Part shown: one piece after another, positions 1 through 64,000 of the stretch
How the letters are laid out: the number at the start of each line of letters is the position of its first letter
Position numbering within the stretch: the stretch's first letter is position 1
Notes under the pieces: generated by a model
What the model was told of the DNA's origin: nothing
The model's input: the letters and a program-made list of their open reading frames with translations, nothing else
The model's database searches: none
From: Chitinophaga sp. SYP-B3965
GTDB lineage: Bacteria; Bacteroidota; Bacteroidia; Chitinophagales; Chitinophagaceae
DNA length: 64,000 bases
Assembly: GCF_009647655.1 (NCBI RefSeq)
Contig: NZ_WJFD01000001.1
Location: 2,356,001-2,420,000, forward strand
Reading direction: 5' to 3'
Position numbers and translations under genes: made by a program

Positions 1-151
1 GCACGGCTATTTTCTTTGCCTGTTCAAATGTAACCGTGTGGTTTGTGATCGGGCCGATCTCGCTATTCAGTGCTGAGGTTGACTGCTTCTTACAACTGAA
101 TAAAAATAAGGTGGAAATGAATAGAAATAAATAGGGTAACTTCCGGTACAT
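1..151 (-). CDS. Lipoprotein, 5' end only (gene runs off the left edge)
   Basis: The first 50 codons of a minus-strand gene start at the ATG at 151-149. The product begins MYRKLPYLFLFISTLFLFSC, a hydrophobic signal peptide ending in a lipobox (LFSC at residues 17-20), followed by KKQ and a polar mature sequence. It is therefore an exported lipoprotein. The readable part ends FEQAKKIAV, which resembles the opening of the pro-region of some C10/Spi-type peptidases, but that is only a weak resemblance and no function is assigned. It is divergent from the small gene at 236. Confidence 0.6.
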   Translation of the reverse strand, partial: MYRKLPYLFLFISTLFLFSCKKQSTSALNSEIGPITNHTVTFEQAKKIAV

Positions 152-235
152 AGTTTTTGTTTTATTGGGTTATCAGGGCTGGGTTAATTACGATACCGAA
201 AATAGGAAAACCGTACAAGGTTAGAATAAACTCCT

Positions 236-673
236 ATGTTAATAAATGATTATGGTTACTCAGACACGCAGTTAGAAAGAACGTACGTGCATCACCCCAA
301 CGGATTTGAGCGGCTCGCTGCAGAAACGCCCGCCCCCCTCACAATGCCTTGCCGTTACCTGGTTTCCTACACATGGCCAGTGGTGCCCAGGCGCATCGAA
401 AAAAAGGAAGACAACATCACCTGGTATCATAAATCAAAAAAGGCAGACAAACCGTTTATCGCCACACTCTCCCACGATAAAAAGTGGATTGCAGCTACCT
501 TTACGAGGGAAACGGGTAATTTATGGAGCAATCCTGAACGCAGTTGCCACCATGCAGATCCTGCCATTCATTTAAAACGCGGTGAAACGAAAAGCCTGGA
601 GTTGAAGGTGTTTGTTATTAAGGGGGATCTTTCGCAGTTATTGAGCCTTGTGAATAAGGAAATGCGCCGTTAA
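236..673 (+). CDS. Small protein of unknown function, possibly a C-terminal gene remnant
   Basis: A 145-residue reading frame with no signal peptide or membrane segment. Residues about 45-145 look like a folded beta-rich C-terminal domain (a YTWPVVPRR stretch, then LWSNPERSCHHADPAIHLKRGE). The first 40 residues look unstructured and atypical for a start. I do not recognise the family. The composition suggests that this is the surviving tail of a longer secreted or carbohydrate-related protein whose 5' part is gone. The last 36 bp overlap the convergent gene at 638-1198. It may not be expressed. Confidence 0.4.
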   Translation: MLINDYGYSDTQLERTYVHHPNGFERLAAETPAPLTMPCRYLVSYTWPVVPRRIEKKEDNITWYHKSKKADKPFIATLSHDKKWIAATFTRETGNLWSNPERSCHHADPAIHLKRGETKSLELKVFVIKGDLSQLLSLVNKEMRR

Positions 674-1198
674 AAACTGATTGCAAAGGGCCAGGATCTC
701 ATCAGGTTTTCTGTCTAAACCATGAATTGAGAAAACAATGTTCGTTTTACCTGCAATGCAAAGCTGATGTTTGGGTACAGTATAAGTTGTTGATCCCGTA
801 CCATCAGTAGGAGATACCGTGTAATTTCCCTCATAGATCACTATACTAAACCCTGTTATATCTTCCCATAAAATACTCTTTTTACGCCGGGCCTGAAATT
901 TCTGTAAAAAGGCAAAGCTGCCGTAGAGACTTTTACTCGGGGATAACGCTATACCCTCATTTGATATTATCATGGCTGCTTTCAAAGGAATTTTAGTCGA
1001 AATAAAATCGATCAGGAAAGGAAGAAGGAAAACAGTAGCAATAATGCCATACGCCAAAGCATCGTGGGAATTGTTGGTTGTAAACATCGCATATAAATAC
1101 CCAACAACAGGTATAGCCACTAGCAGCAGGCATCCAAGGCTGGCTTCTCTGTGAGCATCAGTTGATCTTTTTATGATGATGGTTTCCACTTTGAGCAA
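638..1198 (-). CDS. Small two-TM membrane protein (STM3941-like)
   Basis: A 186-residue protein with two hydrophobic helices near the N-terminus (about residues 21-40 and 48-65), then a soluble region carrying a W-E-D-I-T-G-F motif around residue 115. This layout resembles the STM3941/YcxB-like group of small membrane-anchored proteins of unknown function; that assignment is tentative. No ATG lies between the in-frame stop at 1229-1231 and the hydrophobic region, so the start is probably the TTG at 1198. The gene lies just downstream of the susD terminator and is not obviously part of that unit. Confidence 0.5.
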   Translation of the reverse strand: MLKVETIIIKRSTDAHREASLGCLLLVAIPVVGYLYAMFTTNNSHDALAYGIIATVFLLPFLIDFISTKIPLKAAMIISNEGIALSPSKSLYGSFAFLQKFQARRKKSILWEDITGFSIVIYEGNYTVSPTDGTGSTTYTVPKHQLCIAGKTNIVFSIHGLDRKPDEILALCNQFLTAHFLIHKAQ

Positions 1199-1218
1199 GA
1201 TAGGTATTTTCTCAAAAA

Positions 1219-1246
1219 AAAGGGTTGCTCAATTGAGCAACCCTTT
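1219..1246 (-). terminator. Rho-independent terminator of the fecR-susC-susD unit
   Basis: A perfect palindrome, AAAGGGTTGCTC-AATT-GAGCAACCCTTT, followed on the minus strand by an uninterrupted T run (1213-1220). It lies 12 bp beyond the susD stop codon, as expected for the end of this transcription unit. Confidence 0.85.
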
Positions 1247-1258
1247 CTATACAATGCT

Positions 1259-2842
1259 TTAATTATACCCTGGATTCGGTGGTACACTATTCGTAGACCT
1301 GTCAATCTCCTGCTGAGGGAAGGGCCTTAACGTATGAAAATCCTTGATAGCGGCTGCTTCCGGGTTATACAATTTCACCCTGCTCACCAACGTTCCCGTA
1401 CGCTTAAGATCAAACCACCGCTGTTGTTCACCGAAAAGTTCCCTTGCCCTTTCATCCAGTATAAAATTCAGATCAGGAACAGCAGGTGTGGAAACCGTAA
1501 GATCAGTACCGGTCACCGATCTTTTTGCACGCAGTATATTGATGGTATTCCTTGCATCAGCAGGCCGCTGCAGCATCACTTGCGCTTCCGCTATATTAAG
1601 ATACATCTCAGCAATCCTGAACACAAAGAAAGACCTTGATCCCGCAGTAATACCTGCAGATGATCTTAACGGATCAAGGAATTTAACCGGGCAAAGGAAC
1701 ATTGTTCTGTCCGCCGTGGAATTGATCAACGTTGAATCCCAGATCTTGTAATTATGTTTAGCCTTTTCGCTTTGCGGAACATTCTCCGTTGTAACAAGTA
1801 TTGCGGTATCCCCCAACTTCATACCAGCCGGAGCCGTAGCCAGGTTATTGCAATAATAAACGTGCTGAAAACCCTCCGTATAACGCTTATCAGCCTGCCT
1901 GTCAAAAAGCGAATTGCCATATGCCGTAAACTTAAATCGGTTATATGGTCTGCCGTTTAAAACATCCCGTTGCATACCCGCTGCGTTTTCATACACGGGA
2001 ACAAAGTACAAATGCGCGGAGTTACCTTCTCCGTTCAGCAATTCACTGGTAGAGAATTGCACAGACCATATTACTTCACTGTTCTTCTGATTGTTCATAC
2101 TGAAGATGGCGCCATAGGAATCAGAGAGGGAGAAATTATAATCATCAATCACACTTTGAGACAGATCCGCTGCATCTTGCCATTTCTCACGCACCAGGTA
2201 TACACGCGCGAGCAATGCTTTTGCAGCAGCTTGTGTTGCTCTTCCATACTCCGGTTGGGTAACCGGTAAATTGGTAATGGCATACAGCAGGTCCGGGATG
2301 ATAGCATCTGTATAGATCTTATCCTCACTTGCTCTGATGGTTTCCGTATTGATGCTGTTTATTTCATGAAGGGACAAGGGTAGATCACCAAATGTTTGTA
2401 CTAGTGTAAAGTAATAAAGTGCGCGGAGAAACCTTGCTTCTGCAACACGTGTACGCTTGAACACAGAGTCCAGCCCGGGGATCCCGTCAGCCCTGTCTAC
2501 CACGGTATTGCAGCCGTTGATACCAGCGAAATAATTGGTGTATAAGTTGGTGGTATAAGTAGCACCGGCTGTAAACCCAACAGTATATTCATTGAAGTAT
2601 TTAAAACTTCCGTCACGGCCTTCTGTATAGGTATCCACACCATATTCTGTCATTGAAAAACCCTGCTCCTGCCCATAGAACTGCCGTAATGTGCTGTAGG
2701 CCGCATTTACTCCTCCTGTAAGCCCTGGGGCATCCACAAAATAACTGCCTGCTGTAATACCGCTCACTATCTTTTCATCCAGATCCTTTTGGCAGGATAC
2801 TGCCAGCGCAGCAAATAAAATTAATATATAGCTCTTTTTCAT
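1259..2842 (-). CDS. SusD/RagB-family outer-membrane nutrient-binding lipoprotein
   Basis: A 527-residue lipoprotein (signal MKKSYILILFAALAVSC, lipobox AVSC). It has the usual SusD layout: an N-terminal helical SusD-like domain with the FLRALYYFTLVQTFGDLPL motif around residue 140, and a C-terminal RagB/SusD domain with AEMYLNIAEAQ and the ERARELFGEQQRWFDLKRTG signature. SusD proteins form the lid on the SusC barrel and bind the incoming oligosaccharide or peptide at the cell surface. It starts 11 bp after the SusC gene. No hydrolase gene follows, so the substrate cannot be inferred. Confidence 0.93.
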   Translation of the reverse strand: MKKSYILILFAALAVSCQKDLDEKIVSGITAGSYFVDAPGLTGGVNAAYSTLRQFYGQEQGFSMTEYGVDTYTEGRDGSFKYFNEYTVGFTAGATYTTNLYTNYFAGINGCNTVVDRADGIPGLDSVFKRTRVAEARFLRALYYFTLVQTFGDLPLSLHEINSINTETIRASEDKIYTDAIIPDLLYAITNLPVTQPEYGRATQAAAKALLARVYLVREKWQDAADLSQSVIDDYNFSLSDSYGAIFSMNNQKNSEVIWSVQFSTSELLNGEGNSAHLYFVPVYENAAGMQRDVLNGRPYNRFKFTAYGNSLFDRQADKRYTEGFQHVYYCNNLATAPAGMKLGDTAILVTTENVPQSEKAKHNYKIWDSTLINSTADRTMFLCPVKFLDPLRSSAGITAGSRSFFVFRIAEMYLNIAEAQVMLQRPADARNTINILRAKRSVTGTDLTVSTPAVPDLNFILDERARELFGEQQRWFDLKRTGTLVSRVKLYNPEAAAIKDFHTLRPFPQQEIDRSTNSVPPNPGYN

Positions 2843-2853
2843 GTTACGCGTTT

Positions 2854-5800
2854 TTAAAATGAAGCACTAATTCCAAAGCTTATCACCCTGTTAGCAATGG
2901 CATTCTCAAGTGTTAAGTAACCATTCTGAGCAGGTATCTCAGGGCTAATGCCTTTTAATCCCGGTATAGGATGGTTCATCCAGGCAAAACAGTTCTGTGC
3001 CGTAACATATGCCCGTAAACTGGAGAAAATACGTGTATTAGCCAATGCATCAGGTATCGTATAACCCAGTGTAATATTGGGAATGCTGATGTATGATCCG
3101 TCGTTATAATACAATGCACCCAGGTAGTTGATACCGCCGGTAGTTCCCCTTGGACCTGCATTGGTTGGATTGGTTGCAGACCAGTAAGGCAGGTTCAGCA
3201 TACCATATGCAGAAGTATAGAAACTCAGGCTTTTGCTGGCATCACTGTAAATGGTTTGCCCCTGGCGGAAATAAACGAAGATGGACAGGTCTACTCCTTT
3301 ATAGGCGAACCGGTTGGTGAGCCCTGCCGTCCATTTAGGTCTGGGTGTACCAATAATAACCCTGTCTATGGCATCTGTTTTACCATTATTGGCAGGGTCC
3401 AGGATCTTCAGATCACCGGGTACGGCACCATACACTGCTGCAGCGGGTGCCTCATGTGTTTGCCAAACACCTGTCATTTTATAATCGAAGAAGATATTGA
3501 TGGGCTGGCCAACAAACCATCCATTCCCGATGTCCTGCTGCTGACCACTGGTGAGGGCTACAATAGCTTCTCTGTTGATATCGAAGTATGTTTCCACATT
3601 CCATTGCAATCCTTTATCTCTTTTTACCGGAATAGCAGAGAGTGTTATCTCTAAACCTTTATTCCTTGTTTTGCCAATGTTCTGCAGGAAACTGGAAAAG
3701 CCGGTGTAGGATGGAATGGCCCTGGCCAATAGCAGGTTATATGTGTTCTGGTGATAGAACTCAACAGCGCCGGAGATACGGTTTCCCCACAGCGCAAAAT
3801 CAAGACCGATGTTGGTAGATGCCGTTGATTCCCATTTAAGGCCTGCATTAGCCAATGCACCAGGCCTGTAGCCATAAGCAGGCGTAGCGGCATCCCAGCT
3901 ATACACTGTTTTAGTCAATCCTCCCTGTGTTGCATAGGGACTGATACCTGTATTACCGGTAACACCATAACTAGCCCTGAGCTTAAGATCTGAAACCACC
4001 TCCTGGCCTTTCATAAAACCTTCTTCACTCACCCGCCATGCCAGTGCAACGGAAGGGAAATACCCCCATTTACTGCCCGGTGCCAGCCTGGAAGAACCAT
4101 CTGCGCGCATGGTTACCGTAGCTAAATACTTATCATCATAACCATAATTGATCCGTCCCATATAAGAAAGGATAGACCAGGAACTATAGTTGCTGCCATA
4201 ACCGGTAGCATTACCTGTACCCAGATTATAGAACAATTGTGAATCATAAGGTATACCGCTGGCTGAAAGGTTAGAAGATTGGTAAATATCTTTCTGCAAG
4301 CTGAAAAGCCCCGTAGCATCAATACTGCTTTTCCCGAATGTTTTTGTATACTTCAGGATATTTTCGATGGTATAGTTCACATCATAAGTACTGTTAGTAC
4401 CTGCAGTAGCAAGGCCATTATTGTTACTCAGGCTGCTGTTGTAAGAGCCGTTATTCGTATTGGAATTGTCCAGCCCCAGGTTCAGGCGATAGCTCAGCCC
4501 ATCCATGATCTTATACTCGCCATATAGGCTTCCAAAGAAACGGTATGTTTTTCTAAGGTCTGAAACAGGGCTGTTAATTTCTGCCAATGGATTATGCCGT
4601 GATCCGTCTGGTTGGGGATTAACGGAGCCATCCGCTTTATAAGGACTGGTACCGGGGAATAATTGTAACGCTGCGGCCAGATAAGCGGCACTGCTGATGA
4701 TCCCATAATTCTGCTCTCCATAGGTATAGAAGGAATTGGTACCAATCTTTATTTTATCGTTTATCTGCTGGTCCAGGTTCACGCGGATATTATACCTTGT
4801 AAAATCTCCTTTTTGTACAATTCCCTCTTCATTATAATAATTCGAAGAAATGGAATATTTCGTTTTGTCCGTCCCCCCTCTTACAGATACTGTATGACTT
4901 TTCGCATTCCCCTTCTTAAAAATAAAGCCTTCATAATTTGTTGACAGGTTATTCTGCAATGCCGCCGTTTCACCCGGATATACAGGCCCGTTAAAGGAAG
5001 CTTTAAAATCACTGAACGTTTTTGTGTTCATCATCTCAATATCGCCGATCCGATCTGTAATGCCATAATAACCGTCGTAGGATAATATTGCCTTACCCGT
5101 CTTCCCTGTTTTGGTAGTGATAAGGATCACCCCGTTTGCACCTCTTGAGCCGTAAATAGCCGTGGCAGAAGCATCCTTTAATACTTGCACGCTTTCCACA
5201 TCTCCCGGATTTACGCCGTTAATATCACCTGCCATGGGTATCCCATCCAGCACATACAACGGCTCGTTGCCTGCTGTAATAGAGCGGTTGCCTCTAATGC
5301 GGATGGAAGTGCTTGCGCCTGGCCTTCCGGAGCTGTTTACGATATCCATTCCGGCCACTCTTCCTTTTAAAGCCTGTGCAACACTTACAACCGGGCTTTC
5401 TGCAATGGTTTTGCTGTTCACAGAAACCAATGCCCCCGTGATATCGCTTTTCTTCTGAGAGCCGTAACCTATCACCAGCACCTCATTTAACCCTGTGTTC
5501 TTAGGTTGCAATATGATGTTGAGCACAGTACTTTCCATCACCCGCACCTCTTTATTTTCAAAACCAATGAACCTGAAAACAAGCACTGCATTATTGCCCG
5601 ATAGGGCAATGCTGTATTTACCATCATTGCCTGAAGACACAGCATTATTACTGCCCTTTTCATAAATATTAACACCTGGCAGGGCTTCCCCCTTATTATC
5701 CGTTATTGTGCCAGACACCTGTATCTCTACAGGAGCATCTGCGCTTTTGGTGGCTTTGGCAACAATAAGAACCGTACGATCCCTGATAATAAAACTGAAG

Positions 5801-6111
5801 GGCTGACCTTTAAAACATTCATTCAATGCTTCTGTTAAGGAAACATCTTTCACATGAATGGTCACCTTCTTAGCCGATTGTAATTGATCTTCGTCATACA
5901 AAACACTGTAACCACTCTGTGTTCGGATCTCTTTGATCGTTTCCAATAACGAAGCATTGGTTTTGTTCAGGCTGATCTTTTGCGCAACGGAGGAAGCACT
6001 TACCTGCATAAATGCTATCAGGTGCAGGAAAAACGACATCCTGATCACAGAGAATAATCGTGAGCGGGCACGGGACACCCTGCTGCTCATGGCAGTACTA
6101 ATCTTTTGCAT
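2854..6111 (-). CDS. SusC/RagA-family TonB-dependent transporter with STN signalling domain
   Basis: A 1085-residue outer-membrane barrel. In order: signal region (to about residue 43), an STN domain (about 44-120) that contacts a FecR anti-sigma factor, a carboxypeptidase-regulatory-like beta-sandwich (about 130-215), a TonB plug with the SusC signature DGIPMAG and VLKDASATAIYGSRGANGV, then the 22-strand barrel ending in a C-terminal F. The STN domain together with the FecR gene 42 bp upstream marks it as the sensor of a trans-envelope circuit: substrate binding should release the cognate ECF sigma factor. It is coupled to the SusD gene by an 11-bp gap. Confidence 0.93.
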   Translation of the reverse strand: MQKISTAMSSRVSRARSRLFSVIRMSFFLHLIAFMQVSASSVAQKISLNKTNASLLETIKEIRTQSGYSVLYDEDQLQSAKKVTIHVKDVSLTEALNECFKGQPFSFIIRDRTVLIVAKATKSADAPVEIQVSGTITDNKGEALPGVNIYEKGSNNAVSSGNDGKYSIALSGNNAVLVFRFIGFENKEVRVMESTVLNIILQPKNTGLNEVLVIGYGSQKKSDITGALVSVNSKTIAESPVVSVAQALKGRVAGMDIVNSSGRPGASTSIRIRGNRSITAGNEPLYVLDGIPMAGDINGVNPGDVESVQVLKDASATAIYGSRGANGVILITTKTGKTGKAILSYDGYYGITDRIGDIEMMNTKTFSDFKASFNGPVYPGETAALQNNLSTNYEGFIFKKGNAKSHTVSVRGGTDKTKYSISSNYYNEEGIVQKGDFTRYNIRVNLDQQINDKIKIGTNSFYTYGEQNYGIISSAAYLAAALQLFPGTSPYKADGSVNPQPDGSRHNPLAEINSPVSDLRKTYRFFGSLYGEYKIMDGLSYRLNLGLDNSNTNNGSYNSSLSNNNGLATAGTNSTYDVNYTIENILKYTKTFGKSSIDATGLFSLQKDIYQSSNLSASGIPYDSQLFYNLGTGNATGYGSNYSSWSILSYMGRINYGYDDKYLATVTMRADGSSRLAPGSKWGYFPSVALAWRVSEEGFMKGQEVVSDLKLRASYGVTGNTGISPYATQGGLTKTVYSWDAATPAYGYRPGALANAGLKWESTASTNIGLDFALWGNRISGAVEFYHQNTYNLLLARAIPSYTGFSSFLQNIGKTRNKGLEITLSAIPVKRDKGLQWNVETYFDINREAIVALTSGQQQDIGNGWFVGQPINIFFDYKMTGVWQTHEAPAAAVYGAVPGDLKILDPANNGKTDAIDRVIIGTPRPKWTAGLTNRFAYKGVDLSIFVYFRQGQTIYSDASKSLSFYTSAYGMLNLPYWSATNPTNAGPRGTTGGINYLGALYYNDGSYISIPNITLGYTIPDALANTRIFSSLRAYVTAQNCFAWMNHPIPGLKGISPEIPAQNGYLTLENAIANRVISFGISASF

Positions 6112-6153
6112 CTTAACGTGGATTATTTATTTGATTGATTGTGAGAATCCGGC

Positions 6154-7311
6154 TTATTTCATGAGTATTACTTTCCTTCCTTCAATTTTATAGCTGAAAC
6201 CACCAACAATACCAACATTGTCCAGCAGTTCGCTTATATTTTTGTAACGGGAGATGGTTCCACCAAATCTTGTGTGTTCCAGGTTTCCCTGATATTCTAC
6301 TTCCACATCGTACCAACGGGCTGCCGTTCTCATCACTTCCTGAATGCTTGCCTTATTAAAAACAAACAATCCGTCCTTCCAGGCAGCGGCTTCTTTTATA
6401 TCCACCGCAGCCACCGTTATTCCTTCTACGGAACGTTTAACACTGGCCTGCTGACCCGGTAACAAGATCACAGACTGTTGCTTATTTACCAGGTTTATTT
6501 TTCCTTCCAGCAACGTTGTTTTCAGCACCGGCTCTTCCTGATAAGCGTTTATATTAAAATGCGTTCCCAGCACTTCCACTACCTGCTGTTCAAAAACTAC
6601 CCTGAATGGTTTTGCCCTGTTATGCGCCACTTCAAAATAAACCTCCCCTGTAACCTGCACCTTTCTTTCATTATCAGGAAAGCTGGCAGGGAAAGTAAGA
6701 GAGGAGGCTGCATTCAGCCATACCCTGCTTCCATCCGGTAATGAGATCTTGAATTGCCCTCCCCGAGGGGTAGATATCGTATTATAGGTTAACGCGCCAG
6801 AGGAACCGCCCTTCGCATCATAGATCACCTCTCCTTCTGCTGATTTTGTAATGGCTGTATTTCCCTGCATGGCCAGCTGACCATTCTTTGCACCGGTTAA
6901 TATCACCTGCTGGCCGTTGGACAAGGTGAGTATCGCTTTATCACTGCCCGGTGCTATATCATTTTCATGTATGCCAGACGTGATAGCCATTGGCTGAACC
7001 GGCCGGTACCAATAAAAGGTGAGCAGGCCAATTAACAGAACAGCTGCTGCGGCAGCAGTCTGCGCTACAATACGCTTGTAAAAAGGGATAACTTTCCCTT
7101 TAGGAGCACCTATCCCTACCAGTAAGGATGACTTGATCTCATGCTTCAATATTTCACGGTCTTCCCCGGAGAGCTCCGCTGTAAATTCTTCTCCTTTATC
7201 AAAAGCATCATAATACGCCTGCAGAAATACCTTTTCCGCTTCCGTTGCTTTTCCATCAAGCACCTTAGCAGCCAACCGTTCCAGGTATTCTTTATTGTAT
7301 TTAGCAGCCAT
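6154..7311 (-). CDS. FecR-family anti-sigma factor (DUF4974 C-terminal domain)
   Basis: An inner-membrane regulator with a cytoplasmic sigma-binding N-terminus (YNKEYLERLAAKVLDGKATE), one TM helix about residue 85-105 (AAAAAVLLIGLLTFYW), a periplasmic FecR domain with the PDGSRVWLNAASSLTFP motif, and the C-terminal DUF4974/STN-like domain (FGGTISRYKNISELLDNV). I chose the ATG at 7311 rather than the upstream TTG at 7359, because the TTG extension does not look like a FecR N-terminus. It lies 42 bp before susC. Its sigma gene starts on the opposite strand 101 bp away. Confidence 0.9.
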   Translation of the reverse strand: MAAKYNKEYLERLAAKVLDGKATEAEKVFLQAYYDAFDKGEEFTAELSGEDREILKHEIKSSLLVGIGAPKGKVIPFYKRIVAQTAAAAAVLLIGLLTFYWYRPVQPMAITSGIHENDIAPGSDKAILTLSNGQQVILTGAKNGQLAMQGNTAITKSAEGEVIYDAKGGSSGALTYNTISTPRGGQFKISLPDGSRVWLNAASSLTFPASFPDNERKVQVTGEVYFEVAHNRAKPFRVVFEQQVVEVLGTHFNINAYQEEPVLKTTLLEGKINLVNKQQSVILLPGQQASVKRSVEGITVAAVDIKEAAAWKDGLFVFNKASIQEVMRTAARWYDVEVEYQGNLEHTRFGGTISRYKNISELLDNVGIVGGFSYKIEGRKVILMK

Positions 7312-7412
7312 GTATGCCGTGTTTAAATAGATAGTCTGGAAAAAAACAAAATCTCCCAAAATAATCTAATTTTATTTTACAACCTTTATCTATCATTCAC
7401 AAAAACCGATTT

Positions 7413-7988
7413 ATGCCTGGCATCAGTACCTCTACTGATCTACAATTATTCCATCTGCTAAAGCAAGATGATCAGTCTGCTTTTGAAGCGCTTTATGAAA
7501 GGCACTGGCAATCCCTGTTTAATATGGCATATAAAAGGTTGGGAGAACGGGAAGTTTGCAAAGACCTGGTGCAGGATGTATTTACCGATCTGTGGGAGAA
7601 ACGGCAGGAAAAAGAGATCCGTGAGCTGCTACCTTATCTCCATACCATGATAAGGTATAAAGTTTACACTCTGTTATCCAAAGGCCAGGCCACACCTCAT
7701 TTTATAGAGCCGTTTGAAAACATGGCGGTATCTCCCCTTACTGCCAATGCGCGCTTTGATGAAAAGGAAACCAGGCAGCTGATCTTATTGTGGATGGAAA
7801 CGCTACCTTTAAAAAGGAGAGAGATCTTCCGGATGAGGTTCCTGGAAGACAAGTCTACCAAAGAGATCAGTATGGCATTGCACATTTCTCAAAAAACAGT
7901 GCAGAACCAGTTACTTCGGGCCATCCTTGGTCTGAAAGAAAACATTAGTAGTGTAGTGATCTTACCTCTATTATTTTTCTTTAAATAA
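7413..7988 (+). CDS. ECF RNA polymerase sigma-70 factor
   Basis: A 191-residue sigma factor of the Bacteroides-expansion type. Region 2 covers residues about 20-85 (FEALYERHWQSLFNMAYK, then DLVQDVFTDLWEKR) and region 4 about 125-180 (LPLKRREIFRMRFLEDKSTKEI, helix-turn-helix ISQKTVQNQLLRAI). The C-terminus ends in a hydrophobic tail, VVILPLLFFFK. It is divergent from fecR, which is unusual because these genes are normally co-directional, but it is the only sigma gene next to that fecR and is its likely partner. Its stop lies 4 bp from the convergent permease stop. Confidence 0.9.
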   Translation: MPGISTSTDLQLFHLLKQDDQSAFEALYERHWQSLFNMAYKRLGEREVCKDLVQDVFTDLWEKRQEKEIRELLPYLHTMIRYKVYTLLSKGQATPHFIEPFENMAVSPLTANARFDEKETRQLILLWMETLPLKRREIFRMRFLEDKSTKEISMALHISQKTVQNQLLRAILGLKENISSVVILPLLFFFK

Positions 7989-7992
7989 GCAT

Positions 7993-10365
7993 TTATTCCA
8001 TTTTCAGGCTCTTTACCGGGTTTGCTATTGCTGCTCTTATCGATTGATAACTTACTGTGAGCAATGCTATCATCACGGATAAAAAACCGGCTAATGCAAA
8101 TACCCACCATTCAATATCCACCCGATAGGTATAACTTTCCAGCCACTTATTCATGCCCCACCATGCCAGTGGTGTTGCTACTAAAAATGAGATAAGTACC
8201 AGCTTTACAAAATCCTTTGATAACAAAGTGGTGATGCTGGTTACAGATGCGCCTAATATTTTCCGTATGCCAATTTCTTTCACCCTGTTTTCCGCCATAT
8301 AGGTGGCCAGGCCAAACAAGCCCAGGCATGAAATAAATATAGTGAGTCCGGCAAATAAAGCAGCCAGCGTACCCTGGAGTTTTTCATTCTCAAAGTTCCT
8401 GGCATATGCTTCATCCACAAACTTCATATCAAAAGGATATTCAGGGTTGAGTTTTCTAAAAATAGCTTCTGCCCCATCCAGGTTTTTTGCCGTAGCATTA
8501 TTCCCGTTTAGTTTTATCTGCATCACCTGGAAACTCATGAAGCGGCTCTTTGCTCCGCATATCAACAAGGGGTTTGTGGGCTCATAAGGGCTGGTCAATA
8601 TAAAATCTTTGATCACCCCTACAATGTGCCAGTCAATGCCAAGATCCCCTACTACTCTGCCGATCGGGTCTTTGAACTTCATTAGCTTCAGCGCAGATTC
8701 ATTAATGATAAGCCCTGTTGAATCCGTAGGGAATTTCTTCAGATTGAAGTCGCGGCCCTGAACAAATTGCAAACCAACCGTAGTACCCAACCCTTCATCA
8801 GATAAAAAACGATCGAAAGATGTTTTATCGTTCGGATCCTTTCCTTCCCAGCTCTGTCCCCATCCGTTACTCCATCTATCCGTGATCGGAGAATTGGTTT
8901 TGGTAATTGATTTCGCTATACCCGATGAAAGCAATTCATTTTTTATCAGTTCGTAGTTCTTAGGTATATCCCCCGTCATGAAATGATAAACGAGATTATC
9001 TTTGTTATATCCCATTTCCCGTTCCCGGGCATAATCTATTTGCTGCTTTACGATGATCGTGCAGATGATAAGAATAGTAGCAAATGTAAACTGCAACACC
9101 ACCAGTACTTTCCTGGGCGTTACCAATGCATTTGCCTTTTTAAATGTGCCTTTTAATACTTTAACAGGCTGGAAAGAGGAAAGAAAGAAGGCGGGATAAC
9201 TACCAGCCAGCAAACCTGTGATGAGGATGAACCCGGTAAATATAACCCATGTATAGATACTGCGATAGTTGATGAATAGTTCCTTATCCGTCAGCTGGTT
9301 GTAGGCCGGCAGGCTTAGCTGAACAATAATAATAGCTACAATACCTGACAGCAAAGCGAGGAAAACAGATTCCCCGATAAACTGACTGATCAGCGAACTT
9401 TTCTGCGCACCCACTGCTTTCCGTATCCCTACTTCCTTCGCTCTTTTTTCACTTCGTGCGGTACTCAGGTTCATAAAATTGATACATGCTATCAATAATA
9501 TAAACACTGCAATGATCCCAAACAGTTTTACGAATGTGATGCGGCCTCCGCCTTCCACACCATTGCTGAAGTTTGAATACAAATGCCAGCGGCTGAGGGG
9601 ATACATAAACAGTTCCCATTTCATCTTTTTTGCGTCCTCATGGTATTGCTGCCTTAATACTTTTAACTTAGGGGCCACGGAAGCATAACTTGCATTGGGC
9701 TTTAACATCACATAAGTAGGAATGCTGTTGTCATTCCAGCCCAGGTCCTGCCCTTCACCATATTTAAAATACGACCAGGGCACCAGGTATTCAAAACCTA
9801 ACCTTGTATTGGGAGGCGGATCTTTCACAATGCCGGTAACCGTAAAATTATCCTTATTCTGCACCTTTACAATTTTGCCCAGTGCATCTTCGTCCCCGAA
9901 TAAGATCTTAGCAGTGGATTCAGTCAGCACCAGTGAATGTATATCATTCAGGGCTGTGAAAGGATCACCTTTCAGCATGGGAAAGCTGAACATTTGCAGA
10001 AAACCGGTATCCACCCTGATACCCGATCGCTGTACCTTTTTATCCCCCACTGAAAGCAGAAAATCACTTGACTTTACCCTTACAGTACGTTCTACTTCAG
10101 GCAGGTCCTTTTCCAGCGCAGGGGCCAATGGTTCAGGCACGGAATTCCAGGTAGAGATCTCACCTTCATATGGTACCCGGTTCCACACCTGGTAGATCCT
10201 GTCTTTATTTTCATGAAACTCATCGTAGTCCACTTCGTCTTGTATCCACAGTAAAATGAGTATCGCTGCGGACATGCCAATGGCCAATCCTGTAATATTG
10301 ATCAGGGAAAAGCCTTTGTTGCGCAAAAGATTCCGGTAAGCGACCTTGAAGAAGTTTTTAATCAT
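7993..10365 (-). CDS. MacB/FtsX-type ABC transporter permease, no ATPase nearby
   Basis: A roughly 790-residue permease with the double MacB_PCD + FtsX architecture. There is an N-terminal TM helix (LINITGLAIGMSAAILILLW), a periplasmic core domain, three TM helices with the ARSEKRAKEVGIRKAVGA coupling motif, then a second core and a second FtsX block with ENRVKEIGIRKILGAS. The start is placed at the ATG at 10365 (MIKNFFKVAYRNLL...), the standard N-terminus of the family; upstream residues are not family-like. Such permeases export peptides or lipids, or act mechanically, together with a MacB/LolD-type ATPase, but none is encoded here. Confidence 0.88.
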   Translation of the reverse strand: MIKNFFKVAYRNLLRNKGFSLINITGLAIGMSAAILILLWIQDEVDYDEFHENKDRIYQVWNRVPYEGEISTWNSVPEPLAPALEKDLPEVERTVRVKSSDFLLSVGDKKVQRSGIRVDTGFLQMFSFPMLKGDPFTALNDIHSLVLTESTAKILFGDEDALGKIVKVQNKDNFTVTGIVKDPPPNTRLGFEYLVPWSYFKYGEGQDLGWNDNSIPTYVMLKPNASYASVAPKLKVLRQQYHEDAKKMKWELFMYPLSRWHLYSNFSNGVEGGGRITFVKLFGIIAVFILLIACINFMNLSTARSEKRAKEVGIRKAVGAQKSSLISQFIGESVFLALLSGIVAIIIVQLSLPAYNQLTDKELFINYRSIYTWVIFTGFILITGLLAGSYPAFFLSSFQPVKVLKGTFKKANALVTPRKVLVVLQFTFATILIICTIIVKQQIDYAREREMGYNKDNLVYHFMTGDIPKNYELIKNELLSSGIAKSITKTNSPITDRWSNGWGQSWEGKDPNDKTSFDRFLSDEGLGTTVGLQFVQGRDFNLKKFPTDSTGLIINESALKLMKFKDPIGRVVGDLGIDWHIVGVIKDFILTSPYEPTNPLLICGAKSRFMSFQVMQIKLNGNNATAKNLDGAEAIFRKLNPEYPFDMKFVDEAYARNFENEKLQGTLAALFAGLTIFISCLGLFGLATYMAENRVKEIGIRKILGASVTSITTLLSKDFVKLVLISFLVATPLAWWGMNKWLESYTYRVDIEWWVFALAGFLSVMIALLTVSYQSIRAAIANPVKSLKME

Positions 10366-10591
10366 GATATACAGTTGAAATATACGGACAGCCATTGCCG
10401 GCAAAGAGAATGCCGGATACTCAAACAATTGATTTACAATATAGTAATTGTATGAGTATGTTCGTTTTTGATACAAAAACTGTCCGCTTTTGGTACACGG
10501 CGTGAAAGAGCATCTTCTTGCTTCAATCAAAAATTTATCCTAATTTACTTCCATCTCCATCATCCACGTTTAAAAAAATCATATCAAGTCC

Positions 10592-11176
10592 ATGTGTTCG
10601 GTTGAAGAAACTGGGTTCGTTCAATTCCTGTCATCAGGAGATGAGAAGGCTTTTTCTGACCTGTACGATCGTTACTGGGAGCCACTTTTTGGCTATGTAA
10701 TGCACGTACTGCAGGATAAGGAAGACTGCATGGATATTGTGCAGGATACTTTTATTACCGTATGGCAGCAACGTACTACCCTGGGTAATGTGCAATCTTT
10801 TAAAGCTTATATCTATTCCATCGCCCGGTATAAAGCCCTGCGGTATATACGGATGAACATCCGGAAAAGGGATTATCTCAGCTCCCTTCTGAACTTTTTA
10901 CAAGCTCATGATGAAAGCCCCGAGGAACTGCTGATCACAGGTGAATTGCAGTCTATTATTAATACCGAAGTGGCAAACCTTCCACCGAAAATGCGGGAAG
11001 TATTCCTCTTAAGCCGCGAACAGCGGCTCTCTTACAGGGAGATCGCAGCGAAGTTGAACATCTCCGATAAAACCGTAAAAAAGCAGATCAGTAACTCACT
11101 GAAACTCATTCGCCTCAAATTAGAAGGAGACGCCCCCTCTGCCCTACTGCTGTTAATATTACTTAAAAGCCTCTGA
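10592..11176 (+). CDS. ECF RNA polymerase sigma-70 factor, first gene of the cytochrome PUL
   Basis: A 194-residue sigma factor. Region 2 (EKAFSDLYDRYWEPLFGY, DIVQDTFITVWQQR) and region 4 (LPPKMREVFLLSREQRLSYREI, NISDKTVKKQISNSL) are intact. The C-terminus is hydrophobic (ALLLLILLKSL), as in the other two susC-linked sigma factors here. The fecR gene follows after 74 bp, then susC, so this is the canonical sigma-fecR-susC order and the sigma factor probably drives the whole unit to about 23860. Confidence 0.92.
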   Translation: MCSVEETGFVQFLSSGDEKAFSDLYDRYWEPLFGYVMHVLQDKEDCMDIVQDTFITVWQQRTTLGNVQSFKAYIYSIARYKALRYIRMNIRKRDYLSSLLNFLQAHDESPEELLITGELQSIINTEVANLPPKMREVFLLSREQRLSYREIAAKLNISDKTVKKQISNSLKLIRLKLEGDAPSALLLLILLKSL

Positions 11177-11250
11177 GGCAAAATTATTTTTTCATTCTTC
11201 TACTACCAACTTCCTGATTTGGACACTTACTATTGTTTCACGTTAATCTG

Positions 11251-12402
11251 ATGATCAGCAAAGAAGATATAACAGCCCTTTTAAAGCAATATGAATCCGG
11301 TGCCTGCAGCCCGAAGGAAAAAGTATTGCTTGAAAGATGGTTTGCTGAAAGGCAGGCATCTTCCGGCTGGCAATGGAGCAGTGAGGAAGAACGTTTGCAG
11401 GTACAGCAACTGATGCGCGCTTATATTGAAGATCAGATCTTTAGAAAGCAGCCGAAGAAAAGAAGTGCCGGCATATTCACCTTAAAAAAGATAGCGATAG
11501 CAGCCTCTTTACTGCTGTGTTTCCTCGCCGCCGCCTGGCTCTTCCGCATGAACAGCCCCGCTAAAAAAGTGGAGCGGTTCTATACGGAGAAGGCAGTGAA
11601 ACCCGGCAGTCATGCTGCACGGCTAACACTGCCAGACGGATCTGAAATACCACTTGACGACACAACTGCAGGTGTGCTGTTCAATAAAGGTGGTGTGAAA
11701 ATATCGAAGCTTGCTAATGGCCAATTAGTATATGATGCTCCCTTCCGCCAGGAAAACGTTGATACAGGCAATAATACCCTTAGCATTCCACGTGGTGGTC
11801 AATACCGGATCACCTTGCCAGACGGCACCATCGTCTGGCTTAATTCCGCCACAAGCCTTACCTGGCCGGTAACATTTAATGGTAAGGAACGCGTGGTACT
11901 GCTCTCCGGGGAAGCTTATTTTGATGTAGCTAAAAACAGTGAACAACCTTTTAAAGTAAAAGCGGGCCATGCAGAAATACTGGCTACCGGTACCAGTTTC
12001 AATATCTCTGCCTATGAAGATGAAGACAAGGTATCCACTACGCTGGTAGAAGGAGGCGTAAACGTAACGGTTCCCAACAGCATGGTAAACCTGAAACCCG
12101 GCCAGCAGGCCATCATCTTTTCAGGCAGCAGCAGCATTCAGAAAAAGGAAGTGGATACAGATCAGGCACTGGCCTGGATGCAGGGTAACTTCCTTTTTGA
12201 AGACCAGGATATACGTTCCATCATGAGGAACATAGCACGGTGGTACAACGTAGAAATAAGTTTTGAAGGAAAGCCCAATCCTATGAAATTCGGGGGCACC
12301 TACTCCCGCTCCAAAGGACTGGAAGAATTATTGAAACATCTTGAATCACTGAGCGGCATCCGTTTCAGGATAAATAATAACAAGGTCACCGTTTTGATGT
12401 AA
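11251..12402 (+). CDS. FecR-family anti-sigma factor (DUF4974 C-terminal domain)
   Basis: A 383-residue single-pass regulator. It has a cytoplasmic N-terminal sigma-binding segment, a TM helix around residue 85 (IAIAASLLLCFLAAAWLF), a periplasmic FecR domain with PRGGQYRITLPDGTIVWLNS, and a C-terminal DUF4974 domain (FGGTYSRSKGLEELLKHLES). The ATG at 11251 is preferred over the in-frame TTG at 11233, as it gives the usual MISKEDITALL start. Its partners are the sigma factor upstream and the STN domain of the SusC downstream. Confidence 0.92.
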   Translation: MISKEDITALLKQYESGACSPKEKVLLERWFAERQASSGWQWSSEEERLQVQQLMRAYIEDQIFRKQPKKRSAGIFTLKKIAIAASLLLCFLAAAWLFRMNSPAKKVERFYTEKAVKPGSHAARLTLPDGSEIPLDDTTAGVLFNKGGVKISKLANGQLVYDAPFRQENVDTGNNTLSIPRGGQYRITLPDGTIVWLNSATSLTWPVTFNGKERVVLLSGEAYFDVAKNSEQPFKVKAGHAEILATGTSFNISAYEDEDKVSTTLVEGGVNVTVPNSMVNLKPGQQAIIFSGSSSIQKKEVDTDQALAWMQGNFLFEDQDIRSIMRNIARWYNVEISFEGKPNPMKFGGTYSRSKGLEELLKHLESLSGIRFRINNNKVTVLM

Positions 12403-12447
12403 CAGACTAGCTATCTCTCTGCATACTTATCGCACATTACAATTTAA

Positions 12448-12463
12448 CCGGCCCGATGGCCGG
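12448..12463 (+). other. Hairpin in the fecR-susC spacer
   Basis: CCGGCC-CGAT-GGCCGG forms a perfect 6-bp GC stem with a 4-base loop 34 bp before the susC ATG. It is not followed by a T run, so it is not a standard terminator. It may be an RNA-processing or stability element that raises susC/susD mRNA relative to the regulator genes; that is inference. Confidence 0.4.
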
Positions 12464-12496
12464 ATCGGATTTCTATTATTTAAAACCTAGCTTGCC

Positions 12497-15400
12497 ATGA
12501 AACTCTCTACACTCATGTTGCTGATCGGTTTCTTTCAGCCAAGGGCCGAAGGTCAGGAAGTAAGCCTGAATATCAGGAATGCTCCCCTCGCCAAAGTTTT
12601 TAACATCCTGAAAAAACAAACCGGCTACGATTTCCTTTATGTATCAGAAGAATTAAACCGGGCCACGCCTGTATCAGTGCAGGTTACCCGCAAACCACTG
12701 GCAGAAGCACTTAAACTCTGCCTTACAGATCAGCCACTGACATTTGAGATCCACAATACAACGGTACTGATAAAACAGAAACCTGAACCACCTCCGCAAG
12801 ACAAAAAGGTAGAGGGCGTGGTAGTGGACCAGAAAGGCGAGCCTATACCGGGTGCCACCATCACGGCAAAAGGCACCAAACTAGGTACCACCACAGATAT
12901 GCAGGGTAAGTTCTCTTTCAGTGTTCCGGATAACATACCTGTTATTGTAGTGTCCTATGTAGGAATGAAATCGGTGGAGATCGGTACGGGGCAAGGCCTT
13001 CGTATTGTACTGGAAGCTACGGACGAAGCACTCAATGAAGTGGTGGTGGTAGGTTATGGAAAGTTGCGGAAGCTTAGCCTTACAGGATCTATCAGCAGCA
13101 TCTCCAACAAAGATATCATTACCACCCGGGCGCCTTCTCTTGCAGTGGCGCTGGCGGGTAAGGTACCGGGGTTGCAGATCCGGCAGACGAGTGGTCTCCC
13201 CGGAAGCTTCAGTACCAATATCAACATACGCGGCATGGGCACACCTATGTTTGTAATTGATGGTGTGGTACGTAATGAGCCCACTGAATTCCAGAAGCTC
13301 AACCCGGAGGATATTGAGAGCATCACAGTGCTGAAGGATGCATCCGCCGCGATATACGGTATCAACTCCAGTAATGGTGTTATACTGGTAAAAACAAAAT
13401 CAGGCTCCAAAGGTCCGCTGCGTGTTTCTTACAGCGGGCTGGCGGGTGTTTCAAGGCCTACACAGCACACTAAAATGATGGATGTAAGCCAGTACTGGGA
13501 GATCAGGAATGAAGATGCATTCAACTCTACGGGAACACCTTACTTTTCTTCACGGGAAACTTTGAAAGAATCACAGGCACTCCCCTATACCAACTGGTAC
13601 AAGGAAGTATTTCAGCAGGCAGCTTTCCAGCATCAGCATAACCTTACTATTGAAGGCGGTACGGATAAGATCTCTACTTACACCAGCATAGGATATATGA
13701 CGGATAATGGTTTGCTCAGAAGCGGGGATATAGGATACAATAAATATTCGTTCAGGAACGGCACCACCTTTCAACCTAATAAGTATGTGAAAGTGGAACT
13801 GAACCTTTATGGGTATACAGACTACCGCAAGCAGCCGGGTACCTGGGATGATGCTTTCTTCTATCTGAATAAGGCTGCCCATGGCCTCATCCCTTCTGAG
13901 AGTCTTTATGCCAATAATAATCCTCTCTACTACAACCGCCCGCGAACATTCAGTGACAACCCGGTGCAATTCTCTCAGCGCGATCTTTTTGGCTATGGAG
14001 AATGGCGGGATAAATTCTTTCAGTCCTTCCTGGCAATGACCTTCAGCGTTCCTCGTGTAGACGGTCTGCAGCTGAGATTACAGGGCGCATACGACGGAAA
14101 GACCACTATCAGGACACGGGTGCAGAAAAGGGCTATTAACTACATTTATTCCTCCGCCACAGATTCTTATACTCCTTACAACAACTTCGACCCGAGCATC
14201 CAGGAAGAAGCAGGCACTACAACACGCCTGAATTTCCAGGGCCATATTTTATACAACAAACAAATTGCACAACACCATAACGTTGGCCTGGTACTGGTTG
14301 CAGAAGCACGCCAGGATAACACGCGATACCTGAGCGGAAAACGTTTTTATGAAGGCGATCTGTTCACCATCGATAATATCGACCGCGCACCTGTAACCAA
14401 TCAGCAGGCGGGAGGTAATACAGGTGTATTCAAGTACATGTCTTTCATCGGACGTTTCAATTATGATTACAGAAGTAAGTACCTGCTGGAGTTTGCATTT
14501 CGCCAGGATGGATCTTACCGGTATGCACCTGAAAAACGATGGGGTTTCTTCCCTGTTATATCAGGGGGATGGCGGATCTCTGAAGAACCTTTCCTCAAGA
14601 ACAACACATCGGTGATCACAGAACTGAAACTGAGAGGTTCTTATGGCACTACCGCCCAGGATGCGGGCAATGCCTTCCAGTTTATTCCTGGTTATACGAA
14701 TTACAACGGTTATGTGTTAGGCGATAAATTTGTAAGCGGCTATACAAATGCCGGGCTTTTAAATGCCAACCTTACATGGACTACTTCAAAAACTGCAGAT
14801 ATAGGCATCGACGTTAGCCTGTGGAATGGCAAGCTGGATTTCACATTCGATCTCTTCCGCAGGAACAGGACCGGTTTGCTGGCCACCCGTGCACAGGCAT
14901 TGCCTAATACCTTCGGCGCCACTTTACCACAGGAAAATCTGAACAGTGATCGTACAGATGGTTTTGAAATGAGTATCGGGCATAAGAACAAGGTGGGTGA
15001 ATTTGAATACGGCGTATCCGGCAATATGTATGTTGGCCGTACAATGGTGTTGTATGCGGAGAGAGCCCCCTTCCGCAGCAGTATGGACCGGTGGAGGAAT
15101 GGTACCGCCAACAGGTGGCAGGACATTGGCTGGGGTTACCAGGTAGACGGACAGTACCAGAACTACGATGCTATCCGGAATGGTGTGATCGAAACAACTT
15201 CTTATGGCAATGCAAGAACATTGCCCGGCGATTATATACATGCTGATGTAAACGGAGATGGTGTGATCAATGGGAAAGACATGATGCCCATCTTCTGGAA
15301 TGGCCAGCCCAAGCTTGGTTTCGGGCTTACGTTATATGCCAGCTGGAGAGGCCTTGACTTTAACATGTTATGGCAGGGCGCCGGTATGTATTCTTTGCGC

Positions 15401-15817
15401 TACAGCGAGGTATTAGGCCAGGTGCTTGCACTTGATGCTGCCAACTCACCCGCCATCTATTATGACCGCTGGCACCAGGCGGACATCTACGATCCTAACA
15501 GTGCATGGATACCCGGAAGATTCCCTTCCACACGCCGGCTGGACACTGACAATGGCGCTAATCGCCTGGAGAGCGACATCCAGCGGGTGGATGCCACTTA
15601 CGCCCGTTTAAAGAATATGGAAGTGGGTTACAGATTGCCCAACAGTGTTTTAAGATTCCTGGGTGTTTCCCGGTTCAGGTGTTATGTGAACCTGTTCAAT
15701 CCCTTAGTGATCTGCAACGATTATCTTAAAAGTTTTGATCCGGAGATCACAGACGGTAACGGATTCCAGTATCCTCTTTCAAAGGCCTACAACTTTGGCG
15801 TAAATCTTACTTTTTAA
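12497..15817 (+). CDS. SusC/RagA-family TonB-dependent transporter with STN domain
   Basis: A 1106-residue outer-membrane transporter. Domains in order: a short signal peptide (to about residue 20), STN (EVSLNIRNAPLAKVFNILKK to about residue 95), a carboxypeptidase-regulatory-like domain (VEGVVVDQKGEPIPGATI), and the plug (GYGKLRKLSLTGSISSIS; VLKDASAAIYGINSSNGV), then the beta barrel ending in LTF. The STN domain fits control by the adjacent FecR/sigma pair. It imports the ligand captured by the SusD encoded 11 bp downstream. The substrate is unknown; the oxidoreductase and epimerase genes downstream point to a sugar or glycoside. Confidence 0.93.
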   Translation: MKLSTLMLLIGFFQPRAEGQEVSLNIRNAPLAKVFNILKKQTGYDFLYVSEELNRATPVSVQVTRKPLAEALKLCLTDQPLTFEIHNTTVLIKQKPEPPPQDKKVEGVVVDQKGEPIPGATITAKGTKLGTTTDMQGKFSFSVPDNIPVIVVSYVGMKSVEIGTGQGLRIVLEATDEALNEVVVVGYGKLRKLSLTGSISSISNKDIITTRAPSLAVALAGKVPGLQIRQTSGLPGSFSTNINIRGMGTPMFVIDGVVRNEPTEFQKLNPEDIESITVLKDASAAIYGINSSNGVILVKTKSGSKGPLRVSYSGLAGVSRPTQHTKMMDVSQYWEIRNEDAFNSTGTPYFSSRETLKESQALPYTNWYKEVFQQAAFQHQHNLTIEGGTDKISTYTSIGYMTDNGLLRSGDIGYNKYSFRNGTTFQPNKYVKVELNLYGYTDYRKQPGTWDDAFFYLNKAAHGLIPSESLYANNNPLYYNRPRTFSDNPVQFSQRDLFGYGEWRDKFFQSFLAMTFSVPRVDGLQLRLQGAYDGKTTIRTRVQKRAINYIYSSATDSYTPYNNFDPSIQEEAGTTTRLNFQGHILYNKQIAQHHNVGLVLVAEARQDNTRYLSGKRFYEGDLFTIDNIDRAPVTNQQAGGNTGVFKYMSFIGRFNYDYRSKYLLEFAFRQDGSYRYAPEKRWGFFPVISGGWRISEEPFLKNNTSVITELKLRGSYGTTAQDAGNAFQFIPGYTNYNGYVLGDKFVSGYTNAGLLNANLTWTTSKTADIGIDVSLWNGKLDFTFDLFRRNRTGLLATRAQALPNTFGATLPQENLNSDRTDGFEMSIGHKNKVGEFEYGVSGNMYVGRTMVLYAERAPFRSSMDRWRNGTANRWQDIGWGYQVDGQYQNYDAIRNGVIETTSYGNARTLPGDYIHADVNGDGVINGKDMMPIFWNGQPKLGFGLTLYASWRGLDFNMLWQGAGMYSLRYSEVLGQVLALDAANSPAIYYDRWHQADIYDPNSAWIPGRFPSTRRLDTDNGANRLESDIQRVDATYARLKNMEVGYRLPNSVLRFLGVSRFRCYVNLFNPLVICNDYLKSFDPEITDGNGFQYPLSKAYNFGVNLTF

Positions 15818-15828
15818 CTCTCCATGAT

Positions 15829-17733
15829 ATGAAACGTAACATCATTCTCTTAATAATATTCGGCTTTGCCTTTAGCGCCTGCTCAAATTTCCTGGAAGTA
15901 GAGCCTAAGGACAGAATGACGGGAAATGCCCTGTTTGCCAGTGATGGCGGCATTAACGCCTATATGGCAGGGTTGTATTTTGATCTGCCTATAGAAGACT
16001 ATCGTTATGATTTTTGCAGCAAGTTTAATGTAACCCGTTGCGATGGCGGTAAGAATAACATGATGGCCACACCGGAAGCAGTACACAGTGAATGGGGTGA
16101 TCATGCAGGGCAGCCGGAACGGTATGGTAACTGGGGCGATCTTTATGTGTATGTACGCAAGTACAATGAGCTAAAGGACAACATTCCGCTGATGCGGCCA
16201 TCCAACCCTGCTACCCTGACCATGCTGCGGGGAGAATACCACTTCTTCATGGCCTACACCTACTTCGCACTGGCAAAAAGATATGGAGGTGTACCCATCA
16301 TTACGGAAGTGCAACAGTTCAACGGAGATTACAAGACCATCAAAACTCCCCGGAGCAAAGAAGTAGCTACCTGGAAGTTCATCCTCGCGGAATGCGACAG
16401 TGCCGTAAAACTGCTGCCCAATTCAGCGATACAGGAACGTGCGAATAAATGGACGGCTTATGCTTTAAAAACCCGGGTGGCATTACATGCTGCTTCTGTT
16501 GGTAAGTTCTGGAACGCCAACGGTGCCGGGCTTTCCGGCCAGGCCGTTTCAGAAGGTCTTGCAGGTGGTTTCACCGCAGAAGACATCCGGTTCTTCTATC
16601 AGGAATGCATCAGTGCAGCAGCTGAAGTGATCAAAAGCGGCATGTTCTCCTTATACGGTGAATCACCTGCCACACTAAGCGACGCAGCTGTTAACTATGG
16701 CAAGGTGTTCACAAACGGCAAAGGCATTTCCGAAGTGATGCTGATCCGGAATTTTATCTATCCCGGCGTTGCACATAATATGGGCAAATGGCATGAACCT
16801 AATCAATTGTCTATTGAATTCGGCGGCCGTTGCGGTCCTACATTAGACCTTGTTGAATCCTACGCAAAGATCGATCCTGTAACACGCGCAGGTACCTACA
16901 ACGTAAAACTGGAAACTACCACAGATGGTAATGAGAATTATACCGTTGGTTATTCGTTTTCCAAAAACATCAACTACAAAAGGTATGATAACGTGAATGA
17001 CATCTTCGCAGACAGGGATCCGCGTTTGTATGCATCCGTGATCCTGCCCGGCAGCCAATGGGGCGGAAAACGTATCCTAATACAGGGAGGTCTTGTAAAG
17101 AACAACGGAGATGCCATCTGGCAGACCAACGACAAATACACCTTCAACGGTGTTGACTACTACGGAAAAGGAGACGCCAGTGAAGGAAATGTGTCAGGAT
17201 GGGTAAGCAACCGCGCCAATGGCACACGCTCCGGTTTTCTGCTGAAGAAATACCTGACCGGCGTGAATGACCAGGTTTGGGACCAGGTAGTAACACCTTT
17301 CTCTGAACTGCGGTATGCAGAGGTTTTATTGAACTATGCAGAGGCAGTTGCCGAAGGCGGTCTGCCAGACGCTGCAGGTGTTATTACTGCAAAAGAAGCG
17401 TTAAACAAAGTTCGCAAACGCGCAGGCTTCCTGGATAATGTTGATCTGACCACAACGAATGTGCGCTATGAACGTAAAGCAGAGTTTGCACTGGAATATA
17501 ATGCCACCTGGGAATATTACCGGCGCAGGGAATATCACACGTTCTTCAATAACACCTATCATCGCAGGGGGCTGATCCCTATGGCTGATCTTACAACAGG
17601 ATCTTTGAAATATATTTTCGTAAGGGCGAATGTGGAACCAGGGAACAGTGCTAAAAGCTTTGAGCCCAAAGCATACTACCGCCCCATACCTGGTATTGAA
17701 AATAATTCATTGGTTCAAAATCCTAACTATTAA
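15829..17733 (+). CDS. SusD/RagB-family nutrient-binding lipoprotein
   Basis: A 634-residue lipoprotein (MKRNIILLIIFGFAFSAC, lipobox FSAC), longer than the usual 500-550 residues. The N-terminal SusD motif region includes MLRGEYHFFMAYTYFALAKRYGGVPI around residue 135. The C-terminal region has LRYAEVLLNYAEAVAEGG and KVRKRAGF, ending with a typical YRPIPGIENN... motif. It caps the preceding SusC. An 11-bp gap to susC and a 12-bp gap to the next gene place it firmly in the operon. Confidence 0.93.
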   Translation: MKRNIILLIIFGFAFSACSNFLEVEPKDRMTGNALFASDGGINAYMAGLYFDLPIEDYRYDFCSKFNVTRCDGGKNNMMATPEAVHSEWGDHAGQPERYGNWGDLYVYVRKYNELKDNIPLMRPSNPATLTMLRGEYHFFMAYTYFALAKRYGGVPIITEVQQFNGDYKTIKTPRSKEVATWKFILAECDSAVKLLPNSAIQERANKWTAYALKTRVALHAASVGKFWNANGAGLSGQAVSEGLAGGFTAEDIRFFYQECISAAAEVIKSGMFSLYGESPATLSDAAVNYGKVFTNGKGISEVMLIRNFIYPGVAHNMGKWHEPNQLSIEFGGRCGPTLDLVESYAKIDPVTRAGTYNVKLETTTDGNENYTVGYSFSKNINYKRYDNVNDIFADRDPRLYASVILPGSQWGGKRILIQGGLVKNNGDAIWQTNDKYTFNGVDYYGKGDASEGNVSGWVSNRANGTRSGFLLKKYLTGVNDQVWDQVVTPFSELRYAEVLLNYAEAVAEGGLPDAAGVITAKEALNKVRKRAGFLDNVDLTTTNVRYERKAEFALEYNATWEYYRRREYHTFFNNTYHRRGLIPMADLTTGSLKYIFVRANVEPGNSAKSFEPKAYYRPIPGIENNSLVQNPNY

Positions 17734-17745
17734 ACGTTCCGCTAT

Positions 17746-18417
17746 ATGAAAAAATGGATCATTGTATCAGCTGTTCTTTTTGCATCCTGCGAATTAGATC
17801 AGTTTGACCCACCCAGCGCCACCATTCATGGCTCCCTGAAGGATGTTAACGGCGGCGCGCTTATTCAACAGGACATAGAAGCCGGATCCAAGATCATTTA
17901 CAGGGAATATGGTTACCAGAATCCCGAAGAGCAGCAGATGATCTTTAAAGAAACAGGAGAATACCGGAACAACCTGGTCTTTCCCGGACAGTATGATATT
18001 TATTTCAACGAAAGCAATTTCGTAAAACCGGATACACTTAAATCCTACACCATCAAAAGTGGCGATAATATCCTTGATTTCACCGTGCAACCCTACATCA
18101 GGGTGAGCAATGTTACCATTGCGAAATCAGGCAATGAAATAGTGGCCACTTTTACCATCACTCCTACTGTAGCCAATAATGTGAAACAGATCGGCCTCTT
18201 CGGGCATATTGACCGTATAGTGGGTAATCAGTTTGCAGTGCAGCGGGCAACACAGAACATCGATGCAGCTTCTAAAGATGTGCCTAAAACCTACACGTTG
18301 AAGTTTAGCACCAATGGTTTTACAGCAGGCAAAACGTATTATTTCAGGGTGGGCGCATTGATCGATGTTGCAAATGCGAAATACAATTATGCTCCTTCCG
18401 TAACGATCACTATCTAA
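17746..18417 (+). CDS. DUF3823-family lipoprotein, SusCD accessory
   Basis: A 223-residue lipoprotein (lipobox LFASC at residues 11-15). It has an N-terminal beta-sandwich resembling a carboxypeptidase-regulatory fold (ATIHGSLKDVNGGAL) and a C-terminal beta domain. This matches the DUF3823 family, which is usually found directly after susD. Its role is probably as an additional surface glycan-binding or complex-stabilising protein. The gaps are 12 bp before and 3 bp after. Confidence 0.8.
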   Translation: MKKWIIVSAVLFASCELDQFDPPSATIHGSLKDVNGGALIQQDIEAGSKIIYREYGYQNPEEQQMIFKETGEYRNNLVFPGQYDIYFNESNFVKPDTLKSYTIKSGDNILDFTVQPYIRVSNVTIAKSGNEIVATFTITPTVANNVKQIGLFGHIDRIVGNQFAVQRATQNIDAASKDVPKTYTLKFSTNGFTAGKTYYFRVGALIDVANAKYNYAPSVTITI

Positions 18418-18420
18418 AGT

Positions 18421-21400
18421 ATGAAGTATAGGTATTTATTAGTGGCATGCGCATTAACCGCATGCATCCGGTCTCAGACAAAAACGCCGAAAGAAAAATT
18501 TTCAGAACATGTACGCTCTACGGAATTCCGTACGCCGGAGGAAGAACGGGCTGGCTTCAAACTGCCGCCCGGTTTCGAGATCACTTTATTTGCAGCAGAG
18601 CCGGATATCAGCAAACCCATCAACATGGAATTTGATGACCGTGGCCGCCTGTGGGTAACACAATCTTCAGAATACCCCATGGCTGCTAATCCCGGCAAGG
18701 GGAAAGACCGCATCACCATCCTTGAAGACAAGGATGGTGATGGCAGGGCGGATAGCTTTACGCATTTTGAGGACAGTCTCAATATTCCTATCGGTATTAT
18801 GCCGGTAGCCGGCGGCGCCATTGCCTACAGCATTCCGGATGTTTACCGTTATACGGACAGTAATGACGATGGTAAAGCGGACCAGCAACAGGTGTTATAC
18901 GGGCCCTTTGGCTTTCGTGATACGCATGGCATGGTCAATAACTTCACACGCGGTTTTGACGGCTGGATCTATGCCTGCCATGGTTTCACCAACACTTCTA
19001 CCATTGCCGGTACAGATGGAGATTCTATTACGATGGTATCCGGCAATACGTTCCGTTTCCGCGCGGATGGCAGTCGCGTGGAGCGTACTTCCAATGGGCG
19101 GGTCAATCCTTTTGGTAATGCCTGGGATGAATGGGGATACCTGTATTCCGCAGACTGTCATTCCAAACCCATTTATCAGCTCATCAAAGGAGGGGAATAT
19201 CCGCACTTTGGTAAAAGATCACCCGGTATTGGTTTTGCACCGGAGATGATGCATTATGAGCTGGGCTCTACAGCTATCGCCGGTTTAGATTATTACATAG
19301 GGGAACAATTCCCGGAGGAATACCGTCATAGTTTTTATTCGGGGGATGTGGTGACCTGCCAGATCAATCGCAACAGCATGACATTAAAGGGCACCACACC
19401 AACAACTAAACGGGAGCCTGATTTCCTCATAAGTGATGATCCCTGGTTCCGCCCGGTGGATATTAAAACCGGACCGGATGGCGCGCTCTATGTGGCAGAT
19501 TTTTATAACCGCATCATCGGCCATTATGAAGTATCGCTCACCCATCCCGGCAGGGACCGGGTAAGCGGGCGCATCTGGAAGATCATTTATACCGGCAATA
19601 AAGCCGCAAAAGTTACCGACTGGACCAAAGCCTCCATGCCCGAACTGCTGGCCGGATTAAGGCATCCTCAGCTGAATATCCGTATGAAAATTGCAGACCG
19701 GCTGGTGGATGTATGGAAAGATAAAGCGGTGGGCCCGGTAACAGAGATGATGCCTTCCGCTAAAGGTTATGCCTACATCCAGGGATTGTGGATACTCTTC
19801 CGCCTGCATGCATTACCTCCTTCCATGCTGGATAGTGCCCTGCATCATAGCGATGCCATGATACGCGTACATGCGCTGCGTGTGTTGCGGGAAATGGATA
19901 CGCTCAGCGAGCAACATCGCAGCATTGCCATAGCCGCCCTTAAAGACAACAACCCGCATGTACGGCGGATAGCTACTGAAACACTGGGCCGTTTTGCAGC
20001 GGTTGATAATATTGCTCCTTTACTAACCTTGTATGAAGGAACCGGTGAAGCAGACTCACATCTGCGTTACACCCTGCTGGCCGGCATCCGCGATAACCTC
20101 CAAAACGACAACGTGATGCGGGTGGTTGCACACTCAAAATGGACGGACGCTCAACTGGCTGTACTAACAAAGACCATGCTGGATGTGCCATCACCATCAG
20201 CAGCCAGTTACGTGCTGAACTACCTGCAAACACATACTGTACCACAGGAGCAACTGGTAAAAAGTATGGAATACATTGGCCGTTACGTGCCACCAGCTCA
20301 TCTGGATGCAGCCATCACGCTGATCAGGGAAAAATTTGCGAAAGAGCCGGATGTACAGTTTTCCATATACAATACCATCAGGCAAGGCATGGTGCAGAGC
20401 GGTGTTGCTGTTCCTCCCCGCATGCGGCAATGGGGCGTGCAGATGACGGAACACCTGCTGGGAAATATTTCGGCCGAAACAGACACCTGGAAAAGTCGGT
20501 CCCTCAATGATCCTGTTAATCCCTGGAAAGTACAAGATGATTTTCTGACAGATGTGATGCCCGCTTTTCATATCATGTTCAGTGAGTGGAAAGGATATCA
20601 TCCTATGGCCGTGTTATATTCATCTCCGTTCAAACTACCTGCCACACTAAGCATGAACGTGTTTGACAATGATATTGATAACAGCCCGGAGAAAAAAGGT
20701 ACCTCCCGCAATACGGTTCGTATACGCCTTCGCGGTAGTAACCGGATAGTAGCAGAATACCGGCTGCATATGGACCGTAAAGCAGTATGGAAAGACCTCA
20801 TTAAAAACACCCGTTTTGACCTGCATAACTGGCAGGGGCAGCAAGGCTATATAGAAGTAACGGATAGTTCTGTTACCGGCTCCGTCGGTATTGGCAAGCT
20901 GGAGCCGGCTGTGTTGCCCCTCCCGGCGGTAAGCCCCGGAGAAATGGCAGAACGCCGGGTGCTGGCTGTGGAACTGGCGGGTGATCTCAAAGTACCCACA
21001 CTGGAACCTGTGCTGCGTAAACTATTATCAGCACCCTGGGCGGATATCAATGTTCGTATTGCTGCAGCTGCTGCTTTGATGAACGTTTCTCCGCAACAGA
21101 ACATTCCTTTCCTGGGAGCTGTGTTCAACGATCCTGTTCAGCCGGCGGTGTTGCGTGAAAAAGTGGCACAGTCATTGGCGCAGAGTTCTTCTCCTGCCGT
21201 GTATGATATGCTGGCCAAAGGTTTAAGCAGCAGTACCCGTAACGGGCAGGTAAACATTGCTACCCTGCTGGCCAATACACAGGAAGGAACGGATCATTTG
21301 CTGGCCGCCGTGAAAGCAGGTAATATCCACCCGGATATACTCTCTGAGTTACCGGTAAAAGAACGCCTGCTCGCCCACATCACACCGGCGCAGCAGAAAG

Positions 21401-21888
21401 ACATGGATAAACTAACAGCCGGCAATGACAACGCAAGACAGCAACTGATAACAGACAGACTGGAAGCTTTTACACATGTTACCGTTAAAGCGGAAGACGG
21501 ACGAAATGTTTTTATGCAGAACTGCAGCATGTGCCACCAGATCAAAGGCACCGGAGGTATGGTAGGCCCGCAGCTGGATGGTATCGGCAACTGGGGGCCA
21601 AAAGCCCTCACGGAAAAAATACTGGACCCTAACAGGAACATTTCAGAAGCTTTCCGCAATTATAATATCACGTTGAAGAGCGGGAAAATACTCAGTGGGT
21701 TGTATCGGCGTACAGAAGGAGCTGTGCAGGTATTCGCCAATCTTTCAGGACAGGAGTTTACAGTGGCCAGCGGTGATATCAAAGAAAAGAAAGCATCCCG
21801 CTATACGCTCATGCCGGACCAGTTTGGCAAAACGATACCGGAACAGGATTTTTATGCACTATTAAAGTTTTTACTCAGCACAAAATGA
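18421..21888 (+). CDS. PVC-type c-type cytochrome with dehydrogenase-like propeller and HEAT repeats
   Basis: A 1155-residue exported lipoprotein (lipobox LTAC at residues 12-15). Residues about 45-400 form the membrane-bound dehydrogenase propeller (FEITLFAAEPDISKPINMEF; GPDGALYVADFYNRIIGHYE), related in fold to PQQ sugar dehydrogenases. Residues about 410-640 contain HEAT-like repeats (HVRRIATETLGRFA), with a second helical repeat section about 840-1000. The C-terminal cytochrome c domain carries the heme motif CSMCH (C1035, C1038, H1039). The family is typical of Planctomycetes/Verrucomicrobia and Bacteroidota glycan loci. It probably oxidises a sugar outside the cytoplasm and passes electrons through heme. 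The substrate is not known. Confidence 0.87.
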   Translation: MKYRYLLVACALTACIRSQTKTPKEKFSEHVRSTEFRTPEEERAGFKLPPGFEITLFAAEPDISKPINMEFDDRGRLWVTQSSEYPMAANPGKGKDRITILEDKDGDGRADSFTHFEDSLNIPIGIMPVAGGAIAYSIPDVYRYTDSNDDGKADQQQVLYGPFGFRDTHGMVNNFTRGFDGWIYACHGFTNTSTIAGTDGDSITMVSGNTFRFRADGSRVERTSNGRVNPFGNAWDEWGYLYSADCHSKPIYQLIKGGEYPHFGKRSPGIGFAPEMMHYELGSTAIAGLDYYIGEQFPEEYRHSFYSGDVVTCQINRNSMTLKGTTPTTKREPDFLISDDPWFRPVDIKTGPDGALYVADFYNRIIGHYEVSLTHPGRDRVSGRIWKIIYTGNKAAKVTDWTKASMPELLAGLRHPQLNIRMKIADRLVDVWKDKAVGPVTEMMPSAKGYAYIQGLWILFRLHALPPSMLDSALHHSDAMIRVHALRVLREMDTLSEQHRSIAIAALKDNNPHVRRIATETLGRFAAVDNIAPLLTLYEGTGEADSHLRYTLLAGIRDNLQNDNVMRVVAHSKWTDAQLAVLTKTMLDVPSPSAASYVLNYLQTHTVPQEQLVKSMEYIGRYVPPAHLDAAITLIREKFAKEPDVQFSIYNTIRQGMVQSGVAVPPRMRQWGVQMTEHLLGNISAETDTWKSRSLNDPVNPWKVQDDFLTDVMPAFHIMFSEWKGYHPMAVLYSSPFKLPATLSMNVFDNDIDNSPEKKGTSRNTVRIRLRGSNRIVAEYRLHMDRKAVWKDLIKNTRFDLHNWQGQQGYIEVTDSSVTGSVGIGKLEPAVLPLPAVSPGEMAERRVLAVELAGDLKVPTLEPVLRKLLSAPWADINVRIAAAAALMNVSPQQNIPFLGAVFNDPVQPAVLREKVAQSLAQSSSPAVYDMLAKGLSSSTRNGQVNIATLLANTQEGTDHLLAAVKAGNIHPDILSELPVKERLLAHITPAQQKDMDKLTAGNDNARQQLITDRLEAFTHVTVKAEDGRNVFMQNCSMCHQIKGTGGMVGPQLDGIGNWGPKALTEKILDPNRNISEAFRNYNITLKSGKILSGLYRRTEGAVQVFANLSGQEFTVASGDIKEKKASRYTLMPDQFGKTIPEQDFYALLKFLLSTK

Positions 21889-23009
21889 TAAAGCAATTCG
21901 TACTTCCATTACTGTTGATCAGTTCCATTGCCACTGCGCAATTTTCCAAACAGGTGATCACCCGCGACTTCATCTCAGAAGGTGTAGCTGTTGGTGATGT
22001 GAACAAAGATGGCCGCAAAGATATCATCGCCGGCGCTTACTGGTTTGCTGCGCCCAACTGGAAACGCCATGCGCTGGCTAAAGGGGATACTTTTTCTGTC
22101 AGCAAAGGATACAGCAACTCCTTTCTCAATTTCGGCATGGATGTGAACCAGGATGGATGGATAGACCTCCTGCGTGTTGATTTCCCCGGTAAAGCAGCTG
22201 TATGGCATGAGAACCCGCATGGGCGGCCCGGGTACTGGAAAACGCATCCGGTGTACAAATCTGTAGGCAATGAATCACCCATGATGACAGATGTGGATGG
22301 AGACGGCCGTCTTGATCTTTTATGCAACGACCCACAGGAGAAAAAGGTGATCTGGCTGCGCGCTCCTTCCAAAGGAGACACGGTATGGCAACGTTTTGTG
22401 ATTGCGGAAAGTGCAGATGTTCGTGGTGCGGATATGTTCACCCATGGTTTGGGTTTCGGAGATATTAACGGAGATGGGCGAAAGGATGTGCTGATCAGGG
22501 AAGGCTGGTGGGAAAGCCCGGCTGATCCCAGACAAAGTGGCTGGTCATTTCATAAAGCAGACCTGGGCGCTGATTGCTCCCAGATGTATGTGCTGGATGT
22601 AAACAAAGATGGCTTGCCTGATGTGATCAGTGCATCCGCCCATAACTATGGCATCTGGTGGCATGAGCAGGTAAGTGATGGAAGCTGGCGGCATCATGAG
22701 ATCTATAAAACATTTTCACAGACGCATGGTGTGGCACTGGCAGATATTAACGGGGACGGTTTTCCGGACCTGGTTACGGGCAAACGGTACTTTGCCCACA
22801 ATGGTAATGATCCGGGCGAATATGAGCCTGCTGTGCTATACTGGTTTGAATTCAAGCCGGGTAGCACACCTTCCTGGATACCACATCAGATAGATAATGA
22901 TTCTGGTGTAGGACTACACGTAGTAGTGGAAGACATGAACCGGGATGGTAAACCGGATATCGTGGTGGCCAATAAAAAAGGTGTACACCTGTTCCTTCAG
23001 AAAAAATAA
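21885..23009 (+). CDS. Secreted FG-GAP/VCBS-repeat beta-propeller protein
   Basis: A 374-residue protein with a signal peptide (MIKQFVLPLLLISSIATAQF) and about six or seven repeats carrying calcium-binding DxNxDGxxD loops (DVNKDGRKD, DVDGDGRLD, DINGDGRKD, DVNKDGLPD, DINGDGFPD, DMNRDGKPD). These make an integrin-like propeller. Its ATG overlaps the stop of the cytochrome gene (ATGA), so translation is coupled and the two products probably act together outside the inner membrane. It may bind the polymer or scaffold the oxidoreductase; no catalytic motif is seen. Confidence 0.85.
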   Translation: MIKQFVLPLLLISSIATAQFSKQVITRDFISEGVAVGDVNKDGRKDIIAGAYWFAAPNWKRHALAKGDTFSVSKGYSNSFLNFGMDVNQDGWIDLLRVDFPGKAAVWHENPHGRPGYWKTHPVYKSVGNESPMMTDVDGDGRLDLLCNDPQEKKVIWLRAPSKGDTVWQRFVIAESADVRGADMFTHGLGFGDINGDGRKDVLIREGWWESPADPRQSGWSFHKADLGADCSQMYVLDVNKDGLPDVISASAHNYGIWWHEQVSDGSWRHHEIYKTFSQTHGVALADINGDGFPDLVTGKRYFAHNGNDPGEYEPAVLYWFEFKPGSTPSWIPHQIDNDSGVGLHVVVEDMNRDGKPDIVVANKKGVHLFLQKK

Positions 23010-23014
23010 TTCAT

Positions 23015-23860
23015 ATGCGTTTTGGCATCAACACCTTTCTCTTCACTTCGCCATTTACGAATGACAGTATAAAACTGTTCCCCCGTTTTAAAACATGGGG
23101 ATTCGATTCTGTAGAAATTGCGCTGGAAGATCCTGCTCATATCGATCCTGCATTGGTACGGCAGGCGCTTGACGATAACGGCCTGGTATGCGGTTCTATA
23201 TGTGCAGCCATGGGGTCGGGGCGTGACCTGCGGGGTATCCCTCCCGAGCAGGAGACTGCTCTCTCCTATCTTAAAAGTGTGATGGATGTAATGCCAACAC
23301 TGGGCTGCGGCATGCTGGCAGGGCCACTATATTCCTCTGTAGGAAGGGCCGGAGTAGAAACTTCAGAAGCTTATGCACAGCAATGGGAGTTGGTAGTAAA
23401 ACACCTTACCACGCTCTCTGCGTATGCCGGTCAGGCTGGGCTTAAACTGGCCATTGAACCACTGAACCGTTACGAAACAGATTTCATCAATACGGCAGAT
23501 CGTGCATTACAGATGATAGATGCAGTTGGCAGTACTGCGCTGCTCCTGCACCTGGATACTTATCACATGAACATTGAAGAGAAAGACCCGGTAAAGGCTA
23601 TCCTGCAGGCAGGTGACCGGCTTGGGCATTTCCATGCCTGCGGCAGTGACCGGGGTACACCCGGCAGGGATCAGATCAACTGGCGCAAGATCAATTCCGC
23701 CTTACAAATAACAGGTTATACCGGGTATGTGGTGATAGAGTCCTTTACCCCGGATGTAAAGGTTATTGCTAAAGCCGCTTCTATCTGGCGGCAGATTGAA
23801 CCTTCGCAGGAAGCTATTGCGGTGGAGGGCCTGGAGTTTTTACGGGATCACATGAAATAG
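23015..23860 (+). CDS. Sugar epimerase/isomerase, TIM barrel (D-tagatose/psicose 3-epimerase type)
   Basis: A 281-residue cytoplasmic protein without a signal peptide, of the AP-endonuclease-2/xylose-isomerase-like superfamily. The four metal ligands of ketose 3-epimerases are recognisable: Glu in LAIEPLNRYE (about residue 147), Asp in LHLDTYHMN (about 180), His in LGHFHACGSDRGTPG (about 206) and Glu in YVVIESF (about 244). It probably interconverts a keto-sugar delivered by the SusC/D-cytochrome system. It starts 5 bp after the FG-GAP gene. Confidence 0.85.
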   Translation: MRFGINTFLFTSPFTNDSIKLFPRFKTWGFDSVEIALEDPAHIDPALVRQALDDNGLVCGSICAAMGSGRDLRGIPPEQETALSYLKSVMDVMPTLGCGMLAGPLYSSVGRAGVETSEAYAQQWELVVKHLTTLSAYAGQAGLKLAIEPLNRYETDFINTADRALQMIDAVGSTALLLHLDTYHMNIEEKDPVKAILQAGDRLGHFHACGSDRGTPGRDQINWRKINSALQITGYTGYVVIESFTPDVKVIAKAASIWRQIEPSQEAIAVEGLEFLRDHMK

Positions 23861-23897
23861 AACGTTTAATACGTTATATTTATTAAAACATATAAAC

Positions 23898-24305
23898 ATG
23901 AAAACCCGATCTATTTTAACCCTCTTATTTTTCGTGCTTTCTTTTAGTTCCCTGAAAGCTCAGCCTACAGACACCTTCAAAGTAAAAAAAGGAATGATCA
24001 AAGTAACAATCCTTTATCCAAATGGAGAAGGGAAAACATTTGATATGGACTACTATACAAAGAAACATATGCCGTTGGTAGCCTCTTTTATGGGTGATGG
24101 ACTGAAACATATAGCTATTGATAAAGGAATAGCAAGCGGGATGCCGGATACGCCTGTTCCGTTTCTCGCAATTGGTTATTTGTATTTTGACAAACTTTCT
24201 GATTACGAGAAAGGCCTTGCACCACATGTAGAAGAGATCAGGGCTGATTTTCCCAAATACACCAATATCCGGCCAGTTATTCAGATCAGCGAAGTGCTTC
24301 AATGA
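23898..24305 (+). CDS. Secreted EthD-family protein
   Basis: A 135-residue protein with a signal peptide (cleavage near SLKAQ, residue 22). The mature part is a dimeric alpha/beta-barrel of the EthD type, with the family's core motif around residues 34-62 (KVTILYPNGEG, DMDYYTKKHMPLV). EthD-like domains are usually cytoplasmic and of unclear activity, so the export signal is notable. It follows the epimerase by 37 bp in the same direction. It may be the last gene of the operon, or independent. Confidence 0.8.
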   Translation: MKTRSILTLLFFVLSFSSLKAQPTDTFKVKKGMIKVTILYPNGEGKTFDMDYYTKKHMPLVASFMGDGLKHIAIDKGIASGMPDTPVPFLAIGYLYFDKLSDYEKGLAPHVEEIRADFPKYTNIRPVIQISEVLQ

Positions 24306-24361
24306 CATTAAAAGTTGATCCAGCATGGCCTTTTCGGACGAATTGAAGTGGCTGCCTGTTT

Positions 24362-25447
24362 TTAATTATTTATTCGCTCACTTTCTTCTTCTAATACTTG
24401 TACCAATTCGTCCTCACTTGGCAGGTTAATCATATATTTTGAAACAAATAGCTTATGTGCTAATCCAGCTGTAGCATACTTCACCAAAGTTTCATTTTTA
24501 CCTGCGCAAAGTATTATACCTATCGGTGGATTATCTCCGGTAGTCATTTCATTTTCTTTATAATAATTCAAATAGACATTCATTTGCCCTGCATCCGCAT
24601 GCGAAAACTCTCCCATTTTCAGGTCAACGAGAACATGGCATTTTAGTATCCGATGATAAAAGACCAGATCTATGCGATAATGCGTATTGTCAAACGTAAT
24701 ACGTTTTTGCCTGGACTCGAAACAAAATCCCTTACCTAATTCTAACAGGAACGATTGTAGATGGTCAATAATAGACGATTCCAAATCACTTTCTGTGTAT
24801 TGGGTCTTCTCTTTCAGCCCAAGAAACTCTAACATATATGGATCCCGAAAAAAATTCTCTGGTATCAAGACCTCGCGATCCTTTTTTTCTACGATAAGTG
24901 GCTTATCTATGCTTAAACCAGTTCTTTCATACAAAAGGCTATTCATAGCACGCTGCAATTCGCGTACAGACCAATTATTTCTAATAGCCTCTGCCTCATA
25001 GAATATGCGCTTAGCATCTGTGTCTGCCTTGAACAACTCTATAAAATGCGAAAAAGATAACTTTGATAATAATTCTTTCGAAGAACCATATATCCGATTA
25101 GGCATTGTCCGATCCACAACAACAGATTGAAAATCAATTGATTGAAATTCATCAGACAGTGTCTGATGAATTTGGGGGTAAAGAATATAAAATTGACGGA
25201 ATAATCTAAGATTAGTACCGGACATTCCCTGCGCTCCATTTTCCTTTAGATTATCGGCTAATTTTTCCAATAACCTATCGCCATATACAGCTTTGTCTTC
25301 TCCATGCTGCTCATACTCCACTATGTAATGTCCGATGAGCCAATTTCTCATAGTGTATGCAGAATTCACTTGCTTGCGTGCCTTATCCAGGAAAACTTTA
25401 CTAGTGCCGCTTATTTTATTGCTGAGCACTTCAAAATTTGTAATCAT
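24362..25447 (-). CDS. DUF1016/YhcG-type PD-(D/E)XK nuclease
   Basis: A 361-residue protein. The N-terminal DUF1016_N helical domain covers residues about 10-180 (SAYTMRNWLIGHYIVEYEQ; GTNLRLFRQFYILYP). The C-terminal PDDEXK domain has the catalytic core RIDLVFYHR...HVLVDLKMGEFSHADAGQM (Asp, then Asp-x-Lys) followed by GQMNVYLNYY. The family includes YhcG/RmuC-like nucleases, often in genomic islands or next to restriction and mobile genes. Its A+T content is visibly higher than that of its neighbours and it is alone and oppositely oriented, suggesting horizontal acquisition. No recombinase or restriction partner is present. Confidence 0.88.
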   Translation of the reverse strand: MITNFEVLSNKISGTSKVFLDKARKQVNSAYTMRNWLIGHYIVEYEQHGEDKAVYGDRLLEKLADNLKENGAQGMSGTNLRLFRQFYILYPQIHQTLSDEFQSIDFQSVVVDRTMPNRIYGSSKELLSKLSFSHFIELFKADTDAKRIFYEAEAIRNNWSVRELQRAMNSLLYERTGLSIDKPLIVEKKDREVLIPENFFRDPYMLEFLGLKEKTQYTESDLESSIIDHLQSFLLELGKGFCFESRQKRITFDNTHYRIDLVFYHRILKCHVLVDLKMGEFSHADAGQMNVYLNYYKENEMTTGDNPPIGIILCAGKNETLVKYATAGLAHKLFVSKYMINLPSEDELVQVLEEESERINN

Positions 25448-25448
25448 C

Positions 25449-25496
25449 TTCTAAATAGATTTTAACATTGTAAAGGTTAACAATTGCTATTTAGAA
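25449..25496. promoter_or_regulatory. 10-bp inverted repeat just upstream of the DUF1016 gene
   Basis: TTCTAAATAG (25449-25458) and its exact reverse complement CTATTTAGAA (25487-25496) flank a 28-bp AT-rich spacer, immediately upstream of the nuclease ATG. The spacing and position fit an operator or an autoregulatory hairpin in the leader. No regulator is known. Confidence 0.4.
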
Positions 25497-25564
25497 AATA
25501 CTTCACATTAGAAGTGTTAAAATGCTGTTATTGAATTAAGCTAGAGATATAAGTTCCACGATCT

Positions 25565-26473
25565 TCACAAATCAGCAATAACAGCCCATTGACCGCGTAT
25601 CAGCGCCTCATCTGCATCTATTACCGCCGCCACGGGAATGTTCAATAGCTGGCAGGCCAGGGTGTAAAGCGGGGTATGCAGTGGCCCTGCCACCACGTAC
25701 ACGGGTATATTAAGCGGTACTGCTTTCAGTTCAGCACCTATGAGCAGGCCGCTTAAATAAGAACGGTTATGAGCGGGAGATATTTTTTTGAGTAACTGAT
25801 TAGTGCGTACCATAAACGCAGTATGCAGCAGATTTCCTGCCCACCCGGCATGCAGTCCTTCTATAAAGCCATCACAGTCCAGCGCACTATCGCCGCCTAT
25901 GGATGCGGCCAGAATGCTGTGAGTCGAAAGAAGATCAAAAAACTCCCCTGTCATGAAGGTTTGAAAACGAACTACCTGTCCGCGATTCACTACTACGTGT
26001 TTGGGATGTGTGCCCGGCATCAGCAACCACTGTTCCTGTGTTGTATCCGGCAACCCGCAGCCCACCACTTTCGTTTCCTCACCACGCATCACATCATCTT
26101 TACTACAAACACCGGAAATAATAATGAACCGGTTGTAGCGATGTACAGCCAGATCTGCTCCGCTCAGATTAAAGGGCAATTCTTTATAGGGAAGCTCTAC
26201 CATACCAATGCTGGAAGAAGCCATGCCGGACAAAACCACCGGTACTTCCTGCAGTGGAATGCCGGTTTTTTCCGAGAGTACATTTATCTGCGCATTGATA
26301 ATAGCAGCAAAGTAATCCTCACGCGGCAAAGATGTTTTCTGCCATAACTGGTAAGTGCCGGCAATACCGGTGCCTGATCTTTCTTCTGCTATTACTTTGA
26401 GACTACCGGCTTCCACCAGTCGTAAACGAAAGGAAGTAGTGCCCCAGTCGCAGCTTAAAAAATAACTATTCAT
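25565..26473 (-). CDS. dgoK: 2-dehydro-3-deoxygalactonokinase
   Basis: A 302-residue sugar-acid kinase of the DgoK family. It has the N-terminal phosphate-binding motif CDWGTTSFRLRLV and the family motifs PVVLSGMASSSIG, LLMPGTHPKHVVV and YLSGLLIGAEL. It phosphorylates 2-keto-3-deoxy-D-galactonate to KDPGal in the cytoplasm, the step between DgoD and DgoA. Its start overlaps the end of the transporter gene by 8 bp, indicating translational coupling. It is the last gene of the dgo unit; no clear terminator follows. Confidence 0.92.
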   Translation of the reverse strand: MNSYFLSCDWGTTSFRLRLVEAGSLKVIAEERSGTGIAGTYQLWQKTSLPREDYFAAIINAQINVLSEKTGIPLQEVPVVLSGMASSSIGMVELPYKELPFNLSGADLAVHRYNRFIIISGVCSKDDVMRGEETKVVGCGLPDTTQEQWLLMPGTHPKHVVVNRGQVVRFQTFMTGEFFDLLSTHSILAASIGGDSALDCDGFIEGLHAGWAGNLLHTAFMVRTNQLLKKISPAHNRSYLSGLLIGAELKAVPLNIPVYVVAGPLHTPLYTLACQLLNIPVAAVIDADEALIRGQWAVIADL

Positions 26474-27752
26474 CCTCTCCTGTTTTTATCCGTTCTACAT
26501 TTCCTACCAGGAAAATATATGAGCATGCACCCAGCAGTCCCAGCACTGCTACAAATACCAATGCCGGCGCGAAGCTGCCACCACTGGCCAGGAAACCTAT
26601 TACAATGGGCACGATAATACCTGCCAGCTGGCCAATGAAATTAAACACACCGCCTGTAAGATTGATGAGATGTTTGGGTGGTAACGTAGATACAAAGATC
26701 CAGGTGATGGAAGCAAAACCTACTCCAAAAAAAGATAGTGACATAAAAAAGATGATGAGCCCCGGCAGGCTTACATAGTTAGCACCCAGTATGAAGGCGG
26801 ATAACAATAACCCTATAATGATAGGCCGCTTGCGCGCTTTTGCAGGAGACACACCTTTCTTCACCAGGTAATCAGATAAAAAGCCGGAACACAAAATACC
26901 GATAAATGCTGCGAGGTAAGGTACGGAGGCCCAGTAGCCTGATTTGATGAAATCAAGACCGCGATAGTCTACGAGGTATTTCGGAAACCAGGTGAGGAAA
27001 AACCAGAGGGTGGAATTCACTGCAAACTGGCCAATATAAATACCCCAGAGTTTACGATGAGAAAGCACGGCTTTGAGGTCCGTCCAGCGGAAAGCGGTTT
27101 TCTTTTCGGCTGCGGCCTGCTGTTTGTCCAGCATGCCACCTCCGCTCTCTATGTGCTGTAATTCCGCTTCGTTGACGGCTTTGTGTTTAAGCGGATCTCT
27201 GTAGAACACGTACCATATAATGCCCCATATAATACCAATAACACCCGTCACCACAAACAACCCCTTCCACCCTACTTCCAACTGGATCTTTGACAACACG
27301 GGCATCAGGAAAGCAAGACCCAGGAACTGGCCGGAGGTGTACACAGCAATGGCGGAAGCCCGCTCATTGTCGGGGAACCAGTTACTCACTACCCGGTTGT
27401 TGATCGGAAAGGCTGGTGCTTCAAATATGCCGGTGGCCATGCGGAGGCTGAAGAGGCTGATAAAACCTTTTGCAAATCCCTGCATCACGGTAGTAAGTGA
27501 CCAGGCAATGAGGCTGAAGGCATACAGGATGCGCGGGCTGAAACGGTTCACCAGTATGCCGCCCGGGATCTGGAAGGCAAGGTACGTCCAGCTGAAGGCG
27601 GAAAAGATCAGTCCCAGCTGCACGGATGTGAGTTCAAATTCCTTGTCTATTTCAGAAGCGGCTACGGCCAGGTTGCTTCTGTCCATGTAGTTGATCACCA
27701 CGTTCACAAAGATCAGGAACAGTACCTGGTAACGTATTTTAGTAGGTTTCAT
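26466..27752 (-). CDS. MFS sugar-acid transporter (ACS family, DgoT/ExuT-like)
   Basis: A 428-residue 12-TM major facilitator. The N-terminus KIRYQVLFLIFVNVVINYMDR and the helix-4 region FSLRMATGIFEAPAFPINNR are characteristic of the anion:cation symporter group (D-galactonate, hexuronates). Placement between dgoD and dgoK makes proton-coupled D-galactonate uptake the most likely function; a closely related aldonate or uronate is possible. It starts 18 bp after dgoD and overlaps dgoK by 8 bp. Confidence 0.88.
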   Translation of the reverse strand: MKPTKIRYQVLFLIFVNVVINYMDRSNLAVAASEIDKEFELTSVQLGLIFSAFSWTYLAFQIPGGILVNRFSPRILYAFSLIAWSLTTVMQGFAKGFISLFSLRMATGIFEAPAFPINNRVVSNWFPDNERASAIAVYTSGQFLGLAFLMPVLSKIQLEVGWKGLFVVTGVIGIIWGIIWYVFYRDPLKHKAVNEAELQHIESGGGMLDKQQAAAEKKTAFRWTDLKAVLSHRKLWGIYIGQFAVNSTLWFFLTWFPKYLVDYRGLDFIKSGYWASVPYLAAFIGILCSGFLSDYLVKKGVSPAKARKRPIIIGLLLSAFILGANYVSLPGLIIFFMSLSFFGVGFASITWIFVSTLPPKHLINLTGGVFNFIGQLAGIIVPIVIGFLASGGSFAPALVFVAVLGLLGACSYIFLVGNVERIKTGEDE

Positions 27753-27770
27753 TTTTTTGCAGATCTGTGT

Positions 27771-28919
27771 TTACCATTCCGCTACACTGCCGTCTGTATG
27801 GCGCCACACGGGGTTGCGCCAGTTGTGCCCTTCTTCGGCCATTTTTCGTACATGCGCTTCGTTGATCTCTATGCCGAGACCGGGTTTGGAGGGAATGTCC
27901 ACATAACCATCCTTGTATTGGAACACCGTTTTATCTGCGAGGTAATCCAGCAGATCACTGCCCTGGTTGTAGTGAATACCCAGGCTTTGTTCCTGTATAA
28001 AAGCATTATGACAGGTAGCATCCACCTGCAGGCAGGCGGCCAGTGCAATGGGGCCTAATGGACAATGCGGCGCTGCTGCCACATCAAATGCCTCCGCCAT
28101 GGAAATGATCTTTTTGCATTCGGTGATGCCGCCGGCATGGGAAACATCCGGTTGAATAATATCTGCGTATCCTTCTTTCAGTAGTGTTTTGAATTGCCAT
28201 TTGGAAAACATGCGTTCACCGGTGGCAATGGGAATGGATACATGCTGTGCTATTTCGCGCAGGTCTTCATTATTCTCCGGCAGTACCGGCTCTTCAATGA
28301 ACATGGGGCGGAAGGGCTCCAGTTCTTTGGCGAGTATTTTGGCCATGGGTTTGTGTACCCGGCCGTGAAAGTCTATACCAATGCCCATACCCGGCCCTAC
28401 GGCTTCCCGCACAGCGGCAATGCGCGCAATGGCAGCGTCTATTTTTTCATAACTGTCTACGTATTGCAGTTCTTCTGTGGCATTCATCTTTACGGCCAGA
28501 AAACCCTGTTCCTTCATTTTACGGGCGGCAGCTCCCACTTCTGCAGGACGGTCTCCTCCGATCCAGGAGTAGACTTTCATTTTATCTCTTGCTTTGCCAC
28601 CCAGTAACTGGTGAACGGGGGCGTTGTAATATTTCCCTTTGATGTCCCACAGTGCCTGGTCGATGCCGGCAATGGCGCTCATGAGGATGGGACCACCGCG
28701 GTAAAAGCCGGCGCGGTACATCACGTTCCAATGGTCTTCGATATGCATCGGGTCTTTGCCTATCAGGTATTCCATCAATTCATCCACCGCAGCTTTAACA
28801 GTAGCGGCTTTTCCTTCGATCACAGGCTCTCCCCAGCCAATGATACCTTCGTCTGTTTCTATCTTCAGGAACAGCCAGCGCGGCGGCACCTGGAAGAGTT
28901 CGTAGCTTTTTATTTTCAT
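27771..28919 (-). CDS. dgoD: D-galactonate dehydratase
   Basis: A 382-residue enolase-superfamily enzyme that aligns by eye over its full length with E. coli DgoD ([39 protein letters not shown]-terminus [16 protein letters not shown]). Metal ligands and acid/base residues are present in [20 protein letters not shown] and APHCPLGP. It dehydrates D-galactonate to 2-keto-3-deoxy-D-galactonate. It starts 3 bp after dgoA. Confidence 0.96.
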
Positions 28920-28922
28920 ACT

Positions 28923-29546
28923 TTATGCTTGAATAGCGCGGATGAACTGCCGCGACTTTTCTGTTAATTGTTGAAGATACTCCGGTGTAACAGCTGCCCT
29001 GGCATTTACCAACGCACTGCCAATACCAAAACCCGCAGCTCCGGCTTTCTGGAAGTCTTTAATATTCTCCGGCGTAATACCGCCTGTAGGCAACAGGTGC
29101 ATTTTAGGCAGCGGCGCCATAATATCTTTGATGTAAGCAGCGGAAGTAGCCGGGAATACTTTGATCATGTCTGCGCCCTGTTTGTACGCTGCATAAATTT
29201 CAGTGGCCGTGTATGCACCGGGGATACTCACCACACCAAGTTCCCGGGCTGCTTTGATCACTTCCGGTTCCAGTATGGGCGAAAGCAGGAAACGGGCTCC
29301 TGCCGCGGCTGCTTCCCGGGCGGTAGCAGCATCCAGCACGGTGCCTGCGCCGATGATCATTTTATCGCCCATTTTGGCGGATACTTCTCTGATAACGGCC
29401 AGCGGTTCGATGGAATTCATGGTTACTTCCAGCAAGCGGATGCCGCCTGCGTACATCGCCTCTGCCAGTGGCAGCACATCTTGCGGCTGCACACCACGGA
29501 TAATGGCAATGATCTTGTGTTCGAGTATTTGTGAGAGCGTGGACAT
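28923..29546 (-). CDS. dgoA: 2-dehydro-3-deoxy-6-phosphogalactonate aldolase (KDPG-aldolase family)
   Basis: A 207-residue class I aldolase. E40 in LLEVTMNS and the Schiff-base lysine K129 in MIKVFPA are present, as are GAGTVLD and the phosphate-binding LPTGGI. It splits KDPGal into pyruvate and glyceraldehyde 3-phosphate. KDPG and KDPGal aldolases are hard to separate by sequence; the dgoD/dgoK context favours KDPGal. It is the first clear dgo gene, 39 bp after the cysteine-rich protein. Confidence 0.9.
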   Translation of the reverse strand: MSTLSQILEHKIIAIIRGVQPQDVLPLAEAMYAGGIRLLEVTMNSIEPLAVIREVSAKMGDKMIIGAGTVLDAATAREAAAAGARFLLSPILEPEVIKAARELGVVSIPGAYTATEIYAAYKQGADMIKVFPATSAAYIKDIMAPLPKMHLLPTGGITPENIKDFQKAGAAGFGIGSALVNARAAVTPEYLQQLTEKSRQFIRAIQA

Positions 29547-29585
29547 GAATGGTAAGATAAAAAGAAAGAAAATAAATGCGGCGGG

Positions 29586-29831
29586 TTACTTCTTAGAGAA
29601 AAGCAGTGCAGATATCTTATACAGCTTACTCCTGAAACTTTGCTTGTGATAAGCAGCTTTCATTTCTTTCAGGCAGGCTGCACAGAGGCAGTCCGCATAA
29701 CAAGTGGAAATATAATCACGTTCATCCTGTGTAAGGGTAACGGCTGTACACTGGCAAAGCAGGATAGAACCTACTTTACATTCAAAGCCATTATTGCAAC
29801 GGGGACAGGATTTTTTTTCGTGTTCGCACAT
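29586..29831 (-). CDS. Cysteine-rich CWC-type small protein
   Basis: An 81-residue protein with ten cysteines in its first 53 residues (C2, C9, C12, C18, C26, C28, C44, C48, C50, C53), including CPRC, CQC and CYADCLCAAC. This matches the cysteine-rich CWC family, presumed to bind zinc or another metal; the function is unknown. The last 28 residues are basic and hydrophobic. It sits between the MFS terminator (only 15 bp before its ATG) and dgoA, so its promoter must lie inside the upstream gene or it is reached by read-through. Confidence 0.75.
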   Translation of the reverse strand: MCEHEKKSCPRCNNGFECKVGSILLCQCTAVTLTQDERDYISTCYADCLCAACLKEMKAAYHKQSFRSKLYKISALLFSKK

Positions 29832-29846
29832 AGTTGAAGATAAAAC

Positions 29847-29885
29847 AAAAAAGCCGTCTCTTCTTTTGAGACGGCTTTTTTTTTA
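29847..29885 (-). terminator. Rho-independent terminator after the MFS gene
   Basis: AAGCCGTCTC / GAGACGGCTT stem with a 7-base loop and T runs on both sides. It starts directly after the MFS stop on the minus strand. Confidence 0.9.
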
Positions 29886-31118
29886 TTAATGTGCAGCTGC
29901 TCCGGGAGCAACAGCAACCTTTCGTTGCCAGATGAATAAAATGATAAATAAAACGATCAGGATACAAGGGAAGGTGAGCATGTTCACCAGTGTGGCCTGA
30001 CCTGCTGCCAGTTCCAGTTCTCCACCAGTAAGACCGGTTGCAGCTTTCGTTGCTCTGGCCGAATCAATCCAGTTACCGATCAATGGTTGAAATATTGCCG
30101 TGGAAAACATACCTACTCCACCCACAATAGACATACCCAAAGCACCGCTCTCCGGTACCCGTTGTGCTACTGAACCGATCATCACCGGCCAGAAATAACA
30201 TACACCCAACGCGAATATCACCGTTGCAACATATGCAAGCGGGCCTGTTACGGTGCTGAACATATAGATACCAATAGCTGCTAAAATAGCGGAAGCTAAC
30301 AGCACACCCGTTTGGCCTAATGCCCTCACTGCAGGACCGGCAAAGAACCTGCCCACTGCCATCAGCCCGCTGGTTAATGCAAGGATCAGCATCGGGCTGG
30401 CGCCACTGTTACTCATAATAACACTTACCCACTGATTGGGACCGAACTCTGTGATCGCCGTTAAGGCCATACAGGCAAATAAGAAGAGGAAAAGCGGACT
30501 CAGCATAGCCCTGAAATTCTGTGAAAGGGAAACGCCTATCTCCTCTTTTGCTACCACAAAAGTTTTTCCGTAGAACAACACCGCATAGATAACAGTAGGC
30601 ACCATCGTTACCCACATCTGCGCCTGCCATCCATATCCCATATCGGTCATGAATTTAGAGATCAGTGATCCTATCACAATACCGCCAGGGAACCACATGT
30701 GGAACCTGTTCAGCATCTTATTCATATCACGACCGGCATAAGCATCTGCGATCAAAGGATTACAGGCAGCTTCGGTACAGCCGTTACCAAACCCGATAAA
30801 AAGGGTGGATATCAGGAGGCTTGCATACCCGCCTGAAAATATTGTCATCAAAATACCAATGGTATGCGTAACGAACGCTACCTGCATAATTCTTTTCGGG
30901 CCGAAAGTATGGTATACCAAACCTCCGATGATCATTGAAATAGGAAACCCTAAAAAGAACATGAGGTTGATAAAACCAAGTTGTTCTGCGCTAAGGTCAA
31001 ACTGAGCACCGAGCTGAGGTAAAATACCTGCCCGTATAGAGAAGGTAAACGCGGTGGTGATTAAAGCGAAACAGCTTCCTGTAAATAAGGCACCTCTGTT
31101 AACATTGGCATTGGTCAT
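29886..31118 (-). CDS. MFS transporter, substrate uncertain
   Basis: A 410-residue 12-TM permease. The N-terminal half has FLGFPISMIIGG and HTFGPKRIMQVAF, and the helix-4/5 region has IGFGNGCTEAACNPLIADAY. The central loop (VAKEEIGVSLSQNF) separates the two halves. The general architecture is that of sugar or small organic-solute MFS carriers of Bacteroidota. It lies downstream of a siderophore receptor but has its own promoter in the 91-bp gap, so a siderophore role is possible but not shown. Confidence 0.75.
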   Translation of the reverse strand: MTNANVNRGALFTGSCFALITTAFTFSIRAGILPQLGAQFDLSAEQLGFINLMFFLGFPISMIIGGLVYHTFGPKRIMQVAFVTHTIGILMTIFSGGYASLLISTLFIGFGNGCTEAACNPLIADAYAGRDMNKMLNRFHMWFPGGIVIGSLISKFMTDMGYGWQAQMWVTMVPTVIYAVLFYGKTFVVAKEEIGVSLSQNFRAMLSPLFLFLFACMALTAITEFGPNQWVSVIMSNSGASPMLILALTSGLMAVGRFFAGPAVRALGQTGVLLASAILAAIGIYMFSTVTGPLAYVATVIFALGVCYFWPVMIGSVAQRVPESGALGMSIVGGVGMFSTAIFQPLIGNWIDSARATKAATGLTGGELELAAGQATLVNMLTFPCILIVLFIILFIWQRKVAVAPGAAAH

Positions 31119-31160
31119 AGATTTTCATTTTTTTTTCAAAACGGGAATATGCTAATCTAA

Positions 31161-31190
31161 CAAACATATCTAAATTTTCTCATAAACAAA
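31161..31190 (-). promoter_or_regulatory. Bacteroidota-type promoter for the MFS gene
   Basis: On the minus strand there is a -33 TTTG (31187-31190), an 18-bp spacer and a perfect -7 TAnnTTTG box, TATGTTTG (31161-31168), 42 bp before the ATG at 31118. This is the best match in the window to the housekeeping consensus of this phylum. Confidence 0.65.
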
Positions 31191-31209
31191 AGTACTATGC
31201 TTACAAAAA

Positions 31210-33684
31210 TCAGAACTTCACCGCTACTGTTGCCGCAAAATTCCGTGGCAGCTGTGGGGTGAGTACACCCTGACCGGCGAAATACAGCTCATCTGTGATG
31301 TTATCTATTTTCAGGCCCAGGCGGTAACGCGGCGCGTCATAAAACACCGTGGCGTTCACCAGCGTGTAGGAAGGCAGGATGAAGAGGCCCGTGGCATCGT
31401 TGTTGGCGAAGATGTGCTCACCGATGTAGTTGCCTCCGATTCCTGCGCCAAGACCTTTCAATTTGCCTGCGTGCAGCGTGTAGCTGATCCAGGTATTGAA
31501 CAGGTTGGCCGGTCCTGCGGAAGGCGGGCGCCTGTTATCTACACCTTTGGCAGCTTTGATCAGCTTACTGTCGTTGTAACCGTAACCGGCGATGATATTC
31601 AGGCCGGGAGCCGGGGTGGCGATCAGCTCCAGTTCAAATCCGCGGCTGGTTTGCGTACCGTTCTGTACCGTTATGGCATATTTGGTATTGTCGCGCGTGA
31701 TCTCTTCCGTACGGGTCATATTGGTCACCGTGATGTCGTAATAACTGGCGGTAAGGTCCAGCATGTTGTTAAAGAGGCTCAGTTTCACACCGCCCTCCCA
31801 CTGATTGGCCTGCTGGGGTTTGAAGGTGCCGGAGATGTCCGGCAGGGGCTGCGTTACCGGTGTAACGTTGGCGAATCCGTTCATGTAGTTACCGAACAGT
31901 GATACCTGGTCTTTCACCACCTGGTACACGATGCCGAACTTGGGGGACAGTGCCGTTTGCTTGTACTCGCTGTTGGCGAGTTTGCTGTTGGTGGCACGGT
32001 TCATTGTTCCAAGCCCTTCGAATCTGTCCACACGCAGGCTTAGCATGGCCAGCAACCGGTCCGTGATATTGATCACGTCAGACGCATATATGCTGTAGGT
32101 GTTCGTATTGCTGTAAGTACGTGTAGGCGCAGCAGTACTGGCGGCCAGCCTGGCGTCTACGGCAGTACGGGAAATTTTCACGTAGTTGGGATCATCGTTG
32201 CGCAAGGCGTTAACGAAGTCGAACACGATGTAAGGAGAGTTGTCGTTCTCTGCTTTGATGGCCAGGTAATCCAGCCCCACTACCAGGCGGTTGCGGAACC
32301 TGCCGATGTGGAAATCGCCGGTGAAGTTCTGCTGTACATTGATCGCAGAGTTGACCGTATTCATTAACACTACGTTCCGTTCCAGCGAATCTTCCGTGGC
32401 TTTCCGGATGAACTGGTACTGATAGTACCCGTTAGATCTGCGGGTGTTGGACGACAGCAATGTTTGCGAAGTCCAGTTATCAGACAACCGGTAAGTGACG
32501 CGTGCCCGTGCGTTAACGGTAGGCGTTTTCATCGTAAGGTCGTTGGCAGTATAGGACCGCTTCCAGTCGTAGCCTAATTCAGCAGGGCTATGCACCAGAA
32601 AAGGACGTGTTCTGTTCAGGAAAACGGAAGGTGAACTGGTGGCTTCTGATGAATAGAATTCTGCGTTCATTTCCACCTGCATGCGATCATTCACCTGGTA
32701 ACTTAATGCCGGCGCCACGAAAACAGTTTTCCGGAAACCGGCGTCCTGGAATGATTGCTGATTCTGATAGGCTGCATTGATGCGTAAGAGCAGGCTGCTA
32801 TCCCGGTTGATGGGACTATACACGTCTGCAGTCAGGCGGTTGAGCTGGAAGCTGCCGGTGCTGTAACTCAGTTCTCCGCCGAAATGGTCCAGGGGCTTTT
32901 TAGTGATCGTATTGATGAGGCCGCCGAAGGAAGTGAGCGAGCTGCCGAACAACGTGGCGGAAGGGCCTTTCAGCACTTCGATGCGGGCGATGTGAGCAGG
33001 GTCGATCTCTCCGTTGGTCTGTGCAGGCATGCCATCCATCAGTGATGCTTCTGTTCTGAAACCCCTGAGAATGAAAACGGAAGCACCGTCTGTATTGATA
33101 CCACGGCTACCCTGCATTTTATAAAGGCCGGGTGTGTTTTTCATGGCATAGCCAAAATCCATGACCATCTGTTCTTTCAGGAGATCAGCGGTGATGGTGG
33201 AATATACCTGCGGGTTTTCCATTTTCTTTAGCGGCAGCTTAGCTACGTATTCGCTGCCGGATCTGGCGAAGCGGTTGCGGTAGGTGCTCACCTCAAACTC
33301 CTGCAGCTGGCGGATGTCATCATCCTCGTCCCGCTGCGTTGGCCGGTCTTTTGTGACAGCGCTGGTACGCACTACGATCTGGTCGCCGGTACGCACAAAG
33401 CGGAGGCCGGCCTGTTTGCTCATTTCCTGTAAAAGTGCTTCCAGGCCTATAGTCAGGGAAGTAAGGAAAACTGTTTTCTGAACATCGGAATAACGACTGC
33501 TCCAGGTAAAGCTATAGCTGGTTTGCTTTTGTACTTCTTCAATGATCTGCTTAACGGTTAGTTGATGACGGCTGACAGTGATCTGCGGATCCGGCTGTTG
33601 CGCTGCTGCGCGGAATGTTGCCGGCAGCATCAGGCATAAGATCAAGAGCATAGGGATGGCTCTTGAAAAGCCATAATTTTTCAT
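31210..33684 (-). CDS. TonB-dependent siderophore receptor with STN signalling domain
   Basis: An 824-residue outer-membrane receptor. A signal peptide (to about residue 28) is followed by an STN domain (about 33-108), a plug (about 155-265, with FILRGF, SLMDGMP and VLKGPSATLFGSS) and a barrel ending in AVKF. The plug is of the siderophore (FpvA/FhuE/FecA) type rather than the SusC type. The STN domain together with fecR and sigma genes upstream makes a FecIRA-like surface-signalling circuit. Iron-siderophore import is likely; the siderophore cannot be named. Confidence 0.9.
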   Translation of the reverse strand: MKNYGFSRAIPMLLILCLMLPATFRAAAQQPDPQITVSRHQLTVKQIIEEVQKQTSYSFTWSSRYSDVQKTVFLTSLTIGLEALLQEMSKQAGLRFVRTGDQIVVRTSAVTKDRPTQRDEDDDIRQLQEFEVSTYRNRFARSGSEYVAKLPLKKMENPQVYSTITADLLKEQMVMDFGYAMKNTPGLYKMQGSRGINTDGASVFILRGFRTEASLMDGMPAQTNGEIDPAHIARIEVLKGPSATLFGSSLTSFGGLINTITKKPLDHFGGELSYSTGSFQLNRLTADVYSPINRDSSLLLRINAAYQNQQSFQDAGFRKTVFVAPALSYQVNDRMQVEMNAEFYSSEATSSPSVFLNRTRPFLVHSPAELGYDWKRSYTANDLTMKTPTVNARARVTYRLSDNWTSQTLLSSNTRRSNGYYQYQFIRKATEDSLERNVVLMNTVNSAINVQQNFTGDFHIGRFRNRLVVGLDYLAIKAENDNSPYIVFDFVNALRNDDPNYVKISRTAVDARLAASTAAPTRTYSNTNTYSIYASDVINITDRLLAMLSLRVDRFEGLGTMNRATNSKLANSEYKQTALSPKFGIVYQVVKDQVSLFGNYMNGFANVTPVTQPLPDISGTFKPQQANQWEGGVKLSLFNNMLDLTASYYDITVTNMTRTEEITRDNTKYAITVQNGTQTSRGFELELIATPAPGLNIIAGYGYNDSKLIKAAKGVDNRRPPSAGPANLFNTWISYTLHAGKLKGLGAGIGGNYIGEHIFANNDATGLFILPSYTLVNATVFYDAPRYRLGLKIDNITDELYFAGQGVLTPQLPRNFAATVAVKF

Positions 33685-33723
33685 ACTATTAGTTGTTTTT
33701 AAATGATAATGGAAACATGTATT

Positions 33724-34638
33724 TTATGGACGGATATAAATGTTATCTCCCTGCCGTTCAAAATGAAGGTCTGTTGCGTTGCCGATAAGGCGTAACACTT
33801 CCTCCAATGATTTGTCCGAAAACCGCGCGGATAATCGCTGGGGCCTCAGTTTCCCTTGCACGAAATGGACACCATAATAGCGCTCTACTACATCCAGCAC
33901 ATCTGCCAGATCCGTATCGCGGAACAATAACACTCCCTGCTGCCAACCCGCTGCGGCTATTGTGTCCACCTGCTTCACTTCTGTGATACGGCGTTCGTTC
34001 ATTGTATACAGCAGCTGTTCTCCCGGCGTCAGCACGCGGGCAGGCTGACCGGACGCTTCGAAACGGATCTTACCTGAAGTAAGCGTGATGGCCAGCATGG
34101 ATGAAGGCAGATGCTGTATGTTGAACCTCGTGCCAAGTACCTGCACAGCGCTACCCTCACCGGTCTGTACAATGAAAGGCTGTTCCTGCCGGTTGATATC
34201 GAAGAACGCTTCACCAGCCAGCATGTGTACTGTACGCCTTCCGCCTTCAAACACTGAAGGATATTGTATCTCTCCACCTCCATTCAGTTGTACCCACGAC
34301 CCATCCGGTAAGGATACTTTCATGATACGGCCACCGGGGTTGCGAACAGTTTGCCAGCTCAGCTGAGGCTGAGGCGATGGGCGCAGGAGGAAGAAAGCAC
34401 CCACGGAAATTGCCAGCAACAAGGAAGCCGCCACCGCTATGCGCGCCAGGGGAAATACCTTGCGGCGAAGGATCGTCCGCTCCTGGAGTGATTCCCATGC
34501 GGCTGCCTGCTGCACCGGGTTTCCGGGCTCGCCGGTTTCGGGCAGTTCGTTGTATTGTGAGAGCCAGTTTTCTACAGCCTGCCGCTCTGCAGCAGAACAG
34601 GTGCCCGCAAAATATTTCTCCAATAGGCGTTTGTCCAT
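33724..34638 (-). CDS. FecR-family anti-sigma factor of the siderophore receptor
   Basis: A 304-residue regulator, shorter than the SusC-linked ones. It has an N-terminal sigma-binding segment (LLEKYFAGTCSAAERQAVENWL), a TM helix about 67-87 (IAVAASLLLAISVGAFFLL), a FecR domain with MKVSLPDGSWVQLNGGGE, and a C-terminal DUF4974 domain. It should transmit the STN signal to the sigma factor encoded 60 bp upstream. It is 39 bp from the receptor gene. Confidence 0.9.
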   Translation of the reverse strand: MDKRLLEKYFAGTCSAAERQAVENWLSQYNELPETGEPGNPVQQAAAWESLQERTILRRKVFPLARIAVAASLLLAISVGAFFLLRPSPQPQLSWQTVRNPGGRIMKVSLPDGSWVQLNGGGEIQYPSVFEGGRRTVHMLAGEAFFDINRQEQPFIVQTGEGSAVQVLGTRFNIQHLPSSMLAITLTSGKIRFEASGQPARVLTPGEQLLYTMNERRITEVKQVDTIAAAGWQQGVLLFRDTDLADVLDVVERYYGVHFVQGKLRPQRLSARFSDKSLEEVLRLIGNATDLHFERQGDNIYIRP

Positions 34639-34698
34639 ACCCTATAGTTCCCAAAATGGAAGGATGGTCAGGGTGTCTTCCCGCTTTTGACAATCGTC

Positions 34699-35217
34699 TT
34701 ACAAATGGTGTTTTAATTTCTTTTTGAGGAGGTGCCGTGTGTGGGTCATATGGTACTTGATCATGGATACGGACACGCCTGTACGTTCTGCGATCTCTTT
34801 TTGGGTTAACTGCCGGGAGTGGCTGAGCAGGAAGATCTCCCGCGCAGGTTCTTTTAAGAGATCGATAGCCTGTGACAGATCTATTTCCAGTTCTTTGTAT
34901 TGCAGCGGAGAGGATATTGCGATGCCTGGTTCTATAACGGATATAGCGTTGCGACGGCTGTTGTTGCGATGATATTGCATAGCCTTGATCTTGGCGGCAC
35001 GGTGCAGGTAATGAGAGAGTTCCCCTTGCAGTAACAGCAGGTCTTTCCGTTCCCATAAAGAACAGAAAATATCCTGCGCGAGTTCTTCCGCATCCGCTTC
35101 AGAGCCCGTGAGTTGTGCTAATATGGTGAAAACGCTATGCCAGTAAGTATCGAAGATCTCCCTGAACGCCTTTTCGTCGCCCTGTTGCCACCGTTTGAAT
35201 AGATCCCTCATAACCAT
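34699..35217 (-). CDS. ECF RNA polymerase sigma-70 factor (FecI-like)
   Basis: A 172-residue sigma factor. Region 2 is EKAFREIFDTYWHSVFTI and ELAQDIFCSLWERK; region 4 is KEPAREIFLLSHSRQLTQKEI with the HTH GVSVSMIKYHMTHTRH. The C-terminus is basic (KKKLKHHL) and lacks the hydrophobic tail of the other three sigma factors here. It starts at the ATG at 35217 or at the second ATG at 35211. It heads the sigma-fecR-receptor unit. Confidence 0.9.
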   Translation of the reverse strand: MVMRDLFKRWQQGDEKAFREIFDTYWHSVFTILAQLTGSEADAEELAQDIFCSLWERKDLLLLQGELSHYLHRAAKIKAMQYHRNNSRRNAISVIEPGIAISSPLQYKELEIDLSQAIDLLKEPAREIFLLSHSRQLTQKEIAERTGVSVSMIKYHMTHTRHLLKKKLKHHL

Positions 35218-35319
35218 CGGCGCAATAATAGCGCATAGGTGTGGAGGCCTTTGCTCGAAAAGGGAAAACTTTTTACGAGGAAGGGAATAAATACACGGCT
35301 ATCTGTCACAAAGCGCCCC

Positions 35320-35336
35320 TTAAAATGTCATTTTAA
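35320..35336. promoter_or_regulatory. 17-bp palindrome between divergent genes, candidate operator
   Basis: TTAAAATG-T-CATTTTAA is a perfect 8+1+8 palindrome in the 191-bp region between the siderophore sigma gene and the reductase gene. Its size, AT content and location fit a dimeric repressor site. A Fur-type iron regulator would make sense, but the match to the classical Fur box is only partial. Confidence 0.35.
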
Positions 35337-35340
35337 AGGA

Positions 35341-35371
35341 CTGCCTGATCTATGAGAACAAGTTATTTTTG
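35341..35371 (+). promoter_or_regulatory. Probable promoter of the reductase-hydrolase pair
   Basis: TATTTTTG (35364-35371) matches the -7 TAnnTTTG box exactly. CTG at 35341-35343 lies 20 bp upstream as a weak -33 element. The ATG follows 37 bp after the box. Confidence 0.45.
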
Positions 35372-35408
35372 GTATACAATATGCTGGTTTCATTATAAAA
35401 CATACAAA

Positions 35409-35924
35409 ATGAAGATCATTATCTATCTCGCTGCTTCTGCTAATGGAAAGATCAGTAACAACAGGAACGAACCGGATTGGTTATCCCCGGAATTCAGCCA
35501 GGGATTTGCGGACATCAGCCAACGCACACAAGCCGTGATCATGGGGAAAACAACGTACAACTTCCTGTCGCCCGACTACCTGCCGTTAAAGGAAGGAGGT
35601 TCGCTGGTGGTATTGACGCATGATACAAAGGCCACACCGTCCCAATCCAATGTGCTGTTCACCAGCGATAGCCCGGAAAAGATCATTGCACAGCTCGCCG
35701 CTAAGGGGCATACGGAAGCAGTGATCATCGGCGGCACACAAACAGTGAACACATTTGTTAAAGCAGGATTGGTAAATGAATTGATCCTGGTAATAGAACC
35801 AGTGCTGTTTGGCAAGGGATTGCCATTAATTGATGAGTTAGACCTTGAGTATAAATTGTTGTTATCAGATGTGAAAAAATTAAACAACAATACGGTTCAG
35901 TTGCATTATAAAATAAAAGATTAG
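35409..35924 (+). CDS. Dihydrofolate reductase-family (RibD C-terminal-like) protein
   Basis: A 171-residue NADPH-binding reductase-like protein. The start is set at the ATG at 35409, giving MKIIIYLAASANGKISNNRN, the standard N-terminus; the upstream in-frame ATG at 35352 adds an unrelated tail and overlaps the promoter. VIMGKTTYNFL and VIIGGTQTVNTFVKAGLVNE are the cofactor-binding signatures of the RibD_C/DHFR-like group. These stand-alone proteins are not true folate reductases and the substrate is unknown. The hydrolase gene follows after 5 bp. Confidence 0.85.
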   Translation: MKIIIYLAASANGKISNNRNEPDWLSPEFSQGFADISQRTQAVIMGKTTYNFLSPDYLPLKEGGSLVVLTHDTKATPSQSNVLFTSDSPEKIIAQLAAKGHTEAVIIGGTQTVNTFVKAGLVNELILVIEPVLFGKGLPLIDELDLEYKLLLSDVKKLNNNTVQLHYKIKD

Positions 35925-35929
35925 CTGAA

Positions 35930-36493
35930 ATGAAAAAGCAGGTATTATTTATACAGGGAGGAGGAGATAATGGCTACGAAGCAGATGCCAAACTGGTAGC
36001 ATCACTAAAGGCTGCGTTGGGAAACAGCTATGAAATAAGCTATCCTCAACTGGAGCGTGATGAAAGTGATATGGAATTTGGATGGCAATGGCCCCGAAAG
36101 ATCGGCAAAGAAATAAATGATATTAAAGGAGATGTTATTTTGGTGGGGCACTCGTTAGGCGCCTCTCAGATCCTTAAATACCTGTCTGAAATGAAGGTCC
36201 CAAAAAGGATAAGCGGCGTTTTCCTGATCGCTCCGCCATACTGGAGTGGCGATGAAGACTGGAAGAAAGGTCTTATACTACAAGATGACTTTGCTGATAA
36301 GTTGCCGGGAAACATTCCCATCTTTCTGTATTATAGTATAGACGATGATGTGGTTCCACTTGAACATTTCTCTTTGTACACTCAAAAGCTGGCGCAGGCA
36401 ACCGTCCGCGAAATAAAAGAAGGCGGTCATCAGTTTAATGATGATCTGACAATTGTAGCGAAAGATATTAAGGAACTGCTGAAGGCACGCTGA
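35930..36493 (+). CDS. Small alpha/beta serine hydrolase (RBBP9/YdeN family)
   Basis: A 187-residue alpha/beta hydrolase. The nucleophile elbow is GHSLG with S75; D140 (SIDDDVVP) and H167 (EGGHQFN) complete the catalytic triad. The oxyanion region FIQGGGDNGYEAD is at the N-terminus. The length fits the RBBP9/YdeN group. It is co-transcribed with the preceding reductase (5-bp gap). A detoxification or esterase role is possible, but the sequence does not give the substrate. Confidence 0.85.
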   Translation: MKKQVLFIQGGGDNGYEADAKLVASLKAALGNSYEISYPQLERDESDMEFGWQWPRKIGKEINDIKGDVILVGHSLGASQILKYLSEMKVPKRISGVFLIAPPYWSGDEDWKKGLILQDDFADKLPGNIPIFLYYSIDDDVVPLEHFSLYTQKLAQATVREIKEGGHQFNDDLTIVAKDIKELLKAR

Positions 36494-36503
36494 GGGTTAA
36501 ATA

Positions 36504-37052
36504 TCAATTAACCCCATATTCAATTCCAGCTTTTCTGAAAAGATCTTTGAGCATGTCCAGTTTTTGATCGCACATTTGCCCTAATGATATCTTTTCATTA
36601 CTCTCTCTTGTTTGGAGGCATTCAAAACATATCTCTATAAATGCCAATGGCTTCCCGGCATTATCATAGAATAATATAGCATTTCGCGGATCATAACATG
36701 AACGTGTTTTCTGGCTATGTACCCGCCCTCTGAATCCATAATTATATAAAACATCCGTCAATTTATCAATCTGCAGGCGTGTTAGTGATTTGATCTCTTT
36801 TGCAGGTGAATAAACATTGGTATCTATAGTTTCTGTCAAAGGAACCATATCACTAAAGGCGAATTCATCCTTATCGGTAATTTCCACCAGGCCGTCAAAG
36901 GAAACGAATTGGATCTGGCCGGCCAGATTGAATGGATAGTTTTTCACTCTTGTTGCAAGAGAATGATTTGTTCTTTTGACGCAGTCATTATTTTGTCCAT
37001 AAAGGAACTGTGCCAGGAAAAGCATAGGGATATACATTAAGTGTTTCGCCAT
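36504..37052 (-). CDS. Secreted protein of unknown function
   Basis: 182 residues from the ATG at 37052 (a GTG start at 37076 is possible but gives a poorer signal peptide). The signal peptide is MAKHLMYIPMLFLAQFLYGQ. The mature protein has paired cysteines (SCYDPRNA and CFECLQ) and ends in a charged helix. No family is recognised. It is convergent with the hydrolase gene (10 bp between stops) and divergent from the SusC gene. Confidence 0.7.
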   Translation of the reverse strand: MAKHLMYIPMLFLAQFLYGQNNDCVKRTNHSLATRVKNYPFNLAGQIQFVSFDGLVEITDKDEFAFSDMVPLTETIDTNVYSPAKEIKSLTRLQIDKLTDVLYNYGFRGRVHSQKTRSCYDPRNAILFYDNAGKPLAFIEICFECLQTRESNEKISLGQMCDQKLDMLKDLFRKAGIEYGVN

Positions 37053-37325
37053 CGGATGAAAATAGGGAAAAAACACAATATAACAGATACTGCTATGAAT
37101 TCCCCGGTTAGATTATGAATATGTTAATTGCATCCCTCACACATAAACTTCTGTTAAAATTTTTCCATTTTTGCCTTGCTAACTAAATCGAGGTAACATC
37201 ACTATAACGGCTGGAAAACGTCTACCAGCACGTTGTTCTGCTATGCGCCCCTTTCTCATAAAACCATGTGCTTTTAAACTCTGTTTCGTCGCTTATCATC
37301 ACTGCTATAATCTAAATCGAACTCT

Positions 37326-40300
37326 ATGCATTTCGTAAAAAAAAGGCTGAACCTGACATGGTGCGTGCCTCAAAAAACATTGGCTTGCGTTGCGTTGCTC
37401 CTTCTGGGAAGTGAAGCAGGTGCTGCTTCTCCGGCGCCGCATTCGTATGCCGTGGTATCCCAAACCGCCCGGCGTATTACAGGCAGGGTGCTCAGCGATA
37501 CCGGCGAAGGTTTACCCGGCGTGAGCATTGTGATCAAAGGTACCACCACTGGTACGCTCACTGATGCCAACGGTAATTACGCGCTGAATATCCCGGATGA
37601 AAATACGATCCTGGTGTTTTCCTATATCGGTTTCCTCAGCCAGGAGATCAAACCCGGCAAGGACGGCACGCTCAATGTGCAACTCGTGGCGGACGCAAAA
37701 TCGCTCAACGCTGTAGTGGTAGTAGGTTATGGTACACAGAAGAAAGTGAACCTCACAGGAGCAGTAGATCAGGTTGGCCCTGATGTATTTCAGAACCGCC
37801 CGATACCCAATCTGGCCCAGGGTCTTGTAGGCGCAGTGCCTAACCTGAACCTGAAAATGCTGGACGGAAAACCTACACAATCACCTTCGTTTAACATCCG
37901 CGGAACTACTTCGATCGGACAAGGTGGTAGTGCACTGGTGTTGATAGACGGTGTGGAAGGTGATCCCCGCGTACTCAACCCTAACGACATTGAAAGCATT
38001 TCCGTTTTGAAAGATGCTGCGTCTGCATCCATCTATGGTGCACGCGCAGCATTCGGCGTAGTGCTCATCACTACCAAAGTAGCGAAAGCAGGGAAAACAA
38101 ATATTTCCTATTCCGCCAATTATGCTATCAAATCGCCGACTGAAACACCGGACAATATCACAGACTCCTACCCCTGGGCCAAAGCATTCAGTGATGCCTG
38201 GGCCAGATGGAACGACAACGGCAGTTTGCCTACGGCCATCAATAAAACTATCACCTTTTCTCCCACGTATCTGGCGGAGATCAAAAGAAGATGGGAAGAT
38301 CCCTCCCTGCCGAGAATAGAGGTGAGCCCTGGCGGTGAATATCAATACTATTATAGTACTGACTGGTACAATGAATTGTATAAAAAGAATTTCGGTGCAC
38401 AGGATCACAACCTGTCTGTTTCCGGCGGAAGTGAAAAGGCTACTTTTTACCTGAGTGGCAGATTCAATGGCCAGGATGGTTTATTCCGCTACAATAGCGA
38501 CAATTACAACATGTATAACCTGCGGGCGAAAAGCAGCATGCAGGTAACTTCCTGGTTGCAGATCGATAACAACACGGAGTATTCCGTGCAAAAATATCAC
38601 CAGCCGCTGAACGTTGGTGAGGGTAGCGGTATATACCGTAATATTGCGGACGAAGGCCATCCCCTGGCACCGTTACTCAATCCGGACGGCACACTGTCAT
38701 TTTCAGCAGCCTATACCGTAGGCGATTATTACATCGGCCGGAACAATGTTGATAATACACAGCGTTTCCTTAAAAACAAGACCGGCGCCTGGGCGCACTT
38801 CCTGGATGATAAGCTAAACGTGCGCGCGGACTTCACCTTCTCGAGCAACGACATCGCCTCTCAGCAGAACCGCATACAGGTGCCTTATAGCCGCACAAGA
38901 GGTGTGATCGGTTATACCGGCGGCAATACGAACGATCTGCAGGAGCGGAAAAGAACTACCAACTACTACGCCACCAATGTTTACGCGGATTATACACAGC
39001 AATTCCGTGGTGGTCATAACTTTACTTTCCTGGCCGGTTTCAACTACGAACAATCACTTTACAAAAATCTGACGGTACAAAGGAACGGTGTTGTTTACGG
39101 CGCTGCAGACGATATCAGCCTGGCGCTCGGCCAGAGCATCGTCACTACTGGTGGTTACAATAAATGGGCCATCGCAGGTGGGTTCTACCGTATCAACTAC
39201 AACTTCCGCGAACGTTACCTGCTGGAAGTGAACGGACGTTACGATGGTTCTTCCAAGTTCCCCGGAAATGAACAATGGGCGTTCTTCCCTTCGGTATCCG
39301 CCGGTTGGAGAGTGTCTGAAGAACCGTTCTGGTCAGTGAGTCCTAAGGTATTGTCCAATGTTAAATTACGTGGCTCCTTAGGTTCATTGGGTAATGGCAG
39401 CATCGACCCTTACTCCTTTAGCGAAAAATTTGTCATTCAACAATCCGGCCGTATCATCAACGGTGTTAGGCCGCAATACACCAGCCAACCGGGCGTGGTG
39501 CCAGACGGGCTGACCTGGGAAACATCCACTACCGGCAACCTGGGCCTCGACTTCTCCATGCTGAACAATCGCCTCACATTTGTAGGTGATGTTTACAGGC
39601 GCTGGACGAAGGACATGTTCACGTTTGCCCCCAAGGTACCGGAAGTATTTGGTACCAATGTACCGAAAGGGAACTATGCCGACCTCGAAACTACGGGCTG
39701 GGAACTGTCTCTTAACTGGGCCGACCAGTTTGTGATGGCATCTAAACCCTTCAGGTATGGTGTACGGTTCACTTTAGCCGATTCACGGGCAATTATTACC
39801 AAATATATCGGCAATAATGATAAGGAACTGAGTGACTACTATGTAGGACAGCGTATAGGTGAGATCTGGGGATACCAGGTAGAAGGGTTATTCAGATCAA
39901 CTGATGAAATTACCAGATCACCTTCACAGGCCAATATTCCCAGCACCAATACCCGTAAAACCTACGTAGGTGATCTCAAGTTCAGAAACCTGGATAAAGA
40001 CGAAACAATGATCTACCAGGGCCTGAACCGCGTGGGCAACTCAGGTGATAAAACTATTATCGGCAACTCTGAGCCGCGTTATACTTATGGACTGAACCTT
40101 TCAGGCGACTGGAACGGGATCTTCATTTCTACTTTCTTCCAGGGAGTAATGAAACAGGATTGGTACCCTTCTTCAGAAGCACGTTTCTGGGGAATGTACA
40201 ACCGCCCTTATAATGCATACCCCCGCTGGCAGGAGAATAATATGTTCCGCGAAGAGCTGGGTAATTTCGATGCATACCTGCCCCGTCTTGTGGGTTATAT

Positions 40301-40619
40301 AGCCCAGGGAACAGGCCGTGCATTACAGGTAGCCAACGACCGTTATCTGCAAAATGCGGCCTATATCAGGCTGAGGAATATACAGATCGGTTATACACTC
40401 CCGCAACGCCTCGTATCTAAAATACATGCCCGCGACCTGAAGGTGTATGTATCCGGAGAAAACCTCTGGACCTGGAGCCCTATGTACAAATGGACACGCG
40501 ATACGGATGTGACCAATATTTACGGCTCAGACCGCGATCTGGGCGGTGGCACCAGCGGCGATGGTTATAACTATCCCATGCTGAAATCGGTATCAATTGG
40601 TTTGACCCTTAATTTTTAA
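37326..40619 (+). CDS. SusC/RagA-family TonB-dependent transporter, no STN domain
   Basis: A 1097-residue transporter. After a signal region (to about residue 45) it goes directly to a carboxypeptidase-regulatory-like domain (ITGRVLSDTGEGLPGVSIV), then the plug (GYGTQKKVNLTGAVDQVG; VLKDAASASIYGARAAFGV) and the barrel, ending LNF. There is no STN domain and no sigma/FecR gene nearby, so this pair must be controlled by something outside the window or act constitutively. The 249-bp upstream region shows no exact promoter match. It is followed by susD after 3 bp. Confidence 0.93.
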   Translation: MHFVKKRLNLTWCVPQKTLACVALLLLGSEAGAASPAPHSYAVVSQTARRITGRVLSDTGEGLPGVSIVIKGTTTGTLTDANGNYALNIPDENTILVFSYIGFLSQEIKPGKDGTLNVQLVADAKSLNAVVVVGYGTQKKVNLTGAVDQVGPDVFQNRPIPNLAQGLVGAVPNLNLKMLDGKPTQSPSFNIRGTTSIGQGGSALVLIDGVEGDPRVLNPNDIESISVLKDAASASIYGARAAFGVVLITTKVAKAGKTNISYSANYAIKSPTETPDNITDSYPWAKAFSDAWARWNDNGSLPTAINKTITFSPTYLAEIKRRWEDPSLPRIEVSPGGEYQYYYSTDWYNELYKKNFGAQDHNLSVSGGSEKATFYLSGRFNGQDGLFRYNSDNYNMYNLRAKSSMQVTSWLQIDNNTEYSVQKYHQPLNVGEGSGIYRNIADEGHPLAPLLNPDGTLSFSAAYTVGDYYIGRNNVDNTQRFLKNKTGAWAHFLDDKLNVRADFTFSSNDIASQQNRIQVPYSRTRGVIGYTGGNTNDLQERKRTTNYYATNVYADYTQQFRGGHNFTFLAGFNYEQSLYKNLTVQRNGVVYGAADDISLALGQSIVTTGGYNKWAIAGGFYRINYNFRERYLLEVNGRYDGSSKFPGNEQWAFFPSVSAGWRVSEEPFWSVSPKVLSNVKLRGSLGSLGNGSIDPYSFSEKFVIQQSGRIINGVRPQYTSQPGVVPDGLTWETSTTGNLGLDFSMLNNRLTFVGDVYRRWTKDMFTFAPKVPEVFGTNVPKGNYADLETTGWELSLNWADQFVMASKPFRYGVRFTLADSRAIITKYIGNNDKELSDYYVGQRIGEIWGYQVEGLFRSTDEITRSPSQANIPSTNTRKTYVGDLKFRNLDKDETMIYQGLNRVGNSGDKTIIGNSEPRYTYGLNLSGDWNGIFISTFFQGVMKQDWYPSSEARFWGMYNRPYNAYPRWQENNMFREELGNFDAYLPRLVGYIAQGTGRALQVANDRYLQNAAYIRLRNIQIGYTLPQRLVSKIHARDLKVYVSGENLWTWSPMYKWTRDTDVTNIYGSDRDLGGGTSGDGYNYPMLKSVSIGLTLNF

Positions 40620-40622
40620 ATC

Positions 40623-42377
40623 ATGAAGACATTCAACTATATACTTGTGTTGGTGATGTTATTATCAGCCAGCTCCTGTGATCTGAACGAGGTACCGGTA
40701 GACACCGGGACAAATGAAGCCATATTCGGATCGGAAAGCGGCATGGAATTATATGCCAACTCATTCTATGACCTGCTTCCGGGCACGGATGTAGGCGTAT
40801 TCCAGGATGACGACAATTCAGACCTGGTAGCCCGGAACGGGGTGGATAACTACCTGGCACCAAACGCCCTCTCTCCTATCACCAGCTCCGGCTGGACCTG
40901 GACGGGCCTGCGCAACATCAATTACTTCATTGAAAACGCGGAAAAGAGCACGGTGCCCACCAAAACACATTTCATTGGTGTAGCGCGCTTTTTCCGTGCC
41001 CTGTTTTATTTCGATAAAGTAAAAAGATTCGGTGATGTGCCATGGATTGAAAAACCAATCGACATTATGGACACAACGCAGCTGAATGCACCGCGTGACA
41101 GCCGATTTGATGTGATGGACAAAGTGCTGGCGGACCTGAACTATGCCATCGAGAACATTACGCTGGCTAACGATGCGAGCCGTACACTCATCACTAAAAA
41201 TGTAGCCCGTGCTTACAAAACACGGATCTGCCTGTTCGAAGCATCGTTCCGCAAATATCATAAGAACGACGCTACAGCCAATACCTGGTATGGGGAGGTG
41301 GTTAAAGAAGCGAACGCTATCACAGGCTTTACCCTACATGCAGGAGCCGCAGCGGATAGAGGATACAGAGAGTTGTTCATTGCGAAATCCCCATACACGG
41401 ACGAGACCATCCTTTCCGTAGCGCTGAGCAGCAATCTCCAGGTTTTCAGTTCAGCCAACCGCCGGTTCATCAGTCCTACGTATGGTAACCGCCCCAGCCT
41501 CACACGCCGTTTTGTGAACACCTACCTCAACCTGGATGGTACTCCATTCACCAGCAAGGCAGGATATGCCACAACACCTTTCGTGGATGAAGTGAAAGAC
41601 CGTGATCTCCGGCTCAAACAAACTATCCGCCTGGGAGATTACCGCAGAACAGAAAACGGCACCCCCGTTATTGCTCCGCCAAATTTTAGCCAGACCTATA
41701 CAGGTTATCAGCCGATCAAATGGTGCTATGACGAACGTTTCCCTTTCGATGATGAAAGCCGTAACGACAATGCTCATATTGTGATGCGCTGGGCAGAAGT
41801 GTTGCTCAACAAAGCAGAAGCACTCGCGGAACTGAACACCATAACAGCTGCAGACTGGACTGCCACCATAGGTGCACTGCGTAAAAGAGCGGGCATCACA
41901 GGCGCCACACTTACTACATTACCTACAGTGGCGGATCCTTACATGCTCACGTTCTTTGCCAATAAATTTACAAATCCCGTATTGCTGGAAGTGCTTCGTG
42001 AAAGAGGTGTGGAGCTGATCTTTGAAGGCCTCCGTCCTGACGATCTGAGACGCTGGAAACTTGGCGATCTGTTCGCGAGCGCTCCTATGAACGGGATGTA
42101 TGTTCCTGCGTTGGGTGAGTACGATCTGAATGCGGATGGTATCAAAGACGTATGTTTCTACCAGGGCACCAAGCCGCCTTCCACTACGCCCACTATCGCA
42201 TTTGTAGATGTAAGCCCCTCCACTGCAGTGGGACGGTTGCAACTATCTAATGGTACTTCCGGTGAAGTGATGTGGAATCCTGGTGCACGTCAATGGACCG
42301 AAGCTAAATATTTGTATCCTATTCCGCAGGCCGTGCGGGACAGGAATCCGGCGCTGGGGCAGAATCCGCTCTGGTAA
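40623..42377 (+). CDS. SusD/RagB-family nutrient-binding lipoprotein
   Basis: A 584-residue lipoprotein (lipobox SASSC near residue 19). SusD motifs include RFFRALFYFDKVKRFGDVPWI around residue 125, RWAEVLLNKAEALAELN around residue 385, and the C-terminal ERGVELIFEGLRPDDLRRWKLG signature. It pairs with the preceding SusC. A strong terminator hairpin begins 17 bp after the stop codon. Confidence 0.93.
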   Translation: MKTFNYILVLVMLLSASSCDLNEVPVDTGTNEAIFGSESGMELYANSFYDLLPGTDVGVFQDDDNSDLVARNGVDNYLAPNALSPITSSGWTWTGLRNINYFIENAEKSTVPTKTHFIGVARFFRALFYFDKVKRFGDVPWIEKPIDIMDTTQLNAPRDSRFDVMDKVLADLNYAIENITLANDASRTLITKNVARAYKTRICLFEASFRKYHKNDATANTWYGEVVKEANAITGFTLHAGAAADRGYRELFIAKSPYTDETILSVALSSNLQVFSSANRRFISPTYGNRPSLTRRFVNTYLNLDGTPFTSKAGYATTPFVDEVKDRDLRLKQTIRLGDYRRTENGTPVIAPPNFSQTYTGYQPIKWCYDERFPFDDESRNDNAHIVMRWAEVLLNKAEALAELNTITAADWTATIGALRKRAGITGATLTTLPTVADPYMLTFFANKFTNPVLLEVLRERGVELIFEGLRPDDLRRWKLGDLFASAPMNGMYVPALGEYDLNADGIKDVCFYQGTKPPSTTPTIAFVDVSPSTAVGRLQLSNGTSGEVMWNPGARQWTEAKYLYPIPQAVRDRNPALGQNPLW

Positions 42378-42394
42378 TAGATTACTGTAATAGT

Positions 42395-42435
42395 AAAAAG
42401 AGCGCTACTGTAAACACAGTAGCGCTCTTTTTTTT
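42395..42435 (+). terminator. Strong hairpin terminator between susD and the GH65-like gene
   Basis: AGAGCGCTACTG / CAGTAGCGCTCT stem with a TAAACA loop, preceded by an A run and followed by eight or nine T residues. It lies only 25 bp before the next ATG, so expression of that gene depends on read-through or on a promoter overlapping the hairpin. Confidence 0.92.
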
Positions 42436-42460
42436 GCAGCATTATTCTTATATTTCTAGT

Positions 42461-44536
42461 ATGTGTAATAAAAAACTGTTTATGTTTTTCATAGTTGCTC
42501 TTAGTTGTAAAGCCTACAGCCAGCAACTCAGTACAGGAACAATCAATAGAAAAACAGTTGTTCAGCGGCATAACTTTCACATTACGGACCCTAAAGAACC
42601 AGGCCCTACACAGGTGGGTAACGGAAACTTTGCCTATGGGTTTGATATAACCGGCATGCAAACTTTCAATGATCAGTTTACAACGATGTCTCATTGGAGC
42701 TGGCATAGCACACCTCCTCCTAATGGCGTTTTTATAAAAACAGAGAGGGATACACACGGCAGAATGATTCCCTATGAGTTACCCGATCCCAAGCAAAAGG
42801 CATTATCAGAATGGCTTGCAGGTAATCCGCATCGCTTTAATCTTGGCCGGATAGGCCTATGGTTAAAAAACGAAGATGGCACTATTGTAACACTTCATGA
42901 TATACAACATGCCGATCAGTATTTTGATCTTTGGACTGCCACTGCGGTCAGTACTTTTGAGGTGCAGGGCCAGCCAGTGAAAGTAACAACGGTAGCAGAT
43001 CCTGATAAGGATATTGTAGCATTTAAAATAACATCCCCTTTGATTGCCGCTAAAAGGCTGGGCGTGTTCATTGAGTTCCCTTACGCCAATCTCAATGCCT
43101 TCAGCAACGGGTCTGATTATAGTAAACCGCAATTACATCAAACTGTACTGGTTAACGAAGCCACTTTCCAACGTACGATGGACAGCATGCGATATGAAGT
43201 TAAAGTGCGTTGGAGTAAGGATAATAAAATAGAAGAAGAAATGCCGCATCGTTACAGGCTGCTTCCTTCTGGTGGAAATGAGGTTGAATATGTTTTTGAT
43301 TTCAATTCAGACGAAACTCCCTCCTTTGCTGAAATAAAGGCCCGTTCCACGACATACTGGGAAAGCTTCTGGAATAGTGGCGGCTTTATTGATCTTTCTG
43401 AAAGCAAAGATCCCAGGTGGAAGGAACTGGAAAGGCGTATTGTGCTATCCCAATACACCATGAAAATAAATGCCTCAGGCAATTATCCGCCGCAGGAAAC
43501 AGGATTAGTGAATAACAGCTGGTACGGCCGCTTTCACTATGAAATGATCTTATGGCACAATGCTCACTACGCACTCTGGGACAGGTGGCCGCTGTTGAAT
43601 AACAGTCTCCATGTGTATGAAGATAATTTACAAGGTGCAAAGAACAGGGCGGCATCCCAAGGATATGATGGTGCGCGTTATCCAAAATGCACAGGCCCCG
43701 ATGGAAGAGAATGGCCGCACCCCATTCATGCTTACCTGGTATGGCAGCAACCACATCCGGTCTTCTTTGCAGATCTCGATTATCGCGCGCATCCTACAAA
43801 AGCTACGCTGGAAAAGTGGCTGGCTATAACGGAAGCATCGGCTGATTTTCTGGCCTCTTATGCTTACTATGATTCACTACGGAAAGAATATGTGTTAGGC
43901 ACTCCCATTTCTGCTGTATCAGAGAACAATGATTACTACAAAGATCAGAATCCTGCTTTTGAACTGGGGTATTGGCGATATGCACTTAGAACAGCTCAGT
44001 TATTCAGAGAGAAAGCAGGGCTTCCTGCCAAGCCGTTATGGAACAAAGTTTACCAGCAGCTCTCCCCTATCCCTTTAAAAGATGGTACCTACGAGCAATG
44101 GGAGAACATTAACCAGATGTGGACCCTCTTCAATTATGAACATCCGGCGTTAGTGGGCATTTATGGTTTATTACCAGGTGATGGAGTGGATACAACCATC
44201 ATGAAAACAACTTTCAAAAAAGTACTGGCAAGCTGGAGATTTGATACCGGCTGGGGCTGGGACTTTCCGATGGTAGCCATGACCGCCGCCCGGCTTGGAT
44301 CAGCTGATGAAGCGATCAATATGTTATTACATCCTTCGCCCAAAAACAATTACGATAAACATGGTTTTGTAGGTGGAGGGAATCCATATCCTTATTTCCC
44401 CACGAACGGTGGGCTGCTGTATGCCATTGCCCTGATGGCGGCAGGCTGGGATGGAGACAACAATATACCAACGCCTGGTTTTCCCAAAGATGGTTCCTGG
44501 GTGGTTAAATGGGAAGGCTTAAAAAAAGCACTTTAA
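42461..44536 (+). CDS. Exported six-hairpin glycosidase, GH65-like
   Basis: 691 residues from the ATG at 42461 (an upstream TTG at 42434 lies inside the terminator T run and is unlikely). It has an N-terminal signal sequence (LFMFFIVALSCKAYSQ), a beta-sandwich to about residue 290, then an (alpha/alpha)6 barrel. Residues about 347-415 (WYGRFHYEMILWHNAHYALW; NLQGAKNRAASQGYDGARYP; DGREWP) resemble the active-site region of clan GH-L enzymes such as GH65. It could act on an alpha-linked disaccharide imported or trimmed by the preceding SusC/SusD pair. The exact family and the catalytic acid need a profile search. Confidence 0.6.
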   Translation: MCNKKLFMFFIVALSCKAYSQQLSTGTINRKTVVQRHNFHITDPKEPGPTQVGNGNFAYGFDITGMQTFNDQFTTMSHWSWHSTPPPNGVFIKTERDTHGRMIPYELPDPKQKALSEWLAGNPHRFNLGRIGLWLKNEDGTIVTLHDIQHADQYFDLWTATAVSTFEVQGQPVKVTTVADPDKDIVAFKITSPLIAAKRLGVFIEFPYANLNAFSNGSDYSKPQLHQTVLVNEATFQRTMDSMRYEVKVRWSKDNKIEEEMPHRYRLLPSGGNEVEYVFDFNSDETPSFAEIKARSTTYWESFWNSGGFIDLSESKDPRWKELERRIVLSQYTMKINASGNYPPQETGLVNNSWYGRFHYEMILWHNAHYALWDRWPLLNNSLHVYEDNLQGAKNRAASQGYDGARYPKCTGPDGREWPHPIHAYLVWQQPHPVFFADLDYRAHPTKATLEKWLAITEASADFLASYAYYDSLRKEYVLGTPISAVSENNDYYKDQNPAFELGYWRYALRTAQLFREKAGLPAKPLWNKVYQQLSPIPLKDGTYEQWENINQMWTLFNYEHPALVGIYGLLPGDGVDTTIMKTTFKKVLASWRFDTGWGWDFPMVAMTAARLGSADEAINMLLHPSPKNNYDKHGFVGGGNPYPYFPTNGGLLYAIALMAAGWDGDNNIPTPGFPKDGSWVVKWEGLKKAL

Positions 44537-44584
44537 CCTTCACCTCCCCAAATCAATAAATTTGTTGTACTTTCACGCCGCAAT

Positions 44585-44775
44585 TGGTTTTTAACATAGG
44601 TTTCACAATGTTAAAATTAATAGGGAATCAGGTGTAAATCCTGAGCAGACCCGCTACTGTAAGTTCTATTGCAAACACATTTGACATTCTCTTGCCACTG
44701 TTTTTAGTGAAATAAAAATGGGAAGGCCGTCAAAAAAGTGAGAACAAGCCAGGAGACCTGCCAAACGCACATACA
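44585..44775 (+). ncRNA. Cobalamin (adenosylcobalamin-class) riboswitch
   Basis: The conserved elements appear in order: TAGGGAATCAGGTGTAAATC (about 44621-44640), CTGAGCAGACCCGCTACTGT, GCCACTG (44694-44700), GGGAAGGCC (about 44720-44728), and the B12 box GCCAGGAGACCTGCC at 44748-44762. It sits 113-300 bp upstream of the BtuB gene. No T-tract terminator follows, so control is probably translational. High B12 should shut off the operon down to the terminator at 53436. Confidence 0.95.
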
Positions 44776-44887
44776 TTTTAAAGCTTTCGAGGATGGGGCT
44801 TTGAATACAACTTGCACTGAAATTTTCAGCGTCTATTTGTCTTCGTATGTCATCCGGTATTTATCGGTGGGAATTAATTATTAGTAT

Positions 44888-46897
44888 ATGTCAAACGCAT
44901 TAAAAACGTTGCTGATAACGTTTTTGGCATTTATTGGCACGGACCTGCATGCCCAGCATACACGTGTGGATACTTTGCGGGGTGTTACTATTTATACATC
45001 AGGTTATAAAGAAGTGATCCCCTCACAAAAGCTCTCCGGTGAAAACTTAAAGAGTTTAAACAGCTTTTCTGTAGCAGATGCCATACGGTATTTTGCAGGT
45101 GTACAGGTAAAGGATTACGGCGGTATAGGAGGTTTAAAAACCGTAGATATGCGTAGTATGGGCACCAACCATATGGGCGTATTTTACGATGGCATTCAGT
45201 TGGGTAATGCACAGAACGGGCAGATAGACCTTGGGAAATTTTCCATGGATAACATTGAATCCATCTCTGTTTACAATGGTCAGAAAAGTGAGATCTTTCA
45301 ACCTGCCAGGGATTATGGTTCATCCGGCACTATTTACCTGCGGAGCCGTAAGCCGGTGTTTGATTCTTCTAAAACAACAAACTTTAAAGGTGTTTTTAAA
45401 ACGGGCTCGTTTGATTTAATAAACCCCTCACTCCTGCTGGAGCAAAAGCTCACAGAGAACGTGCATTATTCCTTCAGCAGCGAATATGTAAAATCTTCCG
45501 GTCGTTATCCATTCCGTTATAAGAGGGTATTTCACGGTTCTAAAGACATTGCCTGGGATACAACGGCTATGCGGCAAAATGGAGATATAAATGGACTGAG
45601 GCTTGAAAGCGGGTTATATGGAAATATAGATCGGGGGTTCTGGAATGCCAAGGCTTACTTCTACAATTCAGAAAGAGGTATACCAGGTGCCATCGTTAAT
45701 AACGTCTGGAAGCGCGCGCAAAGGCAGTGGGACAGGAACTTTTTCCTGCAGGGTTCTTTTCAGAAAAATGTTGTCAAAGGTTACGATCTCCAGGTAAATG
45801 CGAAGTATGCCAACGATTACATGCGCTACCTGAACCCTGATACTACTTTGTTGTATATCGATAACAATTTTCAGCAGCAGGAATGGTATGCTTCTGTGGC
45901 CAACAAGTATAGCCTGTCCGATAAAATTGATATCAATCTGTCTACAGACTTCCAGTATAATACGCTTAACTCTAATCTGGATGGTTTTGTATTTCCGAAA
46001 AGGTTTACTTCCCTGGTAGCATTAGCCGGAGCGGCAGACTTCGGAAAGGTAAAAATGCAGGCAAGTGTTTTGGGCACGTTTGTAGATGAACGTGCTGCCG
46101 TTAAAGCGCCTTCCAAAAATGAAGTGACCCCGGCGTTTTTCATCTCTTATAAACCCTTTTCCAAAACGGATCTTAACATCAGGGCCTTCTATAAGAACAT
46201 TTTCCGGATGCCTACTTTTAATGACCTGTATTATACAGACATTGGTAATATCAACCTGGAGCCGGAATACACCCACCAATACAACCTCGGGTTTGCATAT
46301 CATAAAAGTTTTTCAGGCTCGGTTCTGAGTGAGTGGCAGTTACAATCAGATTTTTATTTCAACCAGGTTACCAATAAAATAGTAGCTGTTCCTAAAGGCA
46401 GTGGTATGTACCGCTGGATGATGATGAATATCGGGGATGTGGAGATAAGAGGGATGGAAATTGTATCCGATCAGACCTTCTCTTTACCAGCTGGTGTTTT
46501 ACTGAATCTAAGGGCTTCTTACACTTACCAGAAAGCACAGGATTATACAAAGCGCAAAAATCCTGAACTGCAAAAGATCACCTACGGAGGGCAGATCCCT
46601 TACATCCCCTGGCATAGCGGTTCGCTTATCTCAAGTATACAGTACAGATCCTGGCGGCTCAACTATAGCTATGTATATGTAGGTGAGCGTTATCATAATT
46701 CAGCCAATATACCGGAGAATTATGAACAGCCCTGGTACACCAGCGATCTCTCCGCCTCAAAGAACTTTCAATTGAAAAGATACCGCTTCAGGGTTTCCGG
46801 AGAGCTGAATAATGTTTTCAACCAGGATTATGAAGTGGTGATGAACTACCCCATGCCGAAACGAAATTATAAGATCATTTTATCTGTTGAACTATGA
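44888..46897 (+). CDS. btuB: TonB-dependent vitamin B12 receptor
   Basis: A 669-residue outer-membrane receptor, without STN or carboxypeptidase-like extension, as in BtuB. The signal peptide ends near DLHAQ (residue 23). The plug runs from about residue 30 to 150 (LNSFSVADAIRYFAGVQVKD; MRSMGTNHMGVFYDGIQLGN). The barrel ends in SVEL. The cobalamin riboswitch immediately upstream and the BtuG-like gene overlapping its stop (ATGA at 46894) assign it to cobalamin import. Residues forming the B12 site cannot be named from this sequence alone. Confidence 0.92.
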   Translation: MSNALKTLLITFLAFIGTDLHAQHTRVDTLRGVTIYTSGYKEVIPSQKLSGENLKSLNSFSVADAIRYFAGVQVKDYGGIGGLKTVDMRSMGTNHMGVFYDGIQLGNAQNGQIDLGKFSMDNIESISVYNGQKSEIFQPARDYGSSGTIYLRSRKPVFDSSKTTNFKGVFKTGSFDLINPSLLLEQKLTENVHYSFSSEYVKSSGRYPFRYKRVFHGSKDIAWDTTAMRQNGDINGLRLESGLYGNIDRGFWNAKAYFYNSERGIPGAIVNNVWKRAQRQWDRNFFLQGSFQKNVVKGYDLQVNAKYANDYMRYLNPDTTLLYIDNNFQQQEWYASVANKYSLSDKIDINLSTDFQYNTLNSNLDGFVFPKRFTSLVALAGAADFGKVKMQASVLGTFVDERAAVKAPSKNEVTPAFFISYKPFSKTDLNIRAFYKNIFRMPTFNDLYYTDIGNINLEPEYTHQYNLGFAYHKSFSGSVLSEWQLQSDFYFNQVTNKIVAVPKGSGMYRWMMMNIGDVEIRGMEIVSDQTFSLPAGVLLNLRASYTYQKAQDYTKRKNPELQKITYGGQIPYIPWHSGSLISSIQYRSWRLNYSYVYVGERYHNSANIPENYEQPWYTSDLSASKNFQLKRYRFRVSGELNNVFNQDYEVVMNYPMPKRNYKIILSVEL

Positions 46898-48030
46898 GAA
46901 TAGCACTGCTATTACTGGTTTTTGTGGCTGCATCATGCAGGAAGGACATAGAAGTCTTCACCAATGAAGATACTTCCCTGGACTCTTCTGCGCTAAATGG
47001 CTTTGCTGGCTTTTACCTGCTGAACGAAGGTAATATGGGCAGTAATAAAAGCACGCTGGACTTTTTCAACTATGCTACCGGTGAATTTAAAAGGAACATC
47101 TATGCTGCCATTAATCCAACCGTACCCAAGGAGATGGGAGATGTAGGGAACGACATCGCTATCTATGGCAACAGGCTTTATGCAGTGATCAATGCTTCCA
47201 ATAAAGTAGAAGTGATGGATGCAAGAACTGCGCGGAGGATCGGGCAGATTGAGATCCCTAATTGCCGTTATATAAAGTTCGATAAAGGATTTGCCTATAT
47301 CACTTCTTACGCAGGCCCTATTGAAATCAATCCAAATTATGCGCAAAAAGGTTATGTAGCCAAAGTAGATACCGCCACGCTTGCAGTAGTGAACAAATGT
47401 ATTGTGGGTTACCAGCCGGATGGCCTTGAAATAACCAATGGCAAGATCTACGTAGCTAACTCAGGAGGTTATATGGGCGCGGGCAGTACGGAGAAGTATG
47501 AGAGAACTGTTTCGGTAATTGACCTGGCTACTTTTAAAGAGGATAAACGGATAGATGTGGCGTATAACCTTCACCACATAAAGGCCGATCAACGTGGTGA
47601 TCTTTGGGTAACATCCAGGGGTGATTACAAACAGCTTCCTTCCAGGCTCTATTTTATAGACAAAACCCAGCAGAAAGTAACCGATACTTTACCTATTGCT
47701 GTGAGTAATTATTTCCTGGACGGAGACTCCCTCTATGTATACAGTACAGAGTGGAGTTATGTCACTTATTCCAATGTTATTACCTATGGCATTGTTAATA
47801 CCCGTACGCATGCTGTGGTTACCCGTGCATTTATTACGGATGGAACGGATAAAGAGATAGAAATCCCTTATGGAATTATGGTAAACCCCGTTACGAAAGA
47901 GATCTATGTTACTGATGCCGGTAACTATGTTTCCCCCGGAATATTATACTGTTTTACAAAGGAAGGTAAAAAGAAATGGAGTGTTCGTACCGGTGATATA
48001 CCTGCCCATTTTGCCTTATTGCCTAAATGA
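46894..48030 (+). CDS. BtuG-like surface beta-propeller lipoprotein, B12 capture
   Basis: A 378-residue lipoprotein (lipobox AASC at residues 12-15) whose mature part is a YncE/DUF5074-type seven-bladed propeller. Recurrent blade motifs include FYLLNEGNMGSNKSTLDFF, GNDIAIYGNRLYAVINASNK, PDGLEITNGKIYVANSGG and GIMVNPVTKEIYVTDAGNY. In Bacteroides, BtuG of this type binds B12 with very high affinity on the cell surface and hands it to BtuB. The 4-bp overlap with btuB supports a stoichiometric complex. It is orthologous in context; binding is inferred. Confidence 0.85.
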   Translation: MRIALLLLVFVAASCRKDIEVFTNEDTSLDSSALNGFAGFYLLNEGNMGSNKSTLDFFNYATGEFKRNIYAAINPTVPKEMGDVGNDIAIYGNRLYAVINASNKVEVMDARTARRIGQIEIPNCRYIKFDKGFAYITSYAGPIEINPNYAQKGYVAKVDTATLAVVNKCIVGYQPDGLEITNGKIYVANSGGYMGAGSTEKYERTVSVIDLATFKEDKRIDVAYNLHHIKADQRGDLWVTSRGDYKQLPSRLYFIDKTQQKVTDTLPIAVSNYFLDGDSLYVYSTEWSYVTYSNVITYGIVNTRTHAVVTRAFITDGTDKEIEIPYGIMVNPVTKEIYVTDAGNYVSPGILYCFTKEGKKKWSVRTGDIPAHFALLPK

Positions 48031-49511
48031 TAAAAAAATATATGAAAAGAATCGTTTTTCTACAACTACTGTCAGCCGTTATTTTCCTTACCTCCTCCTG
48101 CAGGAAAGAGCAATATCAGGCCCCCAGTATTTCCGGGGTGGGTTCAGATACGATCGTACTGAACATTGGTGATAAAATGGTGCTGGCACCCAGCATCACC
48201 AACACTAAAGGTAACGGTTATACATGGCTGGTGAATAAAAAGGAAGTTGCCACTGGTCAGCTCAATTATACTTTTGAGGCTAAAGAGTCCGGGAATTTCG
48301 AAGTTACTTTTAAAGTGAATAATAAAGGCGGCACGGATGAGCAGTCTTTTAAAATAGAGGTAGAAAAGGTTATTGCTATATCGATAGCTGATCAGCTCAC
48401 CGTTCCCATGTGTGATGTAATTGATATTGCGCCCACAGTTACCGGACCTGATCGTGCTGATTACGAGTACCAGTGGTCTATTGGAGATTCAGTGATCGGG
48501 AAAACCCGCAACCTTAGCTTTATCTCCCCTTCCGCCGGTACCTATGCGCTTACGCTTCGTGCTACCGCTGGTAAACAGACCACCACATCCACCCGCAACA
48601 TTACGGTGAGTACGGCACAGTATGTACAAAATGCTTATACGGTATTGGAATATGCTCCTGCCCCGGGCAAATTGCATAACTGGGCTATTATAGGAAACAG
48701 GATATTGTGGGATCTGGGTTATGAGTATCCGCTTCCTTACAATGATTTTTTAGCCAAAGCAACAGAGAAAAGGAAAACGGACGTTAGTACTTCTCTTTTT
48801 GTAGGTTCCTGGGGCGGATATGCAACGTTTAAGTTTGATCATACTGTTGTCAATGTTCCCGGCAAACCCGATCTGGAGCTGACCGCTTTTTTCTCCAACC
48901 GTGATCTGCCGGCTGTTTATGTAGCCTATGACTTTAACAAAAATGGCAAACCGGACGATAATGAGTGGTATGAAACTAAAAATGCAGATTTTGGATTAGA
49001 AGATACACTGCATTATGAAATGACCTTTACGTACAATAAAACGGAAACGGATACCAGAAGAGTATATACCTACTACAACTGGACAGATAACAAAACCCCG
49101 CCTGTACAGGGCGAGATCCTGACCAACAAAACCTTCAGCAGTGCTACCGTTATGGGGAAACTCTCTACCAGAGGTTTCTTTCCCGGTTACTATATGGATA
49201 TCAATACGAAACAGATGGTCTTACTGGATGGATGGAAGAGTTCATTCTCCCGTAAAGGAAAACGCATGACAAAGGACCTCACCGGCGCCGTTTCGTTTTC
49301 ACAGAAGCTGAATATCGATATCGATATGGCGGTGAATGATAAAGGAGAACCTGTTCAATTGCCGGGGATCAATTTTGTGAAGGTCAGAAAAGCGATCTAC
49401 GTTATTCAACAGGATTTTATCAGCAATGGTGGCAAAATGACGGATTTCAACATGGATGAAGAGCGCATGTTACAGGTGGGTGCTATACTGGACAAACATC
49501 TTATCAAATAA
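48027..49511 (+). CDS. PKD-domain surface lipoprotein of the B12 operon, copy 1
   Basis: A 494-residue lipoprotein (lipobox TSSC, residues about 21-25). Two PKD/Ig-like domains (about 40-125 and 130-200) are followed by a C-terminal domain of about 290 residues with GSWGGYATFKFDHTVVNVPG and a calcium-loop-like DFNKNGKPDDNEWYE. It shares this C-terminal domain with the lipoprotein at 50537. The start overlaps the previous stop (ATGA); an ATG at 48042 is an alternative. It is likely a second surface B12-binding or glycan-like docking protein, possibly equivalent to the B12-binding lipoproteins of Bacteroides B12 loci; this is inference. Confidence 0.8.
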   Translation: MIKKYMKRIVFLQLLSAVIFLTSSCRKEQYQAPSISGVGSDTIVLNIGDKMVLAPSITNTKGNGYTWLVNKKEVATGQLNYTFEAKESGNFEVTFKVNNKGGTDEQSFKIEVEKVIAISIADQLTVPMCDVIDIAPTVTGPDRADYEYQWSIGDSVIGKTRNLSFISPSAGTYALTLRATAGKQTTTSTRNITVSTAQYVQNAYTVLEYAPAPGKLHNWAIIGNRILWDLGYEYPLPYNDFLAKATEKRKTDVSTSLFVGSWGGYATFKFDHTVVNVPGKPDLELTAFFSNRDLPAVYVAYDFNKNGKPDDNEWYETKNADFGLEDTLHYEMTFTYNKTETDTRRVYTYYNWTDNKTPPVQGEILTNKTFSSATVMGKLSTRGFFPGYYMDINTKQMVLLDGWKSSFSRKGKRMTKDLTGAVSFSQKLNIDIDMAVNDKGEPVQLPGINFVKVRKAIYVIQQDFISNGGKMTDFNMDEERMLQVGAILDKHLIK

Positions 49512-49525
49512 AAAAAGCCGGGCAA
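49511..49525 (+). repeat. Left arm of a 15-bp perfect inverted repeat flanking the DUF4465 gene
   Basis: AAAAAAGCCGGGCAA, exact reverse complement of 50499-50513. It begins on the last base of the copy-1 PKD gene's stop codon. It can also fold locally as CGGG-CAA-CCCG (49519-49529), so two structures compete. Confidence 0.75.
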
Positions 49526-49557
49526 CCCGAATTTATATACCATCTAAAAACAGATTT

Positions 49558-50493
49558 ATGAAAGTAACCCTTTTTAACAAAACGCTCATAGCAGCGATTA
49601 CTTGTCTTGTTGCAGTTACATCCTGCTCCAAGCAAAACGATTTGTTGGACCCGATTTCACAGCAAGAAACCCTGAAGAACGAGCAAAGTACCCTGAAAAA
49701 ACTGACAACCTTCTATACCATCGATTTTGAAGGTATAGGGAGCAGCTATATGGCTGGTAATACTTCCTATGGAGACAATGCCTATTCTTCCTGGGGCGGC
49801 ACCCAAATTGCGCCCTACGTACATTCACCCAGCAATTTGAGGTTTGCCGTTAAAGGTGCCGGCGGAGGCACTCCTGTTGAATTTTGGGACGGAGGATTTG
49901 TTGTTTCCAACTGGAACTACAAATCAAATATTTCCGGAACATCCGGCGATTGGTGGTACTCGTACCTCAATCAGTGCAGTGTTTATTCCGGCACGCATGG
50001 TGCTAATAACGGAGGCTCCGGCGGCAGCAGCAATTTTGCAGTTATGTTTGGTTACGTAGATGCCGCTAACTCATCTTTTGCTACCCGCCCCACACTGAAT
50101 TTCACATCTGGCAGCAGCGGCATCATAGAGGGCATGGAAATATGTCTCTCCTCTTATACCTACGGGGTGATCATGAACGGTAATACATTTGGTTCCGGTA
50201 CAGCAACACCGCTTTCAAATATAGCCGGAGGAACAGGTTATCTCAAATTACAGGCATATGGTTTTAATGGTGCTTCAGCCACCAATGGTGGTGCCCCCGT
50301 TGAAATCTATGTGGCCAGGTATAATAACTTCCTGCCTGTTGCAGGCCCTTTAACCAGCTGGACTTATTTCGACCTGTCTGCCTTAGGTAATGTTACCCGT
50401 GTTGAGTTCAACTTTGTTGGTAACGATACAGGTAGTTTCGGGCTGAATACGCCTGCCTATATCTGCATGGACAATGTTGAGGTAACCCAGTAA
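49558..50493 (+). CDS. DUF4465-domain lipoprotein of the B12 operon
   Basis: 311 residues from the ATG at 49558; the upstream in-frame start at 49456 lies inside the previous gene and gives no signal peptide. The signal sequence ends with a lipobox (AVTSC, residues 15-19). The mature protein is a DUF4465 beta-sandwich (YTIDFEGIGSSYMAGNTSYG; SSWGGTQIAPY; SNFAVMFGY; TWTYFDLSALGNV-like end), rich in Gly, Ser and Tyr. The family is often found near btuB/btuG in Bacteroidota and is of unknown function. It is bracketed by the 15-bp inverted repeat. Confidence 0.82.
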   Translation: MKVTLFNKTLIAAITCLVAVTSCSKQNDLLDPISQQETLKNEQSTLKKLTTFYTIDFEGIGSSYMAGNTSYGDNAYSSWGGTQIAPYVHSPSNLRFAVKGAGGGTPVEFWDGGFVVSNWNYKSNISGTSGDWWYSYLNQCSVYSGTHGANNGGSGGSSNFAVMFGYVDAANSSFATRPTLNFTSGSSGIIEGMEICLSSYTYGVIMNGNTFGSGTATPLSNIAGGTGYLKLQAYGFNGASATNGGAPVEIYVARYNNFLPVAGPLTSWTYFDLSALGNVTRVEFNFVGNDTGSFGLNTPAYICMDNVEVTQ

Positions 50494-50498
50494 TAGTA

Positions 50499-50513
50499 TT
50501 GCCCGGCTTTTTT
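50499..50513 (+). repeat. Right arm of the 15-bp perfect inverted repeat
   Basis: TTGCCCGGCTTTTTT, exact reverse complement of 49511-49525. It looks like the 3' half of a terminator stem with its T run, but its pairing partner lies on the far side of the DUF4465 gene. Confidence 0.75.
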
Positions 50514-50536
50514 AATAATATAATTAATTCGATAAA

Positions 50537-52060
50537 ATGAACAATCAATACAGACTTCTGGCTTTTCTAAGCTGCATTTCACTTTTAATAACCAGCTGCG
50601 GAAAAAAAGATGCTGAACTTGCAGCACCTGCACCGGTTATAGCTGGTCTTGAATCAGAGTATTATGTGGTGGTAAAAGAGAACATCGTACTTGTTCCTGC
50701 CGTTGAAAACAGCGTAGATTCCCTTGTATGGGTAGTGAATGGGCAAAGGGTAGCAAATGCCCTGCAGTATACTTTTCAGGCGCCTGCTGATCCTGGAAAC
50801 TACAGCCTGATCCTCAGGGCTTACAATGCCGGTAACATTGTGCAAAAAGTTGTACAAATAACTACCGGGCGTTACTTAAACTGGCAAACAAGCGCCAATA
50901 AGATCCTGGTAATTGAGGCCTCTTCCAAATTTGCGAATAAGACTGATCTGAAATGGGAAATATTGTCCGCTCCGTCTGAACGTTACAGGCTGGCTGATAC
51001 CACCAATTCTAAAAAGGCACTATTCACTACTGTGGACAGGGGCACTTACAAACTGAAAATTTCTTCCGGCGATCTGATAGATACACTGCTTATAACGGTG
51101 AAGCAATCAGATAAGATACTATCTCCTTTTATAGCAAAGGTGTTCGATTATCTGCCTGCTCCTGGTCAGTTTGTAAACGAACTGCCAAAATATAACGCAG
51201 GTGATACCTACGAAACGATGATGGGTAAAGTAAACAAAGAACTGGTGGGAGGAGATGCTAATACCATCACATTAGGTGGCTGGGGTGGTTATGTAGTGGT
51301 AGGGTTTGACCATACTATTGTAAATGTACCCGGCCTGCGCGATTTCCGGATCCATGGAAATGCATTCGGCGCCAATGCCAATCCCCGTCCAAATGCACCA
51401 TTCGGTGGAAGCTGTGAACCTGGCGTTGTGATGGTGGCGTACGACAAAAATAAAAACGGCAAACCTGATGAAGATGAGTGGTATGAAATAAAGGGCAGCG
51501 GCAATTTTTCTGCTGAAAGTGAGCCCTGGTATGCCGCAGCTGTTACTGCTAAAAATGACGTGCGCACTTTCCGCACTTACGAAATGACTTACAATCGTCC
51601 TGCAACGGAAACACCGGATGCTACTCCCCCTACGGGCATCAGCATCAGTAATTATATCCGCTGGACGGATAACCAGGGACAGCAGGGTTACAAAGTAAAA
51701 AATACGTTCCATGCACAGAGTTATTATCCTGCATGGGTGAAAGATGAAAAGATCATTTACAAAGGCATCCGCCTCGCCCGCAATGGTATAGAAGAAAGCG
51801 GGCAAGGTAGTTACTATGTGCTGTATGCATTCAAATACGGATATACAGACAACTATCCTAATCCGCATGACAACTCCGGTATTGATATTGACTGGGCCAT
51901 TGACAAAAACGGCAATAAAGTAGTGCTGCCAGGTATTGACTTTGTAAAAGTATACAATGGTGTAGACCAGGAAAACGGCTGGCTGGGAGAATCATCTACC
52001 GAGATCTCACGTGGGGAAGACCTGCACTTGTTAGGCACTAAAATCGAAACAATAAAATAG
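50537..52060 (+). CDS. PKD-domain surface lipoprotein of the B12 operon, copy 2
   Basis: A 507-residue lipoprotein (lipobox ITSC near residue 17). PKD/Ig-like domains (about 30-110 and 115-195) precede a C-terminal domain with GGWGGYVVVGFDHTIVNVPG and AYDKNKNGKPDEDEWYEIKG, plainly homologous to copy 1 (48027-49511). The two are separated by the DUF4465 gene. The duplicated gene may bind different corrinoids or different surface partners. It starts 23 bp after the right arm of the inverted repeat. Confidence 0.8.
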   Translation: MNNQYRLLAFLSCISLLITSCGKKDAELAAPAPVIAGLESEYYVVVKENIVLVPAVENSVDSLVWVVNGQRVANALQYTFQAPADPGNYSLILRAYNAGNIVQKVVQITTGRYLNWQTSANKILVIEASSKFANKTDLKWEILSAPSERYRLADTTNSKKALFTTVDRGTYKLKISSGDLIDTLLITVKQSDKILSPFIAKVFDYLPAPGQFVNELPKYNAGDTYETMMGKVNKELVGGDANTITLGGWGGYVVVGFDHTIVNVPGLRDFRIHGNAFGANANPRPNAPFGGSCEPGVVMVAYDKNKNGKPDEDEWYEIKGSGNFSAESEPWYAAAVTAKNDVRTFRTYEMTYNRPATETPDATPPTGISISNYIRWTDNQGQQGYKVKNTFHAQSYYPAWVKDEKIIYKGIRLARNGIEESGQGSYYVLYAFKYGYTDNYPNPHDNSGIDIDWAIDKNGNKVVLPGIDFVKVYNGVDQENGWLGESSTEISRGEDLHLLGTKIETIK

Positions 52061-52065
52061 TAAGG

Positions 52066-53415
52066 ATGAAAAAGAGTTATTTGGCATTTGGGGCGTTCAT
52101 CGCCATCGTGGCAGTATCGTGTTCTAAAAAAGATGCAACAGAGCCGCTGCAGGCTCCTGAGGCAGGCATCGTGAATGTGCTTTCTCAAAACACCGTAGCA
52201 CAGGAAGATACCTTAATTTTCAAAGTGAAGGCCACTCCCGGTAGTACTTTTGCATGGTCGGTAGACAACAAAGACGCAGCAGTTAAAGACTCTATCTTTA
52301 AATTTGCCTCTCAGGACCTGGGTGAACATACGATTGCTGTAACGGCTTCCAGGAATGGTGTAACAGCCTCTTCCCAGGCAAGCGTTACGGTATATGGAAA
52401 ATACAAATTCGGCACATTTGTGCTGAATGAAGGGAACATGACATCGGAGAACGGCAGCCTGACCTTCATCAGCCCCCAGGGCGTAGTGACCGATAGCGCC
52501 TATTCTAAAGCGAATAGTACAGACCTTGGAAATGTGGCACAGGACCTATACATCCACAATAAGAAGATCTACATCATTTCTCAAAACGGTAAAAAGAACG
52601 CCGTAGGAAATTCATTTGCGAATGACGGCCTGCTGGTAGTAGCCAATGCAGAAACGCTTAAAAAAGAAGCCGCTTATAATGATGAGCTGGCCACACTTAG
52701 CTGGCCTACGCACGTAGCAGTGCTCAATGAGGAAAATGTGATCATCCGCGATAACAGTGGTTTATACCGATTCAACACTACCACCAAAGCACTCACGTTC
52801 ATCAAGGGCTCCAGATCTGCTGCGAAGCTCACGATGGCTGTTTCAAATAATAAATTATTTGCTGCCGCCGGTACAAAAGTATATGTGATTGAGCCTAATA
52901 AGGATACACTCACCTATGGTCTGGATATGAAAGCGGCTGTTAGTGGTGTGGTAAGGGCCAGTGACGGTAATATCTGGATCTCCACTACCGGCTCTCCTTC
53001 TAAAATTTCCAAGATCAATTACAGGGATTATTCTGTAATAAAAGCCAACGACATCACCACAGGTAGCGTGAGTGCTGGTTTTGGGGCTACTCCGGGCATT
53101 ACCGCAAAAGGTGACACGCTTTATTTCAGTGGCGCCGGCACCAAAATATACCGGCATGTTTTCAGTATGAACTCCACGGAGTTTATGGTGGATGCTAAAA
53201 CAATGGTGGAAAACGCGGGTATAGTGTACAACAATATAGCCGTGCACCCGCTTACAGGTGAAGTTTACCTGAATACGATCAAAGCCTACGGTCTGGACTA
53301 TCTGATCAATAGTATCAGTGTGTTTAACTTTAGTAACGGCACTAAGCTAAGTGCCAACTATAAGAACTATACTAATTTCCCTGCAGGTATTTTCTTTACC
53401 TGGAATTATAATTAA
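52066..53415 (+). CDS. Second BtuG-like propeller lipoprotein with N-terminal PKD domain
   Basis: A 449-residue lipoprotein (lipobox VAVSC, residues about 15-19). It has an N-terminal PKD/Ig-like domain (about 30-110) and then a DUF5074-type propeller (FGTFVLNEGNMTSENGSLTF; GNVAQDLYIHNKKIYIISQN; GVVRASDGNIWISTTG; NIAVHPLTGEVYLNT). This is the same fold and motifs as the BtuG-like protein at 46894, but with the added PKD module. It starts 5 bp after copy 2. It probably supplies a second high-affinity corrinoid-capture protein. Confidence 0.82.
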   Translation: MKKSYLAFGAFIAIVAVSCSKKDATEPLQAPEAGIVNVLSQNTVAQEDTLIFKVKATPGSTFAWSVDNKDAAVKDSIFKFASQDLGEHTIAVTASRNGVTASSQASVTVYGKYKFGTFVLNEGNMTSENGSLTFISPQGVVTDSAYSKANSTDLGNVAQDLYIHNKKIYIISQNGKKNAVGNSFANDGLLVVANAETLKKEAAYNDELATLSWPTHVAVLNEENVIIRDNSGLYRFNTTTKALTFIKGSRSAAKLTMAVSNNKLFAAAGTKVYVIEPNKDTLTYGLDMKAAVSGVVRASDGNIWISTTGSPSKISKINYRDYSVIKANDITTGSVSAGFGATPGITAKGDTLYFSGAGTKIYRHVFSMNSTEFMVDAKTMVENAGIVYNNIAVHPLTGEVYLNTIKAYGLDYLINSISVFNFSNGTKLSANYKNYTNFPAGIFFTWNYN

Positions 53416-53435
53416 AAGAACTGTTATTTAGAGAT

Positions 53436-53467
53436 AAGAGCCCCCGGAATCAACCGGGGGCTTTTAA
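53436..53467 (+). terminator. Terminator of the B12 operon
   Basis: GCCCCCGG / CCGGGGGC stem, 6-base AATCAA loop and a TTTTAAATT tail, 20 bp after the last gene's stop codon. Confidence 0.9.
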
Positions 53468-53523
53468 ATTCCGGAAATTCCCACATTTATTTATTTAAAT
53501 TGCTGTAGTAAAAATACCATGTT

Positions 53524-54078
53524 GTGAATACTATAGCTGCTTTGAAACAAGGTAATCTTTTGGTATTTAATGAATTATATTATTCCTGGCACCAAAAGAT
53601 CTACCATTTTATTCTTCGGAAAACAAAGTCTTCTTTCATTGCAGAGGAGGTGACACAACTTACTTTCATCAAATTCTGGAACTACCGGGAAAGTCTTGCA
53701 GACAACCTCGATGTACAACTACAACTGTTTCGGATCTCCCGTACCACCCTGATCGATTTCTTACGCAAGGAAAGCATCTATAAAGAAAAGGTGATCCACA
53801 TTATAGACCGGTATACGCTGCCATCGGAAGACCTCTGGGGTAAACTGGCGGAAAAGGAATTACAGCATAAACTTGCCCATGCGCTGGAAGAAATGCCCCC
53901 CATGCGCCGCAAGGTGTTTGAAATGAGCCGCTTTAAAGGCATGAGTCATCAACAGATCGCACATGAGCTTTCCTTATCGTCCAGAACAGTAGAAGCACAT
54001 ATTTTCCAGGCCATCAAGCAGATAAAACATTATTTCGGCATGCTCCTCCCCCTCCTGGCCTGGCTTTTCCCATTCTGA
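53524..54078 (+). CDS. ECF RNA polymerase sigma-70 factor
   Basis: A 184-residue sigma factor. Region 2 is LLVFNELYYSWHQKIYHFIL and EEVTQLTFIKFWNYRE; region 4 is MPPMRRKVFEMSRFKGMSHQQI with the HTH LSLSSRTVEAHIFQAI. It has the hydrophobic C-terminal tail GMLLPLLAWLFPF. The start is GTG at 53524: the in-frame stop at 53509-53511 leaves no other option. It begins right after the B12 terminator and leads a sigma-fecR-susC-susD-GH74 unit. Confidence 0.9.
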   Translation: MNTIAALKQGNLLVFNELYYSWHQKIYHFILRKTKSSFIAEEVTQLTFIKFWNYRESLADNLDVQLQLFRISRTTLIDFLRKESIYKEKVIHIIDRYTLPSEDLWGKLAEKELQHKLAHALEEMPPMRRKVFEMSRFKGMSHQQIAHELSLSSRTVEAHIFQAIKQIKHYFGMLLPLLAWLFPF

Positions 54079-54150
54079 AAATATTTTTTTGTTTCGACTA
54101 AGTAGTCTGCCTCTCACAAACGTATTACTTATCTATCAGCCGTATACAAC

Positions 54151-55176
54151 ATGATAAACGATGAATTACTGACACGGTTCTTTAACGATCAATGCACGCC
54201 CGAAGAAGCCCGTGAGGTAGCCACATACCTGCAGGAACATCCGGAAGTGCTGGAGAAATATTTGCCGGAAGAAGAATTTTTCCAGTTACAGGAGAAGGAC
54301 AGTCTTCCGAAAACTGTTTCCCAACAATGGCTGAAAAATATTCACCGGCAAACCGTATCAGCCAATAGCCGCAACAAATGGGTTAAACGGCTGTCCATTG
54401 CCGCAGTAACTGCCGGCGTGCTGATCGGAGGAACCCTATTACTGGTTGATAAGAAAGCGGCAACGGTTACCAGTGAAACAGTGATCACCATTCCGGCGGA
54501 ACAACAGGAAAGGAAAGAAAACACCGGCAGCAAAACCATGGTCATTGCATTACCGGATGGTTCTGTAGCACAGCTGCAACCGGCTGCCGGCATCGTATAT
54601 AATAAACAGTTCAGAGAAAACAGGACCATATACCTGACAGGAGAAGCGGATTTTACCGTAACAGCCGATCAATTACACCCTTTTGTTGTTTATAGCAGCG
54701 AATTATCAACCACGGTTCTGGGCACCTTTTTCCATGTGAAGGCTATTCCCGGGGAAGACATGATCACCGTACGACTGAATACCGGTAAAGTATTGGTACA
54801 GGGCATCACGGATAAAAAGACAGTGCTCACACCTGGCAAAGAGCTTCGTTATTACCGCAAAACCGGGAAAACCATCGTAGCCAATTTCAATACTATGGGT
54901 ACGGATGTACTGGTAAAAGCAGGAAACAACGGAGACAGTCATGCTAAGCCCGACTGGTATAAGTTTAACAATCAACCAATGGCGCAGGTACTCAATCAGC
55001 TGAGCAACTATTACGGTGTAGCCATCTATTATTATCCATCAGACGTGACGGAGATCTATTTTGATGGCAAGTTCGAAAAGACAGATTCACTGGAGAAGAT
55101 CCTGACGGACTTAACACTTCCCAATAATCTGAAGCTTATCCGAAACGACAGCGGATTCATTATTAAGAAGAAATAA
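54151..55176 (+). CDS. FecR-family anti-sigma factor (DUF4974 C-terminal domain)
   Basis: A 341-residue regulator with an N-terminal sigma-binding helix bundle (LLTRFFNDQCTPEEAREVATYL), a TM helix about 79-98 (LSIAAVTAGVLIGGTLLLV), a FecR domain (IALPDGSVAQLQPAAGIVYN) and DUF4974. It is 72 bp after the sigma gene and 87 bp before susC. The susC that follows has no STN domain, so the usual signal donor is missing from this locus. Confidence 0.9.
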   Translation: MINDELLTRFFNDQCTPEEAREVATYLQEHPEVLEKYLPEEEFFQLQEKDSLPKTVSQQWLKNIHRQTVSANSRNKWVKRLSIAAVTAGVLIGGTLLLVDKKAATVTSETVITIPAEQQERKENTGSKTMVIALPDGSVAQLQPAAGIVYNKQFRENRTIYLTGEADFTVTADQLHPFVVYSSELSTTVLGTFFHVKAIPGEDMITVRLNTGKVLVQGITDKKTVLTPGKELRYYRKTGKTIVANFNTMGTDVLVKAGNNGDSHAKPDWYKFNNQPMAQVLNQLSNYYGVAIYYYPSDVTEIYFDGKFEKTDSLEKILTDLTLPNNLKLIRNDSGFIIKKK

Positions 55177-55211
55177 TTTTCCATACTATATCGCTCTATT
55201 CCTTAAAAGGC

Positions 55212-55225
55212 GCAAAGGCGCCGGG
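55212..55225 (+). other. Hairpin in the fecR-susC spacer
   Basis: GGCGC-AAAG-GCGCC, a short GC-rich stem-loop about 40 bp before the susC ATG, with no T tract. It is the same kind of element, in the same place, as the hairpin at 12448-12463. Confidence 0.35.
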
Positions 55226-55263
55226 GGCTTGCTATGCCCTGCATTAAAAAATAAATTTCAGTT

Positions 55264-58200
55264 ATGAAGATGTTCTATCGACCAAAATGGCTCCTGCTAT
55301 TATGCCTGCTGATATCAGGCGTTTCCATGTTTACACAGGCACAAGTTCGCATGCAGGTAACCGGCACCGTACGTACAGACGAGGGGGAACTCCTGCCCAA
55401 TGCTTCCGTTGTAGCGCTGAATGAAAAAACAAAATATACTGCCGGCGTTATTACAGACAGCAACGGCGTATTCCGTTTCTCGGGGTTGCCACAGGAAGGC
55501 AAATATTTACTCAGCGTTTCTTACATGGGCTTTGAAACACAACAGTTCAGCAACGTTCAGCTTAAACCAGGTGCTACATTAACGTACTCTGTACGCCTGA
55601 TCAAAACGGTATCTGCCCTGAACGACATCGTGGTGATAGGTTATGGCACTGCCCGGAAAAAAGATGTAGTTGGCGCTTTCAACGTGATAACGGTGAAAGA
55701 AGCCGGCGCTGTAAATGCTACCAATCCTTCGCAATTGCTTATCGGTAAAGCCGCCGGTGTACAGGTACTGCAAAGCAGTGGCAGTGCAGGTGCGGATGCA
55801 CAGATCATTATCCGCGGTACCGGTAGTTTTACGGACATCAACCCGCTGTATGTGATCGACGGCATACAGGGTACCAAAAATCTTTTTAACACCATCAATC
55901 CCCAGGATATAGAAAGCATCACTATCCTGAAAGATGCTTCTTCCACCGCTATCTATGGCTCCGCCGCCGCCAATGGTGTGGTGATCATCACCACAAAAAA
56001 AGGAAAGGCCGGGCCACCCCGCGTAAGCTTTACTTCACAATGGGGCATTGCTAAAGCCTGGAAGCAACTGGACCTGCTTAATGCAGCCCAGTATGTGGAT
56101 GCGTTGAAAGATCTGGCGGCCACCAAGAGTGCAGTACTGCCTGCCAAATTTAATACCCCGGCGGTATTACAGGATAGTACTGACTGGCAGGATGCTATTT
56201 TCCGCAATGCACTTGTATCTGAAAACGATCTGAACATCAGCGGCGGTGGTGAAAAAGTGAGCTACTCCTTATCTGCCACTTATATCAATCAACAGGCCAT
56301 CTTAACCGATGCTACCAACAAAAGGTTCCAGGCGCGTGTGGGCCTGGAAGAAAGCCTGGGGCGCTTCCGGTTTACGCAGAACCTTATATTCAGGCAGTAT
56401 GTGGGCAATGGTAATTATGCCAATATCCTTAATGCGATTCAGTACGCACCATATAAACCTGTACTGGACCCGTCTATACAGGGAGGGTATTCCATTCTCT
56501 CCAACATAGACGACTATAGCAACGCCAGCAATCCCCTGCAGGATATTGCCATGAGGAGCCAAACAAGCAAATCACTGGCTTTTTTCCCGCAGCTGTCCGC
56601 TGAAGTGCGTATCATAGACGGACTGAAATTCCGTTCTCAGTTTGCAGCAGAAGTGAACACCAGCCGGAGCAACAGTTATCAGAAACAGTACCAGTCGTCC
56701 AATTTTCTGAATCAGGCCCGCCAATCCACGCTCGTTTTTTCGGAGAACTCTTATTACATGCTGGAAAATTATTTGTCGTACGACAAAATATTGGGTAATC
56801 ACCAGTTCTCTCTGATCGCCGGGCAAAGCTATATTGATCCCGGGCAAACCAACAGTTCCGGCATCAGGGGTACGGGTCAGCCGAACGATAATATCACCAA
56901 CATTACTGTAGCTGCTTCCCAGGCTGTTACCAGCGGTTATTCCAACTACGCCCGTCCCTCTCTGATCTCTTATTACGGCCGGCTCAACTATACTTTTGAT
57001 GATAAGTATATACTGTCTGCCAGCTATCGCAGAGATGGCGCTTCCAACTTTGGTGCTAATAACCGCTTTGGCAATTTCGCCGCAGGAGGTTTGTCGTGGC
57101 GCTTTTCAGAAGAAACTTTTATTAAAAAAGCATTCCCTGTATTATCTGATGGAAAGCTGAGTGTAAGCTGGGGACAAACGGGTAACAACAATATTCCCAA
57201 CTTCCTGAACACCGCCAGAACATACCAGGGCACACCTGCAGGCGCGCTGGTATATTCCTTTGGCAGCACGGAAACATTTGTATCCGGTACTTCCATCACT
57301 ACGGTAAGCAATCCTGATCTGAAATGGGAGAAAACCAATCAGACAGATATAGGCATCGACCTGGCATTTCTAAACAACCGCCTCACGGTAGAAGCCGATT
57401 GGTATAGCCGCAAAAGTACCGGGCTGCTGGTTACCACCATGCTACCCGCCAGTATTGGTGTAAGCCCTACTGGTGCGCAACCAAGAAAAACGGTCAATGC
57501 TGCAGATGCACAAAATAAAGGCTTCGAACTCGCCATCGGTTTTAAGGATAAGATCAATCATAACTTCAGCTTTTCTGTCAATGTAAACGGATCTATTAAC
57601 CACAACGAAGTATTGTCTTTAGGAGACCAGTTTTCCGCACCTATACAGGCAGGTGCCTTTGCACCTGTACCGGCTACCACCTATACTGCTGCCGGTTATG
57701 CTATTGGTTCTTTTTATGGCTATCGCTTAGATCATGTGGCTAAAGATGCAGCAGAAGTAGCGGCCCTTGATCTGGAAGCCCAGAAGAAAACAGGTATGCC
57801 CAATGCTAAATACCAGGATGGATTATTACCGGGAGATTTTATCTATAAAGACATTGACGGCGATGGCGTAGTTACCGCAAAGGACCAGGAAGTATTAGGC
57901 AATGCTATTCCAAAATATATTTATGGCATCAATGCCGGCATCACGTATAAAAACTTTGACCTCAACCTGGTGTTATCCGGTATCAGTGGATTGAAACTCC
58001 TCAATGGCTTAAAATTAAATACCAGCGCTATGGCCACTGGTCATAATGCATCTACCGAGCTCCTTAACAGATGGCGCAAACCCGGTGATGTAGCGGCTTT
58101 GCCCAGGTTAGGTCAGAATGCCACCGGCAGTGGTAACCTCCGCCCATCAGACTGGTGGCTGGAAGATGGCAGTTACCTGCGTTTGAGGAACATTACCATT

Positions 58201-58416
58201 GGTTACAGCGCTCCCTCCACGATGTTAAGCAATATCACCAAAGGCACCGTTAAATCACTCCGCATTTATGTGGCTGCGCAAAACCTGATCACCCTCACTA
58301 ATTATACCGGCTACGATCCGGAAGTGGTGGGCGACTACATTTTTGCGCGTGGTATTGACCAGGGCCAGGTGCCGCAGCCAAGAACACTCCTGGCAGGTAT
58401 TCAATTAGGGTTTTAA
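55264..58416 (+). CDS. SusC/RagA-family TonB-dependent transporter lacking an STN domain
   Basis: A 1050-residue transporter. A signal peptide (to about residue 27, ending TQAQ) is followed at once by the carboxypeptidase-regulatory-like domain (VTGTVRTDEGELLPNASVV), the plug (GYGTARKKDVVGAFNVIT; ILKDASSTAIYGSAAANGV) and the barrel ending LGF. It is shorter than the STN-bearing SusC proteins here because the STN module is absent, although a sigma/FecR pair sits directly upstream. The downstream GH74-like protein suggests a beta-glucan or xyloglucan oligosaccharide as ligand. Confidence 0.93.
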   Translation: MKMFYRPKWLLLLCLLISGVSMFTQAQVRMQVTGTVRTDEGELLPNASVVALNEKTKYTAGVITDSNGVFRFSGLPQEGKYLLSVSYMGFETQQFSNVQLKPGATLTYSVRLIKTVSALNDIVVIGYGTARKKDVVGAFNVITVKEAGAVNATNPSQLLIGKAAGVQVLQSSGSAGADAQIIIRGTGSFTDINPLYVIDGIQGTKNLFNTINPQDIESITILKDASSTAIYGSAAANGVVIITTKKGKAGPPRVSFTSQWGIAKAWKQLDLLNAAQYVDALKDLAATKSAVLPAKFNTPAVLQDSTDWQDAIFRNALVSENDLNISGGGEKVSYSLSATYINQQAILTDATNKRFQARVGLEESLGRFRFTQNLIFRQYVGNGNYANILNAIQYAPYKPVLDPSIQGGYSILSNIDDYSNASNPLQDIAMRSQTSKSLAFFPQLSAEVRIIDGLKFRSQFAAEVNTSRSNSYQKQYQSSNFLNQARQSTLVFSENSYYMLENYLSYDKILGNHQFSLIAGQSYIDPGQTNSSGIRGTGQPNDNITNITVAASQAVTSGYSNYARPSLISYYGRLNYTFDDKYILSASYRRDGASNFGANNRFGNFAAGGLSWRFSEETFIKKAFPVLSDGKLSVSWGQTGNNNIPNFLNTARTYQGTPAGALVYSFGSTETFVSGTSITTVSNPDLKWEKTNQTDIGIDLAFLNNRLTVEADWYSRKSTGLLVTTMLPASIGVSPTGAQPRKTVNAADAQNKGFELAIGFKDKINHNFSFSVNVNGSINHNEVLSLGDQFSAPIQAGAFAPVPATTYTAAGYAIGSFYGYRLDHVAKDAAEVAALDLEAQKKTGMPNAKYQDGLLPGDFIYKDIDGDGVVTAKDQEVLGNAIPKYIYGINAGITYKNFDLNLVLSGISGLKLLNGLKLNTSAMATGHNASTELLNRWRKPGDVAALPRLGQNATGSGNLRPSDWWLEDGSYLRLRNITIGYSAPSTMLSNITKGTVKSLRIYVAAQNLITLTNYTGYDPEVVGDYIFARGIDQGQVPQPRTLLAGIQLGF

Positions 58417-58433
58417 TTGTTAAAAACGATTTT

Positions 58434-60038
58434 ATGAAGAAGTATATATATCAATTGCTGATGATAGCCGTGCTGATGACCATGGCGCCCGGATGCAGCA
58501 AGAGCCGCCTTGACCTGGTAGATCAGAGTGCCTATGCGTATGAAACTTATTTTAACAATACCACTGCGCTGAACCAGGCCACGGTTGCCAGTTACGCCAC
58601 ACTGCTCCATCCCGGACTATGGGCCAGGGAGTACTACTATATTTTTGATCTGATGGGGCATGATGCCAAACGTGCCAGTTTTTTGCTGGGTGCAGAACAG
58701 GAACTGGGCGATTATAGCTTTGGTACCAACAACGCCAATCTTAGCTCGTTATGGCTCTCCCTGTACCGGATGATCTTCAGGACCAACCTGGTGATAGACC
58801 GGGCTGCCGCCTGGAATCCCACCGCTACTGTGGATCGTGCTAAACTAAATCAGTACCTCGCGGAAGTAAAGTTCCTGCGTGCGTACGCTTACTTTCACCT
58901 GGTAGTATTATGGGGAGATGTGCCGCTGTACATCGATTATCAAACCACGCTTAATAACAACTACCTGAGCCGCAGCCCTGCTGCTGATGTGTGGAAGCAA
59001 ATAGAAAAAGATCTTACAGAAGCACAGGCTACAGCGGAATTACCTACTGTATATCCCACTGCGGAATTAGGTAGAGCCACCAAAGGCGCCGTGACGGCCC
59101 TGCTCGGCAAGGTGTACCTGTACCAGAAAAAATGGGGACCTGCACAAACGGAACTCGAAAAACTGATGGGTGCACCCTACACCTACAAACTCGATGTTTC
59201 CTACGACAATGTTTTCAGCACCACTAATCAGAACACACCGGAAAATATTTTCCAGATCATGAACCAGCAGTGGACAGACTGGGCCATTGGTTCTCCTTAT
59301 TATATGTTTGGCAACGGAGCAGAACAGGTAGGTAAACAAACACATAGCGGTCGTGCCATGGAGTATGGCTTTAACGATAACTGGAAGAATGTATACATCA
59401 GTAACGCTGCGGTTAAAGCATTCACTTATACCCATCCTGTAACCGGCCTGCCGTATACCGATCCCCGCGCCAAATCCACCTTCTACGGCACTGCTGCTTC
59501 CGGTGGCGAAACGGTTTTCTGCCAGCAATGCCCCGGTGGAGTAAAGAACTATCCTTTTGATGCTGCCGATCCCCAGGGAGATTATCGCTGGAAGAAATAC
59601 GAGTACTATCATCTCGTGGAAAAATACGGAGATCCTAAAAGTCCTATCAACGGGCAGGTGATCCGCCTCGCAGATGTGATGCTGATGCTGGCTGAAGCAC
59701 AGATCCAGCAAAACAATACAGGCAATGCACCGCTGGCGCTGATAGACAGTGTTCGTTCCCGCTCCGGCGCATTTTTATATACCAGCCTGGGCGATAAAAC
59801 AAATGCCATGAACATACTGATGCGTGAACGTCAGCTTGAATTATGCGGCGAGCAATCCCGGTATTTCGACCTGTTGCGCTGGGGTATTATCAAACAAACC
59901 ATCAACGCAGAAAAAGCCGCAGAACCAGGAACGGGTACACAGCCCTTCCAGGATAAACATCTCTTATTCCCCATTCCTGATGCAGAAAAAAATTATAATC
60001 CTAACGTAGCTAAGGCCATCAACAACGGCTGGAATTGA
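58434..60038 (+). CDS. SusD/RagB-family nutrient-binding lipoprotein
   Basis: A 534-residue lipoprotein (lipobox APGC near residue 21). SusD motifs include EVKFLRAYAYFHLVVLWGDVPLYI around residue 150, RLADVMLMLAEAQIQQN around residue 410 and the C-terminal MRERQLELCGEQSRYFDLLRWG signature. It caps the preceding SusC (17-bp gap). The large GH74-like gene follows after 53 bp, in the same direction. Confidence 0.93.
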   Translation: MKKYIYQLLMIAVLMTMAPGCSKSRLDLVDQSAYAYETYFNNTTALNQATVASYATLLHPGLWAREYYYIFDLMGHDAKRASFLLGAEQELGDYSFGTNNANLSSLWLSLYRMIFRTNLVIDRAAAWNPTATVDRAKLNQYLAEVKFLRAYAYFHLVVLWGDVPLYIDYQTTLNNNYLSRSPAADVWKQIEKDLTEAQATAELPTVYPTAELGRATKGAVTALLGKVYLYQKKWGPAQTELEKLMGAPYTYKLDVSYDNVFSTTNQNTPENIFQIMNQQWTDWAIGSPYYMFGNGAEQVGKQTHSGRAMEYGFNDNWKNVYISNAAVKAFTYTHPVTGLPYTDPRAKSTFYGTAASGGETVFCQQCPGGVKNYPFDAADPQGDYRWKKYEYYHLVEKYGDPKSPINGQVIRLADVMLMLAEAQIQQNNTGNAPLALIDSVRSRSGAFLYTSLGDKTNAMNILMRERQLELCGEQSRYFDLLRWGIIKQTINAEKAAEPGTGTQPFQDKHLLFPIPDAEKNYNPNVAKAINNGWN

Positions 60039-60091
60039 TCAAAGACACAGCATGTATCAGGGATAGTTTACATAATCCTAAATAATTCCAC

Positions 60092-63000
60092 ATGAAAAAG
60101 ATTTGCTACACCCTATTACTCACCATTTTTTACCTCATCACCCCACCAGGTATACGTGCGCAAACGTATACCTGGAACCAGGTCCGTATAGGCGGATCCG
60201 GTGCACTGCCCTCTTTTGTGGCGCATCCTTTGGTACCTGATCTTTATTTCATCACCACGGACGTAGGTACTCCCTATCGCTGGAATAAGGACCTGCAAAA
60301 GTGGGAGCATTTAATGTTATTTAAAAAAATACCGATCAATTACTGGAGCTGGGAATTTCACCAGCGTTGTGGCAGCATTGCCGTAGACCCCAGTGATGCC
60401 ACTGGTAACATTCTTTATGCCACCGTAGAGAACGGTGCCGGTTCCGGGCCTGGTAAAGGTTCAAGCACGATAGGCACCATCCTGAAAAGCACCGATAGGG
60501 GCGACAACTGGACGGACCTTAACGTTCCCATCGCCGTACACCCTAACAGCACACAGTCATTCGGTGATCGTATACAGGTAGATCCCGCCAACAGTAATCA
60601 TGTGTGGGTTGTAACAGACGCGCATGGCGCTTTGAAAACGCAAAATGCCGGTACCAGCTGGACACCCGTAAGCGCCATCGCCACATCTGCTTATTGCTCT
60701 TTTATTCTTTTCGACAAAAGCTCCGGCACTGTTCCTGTAAACAGCCAGACTGTTACCAAACGGATCTATATTGGCCGGCAGGCAGGTGTATATGCATCAG
60801 AAGACGGTGGTATTTCTTTCACGCTGATGAGCAACAGTCCTGCTTATCCTATCCGGGCCACCATTCACGCAGATGGAACGCTGTATGTATCTGCCGGGAC
60901 CGAGAATCAACAAAAGGGCGTATACAAGTATAAGAATGGTGGCTGGCAGAACATCTCTCCTGTAACTTTAGAGCCAGATCCTGATCCGAATAAAAACGAC
61001 AGGTTCTTCATTAAAGTTGCCGTGAATCCCGCCAATTCAGATGATATCATTGTAGGTACCCGCGGTACCTGGCAAAAGGACCCTTATTATATTTCAAGGC
61101 AGGGCGGTGCGCCTGGCTCCTACTCACCGGGACAGATCAGTCGTGATAATTCGGAAGCGCCGCATTCAAAAAATGATGGTTTGCCGTTCAACGCCCCGGG
61201 CCATAATTCCTATGGCTTCCACTGGGATCCTTTTTATCCCAATCGTGTATGGATCAACGATATGCTGGACATACTTTCCACAGATAATATCTTTGCAACA
61301 CCTGCCAACTGGAAGATACGCGTGGTAGGTCTGGAAGAGATCATGGTAACAGGTCCGCTCGTAGCTCCTCCCAGTGGTAAGAACCAACTGTTATCCGTTA
61401 CCGCAGATGTTGGAGGTGCTCACCACCGTTCCCTTACGGAGCCATTGAACCAGGGTAACGTTGCCAATACTGCTTTGTTCACCAATATCTTCAACGCCTT
61501 TAACATGACGGGCGTAGCCTTCCAGTACAACGATCCTGAGTTTGTTGTGCGCGTTGGCTGCGACGGCCCGGCCACTAACGAAGTGAGTTATTCGCGTGCA
61601 GGTTACTCCACCAATGGCGGAGATACTTATACCCTCTTCCCACAATCACCCGGCATACGCGGGCGTGTAGCCGTGTCTGCTAACCGCAGGAATATACTAT
61701 GGCTTACACAAATGGATGGTAACAGTCCCGGTAACGTGTACTGGTCAGAAAACCTGGGTACCAGTTGGCAAAAGTCCACCGGCGTTTCCGCCGGCATCTT
61801 ACCTGCGGGCCCGCAGTGGAACCTGTATCCCGGACAAAATCATCTTGCAGCGGATAAAGTGAATGGCGACTATTTCTATGTATGGGACCGCGGTTCGTTT
61901 TATGTAAGCTCCAATGGTGGGAAGGCATTCGTGAAAACAGACGCCGAAGGCCTCACGGCCAATGCAGGCAGTAACCCGAACGGTTCATCTTATGCCACCA
62001 CTTCCAATGTTGAGGTAACACCCGGGAAAACCGGCGATGTGTGGATAGCTTTTCACAATGAAGCATATCCTCAATTCAGCGGACTCTTTCATACAACAGA
62101 TACAGGCAGAACATTCAGCAAAGTAGGCGGTGAAAGTTTCAAGCCCAAATGGATAGCCGCCGCGATGTCCGACACAACGGTGAATGCGCACCTCGCTTTG
62201 TATGTGACCAGCCAGGCTATTCCTATCAATGGCATTAACTATGGCGCCTTCCGCTCAGACGATACCGGGCGTACCTGGCAGACCATTTTAGACAGGCTGC
62301 CGGGCGTTGCACCCAATATAACGGCAGACAATAAGGGAAGGATGTTTATTTCTGCTCACGGGAATGGCATCTTTTTTGGCAGCCCGGTATCGGGCCCCGT
62401 TCAGTCCGTGGACATTATCAATCCTGCATCAGATACACTGGTGAAAGGATATACTGTCAATCTGAATTTCAAACTCACACCCACCTATCCCACTAATCCG
62501 GCCATTACCTGGAGCTCTTCCGATACCACTATTGCAAAAGTGGACCCCTTCGGGAAAGTGAGTGGCATCAACAACGGTACTGCCACCATCACCCTTACAT
62601 CGGTGGATGGCGGTAAAACGGATACACAACGCATTGTTGTGATCCCTCCGACCATCTCCACCGGCATTACGATAGATAGTGTTGTTTATGGCACCATCAA
62701 TACACCCAAGCAGCTCAGTTTCACTATTGTGCCTGCCAACACCACCAACAAAACCCTTACCTGGTCTGTGGCAGACGGTACCGTTGCGAGCGTGGATGCC
62801 AACGGTGTAGTGAGAGGTCTGAAACTGGATACCACCACCCTCATTGTTACCGCAGCAGACGGTGGCTTCTCCAAAACCGTGCAGTTGATCGTGAACACTA
62901 TTGTGACAGCTATCAATGCAGGCACTAATGCGACTCCTTATCAGAATACCATCATTGGCCAGTATGTACCCGAAGGTGCGGCCAACACAGCCGGGCTCTG

Positions 63001-64000
63001 GCATGCCGGATACACGGGTAATAACAGCATCACTGCGACGGTGGACCTGAGCCAGGTAACGGAACCTGCACCCCGCGATGTATACAAATACATGCGCATC
63101 TCCAGGAATAACGTTACGCAGATGCGTTACTATCTGCGCAACCTGATCCCCAACGCCAACTATGCGGTACGCCTGCATTTCATAGAACCAAGCAATACAG
63201 AAAAGGCGAATCGCATCTTCAGTGTAAAGACCATCAGCGGCGACAGCCTGATCAACTTTAATCCTTACGCAGCGGCCGGCAATAAACTGAACACCGTTGT
63301 AACGCGCACCCTTGAAGCGAAAGCAAATAGTTCAGGCGTGATAGAAGTATGGTTCTATCCCAAAGTTGCTGCAAACGATCCACACAGTGCTTCCATAGCA
63401 GCCCTTGAGGCGCGTATCATTCCGCTCCAGGGGATCAGTATCCATTCGGACAGCAGCAACCTCTACGTAAGCTATACGGACACCCTGAAGCTGACCACCA
63501 CGCCGGTGAATGCTACCAACCGGAACATGGTATATACTTCTTCCAACCAGGCTGTTGCTACAGTAGACCTTAACGGCATAGTAACAGGAAGATCCGCGGG
63601 AACGGTTACGATCACTGCAACGTCTTCCGAAAGTGGCTTTACGGCTACCAAAAACTATAATGTCATTTATATTCCCGTTACATCTTTAACGCTGGATACT
63701 TCATCAGCCAATGTGTTTGTTGGATTAACAACCCAGCTGAATGCCACCATTGCTCCGGCGAAAGCCAGCAATAAAGGGGTGGTATGGACGTCTTCAGACA
63801 CCCTGCTGGCTAAAGTAAACAGCAACGGCACCATCACCGGTATTAAACAAGGCGACGTTATCATAAAAGCCACATCGGCTGATAACCCGGCTATTTATGC
63901 GCAGGCCAATGTGCATGTGGCCAATGTATTAGCTACCAGCCTTACGCTGACTCCGTCCACTGCCATCATTGGGGCCGGCGATACGTTGCTGGTGAGATAT
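60092..64000 (+). CDS. Very large secreted GH74-like propeller with BIG2 and malectin-like modules (3' end outside window)
   Basis: The reading frame is open from the ATG at 60092 to the window edge: 1303 codons with no stop. The signal peptide ends at about residue 25. Residues about 26-770 form a BNR/GH74-type double propeller; the opening YFITTDVGTPYRWNKD...W and AVDPSD follow the xyloglucanase pattern, whose Asp nucleophile lies in that first motif, and Asp-box-like turns (KSTDRGDNW, TQNAGTSW) recur. Two BIG2 Ig-like domains follow (about 770-940), then a malectin-like domain (about 940-1110), then at least three more BIG2 repeats. It is probably a surface endo- or exo-glucanase feeding the SusC/SusD pair. 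Catalysis is not proven. Confidence 0.75.
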   Translation, partial: MKKICYTLLLTIFYLITPPGIRAQTYTWNQVRIGGSGALPSFVAHPLVPDLYFITTDVGTPYRWNKDLQKWEHLMLFKKIPINYWSWEFHQRCGSIAVDPSDATGNILYATVENGAGSGPGKGSSTIGTILKSTDRGDNWTDLNVPIAVHPNSTQSFGDRIQVDPANSNHVWVVTDAHGALKTQNAGTSWTPVSAIATSAYCSFILFDKSSGTVPVNSQTVTKRIYIGRQAGVYASEDGGISFTLMSNSPAYPIRATIHADGTLYVSAGTENQQKGVYKYKNGGWQNISPVTLEPDPDPNKNDRFFIKVAVNPANSDDIIVGTRGTWQKDPYYISRQGGAPGSYSPGQISRDNSEAPHSKNDGLPFNAPGHNSYGFHWDPFYPNRVWINDMLDILSTDNIFATPANWKIRVVGLEEIMVTGPLVAPPSGKNQLLSVTADVGGAHHRSLTEPLNQGNVANTALFTNIFNAFNMTGVAFQYNDPEFVVRVGCDGPATNEVSYSRAGYSTNGGDTYTLFPQSPGIRGRVAVSANRRNILWLTQMDGNSPGNVYWSENLGTSWQKSTGVSAGILPAGPQWNLYPGQNHLAADKVNGDYFYVWDRGSFYVSSNGGKAFVKTDAEGLTANAGSNPNGSSYATTSNVEVTPGKTGDVWIAFHNEAYPQFSGLFHTTDTGRTFSKVGGESFKPKWIAAAMSDTTVNAHLALYVTSQAIPINGINYGAFRSDDTGRTWQTILDRLPGVAPNITADNKGRMFISAHGNGIFFGSPVSGPVQSVDIINPASDTLVKGYTVNLNFKLTPTYPTNPAITWSSSDTTIAKVDPFGKVSGINNGTATITLTSVDGGKTDTQRIVVIPPTISTGITIDSVVYGTINTPKQLSFTIVPANTTNKTLTWSVADGTVASVDANGVVRGLKLDTTTLIVTAADGGFSKTVQLIVNTIVTAINAGTNATPYQNTIIGQYVPEGAANTAGLWHAGYTGNNSITATVDLSQVTEPAPRDVYKYMRISRNNVTQMRYYLRNLIPNANYAVRLHFIEPSNTEKANRIFSVKTISGDSLINFNPYAAAGNKLNTVVTRTLEAKANSSGVIEVWFYPKVAANDPHSASIAALEARIIPLQGISIHSDSSNLYVSYTDTLKLTTTPVNATNRNMVYTSSNQAVATVDLNGIVTGRSAGTVTITATSSESGFTATKNYNVIYIPVTSLTLDTSSANVFVGLTTQLNATIAPAKASNKGVVWTSSDTLLAKVNSNGTITGIKQGDVIIKATSADNPAIYAQANVHVANVLATSLTLTPSTAIIGAGDTLLVRY

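Follow-up and report, generated by a model that had tools for sequence, protein, structure and literature searches.

A predicted cobalamin-repressed corrinoid-scavenging operon of Chitinophaga that includes a conserved BtuH-family lipoprotein lacking five BtuH2 contacts

Introduction

The closest described system is locus 1 of Bacteroides thetaiotaomicron (BT_1486–1491), which, on the accessible text of PMC12751083 and our own comparisons, has the same classes of parts as the locus reported here, a BtuB of the same BtuB1 branch and a cobalamin riboswitch. In the same text, operon 1 of that species is given as encoding BtuK1, BtuK2, BtuH1, BtuB1, BtuGH and BtuJ1, and the premise of the original prediction for the present DNA, that in the known loci BtuB is accompanied by a BtuG as its partner, therefore understates what had been described. 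Among the individual proteins, BtuH2 (BT_1956; PDB entry 7biz) consists of PKD domains and a C-terminal BtuH domain, BtuJ1 and BtuJ2 are DUF4465 proteins, and BtuK1 and BtuK2 (PDB entries 9s6c and 4r5o) are DUF5074 propellers, as scored here for BtuK1. Cobalamin binding has been reported for BtuK1 and was not seen for BtuK2 (PMC12751083, accessible text). The siderophore propeller XusB is also a surface lid on a TonB transporter, but is set apart as a DUF4374 protein by its description in the available portion of PMC13142918.

The locus that we describe lies in a 64-kb window, the whole stretch of DNA analysed, from Chitinophaga sp. SYP-B3965. Unlike locus 1 of B. thetaiotaomicron, it has one riboswitch and no BtuG–BtuH fusion, carries one DUF5074 propeller at its end rather than two BtuK at its start, follows a different gene order and adds a lipoprotein, H', from which the BtuH2 contacts are absent. 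The expanded unit had been thought novel, which it is not: the PKD lipoproteins are of the BtuH family, the DUF4465 protein is a BtuJ and the second propeller is of the DUF5074/BtuK family. With the PKD lipoproteins and the DUF4465 protein so placed, all of the accessory classes had already been described (PMC8941943, PMC12751083 and PMC13398666, in their accessible parts). The less ordinary part of the operon is H', which is intact and conserved yet lacks five of the BtuH2 contacts.

Organization and conservation of the locus

Table 1. Features of the locus, with positions in the 64-kb window.
Feature	Position	Strand	Remarks
Cobalamin riboswitch aptamer, RF00174	44568–44779	+	104.9 bits (gathering threshold 31.5), E = 3.4e-25; 108 nt 5' of btuB
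btuB, BtuB1-like TonB-dependent corrinoid transporter, 669 aa	44888–46897	+	Plug and barrel; PDB 8blw_A
btuG, propeller lid lipoprotein, 378 aa	46894–48030	+	Start overlaps btuB stop; 8blw_B
H' (PkdA), BtuH-family PKD lipoprotein, 494 aa	48027–49511	+	PKD domains, 7biz; BtuH2 B12 contacts absent
btuJ, DUF4465 lipoprotein	49558–50493	+	PF14717, 9i2l
btuH (PkdB), canonical BtuH domain, 507 aa	50537–52060	+	8blw_B H domain, 7biz; contacts kept
PKD + DUF5074 propeller lipoprotein, 449 aa	52066–53415	+	PF16819; deep branch of BtuK (DUF5074) family
9-bp G+C-rich inverted repeat, 8 G–C pairs, weak T tract	53439–53462	+	Likely intrinsic terminator

As listed in Table 1, six genes follow the aptamer on the same strand, either overlapping or separated by short gaps, and the aptamer is the sole RF00174 match at the gathering threshold in the window. 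The predicted riboswitch-headed unit of btuB and five accessory genes is borne out by these features. The riboswitch is present as proposed, but begins 17 bases before the start assigned to it. No + strand terminator-like site was found by the scan between the aptamer and btuB, and a promoter scan returned 17 sites compared with 20.7 expected by shuffling. The expected terminator at the end of the unit corresponds to the inverted repeat, which the terminator scan reported only for the − strand; beyond it, at 53524, is the start of a gene for an ECF sigma factor. The start of btuJ is our own choice, as the open reading frame list begins this gene at 49456. All five accessory proteins carry a hydrophobic segment at the N terminus that ends in Cys, as read by eye, in agreement with the lipoboxes noted earlier, and are on this basis predicted surface lipoproteins.

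Close orthologs of the second propeller occur in six congeners, with 78–83% identity. A riboswitch (RF00174) lies immediately upstream of the block in all six, and the same six-gene order is found in five; the sixth is without btuB–btuG at the locus. The retention of gene order in five of the six indicates that the operon arrangement is not due to chance. In all six genes pN is well below pS, as judged from pN/pS counts in which pS is near saturation. BtuB, BtuG and a DUF5074 propeller are encoded at one locus in 19 of the 34 btuB loci of the genus, and together in 35 of 80 named loci, which are a biased sample.

Two other riboswitches are present in the genome, one ahead of metE and the other ahead of an operon that encodes a TonB receptor and a BtuF-like protein. 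There are three matches to B12-binding domains and none to CobS in the whole genome, which together fit a B12 user that scavenges. This genome also gave no match to a FecCD (BtuC) permease, a result that counts against a complete scavenging route as regards the inner-membrane step, where DUF6580 may substitute; no literature on DUF6580 was found in a search mostly outside subscription journals.

BtuB, BtuG and BtuJ

The BtuB protein, with its plug and barrel, is closest to a known B12 transporter. Its best PDB match is BtuB1 (8blw_A) at 456 bits, the next chains scoring 101 and 86.5 bits, while against the NCBIfam TonB-B12 equivalog it scores 90 bits, under the curated cut-off of 599.7 bits. 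The propeller lipoprotein whose gene adjoins btuB is similar to BtuG1–3, with 148 bits to BtuG1 (8blw_B) and about 62 bits to the other BtuG chains, and has an NEGN loop and Tyr at places that align with Tyr316 and Tyr335 of BtuG2. These matches confirm the assignment of btuB and of the first propeller as BtuG-like. The DUF4465 protein matches PF14717 (E = 1.5e-31) and BtuJ2 (9i2l; E = 1.5e-54), and the BtuJ2 contacts Tyr134, Tyr199, Asn291, Thr292 and Tyr295 (BtuJ2 numbering) are each kept in seven of seven orthologs. We found no function-relevant difference from BtuJ1 and BtuJ2, and by sequence the protein is of the BtuJ family, a known class of binder.

The second propeller

The final gene had been read as a second BtuG-like propeller with an added PKD domain. 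Its two domains are as predicted; the BtuG identity is not. Pfam DUF5074 (PF16819) matches over model positions 2–353, which is the whole model, with 231.9 bits for the whole protein and 233.3 bits for the propeller alone. On the same scale BtuK1, which also matches over the whole model, scores 327, BtuG1 50 and the BtuG of the window 72 bits, so that the second propeller groups with BtuK1 and is not a BtuG. Profiles built from 14 further DUF5074 proteins and from 35 BtuG proteins likewise give it 54 and 27 bits, respectively, and in the tree it falls on the DUF5074 side, on its own deep branch. A profile of the protein with its relatives matches BtuK1 (9s6c) at 1e-41, most of this match being borne by the 14 other DUF5074 proteins that the profile includes. 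The distance from the characterized members is considerable: of the 47 residues that BtuK1 has in common with at least 11 of the 14 other DUF5074 proteins, 20 are missing from all seven window-type proteins, and Foldseek alignments with BtuK1 and BtuK2 give 14–22% identity. In our view the second propeller is, on these sequence comparisons, a deep branch of the DUF5074 family that holds BtuK1.

The original prediction suggested several capture arms for one transporter; on this reading the two propellers would be BtuG-type lids, each an alternative arm that serves the single BtuB. Both are indeed propeller lipoproteins, and the second, when searched as a single sequence, matches BtuG3 chains weakly (E = 3e-5 to 7e-5) and neither BtuK1 nor BtuK2 up to E = 10. 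Its structure model, which is of modest confidence (mean pLDDT 73.6), is matched by Foldseek about equally well to BtuG and to BtuK1: BtuG structures are matched at E values of about 3e-15 to 5e-12 and BtuK1 at 6e-14 to 2e-13, with BtuK2 (4r5o) as the first match. Contrary to these searches, the DUF5074 score, the two profiles and the tree led us to reject a second BtuG, and gene position points the same way, since the BtuG gene is directly 3' of btuB in all 34 btuB loci of the genus whereas the DUF5074 gene shifts place or lies apart. We therefore regard a pair of BtuG lids as improbable. A siderophore lid of the XusB type was rejected on its DUF4374 assignment (PMC13142918, available portion) and on the surroundings of the DUF5074 genes, the locus types of which in the genus adjoin a cobalamin riboswitch, btuB, btuH or CobT–CobS genes.

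The two BtuH-family lipoproteins

The two paralogous PKD lipoproteins are both members of the BtuH family, but they are not equivalent, as one is without the known B12 contacts. The btuH product gives 204.8 bits to the H domain of BtuG1 in 8blw_B and 117.4 bits to 7biz, and keeps the BtuH2 contacts Q, N, F, H, Y510, W577 and L, with Trp511 replaced by Tyr. The H' protein matches 7biz at E = 1.2e-15 (phmmer), and 7biz is the top Foldseek match of its model, with a TM-score of only 0.41 over several hinged domains; by these two comparisons H' has a BtuH fold. The contacts Q333, H476, Y510, W511 and W577 are kept in none of 22 H' rows, while the status of N399 and F401 varies with the alignment. 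Judged from these rows, H' apparently no longer has the B12 site, although it keeps the BtuH fold. We found no mention of BtuH copies without a B12 site in the accessible parts of the BtuH literature examined, mostly from non-subscription journals. Site-less BtuH copies also occur beside normal ones in Flavobacteriaceae.

The loss of the five tested contacts in all 22 rows could be attributed to decay of a btuH copy, and H' is the fastest-changing of the six genes, with 62–70% identity to its counterparts in congeners. Decay is nevertheless very improbable and was rejected on the basis of pN (0.17–0.23) lying well below pS (0.61–0.77). In addition, the frame is open in 22 of 22 rows, these rows are set apart in the tree by a branch whose support is 100, and the protein is conserved in Chitinophagaceae, Pedobacter and Bacteroidales, with 51–71% identity across several families. 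It also has residues of its own, many positions being invariant in seven of seven H' proteins and different or absent in seven BtuH, three Trp among them. Such residues might mark a new ligand site, for another corrinoid form or another molecule, that replaced the BtuH site, but they may instead be structural or form protein contacts, and we think a new ligand unlikely. Our guess is that H' most likely works alongside BtuH and BtuJ as a non-binding subunit. A broader proposal, which we put forward as a real possibility that falls short of probable, is that site-less BtuH proteins are a separate and widespread class of corrinoid-locus lipoproteins in Bacteroidota. Members of the class would have the BtuH fold, stand beside a normal BtuH in the sampled loci, bind no B12 at the BtuH site and have a different task in corrinoid capture. 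They might, for example, dock to the BtuBG lid or prise it open, or assemble BtuH and BtuJ into an array that is also able to stand without its own transporter.

Proposed function of the operon

We consider it highly probable that the locus is an operon that is repressed by cobalamin and serves to scavenge corrinoids at the outer membrane. The direct matches of BtuB, BtuG, BtuJ and BtuH to B. thetaiotaomicron corrinoid proteins of solved structure support this explanation, and the riboswitch, gene families, gene order, conservation and kept or lost contact residues are observed in the Chitinophaga locus itself. By analogy with the work on B. thetaiotaomicron, from which B12 binding, hand-over and repression are carried over, low cytoplasmic cobalamin would cause the riboswitch to leave the message on, and BtuB would be made together with its BtuG lid and the other four surface lipoproteins. 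BtuJ and BtuH, and perhaps also the propeller of the BtuK family, would catch corrinoids at the surface, or on vesicles, and pass them to the BtuG lid, which would close on BtuB and release the ligand, to be taken up with the drive of TonB. The operon would be shut once cobalamin returns. The earlier idea of several capture arms working with one transporter is retained in that one BtuB is accompanied by several lipoproteins, with functions suggested by their homologs, but without the two BtuG arms.

Immunoprecipitation of BtuH2 in B. thetaiotaomicron did not robustly enrich BtuG2 (PMC8941943, accessible part), which speaks against a stable BtuH–BtuBG assembly. The H'–J–H(–DUF5074) block might arm vesicles of the outer membrane, or the cell surface more widely, with only BtuG working on BtuB. 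Of the 21 named loci, 6 have the H'–J–H block immediately after a riboswitch of its own and no btuB–btuG upstream within the 9-kb flank, and the accessible text of PMC12751083 reports that BtuK2, BtuH1, BtuJ1 and BtuL of B. thetaiotaomicron were the most enriched in vesicles and that only BtuJ vesicles fed cells. However, btuB–btuG is kept beside the block in 15 of the 21 loci, and we hold this arrangement to be somewhat doubtful. It is compatible with the scavenging operon and not exclusive of it.

Under the scavenging explanation, the B12 capture kit of gut Bacteroides (BtuB, BtuG, BtuH, BtuJ and a DUF5074/BtuK-family propeller) is found in Chitinophaga as one riboswitch-headed operon, and its use there implies that such competition for B12 extends beyond the gut. 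A domain of unknown function, DUF5074 of Pfam, is here linked with BtuK and with corrinoid loci, which gives a lead to its function, and H', as a conserved protein of BtuH fold without the B12 site, can show whether such lipoproteins do more than bind.

Layout of the operon

The locus is real and well formed, and its parts belong to an already known kind of system. In the source genome (7.14 Mb, 15 contigs) a cobalamin riboswitch (E = 3.4 × 10−25) is followed by six genes, all on the same strand and overlapping or closely spaced, which bears out the riboswitch-headed unit of the original prediction. The lipoboxes proposed for all five accessory proteins were likewise recovered, as a lipobox-like cysteine in each (read by eye). 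A separate unit (53524–58416) adjoins the 3′ side of the operon and consists of an ECF sigma factor gene, a FecR-type gene and a 1050-residue ORF which by eye resembles a SusC-type TonB receptor.

Coordinates of features in the window and in compared loci (L-numbers; L094 and L095 belong to the same genome)
Feature	Coordinates	Strand	Remarks
Cobalamin riboswitch aptamer RF00174	44568–44779	+	104.9 bits; 108 nt 5′ of btuB
btuB	44888–46897	+	Best match B. thetaiotaomicron BtuB1
btuG, first propeller	46894–48030	+	Best match BtuG1
H′, first PKD lipoprotein	48027–49511	+	Matches BtuH2 (7biz)
btuJ, DUF4465 lipoprotein	49558–50493	+	Start codon chosen by us
btuH, second PKD lipoprotein	50537–52060	+	Matches H domain of BtuG1 and BtuH2
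PKD + DUF5074 propeller (propeller 2)	52066–53415	+	Pfam DUF5074
Inverted repeat	53439–53462		9 bp, G+C-rich
ECF sigma factor gene	Starts 53524
L094 riboswitch	L094:5347–5576		Contig C14; operon TonB receptor–DUF6580–BtuF-like–phosphatase
DUF6580 gene, L094	L094:7607–8206	+	PF20221, ~200 aa, membrane-like
L095 riboswitch			With metE
DUF6580, further copies	L139:9794–10372; L202:7896–8492

The nearest relative of BtuB is B. thetaiotaomicron BtuB1 (456 bits; the following chains score 101 and 86.5 bits) and that of the first propeller, a BtuG, is BtuG1 (148 bits). This BtuG retains the NEGN loop, the equivalent of which in BtuG2 (Asn54–Thr64) is described as contributing to holding B12 (PMC10404256). 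In weak stretches of the alignment it has tyrosines at the positions of BtuG2 Tyr316 and Tyr335, and also at that of Trp194. The DUF4465 protein is of the BtuJ family (BtuJ2, PDB entry 9i2l, E = 1.5 × 10−54), and the five named BtuJ2 contacts are retained in all seven BtuJ orthologs.

Assignment of the second propeller

The original prediction counted two BtuG-like propellers in the operon. As a single query, propeller 2 matched BtuG3 chains (E = 3 × 10−5 to 7 × 10−5) and no BtuK chain. In a Foldseek search its predicted model (mean pLDDT 73.6) first matched 4r5o (BT1487, which is BtuK2; 2 × 10−19), followed by BtuG structures from 3 × 10−15 down and by 9s6c (`B12 Binding protein - BtuK1') at 6 × 10−14. 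The predicted fold by itself cannot settle whether the protein is a BtuG or a BtuK; models built from sequence do settle it. Pfam DUF5074 spans nearly its full length on BtuK1 (326.8 bits) and propeller 2 (233.3 bits), and scores 50 bits on BtuG1, 71.9 on the window BtuG and 60.6 on one Bacteroides BtuG. When a profile was made from 14 further DUF5074 proteins in the genus, with the window type (propeller 2 and close orthologs) left out, BtuK1 scored 129 bits, propeller 2 54, the window BtuG 37 and BtuG1 29, and a profile of 35 BtuGs gave 296 bits for BtuG1 versus 27 for propeller 2; one from seven window-type proteins alone left BtuK1, the window BtuG and BtuG1 indistinguishable (16–17 bits). 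A quick tree of 72 rows has a branch (support 100) that separates the 30 BtuG rows from propeller 2; the BtuG side also includes a single window-type row, L135, which was badly trimmed (18% of columns). By the Pfam scores, profiles and tree, propeller 2 is a deep branch within the DUF5074/BtuK family, and its identification as a second BtuG is rejected.

Of 47 residues common to BtuK1 and at least 11 of the 14 other DUF5074 proteins, 20 are absent from the propeller 2 type in all seven orthologs and one further in six, so that this protein may or may not bind B12. In B. thetaiotaomicron cobalamin is reported to be bound by BtuK1 and not by BtuK2 (PMC12751083).

The pairing of two propellers with one transporter is less surprising than first thought. 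BtuG lies immediately 3′ of btuB in all 34 btuB loci of the genus (the window; L036–L039, L041, L045–L047, L049; L096–L119), and a DUF5074 propeller is present in 19, a fragment in one and none in 14; two propellers per btuB are therefore a usual arrangement. At E = 10−20 no btuB match was found in three of 36 genomes. DUF5074 genes also occur with a riboswitch and btuH (L042–L044, L053), alone behind a riboswitch (L054) and with a TonB receptor and CobT–CobS (L048 by Pfam, L202 by homology; L050–L052 and L055 by similar gene sizes alone).

Close orthologs of propeller 2 (78–83%) occur in seven of 36 same-genus genomes, our own included, and five of the six relatives have the identical six-gene order. 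The sixth (L040, genome G016, contig C7) still has the riboswitch and the four genes at the 3′ end, with BtuB reduced to a remnant, and is a natural uncoupling of the lipoproteins from the transporter. At L040 (5637–7738) btuB–btuG is lost save for that remnant while the four lipoprotein genes persist; its genome has another btuB–btuG–btuH locus (L108).

The two PKD lipoproteins

The two PKD lipoproteins had been taken as paralogs and as possible further corrinoid-capture arms. Both are indeed BtuH-type: the second, the canonical BtuH, matches the H domain of BtuG1 (204.8 bits) and BtuH2 (117.4 bits), and the first, H′, matches BtuH2 (7biz, E = 1.2 × 10−15), which is also the top Foldseek match of its predicted model (mean pLDDT 80.6; E = 3 × 10−25, TM-score 0.41). 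The two are not equivalent: H′ lacks the B12 contacts of BtuH2. These were taken as named in PMC8941943 and numbered by alignment (7biz chain index = BtuH2 number minus 100). Gln333, His476 and Trp577 are retained in none of 22 H′ rows (the window and 21 loci), and the loop carrying Tyr510–Trp511 is absent from all of them; position 476 is Tyr in two rows, as in canonical Flavobacterium BtuH. Asn399 and Phe401 are alignment-dependent, with gaps in 7/7 rows in one alignment and Asn in 3/22 and Phe in 6/22 in another. All 21 unbroken rows of the canonical partner retain Gln, Asn, Phe, His, Tyr510 and Leu578, and all but one of them Trp577; position 511 is Tyr or Phe. The partner in L133, split into two ORFs, was left out of this tally and of the tree and retained in layout counts. 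In L133 (5792–13003, Chitinophaga sedimenti) btuB, btuG and btuH are each two ORFs, through sequencing error or real breaks, and H′ and btuJ are whole.

The H′ reading frame is open in all 22 rows. In six congeners pN is 0.17–0.23 versus a near-saturated pS of 0.61–0.77, and H′ evolves faster than its neighbours (identity 62–70% versus 68–88%).

Distribution of site-less BtuH proteins

A scan of named genomes with seven H′ queries gave 88 relatives, of which 80 loci were retained; this sample was selected by H′-like patterns and is hence biased. It contains BtuB and BtuG in 68 loci, together with a DUF5074 propeller in 35, with at least two BtuH-type proteins in 47 and with both in 22. H′ is carried by 21 of the 80 (51–71% identity), in Chitinophaga, Filimonas, Pseudoflavitalea, Niastella, Gynurincola, Paraflavitalea, Terrimonas, Pedobacter, a Bacteroidales MAG and Proteiniphilum. 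At a cut-off of 75 bits and within 9-kb flanks, beyond which genes may be missed, it is accompanied by canonical BtuH in 21/21, BtuJ in 18, BtuB and BtuG in 15 and a DUF5074 propeller in 12. RF00174 lies a short way 5′ of H′ in all six loci without BtuB–BtuG (L122, L124, L125, L126, L127, L138), which on this evidence appear to be riboswitch-headed lipoprotein blocks without a transporter of their own.

Among 147 BtuH-type rows (at least 150 bits, under 620 residues, L133 halves excluded), 77 retain at least three of four contacts, 66 at most one and four are intermediate, Tyr being accepted for His476 and Phe for Tyr510. The 66 comprise the 22 H′ rows, 42 second or third copies in 21 Flavobacteriaceae loci, and L146 and L188; a canonical copy accompanies them in every such locus. 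A quick tree of 105 of these rows, with Flavobacteriaceae thinned, has a branch (SH-aLRT 100) that sets the H′ rows apart from all others. The program flagged long branches meeting, and a single origin of all site-less copies is therefore not established.

Several related arrangements were observed. The Flavobacteriaceae loci (L143, L145, L147–L154, L156–L162, L165–L168) have BtuH-type tandem triplets, the first member with B12 contacts and the second and third without. Phocaeicola abscessus (L144:7594–11189) has three BtuH-like lipoproteins side by side between btuG and a canonical btuH, two with near-identical N-termini; these fell under the cut-off and are uncounted. In Bacteroidales-type loci (L172, L174, L175, L182, L185, L187, L192–L194, L199) proteins of ~990 to 1870 residues with a BtuH-domain match lie 3′ of BtuB–BtuG–BtuH and a DUF5074 gene. 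A 550-residue ORF flanked by btuH and a DUF5074 gene (L139:6424–8076) has a weak MACPF D3 match under the Pfam cut-off.

Proposed roles

The best-supported mechanism, by analogy, is that the riboswitch would repress the operon and the lipoproteins would capture corrinoid at the surface for hand-over to BtuBG; for B. thetaiotaomicron, binding by BtuG, BtuJ and BtuH, a lid mechanism and repression are reported (PMC6143338, PMC10404256, PMC8941943, PMC12751083). That H′ might be a non-binding docking subunit is plausible because the BtuB1G1 structure shows the H domain docked to the BtuG lid, and the authors suggest that BtuH may promote opening of the lid (PMC10404256). However, BtuG2 is reported not to have co-purified robustly with BtuH2 (PMC8941943), and across the 21 loci BtuH and BtuJ are more frequent companions of H′ than BtuB–BtuG is. 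These observations speak against docking and would rather favour a role for H′ in an array or vesicle.

The genome has three cobalamin riboswitches (this operon, L094 and L095) and three B12-binding-domain matches; neither CobS nor a FecCD permease was matched in it. A FecCD match is absent from 12 of 23 same-genus genomes searched, our own included, and in each of these 12, judging by coordinates, a DUF6580 gene lies close to a cobalamin riboswitch, a BtuK-like gene or cob genes. The four without a linked DUF6580 (G007, G010, G013, G014) all have FecCD and seven have both; the 23 genomes are related and hence not independent cases. This pattern suggests that DUF6580, of which no mention was found in the papers searched, may substitute for the BtuC permease. 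The remaining interest of the locus lies in this lead, in the conserved site-less BtuH protein and in the transporter-free blocks.
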